From Bdellovibrionales bacterium (GTDB lineage Bacteria; Bdellovibrionota; Bdellovibrionia; Bdellovibrionales; UBA1609): 11,934 bases of DNA. Positions within the stretch are counted from its first letter, which is position 1. Each line of letters opens with the position of its first letter. Made by a program: the position numbers and the translations under genes. The stretch spans positions 1 through 11,934 of the forward strand of contig DAIDJH010000022.1 of the NCBI GenBank assembly GCA_027451425.1, written 5' to 3'. Shown here piece by piece: positions 1 through 11,934 of this stretch. The notes under the pieces are model-generated. The model did not search any database. It saw nothing but the letters and a program-made list of their open reading frames with translations, and was not told where the DNA came from.

Positions 1-28
1 CACTGTTTACTGGGAAAGCTTTTAGGCT

Positions 29-57
29 TTGGCACTGTTCTGCAAATGGCTTAGAAT
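29..57 (+). promoter_or_regulatory. sigma-70-like promoter of ilvA, probably giving a leaderless mRNA
   Basis: A -35 element TTGGCA (29-34) and a -10 element TAGAAT (52-57) are separated by exactly 17 nt. Each differs from the consensus by one base. With the last base of the -10 at position -7, transcription would start at about 64, which is the A of the ilvA ATG. No Shine-Dalgarno sequence precedes that ATG, which agrees with leaderless translation. The elements are seen directly; the start site is inferred. Confidence 0.65.
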
Positions 58-63
58 GATCTG

Positions 64-1266
64 ATGAAAATCGATGTGGGTGACATTGAAGCCGCGCGTG
101 AACGCATAGCGGGAGTGGCTAATCGAACTCCTGTTGAACACTCTTCAACAGCGAGCCGTCTACTGGGTGTTGAGGCCTATTTTAAATTTGAAAATTTGCA
201 GCGAACCGGCAGTTTCAAAATCCGCGGAGCTCTCAATAAAATTTCAACACTTTCGGACGCCGAAAAAAAACGCGGTGTGATCGCGGCTTCGGCAGGCAAC
301 CACGCACAAGGGGTCGCGCTCAGTTCGACTCTCTTGGGAGTAAAGTCGACAATCGTAATGCCGAAGACGTCTTCTATTGTAAAACAAGAGGCAACTCGCA
401 ATTACGGAGCGCAGGTTGTTTTAGAGGGCGATATTTACGACGAAGCCTATCAGCATGCCCGAATACTTGAAAAGAACACAGGCGCAATTTACATTCACGC
501 CTTCGAAGATCCATTTATAGTGGCAGGCCAAGGTACGATCGGACTTGAAATATTCGAAGATCTCCCCGAAGTCGACTCGGTTGTTGTCGCGATTGGCGGC
601 GGCGGTTTGATCTCGGGGATTGCGACGGCCCTCAAGGCGCGGCGACCGTCTGTTCAAATTTTTGGAGCAGTCGCGGCAAACGCGCCTGCAATGGCTGAAA
701 TGTTTCGCGGGCAAACTCCCACAAAGCGTTCGTCGTATATGTCGATCGCTGACGGTATAGCCGTTAAAACGCCGAGTGAAGCGATGCTTCAGAATTTTAT
801 CAAACCGCTCGTCGATGACGTGGTGACCGTAAACGAAGATGACATCGCAGAGTCGATCGTGTTTCTTCTCGAGCGAACGAAAGCCGTGGCTGAGGGGTCA
901 GGCGCCATAACATTTGCGGCCGCCAAGCAGTTAGGGGCGCGGTTAGGCAAAAAAACATGTTTTGTCGTTGGCGGCGGCAATATTGATCTTACGCTCATGG
1001 GCGAAATTTTAGATCGTGGGCTCACTCGCAATGGGCGTATGACGCGAATTTCTGTTGTGGTGGATGATCGTCCGGGCATGCTTCATCGGCTCACCAAAGT
1101 GGTTTCGGGGAGCGGGGCTAATATCTTACAGGTAGAACATGACCGCATCGACCCAATCTTGCAAATCCGCGAAACGCGCATTTCGTTTATTCTAGAGACA
1201 AAAAATCGCGAGCACATTGCTGAGATTCGCGAAGCGCTTGCGCGCGAAGGCGTGCGGATTTTATAA
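64..1266 (+). CDS. ilvA: Threonine ammonia-lyase (threonine deaminase) with C-terminal ACT domain
   Basis: This PLP enzyme of fold type II deaminates threonine (and serine) to 2-oxobutyrate (or pyruvate) and ammonia in the cytoplasm. Lys52 in SFKIRGA is the expected Schiff-base lysine. SAGNHAQG (76-83) is the substrate/PLP loop, and IGGGGLISG (177-185) is the glycine loop that holds the PLP phosphate. GGGNID (303-308) is near the end of the catalytic domain. Residues about 327-400 form one ACT-type regulatory domain (ISVVVDDRPGML...). At 400 aa it matches the medium-length family (TdcB-like core plus one ACT domain), not the roughly 510-aa E. coli IlvA with two regulatory repeats. The ACT domain suggests amino-acid feedback control. 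The start is supported by the adjacent promoter and the family N-terminus. It converges on the hyuB-like gene with a 12-nt gap. A biosynthetic role (isoleucine) or a catabolic role is possible; no other ilv genes are present. Confidence 0.93.
   Translation: MKIDVGDIEAARERIAGVANRTPVEHSSTASRLLGVEAYFKFENLQRTGSFKIRGALNKISTLSDAEKKRGVIAASAGNHAQGVALSSTLLGVKSTIVMPKTSSIVKQEATRNYGAQVVLEGDIYDEAYQHARILEKNTGAIYIHAFEDPFIVAGQGTIGLEIFEDLPEVDSVVVAIGGGGLISGIATALKARRPSVQIFGAVAANAPAMAEMFRGQTPTKRSSYMSIADGIAVKTPSEAMLQNFIKPLVDDVVTVNEDDIAESIVFLLERTKAVAEGSGAITFAAAKQLGARLGKKTCFVVGGGNIDLTLMGEILDRGLTRNGRMTRISVVVDDRPGMLHRLTKVVSGSGANILQVEHDRIDPILQIRETRISFILETKNREHIAEIREALAREGVRIL
1241..1262 (+). terminator. possible weak intrinsic terminator at the ilvA 3' end
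   Basis: CGCGCG (1241-1246) can pair with CGTGCG (1251-1256), including one G-U pair, around an AAGG tetraloop. This is followed by GATTTT. The structure lies inside the last codons of ilvA, and the gap to the convergent gene is only 12 nt. The T-tract is short and interrupted, so this is a tentative call. Confidence 0.3.
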
Positions 1267-1278
1267 AAAGAAATTTAT

Positions 1279-2772
1279 TTATTCATCGACGCCGTATCCG
1301 CCTCCGCCGGCGGTTAAAATCGTTACAATATCGCCTGGGGATAGGGTCATTTTGCCAAACAACGGGAGTGTGGTTTTTTTGCCCGCCGCAGGACCGCTGC
1401 TGGAGCCCACGTGCTGCACTACAATTTCAGAATCCTGACTGTTTTTGCCGCCGGCCATCCCGTCCGGTTTGCGCGGCGGTTTGAGAAAAGTCCACGATAT
1501 GGTGGCCGCATCGAGTACTTTAAAAGATTGAGCGGCACCATGACCGCCTGGAAACTTTCCCTGCCCAGCCGAATTTGCGCGAAACCCGCAATGAATGAAT
1601 TGAATCGGAAACTTGCGCTCCAACAATTCAATTGAATGCGGGAGAACGAATCTTCGCCACGGGTAGGCGCCATCAAGGCCCGGGCCATGGCTGGTGGCAC
1701 CAACCCCAACGGGCAGAGAGAAATAATGAGACGCGCCATTTTTAAAATGAATCTCGAGAGAACCATGGCTTGGGCCACTCATCGCCCACCCCAACTTCGG
1801 ATCAATACGGCTCAGTGCGAGCGACACGGCATTGCCGAGAAAGTTGATGCCATCGGTGTGACCGAGATAAACCGGTCGCGGAAAAGTGGAGTTAACGAGG
1901 CTGCCTTTGGGAGCTTTAATTTCAAAACGCGAAAGTACGCCCGTGTTAATGGGAATGTCACGTTTCATAAGGCTGATGAATGTGCCGATGGCCGCTCCCA
2001 TAGTCGAAGAATCAGTGATGAAAACGTTTTTTCCAGGCGTCGTGCCGGTAAAGTCAAACAACACCCGGCCATCGTGTATTTCCGCCTTTAGATGAAGGGA
2101 TTCGGAGTCGCTTATGTCGAGATCGCATTCTCCGACTCCATCCGAGATCTCTTCAAGTTGACGGGCGAATTCGCGCTCACTATTGAGTAAAAACTCACGA
2201 ACATTGGCGCGATCGAAAAGATCACTGTTGAGTTCTTCTTTGAGGTGAGAGCGAAGTTTGAGCAATTGTGCGACCTCGTTCTCAATTCGCGGGATGAAGT
2301 CATTTGGGGTCAGGGGGTGGCTTTTCAGCGCGTCTATTACCGCGGTATTGAATTGTGTACCTTGAGAGACAATCGGAGTGGGTGGGATTCGCAACCCCTC
2401 GTCATCAATTGTTTTCGGTTGGCCAACCTTTGCGGGAAAAGTCAGTCGAGAGGCAATAAGCAACTCCGCTGGTACCTTACCCTTATTGGTGCCGCTTTTT
2501 TTCGTAAGGTGCCCCACCCCCATTACGAGAGTCGGCGAGTTGACCACCGTGCCGCCTGAGTAAGGGTCGCTAGTGAGAGTAATATCGCCGTCGGCCAACT
2601 GTAAATATTTAAAGCTGACTTCTGTGGTTTGAGGCAATGTGCCGATGTCACCGAGAGATTCCGGGCGTAGATAAAGAATTTCAAAATCGACAGTGAGCAA
2701 AGCGGCGCGACGAAATGGTCCCAGAAGGCTGTGACATTTTTCATAAATTCGCGGGCTGGTCAATCGAAGCAT
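1279..2772 (-). CDS. Hydantoinase B/oxoprolinase (HyuB)-family protein, shortened and lacking catalytic-type motifs
   Basis: The family is recognisable from SDPYSGG (68-74, family NDPYxGG), EGLRIPP (125-131), DFTGT (240-244), a GLDG element (365-368), GKFPGGHG (405-412) and the C-terminal AGGGGYG (488-494). HyuB proteins work with HyuA in ATP-dependent opening of hydantoin or 5-oxoproline rings. Here several conserved polar motifs are gone. The SRxHHADxGG segment reads SRLTFPAKVG (108-117), the GGTHLPD element reads GGTVVNSP, and the HTHMTNT region reads AYPWRRF. The N-terminus is about 40 residues shorter than usual (497 aa against roughly 520-600). The reading frame is intact over 497 codons. 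Its ATG overlaps the end of the upstream HyuA-like gene by 13 nt and has an SD (CGGAG, 5-nt spacing), so the two are probably translationally coupled. Membership in the family is clear; the same enzyme activity is doubtful, and a pseudoenzyme or a very different substrate is likely. Confidence 0.85.
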   Translation of the reverse strand: MLRLTSPRIYEKCHSLLGPFRRAALLTVDFEILYLRPESLGDIGTLPQTTEVSFKYLQLADGDITLTSDPYSGGTVVNSPTLVMGVGHLTKKSGTNKGKVPAELLIASRLTFPAKVGQPKTIDDEGLRIPPTPIVSQGTQFNTAVIDALKSHPLTPNDFIPRIENEVAQLLKLRSHLKEELNSDLFDRANVREFLLNSEREFARQLEEISDGVGECDLDISDSESLHLKAEIHDGRVLFDFTGTTPGKNVFITDSSTMGAAIGTFISLMKRDIPINTGVLSRFEIKAPKGSLVNSTFPRPVYLGHTDGINFLGNAVSLALSRIDPKLGWAMSGPSHGSLEIHFKNGASHYFSLPVGVGATSHGPGLDGAYPWRRFVLPHSIELLERKFPIQFIHCGFRANSAGQGKFPGGHGAAQSFKVLDAATISWTFLKPPRKPDGMAGGKNSQDSEIVVQHVGSSSGPAAGKKTTLPLFGKMTLSPGDIVTILTAGGGGYGVDE

Positions 2773-4154
2773 GGTGACTCCGATAAATCATCGATCAAGC
2801 GAGCTCGCAATGGTTTGGCAAGCGTAGCGGCAAGCGGTCCACAAATGAGAAGCTCATTGACGGCGTTTGAATCGGCAAGGTTTACGCGGATTTCATCGCG
2901 CAATATTTCGCAACCGAGGTTGAACAGTTGGTCGCCGAGTTCCTCATCGCTCAACGACTGAGCTTGAGAAAAAATTCGTTTATATACTGAAAGCTGCTCT
3001 TTAAATTTTTGAAGCCCGCGCCCATTGCGCGGATCTGAAACTCGTGCGGCGACAGCTTCATCTTGCGGATCGATCTTTAGGGCAATTAAATCAAAAAAAG
3101 TGGGGGTCAAACCTCGGCCAAAAACCATCGGTCCGGGATCGTAAGAGGCAATTTCTGATGAAAATCCGATTGGCGTCATAAAGTTCTTTGAAAGAAGAGT
3201 GAGGGGGTGAATTCTGGGCAGAAAAAATGCGGGTGCCGAGATCGCGACGGGGCCGAACATTGACAGCCATGTGCTTTGCCGTCTCTTGCCGCCGTGGAGT
3301 AAGGCAAAGCCGTCGACACAAGCGTGAAATAGTGGCGAACTGCGAGCGAATTTATCAGCTAATCGGTCGTAATATTGGTTGCCGGCTTGAAGCAGAGACA
3401 CTCGTCCATTTAGGACGTCGTCCAAAGGGAATTTTCCGATTGAAATTACCCCATTCGAACTGAGCCGGGGCTCGAAAATGGCCTGGATTTTTTTGAGCTG
3501 AGAGGCGAATTGTTCAAATACATAAGCGTTGAGTATGGCGCTCCAAAACCGAGCCTTTTCGTCAACGGATTCCGCCTCAAGCGTTTCGTGGGGCACGACT
3601 TGCGAGCTCAAATGAACGCGAAAGCCTTTTGATTCCAGAAATTCTTTGGCCCTCTGTTCGTTTTCACTGTTCAACATTGAGTGTAAAAAGCAAATCGCCA
3701 CGTTTTTAATTTGATTCATTTGGAGTTTGGCGGCGAGGAATTCCATCTCCGTCAAATCAACCGCTTTTTCGACCTGGCCACTTGCGTTTACGCGTTCGGT
3801 GACCCCGAAAAACAAATCACGCTCGATGGGCATTGAATGGCGTCGCGGCACGCTCGTGAAATATGGCGTTTTGATGGGGGCCGTCATCTCCAGCCAGTTT
3901 TCAAACCCTGACGTGATAAGTACGGCGGCTTCTCCGCCGTAATTTTTTATCGCCAAGCGATAAGGCAAATCCGTATAGAGGCGTAGGTTCCCGATATCCC
4001 TTAAGTTGAGCTCTTGCAAAATTGAGCCAAGCATCGACTCGACGTTCATTTGCGGATAAAAATATTGCCGCTTGAGTTGCGACCGATCAGCTTCGTTATA
4101 ACCGACAAGGTCGGCGAGATGATCGCGAAGATGCAATCCGATTGACCAGGACAT
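2760..4154 (-). CDS. Hydantoinase A/oxoprolinase (HyuA)-family protein, degenerate, without ATPase motifs
   Basis: Family signatures are NVAICFLHSMLN (151-162, family VAVCFLHSYLN), the run from LSSQVVP (182-188) to LNAYV (208-212), and DPGPMVFGRGLTPTFFD (339-355, family DPGPACYGRGGTxPTxTD). Normal HyuA is an ASKHA-fold ATPase of about 650-700 aa; this one has 464. The N-terminal phosphate loop (DxGGTxTDLV) aligns with LHLRDHLADLV (7-17). The SGPAGG motif aligns with LQAGNQY (255-261), and FDMGGTSTDVALI aligns with HACVDGFALLHGG (277-289). The later IHTVGAGGGS aligns with IHPLTLLSKN (315-324). All glycine-rich nucleotide-binding elements are therefore lost while the scaffold persists. A modest SD (AGGA, 8 nt before the ATG) supports the start. 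It is divergent from cmk with only 26 nt between start codons. ATP hydrolysis is unlikely; the function is unknown. Confidence 0.8.
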   Translation of the reverse strand: MSWSIGLHLRDHLADLVGYNEADRSQLKRQYFYPQMNVESMLGSILQELNLRDIGNLRLYTDLPYRLAIKNYGGEAAVLITSGFENWLEMTAPIKTPYFTSVPRRHSMPIERDLFFGVTERVNASGQVEKAVDLTEMEFLAAKLQMNQIKNVAICFLHSMLNSENEQRAKEFLESKGFRVHLSSQVVPHETLEAESVDEKARFWSAILNAYVFEQFASQLKKIQAIFEPRLSSNGVISIGKFPLDDVLNGRVSLLQAGNQYYDRLADKFARSSPLFHACVDGFALLHGGKRRQSTWLSMFGPVAISAPAFFLPRIHPLTLLSKNFMTPIGFSSEIASYDPGPMVFGRGLTPTFFDLIALKIDPQDEAVAARVSDPRNGRGLQKFKEQLSVYKRIFSQAQSLSDEELGDQLFNLGCEILRDEIRVNLADSNAVNELLICGPLAATLAKPLRARLIDDLSESPCFD

Positions 4155-4171
4155 GGGTCTGATCCTATTTT
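4142..4171 (+). promoter_or_regulatory. probable cmk promoter, near-leaderless
   Basis: TTGACC (4142-4147, 5/6 match to the -35 consensus) and TATTTT (4166-4171, 4/6 match to -10) are separated by 18 nt. The start would fall at about 4178, only about 3 nt before the cmk ATG, which has no SD. The -35 lies inside the first codons of the divergent HyuA-like gene. The AT-rich stretch at 4166-4178 also offers a TAAAAT -10-like element on the minus strand for that gene, but I found no good partner -35 for it. Confidence 0.45.
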
Positions 4172-4180
4172 AAATTTTCT

Positions 4181-4867
4181 ATGCGGTCAGCATTGATTAT
4201 TGTCACTATAGATGGTCCCGCAGCTTCGGGCAAAACATCCGTGAGTCGGTTGATTGCTTCACGGCGTGGGTGGGCCTGGGTATCGACGGGTGCGTTCTAC
4301 CGCGGCCTTGCGTATGTGGCGTCGCGCGAGGGCATTGCGGTGAATGATGAGCTTGCGTTAGCAAAGCTTTGCTTGTCACCAATTTGGCGGGTTCAAATGG
4401 GCGAAGACCGAACCCGAGTGTATTTGCACGACGAAGACGTGACTGACGAAATTTACTCTGAAGAAATCGGGGCGGGGGCGAGTTTGGTAAGCCGATTTCC
4501 AAAAGTTCGGGCGAACTTATTGACGGCTCAGCGCGCTTGCGCGAACAGTATCAGTGGATTGGTAGCCGAAGGTCGAGATTGCGGCACCGTCGTATTCCCG
4601 AAGGCACAAGTGAAGTTCTACTTGACGGCAGGAACGCTGGATCGGGCTGAACGGCGCGCCCGCCAACAGGGCGGCAATGTTGAAGAAATGCGCCAGGCGC
4701 AGGTTAAACGCGACCACCAGGATAGCTCCCGTCAAACGGCGCCTATGCAGATCCCGTCGCTCGCGCATGTTGTAGACACGACCTCTATGACGCTGGACCA
4801 AGTGGTTGAACAAGTTGACGCGATTATAGTGAAAGAGCTTGCCGAACAACACCTCTCACACTTATAA
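4181..4867 (+). CDS. cmk: Cytidylate (CMP/dCMP) kinase
   Basis: It phosphorylates CMP and dCMP to the diphosphates using ATP, in the cytoplasmic pyrimidine salvage and nucleotide supply pathway. The P-loop is GPAASGKTS (12-20). STGAFYR (35-41) corresponds to the nucleotide-binding DSGAxYR segment. AEGRDCGTVVFP (129-140) is the family hallmark (E. coli ADGRDMGTVVFP). RAERRARQ (155-162) lies in the lid region, and KRDHQDSSRQTAP (176-188) matches the C-terminal RDxxDxxRxxAP signature. The length of 228 aa is normal. The ATG is one or two residues before the first beta strand, as in homologues, and has no SD. It is followed by rpsA, the cmk-rpsA order common in many bacteria. Confidence 0.95.
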   Translation: MRSALIIVTIDGPAASGKTSVSRLIASRRGWAWVSTGAFYRGLAYVASREGIAVNDELALAKLCLSPIWRVQMGEDRTRVYLHDEDVTDEIYSEEIGAGASLVSRFPKVRANLLTAQRACANSISGLVAEGRDCGTVVFPKAQVKFYLTAGTLDRAERRARQQGGNVEEMRQAQVKRDHQDSSRQTAPMQIPSLAHVVDTTSMTLDQVVEQVDAIIVKELAEQHLSHL

Positions 4868-4868
4868 G
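4839..4868 (+). promoter_or_regulatory. possible rpsA promoter at the cmk 3' end
   Basis: TTGCCG (4839-4844, 4/6) and TATAAG (4863-4868, 5/6) are 18 nt apart, overlapping the last codons and stop of cmk. Transcription would start near 4875 and give a leader of about 87 nt containing both hairpins described for rpsA. Read-through from cmk is equally possible. Confidence 0.3.
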
Positions 4869-4896
4869 TGCTCAATAAACATAGGGAACGATGCCT

Positions 4897-4950
4897 GGCG
4901 TGCGGGAGTCACTCTTCCGCGTGCGCCTGAGTGGACTTCCCCCAGGAGGT
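4897..4950 (+). promoter_or_regulatory. rpsA leader with two hairpins, the second hiding the Shine-Dalgarno site
   Basis: Hairpin 1 (4897-4927) pairs GGCGTGCG with the CGTGCGCC end (two G-U pairs), continuing past a one-base bulge with GGA/TCC. Hairpin 2 pairs ACTTCC (4935-4940) with GGAGGT (4945-4950) around a CCCA loop: six pairs, one of them G-U. The right arm of hairpin 2 is the core of the only SD (AGGAGG, 4944-4949). Ribosomal protein S1 is known to repress its own mRNA in enterobacteria; an analogous control here is an inference. Confidence 0.45.
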
Positions 4951-4961
4951 AACAATTGCAC

Positions 4962-6776
4962 ATGACTGATAGTAATAAAGCACAAAAATCAAAGGCGAAG
5001 GCGGCTTTGGAAGCGGTGTTGGCCGCGTTAGATGCTAATGATGACCAAGTTCCAGCGAACCCGAGTTTGTTCGCGTTCGATAAAAAACGTTCCGATGAGT
5101 CTTTTGAAAGACTTTTTAAATCTGAAGTCGATAAAAAGGACTTCAAAGTTGGTGACGTTGTGAACGGTCGAGTCGTCGAAGTTCAAGACGACTATGTGCT
5201 TGTCGATATTAACTATAAAAGTGAAGGCCTGATCCCCATCAGTGAATTTCGTATGGTTGAGGGGGCGCGAAATGTGCAAGTCGGGCAAGACGTTCAAGTG
5301 TACATTGACAAAATTGAAAACGAAAATGGCATGATCGTTTTGTCAAAAGACAAAGCGGATATGCTACGCGCCTGGGATGATATTTCTCGCGCGGCCGAAA
5401 ATGAAGAAGTAATTGAGGGCACGATCATCGCGAAAGTCAAAGGTGGCTTGAGCGTCGACATTGGCGTGAAGGCGTTTTTGCCTGGTAGCCAGATTGACTT
5501 GCGTCCTGTCCGCAATATGGATCAGTACATCGGCAAAACCTATAAATTCAAAGTCATTAAATTCAATAAACGCCGGGGCAATATCGTTCTTTCACGCCGC
5601 GCGCTTCTCGAACAAGAACGAGAGAGCTTACGAACGCAAACGCTGGATTCAATGAAAGAAGGATCCGTCGTTCGTGGTATTGTGAAAAATATCACGGATT
5701 ACGGAGCGTTCATTGATCTTGGCGGTATGGACGGCCTGTTACACATTACTGATATGAGCTGGGGCCGCATCAAGCATCCGTCCGAAGTGCTCAACGTCGG
5801 TGATGAAATTGAAGTCATGGTTCTCAAATACGACAACTCGAAAGAGCGCGTGAGCCTTGGTCTCAAACAATTGAAACAAGATCCGTGGGCGAAAGTCGCG
5901 GCGGAATTTGTGCCTGGTCAAAAAGTCAAAGGCCGCATTGTGAGTCTTACCGAGTACGGCGCATTTGTTGAATTAGCTGAAGGGGTTGAGGGCCTCATTC
6001 ACGTTTCGGAGATGAGCTGGACAAAGCGGGTGAAGCACCCGAATCAAATCTTGAAAGCTGACGAGGAAGTTGAAGTTCAAGTTTTGGAGGTCGACCAAAC
6101 CAACCGTCGCATCAGCCTTGGCTTGAAGCAACTCCAACCAAATCCATGGCTAGAGCTCAAAGATTCTTATCCGCCAGGTACAATTATCGAAGGCGAAGTT
6201 AAATCGGTAACCGATTTTGGTGTATTTGTGGGCGTCGAAGAAGGCATAGACGGTCTTGTGCATGTCTCCGATTTTTCGTGGACAAAGCGAGTTAACCATC
6301 CGTCGGAACTTTACCAAAAAGGTGAACGAATTCGCGCTGTGGTATTGGGTGTCGATATTGAGAACGAACGGTTTAGCCTTGGGGTTAAACAACTTGAGGC
6401 GGACCCGTGGTCAACTGTCGATCAAAAATTCCCGATTGGCTCACAACACGATGTAAAAGTTGTGAAAGGCGCTGATTTTGGAGTGTTTGTGGAACTGGCC
6501 GAAAACGTCGAAGGTTTGATCCATATTTCAGAACTGTCGACCAAACGCGTGGAGAAACCAGAAGACGTGGTGAAGGTTGGGGACGCGATTCGAGCGGAAG
6601 TCATATCGATCGATAAAGACGCGCGCAAAATCGCTTTGAGTGCCAAGCTCGTGAAATTGCGAGAGCAAAAGGCCGACGTTGCGGATTACGTCAAGAAAGC
6701 TACGACGTCGTCCAAAACCAGCTTTGGCGAGCTTTTTGGTGACGCGCTTAAGGACGTGGCAAAAAAACAAGAATAG
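4962..6776 (+). CDS. rpsA: 30S ribosomal protein S1
   Basis: S1 binds mRNA at the 30S platform and helps unfold structured translation start regions. Six S1/OB-fold repeats can be read, at about residues 61-129, 148-214, 232-302, 317-389, 404-476 and 491-561. The last four carry the RNA-binding pattern DYGAF/EYGAF/DFGVF, then GL(L/I/V)H(I/V)(S/T)(D/E). Repeats 1-2 are divergent, as in E. coli S1, where they contact the ribosome. It is 604 aa against 557 in E. coli; the extra length is mainly a charged, Ala/Lys/Asp-rich N-terminal extension of about 60 residues. The start is ambiguous. ATG 4962 is 12 nt from AGGAGG, while an in-frame TTG at 4956 has better spacing (6 nt) and would add two residues. 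sppA follows after 21 nt. Confidence 0.96.
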   Translation: MTDSNKAQKSKAKAALEAVLAALDANDDQVPANPSLFAFDKKRSDESFERLFKSEVDKKDFKVGDVVNGRVVEVQDDYVLVDINYKSEGLIPISEFRMVEGARNVQVGQDVQVYIDKIENENGMIVLSKDKADMLRAWDDISRAAENEEVIEGTIIAKVKGGLSVDIGVKAFLPGSQIDLRPVRNMDQYIGKTYKFKVIKFNKRRGNIVLSRRALLEQERESLRTQTLDSMKEGSVVRGIVKNITDYGAFIDLGGMDGLLHITDMSWGRIKHPSEVLNVGDEIEVMVLKYDNSKERVSLGLKQLKQDPWAKVAAEFVPGQKVKGRIVSLTEYGAFVELAEGVEGLIHVSEMSWTKRVKHPNQILKADEEVEVQVLEVDQTNRRISLGLKQLQPNPWLELKDSYPPGTIIEGEVKSVTDFGVFVGVEEGIDGLVHVSDFSWTKRVNHPSELYQKGERIRAVVLGVDIENERFSLGVKQLEADPWSTVDQKFPIGSQHDVKVVKGADFGVFVELAENVEGLIHISELSTKRVEKPEDVVKVGDAIRAEVISIDKDARKIALSAKLVKLREQKADVADYVKKATTSSKTSFGELFGDALKDVAKKQE

Positions 6777-6797
6777 TTTAAAGCGCGGAGTTGATTC

Positions 6798-7727
6798 ATG
6801 CGCAAATTTTTGGGCACCGTTTTTATTGTTGTTCTTATATTTTTCTTCGCCGGCTGTTTGATGGTTGCCAACGATTTGATGAAGCAACTCCATCTTGAAC
6901 AGCCGAAAGTCGCGAAATCGTCGATCCTGCTTTTGCACCTAAACGGCGTTATCGTGAATAGTCACCGTTTTGTGTCGGACCTGGACCGATATGCAGGCGA
7001 CAGTGACATCAAGGGAGTTTTGGTGCGAATCAATTCTCCTGGCGGTGTCGTGGGCGCCAGCCAAGAGATTTACGCTGATCTCAATCGCGTGCGCACAGAA
7101 CTTCATAAGCCGGTGGTTGTGTCGGTTTCAGACATGGCCGCCAGCGGCGCGTTCTATGCGGCTATGGGTGCCGATAAAATTGTGACAAATCCTGGCAGTC
7201 TCATCGGTTCAATTGGCGTCATTATGGAATTTGCCGATCTCCAAAAGCTCTACGCGTGGGCAAAAATAAAACGCTACGTCATCAAAACTGGTCCGTACAA
7301 AGACTCGGGTGCTGAATATCGTGACATGAGGCCCGATGAAAAAGCGGTGTTTCAGGCGATGGCCGATGATGTGCTCGAGCAATTTAAGACAGCGGTGGCA
7401 AAGTCACGCCATTTAACCATGGCGCAAGTGACAACGTTGGCCGATGGGCGCGTCTTTACGGGAGAAAAAGCGATCGAATTGCATCTCGCAGATCAGATTG
7501 GCACAGTGTACGATGCTAAAAAGCTCATCGGTAAAATGACCGGGCTTGGCGATCACCCAGAAATGTTCATGCCGCCCCCTCGGAATCAATACTTGGTCGA
7601 ATGGTTGAATTCGCGCACGCGTGTTCCAAATCTAGATGATTCCATACGGGATATTTTACATGCGCAACTGTGGGGCCAGCCGCTCTTGATGCTACCAGGA
7701 GCTATGAATTTCTTAGGCGGTCGCTGA
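6798..7727 (+). CDS. sppA: Signal peptide peptidase SppA, 36K type
   Basis: This membrane-anchored serine protease degrades signal peptides left in the cytoplasmic membrane after secretion. An N-terminal hydrophobic segment (about 4-24) anchors it. The nucleophile is expected at Ser116 in [10 protein letters not shown] and the general base at Lys168 in [10 protein letters not shown]. Their 52-residue spacing equals that of the B. subtilis Ser147/Lys199 pair. NSPGG (79-83) and the [12 protein letters not shown] block (131-142) are further family motifs. At 309 aa it is the short, single-domain form. FFFAGC (15-20) resembles a lipobox, but Phe at -3 is atypical, so lipidation is uncertain. An SD-like GGAG lies 7 nt before the ATG. 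Its stop overlaps the next start (TGATG). Confidence 0.93.
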
Positions 7728-8263
7728 TGCCGGTAAAGCCATCACAAGATTGGCTCGATTTTTGGCCGCAAGAGAGGGACGTCATTTATCGCCCCGAGCG
7801 TATTCGCTACATACGTAAATCAATTAAGTTTGATGGGTGTGTTTTTTGCAATGCCCGCGACAACGGGGTTCAAGTCGAATCACTTTGCGTTTACAAAAAT
7901 GAGCTGGCGATGGTAGTGCTCAATAAATTTCCGTACAATACGGGTCACGTTATGATCCTGCCGACACGGCATTGCGGTGATCTGACAGAGCTTCGCGATG
8001 ACGAATATTCAGCTTTACAAGAGCTGGTGCGTACGACCGTCAAAGTGATCAAAGCGGAGTACGGGGTGGATGGGATAAACGTGGGCCTCAATATGGGGCG
8101 CGTGGCGGGCGCCGGAATACCCGACCACCTTCATTGGCACGTTGTCCCTCGGTGGGTGGGCGACACGAATTTTTTCCCGCTGGTAGCTGAAACAAAAGTT
8201 CTTCCTGAGACGCTCGAACAAACTTACGCGCGTTATGCCAAACATTTCGAGAAAGTAAAATGA
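7727..8263 (+). CDS. HIT-family nucleotide hydrolase/phosphorylase (Ap4A phosphorylase-like)
   Basis: The histidine triad HLHWHVV (in IPDHLHWHVVPRW, about 134-146) contains the nucleotide-binding and catalytic histidines. The block NKFPYNTGHVMILPTRH (about 66-82) and NVGLNMGRVAGAG (about 119-131) match the Rv2613c/Ap4A phosphorylase branch rather than the short Hint proteins. GCVFC near residue 40 looks like the Cys pair that binds zinc in related HIT proteins. Such enzymes cleave dinucleoside polyphosphates such as Ap4A; the exact substrate cannot be read from sequence. I chose ATG 7727 (178 aa), which overlaps the sppA stop by one base. An in-frame ATG at 7670 would add 19 residues encoded inside sppA that do not resemble the family. 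The stop overlaps the next gene's start (ATGA). Confidence 0.87.
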   Translation: MPVKPSQDWLDFWPQERDVIYRPERIRYIRKSIKFDGCVFCNARDNGVQVESLCVYKNELAMVVLNKFPYNTGHVMILPTRHCGDLTELRDDEYSALQELVRTTVKVIKAEYGVDGINVGLNMGRVAGAGIPDHLHWHVVPRWVGDTNFFPLVAETKVLPETLEQTYARYAKHFEKVK

Positions 8264-8682
8264 GCTCCGTCGAATTTGAATTTGATCATGTCGGGATTGC
8301 GGTCAGTTCGCTACAAGAGTCGAGTCGATTTTACGAGGCGTTGGGTATTGCGCGTGGTTCTAATGAAGTTGTGGAATCTGAAAAGGTTCAAGTTCAAATG
8401 TTCGATTTGAAAAACAACTGCCGCGTGGAATTACTTGAGCCGACATCCCCCGAAAGCACAGTCGCCAAGTTTTTACAAAAACGAGGGCCGGGGATTCATC
8501 ATATTTGTTTGCGGGTTTCAGATATTCATGCGACCTTAAAAAGACTCAAATCGGCGGGCGTGCGCCTCATTCACGAAGAGCCAATTCGAGGTGCTCACAA
8601 CTGTAGCGTGGCGTTTGTTCATCCGTCGGCCACGGGAGGGGTTCTCATCGAACTCAGCCAACCGGACGTAAGGAAGTTTTGA
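8260..8682 (+). CDS. mce: Methylmalonyl-CoA epimerase (VOC superfamily)
   Basis: It interconverts the (2S) and (2R) epimers of methylmalonyl-CoA, linking propionyl-CoA to succinyl-CoA. Two beta-alpha-beta-beta-beta VOC modules are visible: DHVGIAVSSL (9-18) to VELLEP (56-61), and GPGIHHICLRVSDI (76-89) to GVLIELSQ (127-134). Metal ligands are expected at His10, one of His80/His81, and Glu131; VELLEP, GPGIHHI and HPSATGGVLIEL are typical of this subfamily. The length of 140 aa is normal. The start overlaps the HIT gene stop by 4 nt (ATGA), indicating translational coupling. No mutase or propionyl-CoA carboxylase gene is in the window. Another VOC enzyme is a less likely alternative. Confidence 0.85.
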   Translation: MSSVEFEFDHVGIAVSSLQESSRFYEALGIARGSNEVVESEKVQVQMFDLKNNCRVELLEPTSPESTVAKFLQKRGPGIHHICLRVSDIHATLKRLKSAGVRLIHEEPIRGAHNCSVAFVHPSATGGVLIELSQPDVRKF

Positions 8683-8683
8683 G

Positions 8684-9436
8684 ATGGATTCCAATTTCCA
8701 AATCGTCATGCCATTTCGCGGTCATGTGCGGCGCCTTGTGATCGCCAATGTATTGATCTGGATCGGTTTTGTCTTGATTCTCAGCAATTTTGTATTTCAT
8801 GACGATCGCGTATTTCAGTGGTTTGGTTTCGTCCCCGGTCGGTTTTTCACTGAATTTTGGGTGTGGCAACCGTTTACCTACATGTTCTTACACGCCAACA
8901 ACGTGTTTCACATATTGTTCAATATGTTGATGCTTTGGTGGGTGGGGGCGGAGCTAGAAACCTACTGGGGGTCTCGGTACTTTCTGTTTTACTATTTGGC
9001 TTGTGGAGTTGGCGCTGCCCTTATCTATTGTCTTGGGGTTTTTATTTATTACTGGTTTTCAAACAATGTCACAGTTTTGATTGAGCCGATGATCGGCGCA
9101 TCGGGCGCTATTTTTGGGTTACTTCTCGCTTATGGACTGATTTTCGGCGAGCGAGTAGTTTTGTTTTTAATGTTATTCCCGATGAAGGTGAAATACTTCG
9201 TTATGATCATTGGCGGGGTCTCGCTTATGAATTTACTTTCGCAAGGCCCGACAAGTCAGGTTGCCGACCTTGCCCATCTTGGCGGGATTTTGGTTGGATG
9301 GATTATATTGAAATTCAGTCCGCGATTACGTGATTTCATGGCTCGTCGGGGTTCGCGAACACATGGACGAAAACTGAAATTAGTGGTAGACAACGATAAG
9401 TATAATCGCAAGGGTCCAAGTCGCTATTGGAATTAA
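8684..9436 (+). CDS. Rhomboid-family intramembrane serine protease
   Basis: It has six predicted membrane helices (about 18-36, 62-86, 98-124, 137-155, 157-180, 195-211). The catalytic dyad is visible: Ser140 in GASGAIFG and His198 in DLAHLGGILVGW. HILFN (76-80) gives the HxxxN oxyanion-hole motif, and the following WWVGAELE matches the conserved L1-helix 2 region. The enzyme cleaves membrane proteins within or beside their transmembrane helices; the substrate is unknown. A basic cytoplasmic tail (about 212-250) follows. It starts two bases after the mce stop, with AGGA as SD, so it belongs to the same operon. A 67-aa gene follows after 18 nt. Confidence 0.93.
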   Translation: MDSNFQIVMPFRGHVRRLVIANVLIWIGFVLILSNFVFHDDRVFQWFGFVPGRFFTEFWVWQPFTYMFLHANNVFHILFNMLMLWWVGAELETYWGSRYFLFYYLACGVGAALIYCLGVFIYYWFSNNVTVLIEPMIGASGAIFGLLLAYGLIFGERVVLFLMLFPMKVKYFVMIIGGVSLMNLLSQGPTSQVADLAHLGGILVGWIILKFSPRLRDFMARRGSRTHGRKLKLVVDNDKYNRKGPSRYWN

Positions 9437-9454
9437 TCCCAAGAGGAGTTTGAT

Positions 9455-9658
9455 ATGAGCTTACGCCGCTGTATTGACAGTCTTAAATTCGATGCACGCA
9501 TGTTGGATATCAACATAAAATCGCACGCGTTGACGCCGGATGAGTTGAAAAAGCACTTGGCGAGTTTGCCGGATTTGCAAGATCAGACGCTTCAAGTTGA
9601 TTTGGATAGTAGCGGCAATGGTCGCGATGATCATTTCCCCGAACCGGAAATGAATTAA
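9455..9658 (+). CDS. Small protein of unknown function (67 aa)
   Basis: I do not recognise this family. The product is soluble, with no signal peptide or membrane segment. Residues 1-14 (SLRRCIDSLKFDAR) are basic, the segment TPDELKKHLASLPD (about 27-40) looks helical, and the C-terminal tail (about 48-67) is acidic and probably disordered. A strong SD (AAGAGGAG) lies 6 nt before the ATG, and the gene follows the rhomboid gene by 18 nt, so it looks like a genuine last gene of the operon. The convergent cell-wall gene ends 15 nt downstream. Confidence 0.72.
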   Translation: MSLRRCIDSLKFDARMLDINIKSHALTPDELKKHLASLPDLQDQTLQVDLDSSGNGRDDHFPEPEMN

Positions 9659-9673
9659 ATCTTCTAACCGGTT

Positions 9674-10699
9674 TTAATTTCGAGCCTCAGCGCTAACGTT
9701 AAGCGCAGGAGCTTTTTCCGGGTTTGCATCCGGGCCGAGTGGTCCCCAGACCTCCGATAAGATCTTAAATTGCCCGTCCGGATTTCGACGCGCGTACAGG
9801 GTTTTTTCGCCAGTGTCATCTTTGCCTGACGAATGATACTCCTGAATGAAATGAAAAATTGCCTGATTTTCATGTATGAGAACCAGCGGATCGCGCACCG
9901 TTACGTGGATGGTTTTGTACCTTTTGTTTAACCAGCTCTTATAATTGCGCCACTGCCTTTTATTCATTTTTAGCGATTTGTAACGGCCCTTGAAGTCGTG
10001 CGCATAGTGATCCATGTACGCGTCGAGATTTTTCGTCTCCCAATCGTGTCGCCATGATTCAAGCCAGGTGAGTGCCGTTTGCCGGGTTTTTGCCAATTGT
10101 TCAGGGGTCACATAATTCACATGATCAATAATAATCACAGGCGTGCGTTTGAGGGTCACAAGTGGTGTCAGCTTTCGAATGGTGTCGTTACGAACAACGA
10201 CGCATCCCTCAGAGCCTCGGCGAAGCGTTTTTGTTTCGGGGATGGCGTGCAGCCAGATTCCATAACCGGATTTACCTTCAAAGCGATCGAAAAAATTCGG
10301 GTAATTGAGCGTGAAGGCGCGAATGCCGTAGTTTTCGTAGTTCACTTTCGCCATCTCGCGACGCTCTTGAATAAAGTAAATTCCAACAGGGGTTCGGTCA
10401 TCGCCACTCACGGCTTTGTCGCCGCTATTTTTGCCTATATCCATTGGATAATAGGCTATTAGTACGGGTACTCCGTTTTTGTGCCCCCAGACAGACAACG
10501 TGCGATTTTGTTTGTCGGCGAGAAATACATATTTTGGGTGAAACGACCCTCCATCAACAGCAACCAAATTATCCGGCACCAAATGAGACGGTGGAGCGAC
10601 GGGGGTTGGATCTGGTGGCTGCGGCTGAGTTGTGTCGGCAGCGGCATAGGCGTATCCGCATCCCAAAATGAGAAAAAAAAGCGCAATCGACTTTCGCAT
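9674..10699 (-). CDS. Periplasmic L,D-carboxypeptidase/transpeptidase-fold enzyme with NTF2-like domain (Csd6/Pgp2/Bd1075-like)
   Basis: An N-terminal export signal (1-19, YAYA|A) is followed by a Pro-rich linker (25-40). The YkuD catalytic domain spans about 55-193, with WLHAIPE giving His151 and GSEGCVVVRN giving the nucleophile Cys166 (family HG...SxGC). Residues about 205-318 form an NTF2-like domain (SWRHDWETKNLDAYMDHYAHDF, 215-236, is typical). This signal-YkuD-NTF2 architecture and length (341 aa) match Helicobacter Csd6, Campylobacter Pgp2 and Bdellovibrio Bd1075. Those trim tetrapeptide stems and set helical or curved cell shape; in Bd1075 the NTF2 domain directs localisation. A true 3-3 crosslinking transpeptidase is the alternative. 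ILGC at 11-14 is a poor lipobox. There is no SD; a promoter starting about 6 nt upstream is likely. It is divergent from fliL. Confidence 0.88.
   Translation of the reverse strand: MRKSIALFFLILGCGYAYAAADTTQPQPPDPTPVAPPSHLVPDNLVAVDGGSFHPKYVFLADKQNRTLSVWGHKNGVPVLIAYYPMDIGKNSGDKAVSGDDRTPVGIYFIQERREMAKVNYENYGIRAFTLNYPNFFDRFEGKSGYGIWLHAIPETKTLRRGSEGCVVVRNDTIRKLTPLVTLKRTPVIIIDHVNYVTPEQLAKTRQTALTWLESWRHDWETKNLDAYMDHYAHDFKGRYKSLKMNKRQWRNYKSWLNKRYKTIHVTVRDPLVLIHENQAIFHFIQEYHSSGKDDTGEKTLYARRNPDGQFKILSEVWGPLGPDANPEKAPALNVSAEARN
9686..9717 (+). terminator. Probable intrinsic terminator of the rpsA/sppA-to-small-protein operon
   Basis: GCGCT (9690-9694) pairs with AGCGC (9702-9706) around a 7-nt loop. 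It can be extended past a small internal loop by CTC (9686-9688) with GAG (9709-9711), then CTTTTT (9712-9717). On the plus strand this has the form of a rho-independent terminator about 30 nt after the 67-aa gene. It lies wholly inside the last codons of the convergent cell-wall gene. A second weak inverted repeat, AACCGG (9642-9647) with CCGGTT (9668-9673), precedes TTAATTT. Confidence 0.45.
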
Positions 10700-10711
10700 T
10701 GTTGTACATTT

Positions 10712-10740
10712 ATTAAAGACGCGTATCGGCGAAGAGTCAA
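10712..10740 (-). promoter_or_regulatory. sigma-70-like promoter of the cell-wall enzyme, near-leaderless
   Basis: Reading the minus strand, TTGACT (10740-10735, 5/6) and TTTAAT (10717-10712, 5/6) are exactly 17 nt apart. The predicted start, about 10705, leaves a leader of some 6 nt before the ATG at 10699, and no SD is present. The spacer contains GCCGATAC, which also resembles a sigma-28 -10 element, but no correctly spaced partner was found for it. Confidence 0.6.
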
Positions 10741-10759
10741 CAACCAGCCAACTTTGGGC

Positions 10760-10787
10760 TCAAGACTTTCGTCGCTCCGACCGATAC
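10760..10787 (+). promoter_or_regulatory. possible sigma-28 (FliA)-type promoter of fliL
   Basis: TCAAGACT (10760-10767) and ACCGATAC (10780-10787) resemble the flagellar sigma consensus TAAAGTTT-N11-GCCGATAA, with 5/8 and 6/8 matches and a 12-nt spacer. The predicted start coincides with the fliL ATG at 10794, and no SD is present. The downstream gene being flagellar supports the call. The consensus is that of enterobacteria and may differ in this organism. Confidence 0.4.
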
Positions 10788-10793
10788 GTTGGT

Positions 10794-11288
10794 ATGGCTG
10801 AAGAAAGTGAAAAGCCGAAGGGCAATATCAAAAAGTTTCTTGGATTGGCATTTATCGTAATTAATTTTGTAGTGGTCGGCGGCGGGGCATATCTCGCCTA
10901 TGCCGGGACTCTGGGATACCGCTCACCGGCCTTGCTCGAAGCTGATCTGAACAAAGAAATGATCCAATTTCAAAAGTCTCTGGCACAACCGCCGATCCTT
11001 TACACCATGGATCCATTCAATACGAACTTAGATGGGTTACCTCGTCAATTCATTCGCGTGCAAATGTCGATTGAAATGTATGACAAAGGCGGGTTTGAAG
11101 AGCTTGTAACTCTTGGCGGGCGCGGTCGTGACGCTATCTTGCGAATTCTTAACAGTAAACGCTATCAAGATATCGATTCGGTGCAGGGCAAATTGCAATT
11201 GAAAAACGACATTATAGCTTATCTCAACAAACAGCTTAAACACGGCGTGGTTAAAAATATCTACTTTACAAAATTCCAAGTGCAATAG
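10794..11288 (+). CDS. fliL: Flagellar basal body-associated protein FliL
   Basis: FliL is a single-pass inner-membrane protein that surrounds or contacts the flagellar stator and supports torque and motor function. A short charged cytoplasmic N-terminus (1-14) is followed by one membrane helix (about 15-37), then a periplasmic domain with FIRVQMSIEMYDKGG (86-100). The typical FliL ending is present (YLNKQLKHGVVKNIYFTKFQVQ at 143-164; family ...G.V..VYFT.F..Q). The length of 164 aa is normal. The chosen ATG has no SD. An upstream in-frame ATG at 10668 is rejected because it would extend into the divergent gene. It stands alone: no fliM or fliN follows, and the next gene is a protease. Confidence 0.85.
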   Translation: MAEESEKPKGNIKKFLGLAFIVINFVVVGGGAYLAYAGTLGYRSPALLEADLNKEMIQFQKSLAQPPILYTMDPFNTNLDGLPRQFIRVQMSIEMYDKGGFEELVTLGGRGRDAILRILNSKRYQDIDSVQGKLQLKNDIIAYLNKQLKHGVVKNIYFTKFQVQ

Positions 11289-11319
11289 GGCATGACTATA
11301 CGGCGTTGACTCTGTCGCA

Positions 11320-11358
11320 ATGACTCCGCAAGATTAAATTTCAGGTGAGAGGAGTCAT
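11320..11358 (+). promoter_or_regulatory. inverted repeat covering the Shine-Dalgarno site of the M16 protease gene
   Basis: ATGACTCC (11320-11327) and GGAGTCAT (11351-11358) are a perfect 8-bp inverted repeat with a 23-nt loop. The right arm includes the SD core GGAG (11351-11354), 5 nt before the ATG. It could be an mRNA hairpin or a DNA operator. TTGACT at 11306-11311 could be a -35, but no good -10 follows at normal spacing (AAGATT or TTAAAT at best), so the promoter is unresolved. Confidence 0.35.
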
Positions 11359-11359
11359 C

Positions 11360-11934
11360 ATGCGGCGGATTGTTTTGGTTTGCGCATTGTCTTTCTTTTG
11401 GATGGGGCAATTGGTTCACGCTGCAGCCACGACGAGTGCAGCAAAAACATCATTGCCGACATCCAGCGTTTCAAAGCCGAGCGATCAGATTCGCTTTCCA
11501 GTGACAAAATACACGCTCCCTAACGGTCTTACCGTACTTATTTCAGAAGACCATAAAGCTCCTCTTGTGAGTTACCAGCAATGGTTCCGTGTTGGCTCAA
11601 GCTATGAGAGCGTTGGGCACACCGGCCTGGCGCATTTTTTCGAACACTTGATGTTCAAGGGCACAAAAAAACATCCTGAAGTTGAATTCAATCACTTGAT
11701 GGAAGTCAACGGTGCCAGTTTCAACGCGTTTACGACTGAAGATTACACCGGCTTTTACATGACCCTGCCCAGCCGAAAGATTGAGCTTGCGATCGATCTG
11801 GAATCTGATCGCATGCACAACCTGCAATTTGATAACAAATTGATCAAAAGCGAGCGCCAAGTTGTAGAAGAAGAGCGGCGGATGCGTTACGAAAACAGCG
11901 TATCGGGAGCGTTATGGCTGCTTTTCCGCTCCAC
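11360..11934 (+). CDS. Exported M16-family zinc protease, N-terminal part (runs off the window)
   Basis: The reading frame is open from the ATG to the window edge (191 codons seen). An N-terminal signal peptide (1-21, cleavage likely after LVHA) is followed by a Ser/Thr/Lys-rich linker. The M16 domain starts at YTLPNGLTVLISEDHKAPLVS (51-71). The inverted zinc site HxxEH is HFFEH (92-96), within GLAHFFEHLMFKGT, and the distal Glu ligand lies in VVEEERR (168-174), the expected 75 or so residues downstream. These are processing-peptidase/pitrilysin-like metalloproteases, here predicted periplasmic or envelope-associated. GAGAGGAG, 5 nt before the ATG, is a strong SD. M16 proteins of this kind are usually about 430-500 aa (single) or 900 aa (double); the remainder is outside the window. 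Confidence 0.92.
   Translation, partial: MRRIVLVCALSFFWMGQLVHAAATTSAAKTSLPTSSVSKPSDQIRFPVTKYTLPNGLTVLISEDHKAPLVSYQQWFRVGSSYESVGHTGLAHFFEHLMFKGTKKHPEVEFNHLMEVNGASFNAFTTEDYTGFYMTLPSRKIELAIDLESDRMHNLQFDNKLIKSERQVVEEERRMRYENSVSGALWLLFRS

Follow-up and report, generated by a model that had tools for sequence, protein, structure and literature searches.

A conserved HyuA-HyuB-like pair of the Bdellovibrionales without ATP-phosphate and metal-site motifs: a probable pseudoenzyme complex

Introduction

In the bacterial order Bdellovibrionales, a pair of adjoining genes is found whose products are related to HyuA and HyuB and are referred to here as A' and B'. The two proteins probably constitute a pseudoenzyme complex that has been inherited vertically, goes back to an ATP-dependent HyuA-HyuB enzyme and acts through binding, not catalysis, as a scaffold or a ligand sensor. 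As judged from alignments and motif searches, both phosphate motifs and the metal-ligand set are gone, while the genes have been kept together under purifying selection. Since catalytic residues have been lost in both halves and the pair has nevertheless been kept intact at one site, its job is probably not catalysis.

A dead paralogue is often found alongside a live enzyme. In the present case, the catalytic residues are missing from both subunits of a single enzyme complex, and among the 140 genomes of the order a live HyuA domain was found in only one, yet the pair is kept at one chromosomal place. The order that keeps it includes the model predator Bdellovibrio. Within the open-licence literature, no paper was found on hydantoinase, oxoprolinase or hydantoin utilization in Bdellovibrio, nor on hydantoinase pseudoenzymes, and the available main text of a transposon-sequencing paper (PMC6561027) contains neither the word "hydantoin" nor a "Bd10" number.

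The Gene Pair and Its Locus

The window, that is, the whole stretch of 11,934 nucleotides analysed, is contig C22 of a genome assembly that is 76% complete (1.87 Mb in 328 contigs). The pair and its closest neighbours are arranged as follows.

64..1266, plus strand: ilvA, threonine ammonia-lyase with an ACT domain; frequent convergent neighbour, outside the complex
1279..2772, minus strand: B', HyuB homologue of 497 aa (open reading frame, Pfam, alignment, profile comparison)
2760..2772, minus strand: 13 bp shared by the end of A' and the start of B' (open reading frame coordinates)
2760..4154, minus strand: A', short HyuA homologue of 464 aa with the ASKHA core and an inserted alpha/beta domain (open reading frame, Pfam, profile comparison)
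4181..4867, plus strand: cmk, cytidylate kinase; conserved divergent neighbour, outside the complex

An initial annotation of the window had described A' as an open frame of 464 codons on a recognisable HyuA scaffold, and both statements hold. The profile search that it had proposed gave Hydant_A_N (PF05378) at residues 72-175 with an E-value of 2.6e-13, the sole Pfam match up to E 10; neither Hydantoinase_A (PF01968) nor the C-terminal domains were matched in A' of the window, and PF01968 was detected in one of the 30 members of set A4 (best E 0.0021). A profile of 30 A' proteins aligned with one of 15 canonical HyuA proteins over 411 columns (E 5.8e-35), which indicates nearly full-length homology covering the ASKHA core and the inserted domain. 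The C-terminal end of A' is the strand that bears GGAGP in canonical HyuA. According to the sections of the CapAB report drawn on here (PMC8453981), the alpha+beta domain of CapA spans residues 495-610 and the C-terminal barrel 623-696, so that A' lacks both, and the deficit of about 200 residues noticed earlier is located at the C-terminus.

The homology of B' to HyuB is equally clear from Hydantoinase_B (PF02538, E 3.5e-58), found together with one weak family below its cut-off, and from the comparison of a profile of 23 B' proteins with 13 canonical HyuB proteins, which extends over 462 columns and thus nearly the full length (E 7.3e-67). B' is without the N-terminal segment bearing Asp41 (CapB numbering) and without the C-terminal small domain, and ends where the barrel does, at GGGGYG. 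At locus L042 (genome G043, 5147-6394), B' has shrunk to 415 aa with loss of the GGGGYG end, and the frames in related genomes of the same genus are about as long.

The overlap between the end of A' and the start of B' suggests one transcript with coupled translation. Among 82 adjacent pairs, 29 overlap and 53 are spaced by 0-30 bp, when stop codons are left out and each gene is taken to begin at its earliest possible start. B' adjoins A' on the same strand in 82 of 85 A' loci, and two of the three misses are at contig ends. The third, L202 (G271, 1933-3249), carries an outgroup A' that is split by a stop into frames of 209 and 157 aa beside an open B', and is the only broken main locus among the 85.

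In the window, the pair is surrounded by ilvA, cmk, rpsA and an S49 peptidase gene; farther along, at 9674-10699, lies an L,D-transpeptidase (YkuD) gene with a Cds6-type NTF2-like C-terminal domain. In the loci collected, the pair often sits between ilvA and hisC-cmk: either cmk or hisC lies upstream on the opposite strand in 81 of 85 loci (the remaining four are at contig ends), hisC being the divergent neighbour in 67, and ilvA is found downstream on the opposite strand, within the fetched stretch, in 62. Genomes lacking A' were also searched for cmk, and 17 of these 18 yielded a locus, with flanks of up to 1.5 kb. Four of the 17 (L224, L228, L229 and L231) represent an empty site, in which ilvA leads directly into hisC-cmk-rpsA; in L236, ilvA stands beside cmk and hisC is missing; in the other 12, ilvA fell outside the stretch and the site was not scored. 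In the genus to which the window belongs, the place that relatives commonly fill with hisC-cmk has no hisC (window 4155-4180), and no hisC match over the family cut-off was present in six genomes of this genus. A functional link between the pair and hisC was not taken up, as the gene, a neighbour in so many loci, is missing here. A defence function was also considered and set aside, given that PADLOC returned no match for the A' and B' proteins of the window and of L214 (four proteins).

Loss of the ATP Site in A'

Of the 85 A' loci collected, three with proteins of at most 350 residues (L196, L198 and L202) were dropped, and the remaining 82 were scored against 49 canonical HyuA proteins, a non-random set whose loci were found by HyuB patterns and chosen by length and profile match, and which also includes the pair of G041 (L040) and P0009. 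The positions concerned in the window are listed below.

4110..4133, minus strand: remnant of the gamma-phosphate motif P1, residues 8-15, HLRDHLAD (alignment and motif search)
3312..3329, minus strand: remnant of the beta-phosphate motif P2, residues 276-281, FHACVD (alignment and motif search)
3198..3215, minus strand: position of the GAGGGS loop, now RIHPLT, residues 314-319 (mostly xxQPTx in the family)
3129..3137, minus strand: PGP core of the adenosine motif, kept, residues 340-342 (SYDPGP in the window; motif counts)
3090..3092, minus strand: invariant Asp355, downstream of the adenosine motif (82 of 82 A', 49 of 49 canonical HyuA)
2838..2840, minus strand: Gly439, first Gly of canonical GGAGP (kept in 81 of 82 A')

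The phosphate motifs P1 (DxGGTxTD) and P2 (DxGGT), which mark HyuA, and the GGG loop are intact in none of the 82 A' proteins and in all 49 canonical ones. The four motif losses reported in the initial annotation are real; its replacement for GAGGGS was displaced, since LTLLSKN lies about four residues away from RIHPLT, with which that loop aligns. Its statement that every glycine-rich motif had disappeared goes too far: P1, P2 and GxGGGS are gone, but Asp355, Gly439 and the PGP core remain, the last in 77 of 82 A' proteins (48 of 49 canonical HyuA). The adenosine motif in full, GxxPGP, is present in 45 of 82 A' proteins and in 48 of 49 canonical ones, and SYDPGP in the window has lost the leading Gly.

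An Asp occupies the position of the P1 Asp in two of the 82 proteins and is aligned with the P2 Asp in 17, in otherwise different contexts. The GGT of P1 is mostly replaced by G, E and S (68, 56 and 60 of 82), Q and P stand in place of GGG in 61 and 75, and a Glu follows the P2 remnant in 71. In CapAB, mutation of CapA Asp11 or Asp295, or of any of the four CapB ligands, reduced conversion to at most 0.4% (PMC8453981). From these residues, A' would no longer be able to grip the ATP phosphates or to phosphorylate a substrate; given the conserved PGP core, it may still bind a nucleotide.

Loss of the Metal Site in B'

The initial annotation treated A' as a single protein and missed the loss of the metal site in the adjoining HyuB partner. 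Because this adjacent partner is also without its metal site, the pair is regarded as the unit. The positions of the CapB metal ligands in the window are the following.

2536..2547, minus strand: positions of CapB His99 and Asp102, now Val76 and Ser79 (alignment)
2437..2439, minus strand: position of CapB His124, now Phe112 (alignment)

After the removal of three short proteins (L187, L198 and L206) from 88 collected B' loci, 85 were scored. Asp41, His99, Asp102 and His124 are kept in 0, 3, 14 and 1 of these, respectively, compared with 54, 53, 54 and 54 of 54 canonical HyuB proteins, and no B' combines His99, Asp102 and His124. These three residues are described as fully conserved across the family in the CapB paper (PMC8453981), where the variants D41A, H99A, D102A (given as D101A in the abstract) and H124A showed less than 0.015% conversion. 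B' has presumably lost its hold on the catalytic metal. In B', 44 positions are conserved at 70% or more, 31 of them common to canonical HyuB, including ten polar ones.

Distribution

The survey for orthologues suggested earlier found A' across the order, in 82 of 140 genomes, 63 of 102 high-quality genomes and 29 of 65 genera; B' was found in 86 of 140 genomes. Absences in these counts rest on profile searches of often incomplete assemblies. A separate scan with the B' alignment gave 99 relatives, of which the best 80 were kept. A' occurs alone in one genome (G031), at a contig end, and B' alone in five (G010, G022, G059, G103 and G119), in each of which the contig breaks off at the B' start on the A' side or no more than about 230 bp from it. 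Many genera of the family to which the window belongs are without the pair, which is therefore dispensable in some lineages. Second copies of A' and B' are present in G101 (contig C24) and G102 (contig C172), both of the genus of G043; the copy in G101 is partial and its B' contains stops.

Canonical HyuA (PF01968) was detected within the order in G041 only, a genome that also has A', and the locus L040 of this genome (6646-10517) is the one place in the order where a canonical HyuA-HyuB pair was seen. Across the phylum, the A' profile matches 97 of 368 genomes; the matches beyond the order comprise three genomes of the class, with short proteins, and 12 others, of which 11 have reading frames of 1074-1304 aa and the remaining one has a frame of 316 aa. 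Bdellovibrio bacteriovorus strain kdesi and Pseudobdellovibrio exovorus are among the carriers with a name. The protein of the latter bears the database name "Hydantoin utilization protein", a designation that is not supported by its residues.

Selection and History

The codon-based analysis that had been proposed indicates purifying selection. In the seven closest pairs of genomes (A' identity 0.95-0.98; a single trio of genomes supplies three of the seven), A' has an omega of 0.028-0.063, B' one of 0.016-0.049 and cmk one of 0.013-0.030. Among the 45 pairs listed, omega of A' does not exceed 0.183, although dS is often high or saturated outside the seven closest. In three pairs involving G066 (about 0.71 identity), omega of A' is 0.17-0.18 versus 0.039-0.094 for cmk, hisC and ilvA; A' is accordingly constrained, less tightly than its housekeeping neighbours. 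Both proteins diverge faster than these neighbours, with median distances of 1.47 (A') and 1.52 (B') against 0.47-0.55. No internal stop occurs in the A' matches listed for the order, and a broken A', a scatter of which in close relatives would have pointed to a decaying gene, occurs at a single locus in 85, that of the outgroup G271. The initial proposal of selection on a function without ATP hydrolysis is thereby well supported, the absence of hydrolysis being deduced from the residues.

A quick tree of B proteins (61 rows) separates all 38 sampled B' from the other rows by a single branch with a support of 99; a number of B' branches are long, and long branches may, by the program's own warning, be joined falsely. 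Distances of A' and B' correlate across 43 of the 85 loci (0.93), with a partial correlation of 0.76 given three neighbours, a value reached in none of 2000 permutations. The control partial correlations of A', given the other two neighbours, are 0.52 for ilvA, 0.35 for hisC and -0.22 for cmk, so that the control is not clean, and the correlation fits contact between A' and B' without proving it.

The pair thus consists of enzyme homologues that have lost catalytic residues under purifying selection, as expected of a pseudoenzyme, and the marks of a pseudogene, namely disrupted frames or an omega near 1, are confined to G271 and the second copy in G101.

Interpretation of Function

In the reading considered most probable, A' and B' would still bind each other, ATP-phosphate binding by A' and catalytic metal binding by B' would have been lost, and the complex would work by binding without catalysis, as a scaffold or ligand sensor, its likeliest ligand pocket being what is left of the ATP cleft at the adenosine end. 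Points against this reading are the conserved PGP core, the positions that B' shares with canonical HyuB, the faster divergence of both proteins, the unclean correlation control and the absence of the pair from many genera.

The strongest competitor, which is possible though rather unlikely, is that A'-B' is an active enzyme with a rebuilt ATP- and metal-independent site, formed partly from newly conserved residues. Such residues do exist: in A' (n = 82), Glu at 281 (71), Pro317 (75), Trp296 (67), Glu at 339 (66), Ser298 (65), Gln at 316 (61), Lys143 (59) and Glu at 15 (58), and in B' (n = 85), Pro133 (84) and Tyr56 (74). The remodelled A' loops at P1 and GGG are themselves fairly conserved, which would fit a new active site. 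Against it, however, none of the newly conserved residues that reach 70% in the two alignments is a His, Cys or Asp, and the window departs from the family at several of these places (Asp281, His316, Asp339 and Asp15).

A more far-reaching version of the binding complex, held as a doubtful conjecture, is that a single event near the root of the Bdellovibrionia converted an entire ATP-dependent hydrolase of two subunits into a complex that only binds. Both active centres would have been lost and both proteins shortened, and in the order no catalytic HyuA paralogue was found outside one genome. A small ligand would then be read through the adenosine end of the old ATP cleft and the signal passed on via B'. 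It is given less weight because complete GxxPGP is retained in little more than half of the A' proteins.

It is improbable that A'-B' directly regulate or activate another enzyme, by analogy with the dead paralogue prozyme in trypanosomes. Enzyme-activating dead paralogues are on record (PMC6221367), and the frequent position between ilvA and hisC-cmk could be seen as favourable; the usual partner, however, is absent, as 139 of 140 genomes gave no match to a canonical HyuA domain, and in the genus of the window the pair stays even though hisC is missing there. Decay of A' and B' as pseudogenes caught while still open is highly improbable: the split A' of G271, the broken second copies in G101 and the much shortened B' in the genus of G043 would agree with it, but it is rejected on the low omega of the closest pairs, the open frames and the conserved synteny across the order. 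Equally remote is a misalignment that hides intact ATP-site residues elsewhere, to which the weak alignment around P2 and the 17 aligned Asp residues lend some colour, as DxGG[TS] and GxGGG are found by alignment-free search nowhere in the 82 A' proteins and in all 49 canonical ones.

Comparison with Known Systems

Compared with known systems, the probable pseudoenzyme complex is closest to the N-methylhydantoinase 7HK5 and the CapAB caprolactamase (PDB 6YRA), the best solved relatives by profile comparison. The former is the best solved-structure match (E 5.3e-27 for A', E 3.7e-33 for B') and is a fused protein of 1288 aa with canonical length, whereas the two proteins of the pair are unfused, shortened and devoid of the motifs. 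CapAB, described as two subunits encoded in one operon, and the 5-oxoprolinase/hydantoinase family to which it belongs (PF05378, PF01968 and PF02538) are homologous to A' and B' over nearly the full length; unlike CapAB, the pair lacks P1, P2, the metal ligands, the equivalent of CapA 495-696 and the C-terminal domain of CapB. In CapAB, the subunits are in contact through helix N of CapA and through an omega loop, whose domain is missing from A', and the first CapB helix also takes part in the interface (PMC8453981). The equivalent of helix N precedes the truncation of A', and the first CapB helix falls in the part shortened in B'; with the omega-loop domain missing and this helix region shortened, the A'-B' interface would be at most partly kept.

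Subunits homologous to A' and B' are also found in acetophenone and acetone carboxylases (5L9W, 5SVB and 5M45), which are described as ATP-dependent and contain additional subunits. Within the same phylum, outside the class, fused hydantoinase-like proteins of 1162-1287 aa were read in five (G164, G165, G169, G191 and G261) of the twelve genomes with such matches. In contrast to A', all five contain DxGGT at both P1 and P2; of the metal-site motifs, [ED]xxDFS and HxxDxG are likewise present in all five and GGTHLPD in four.
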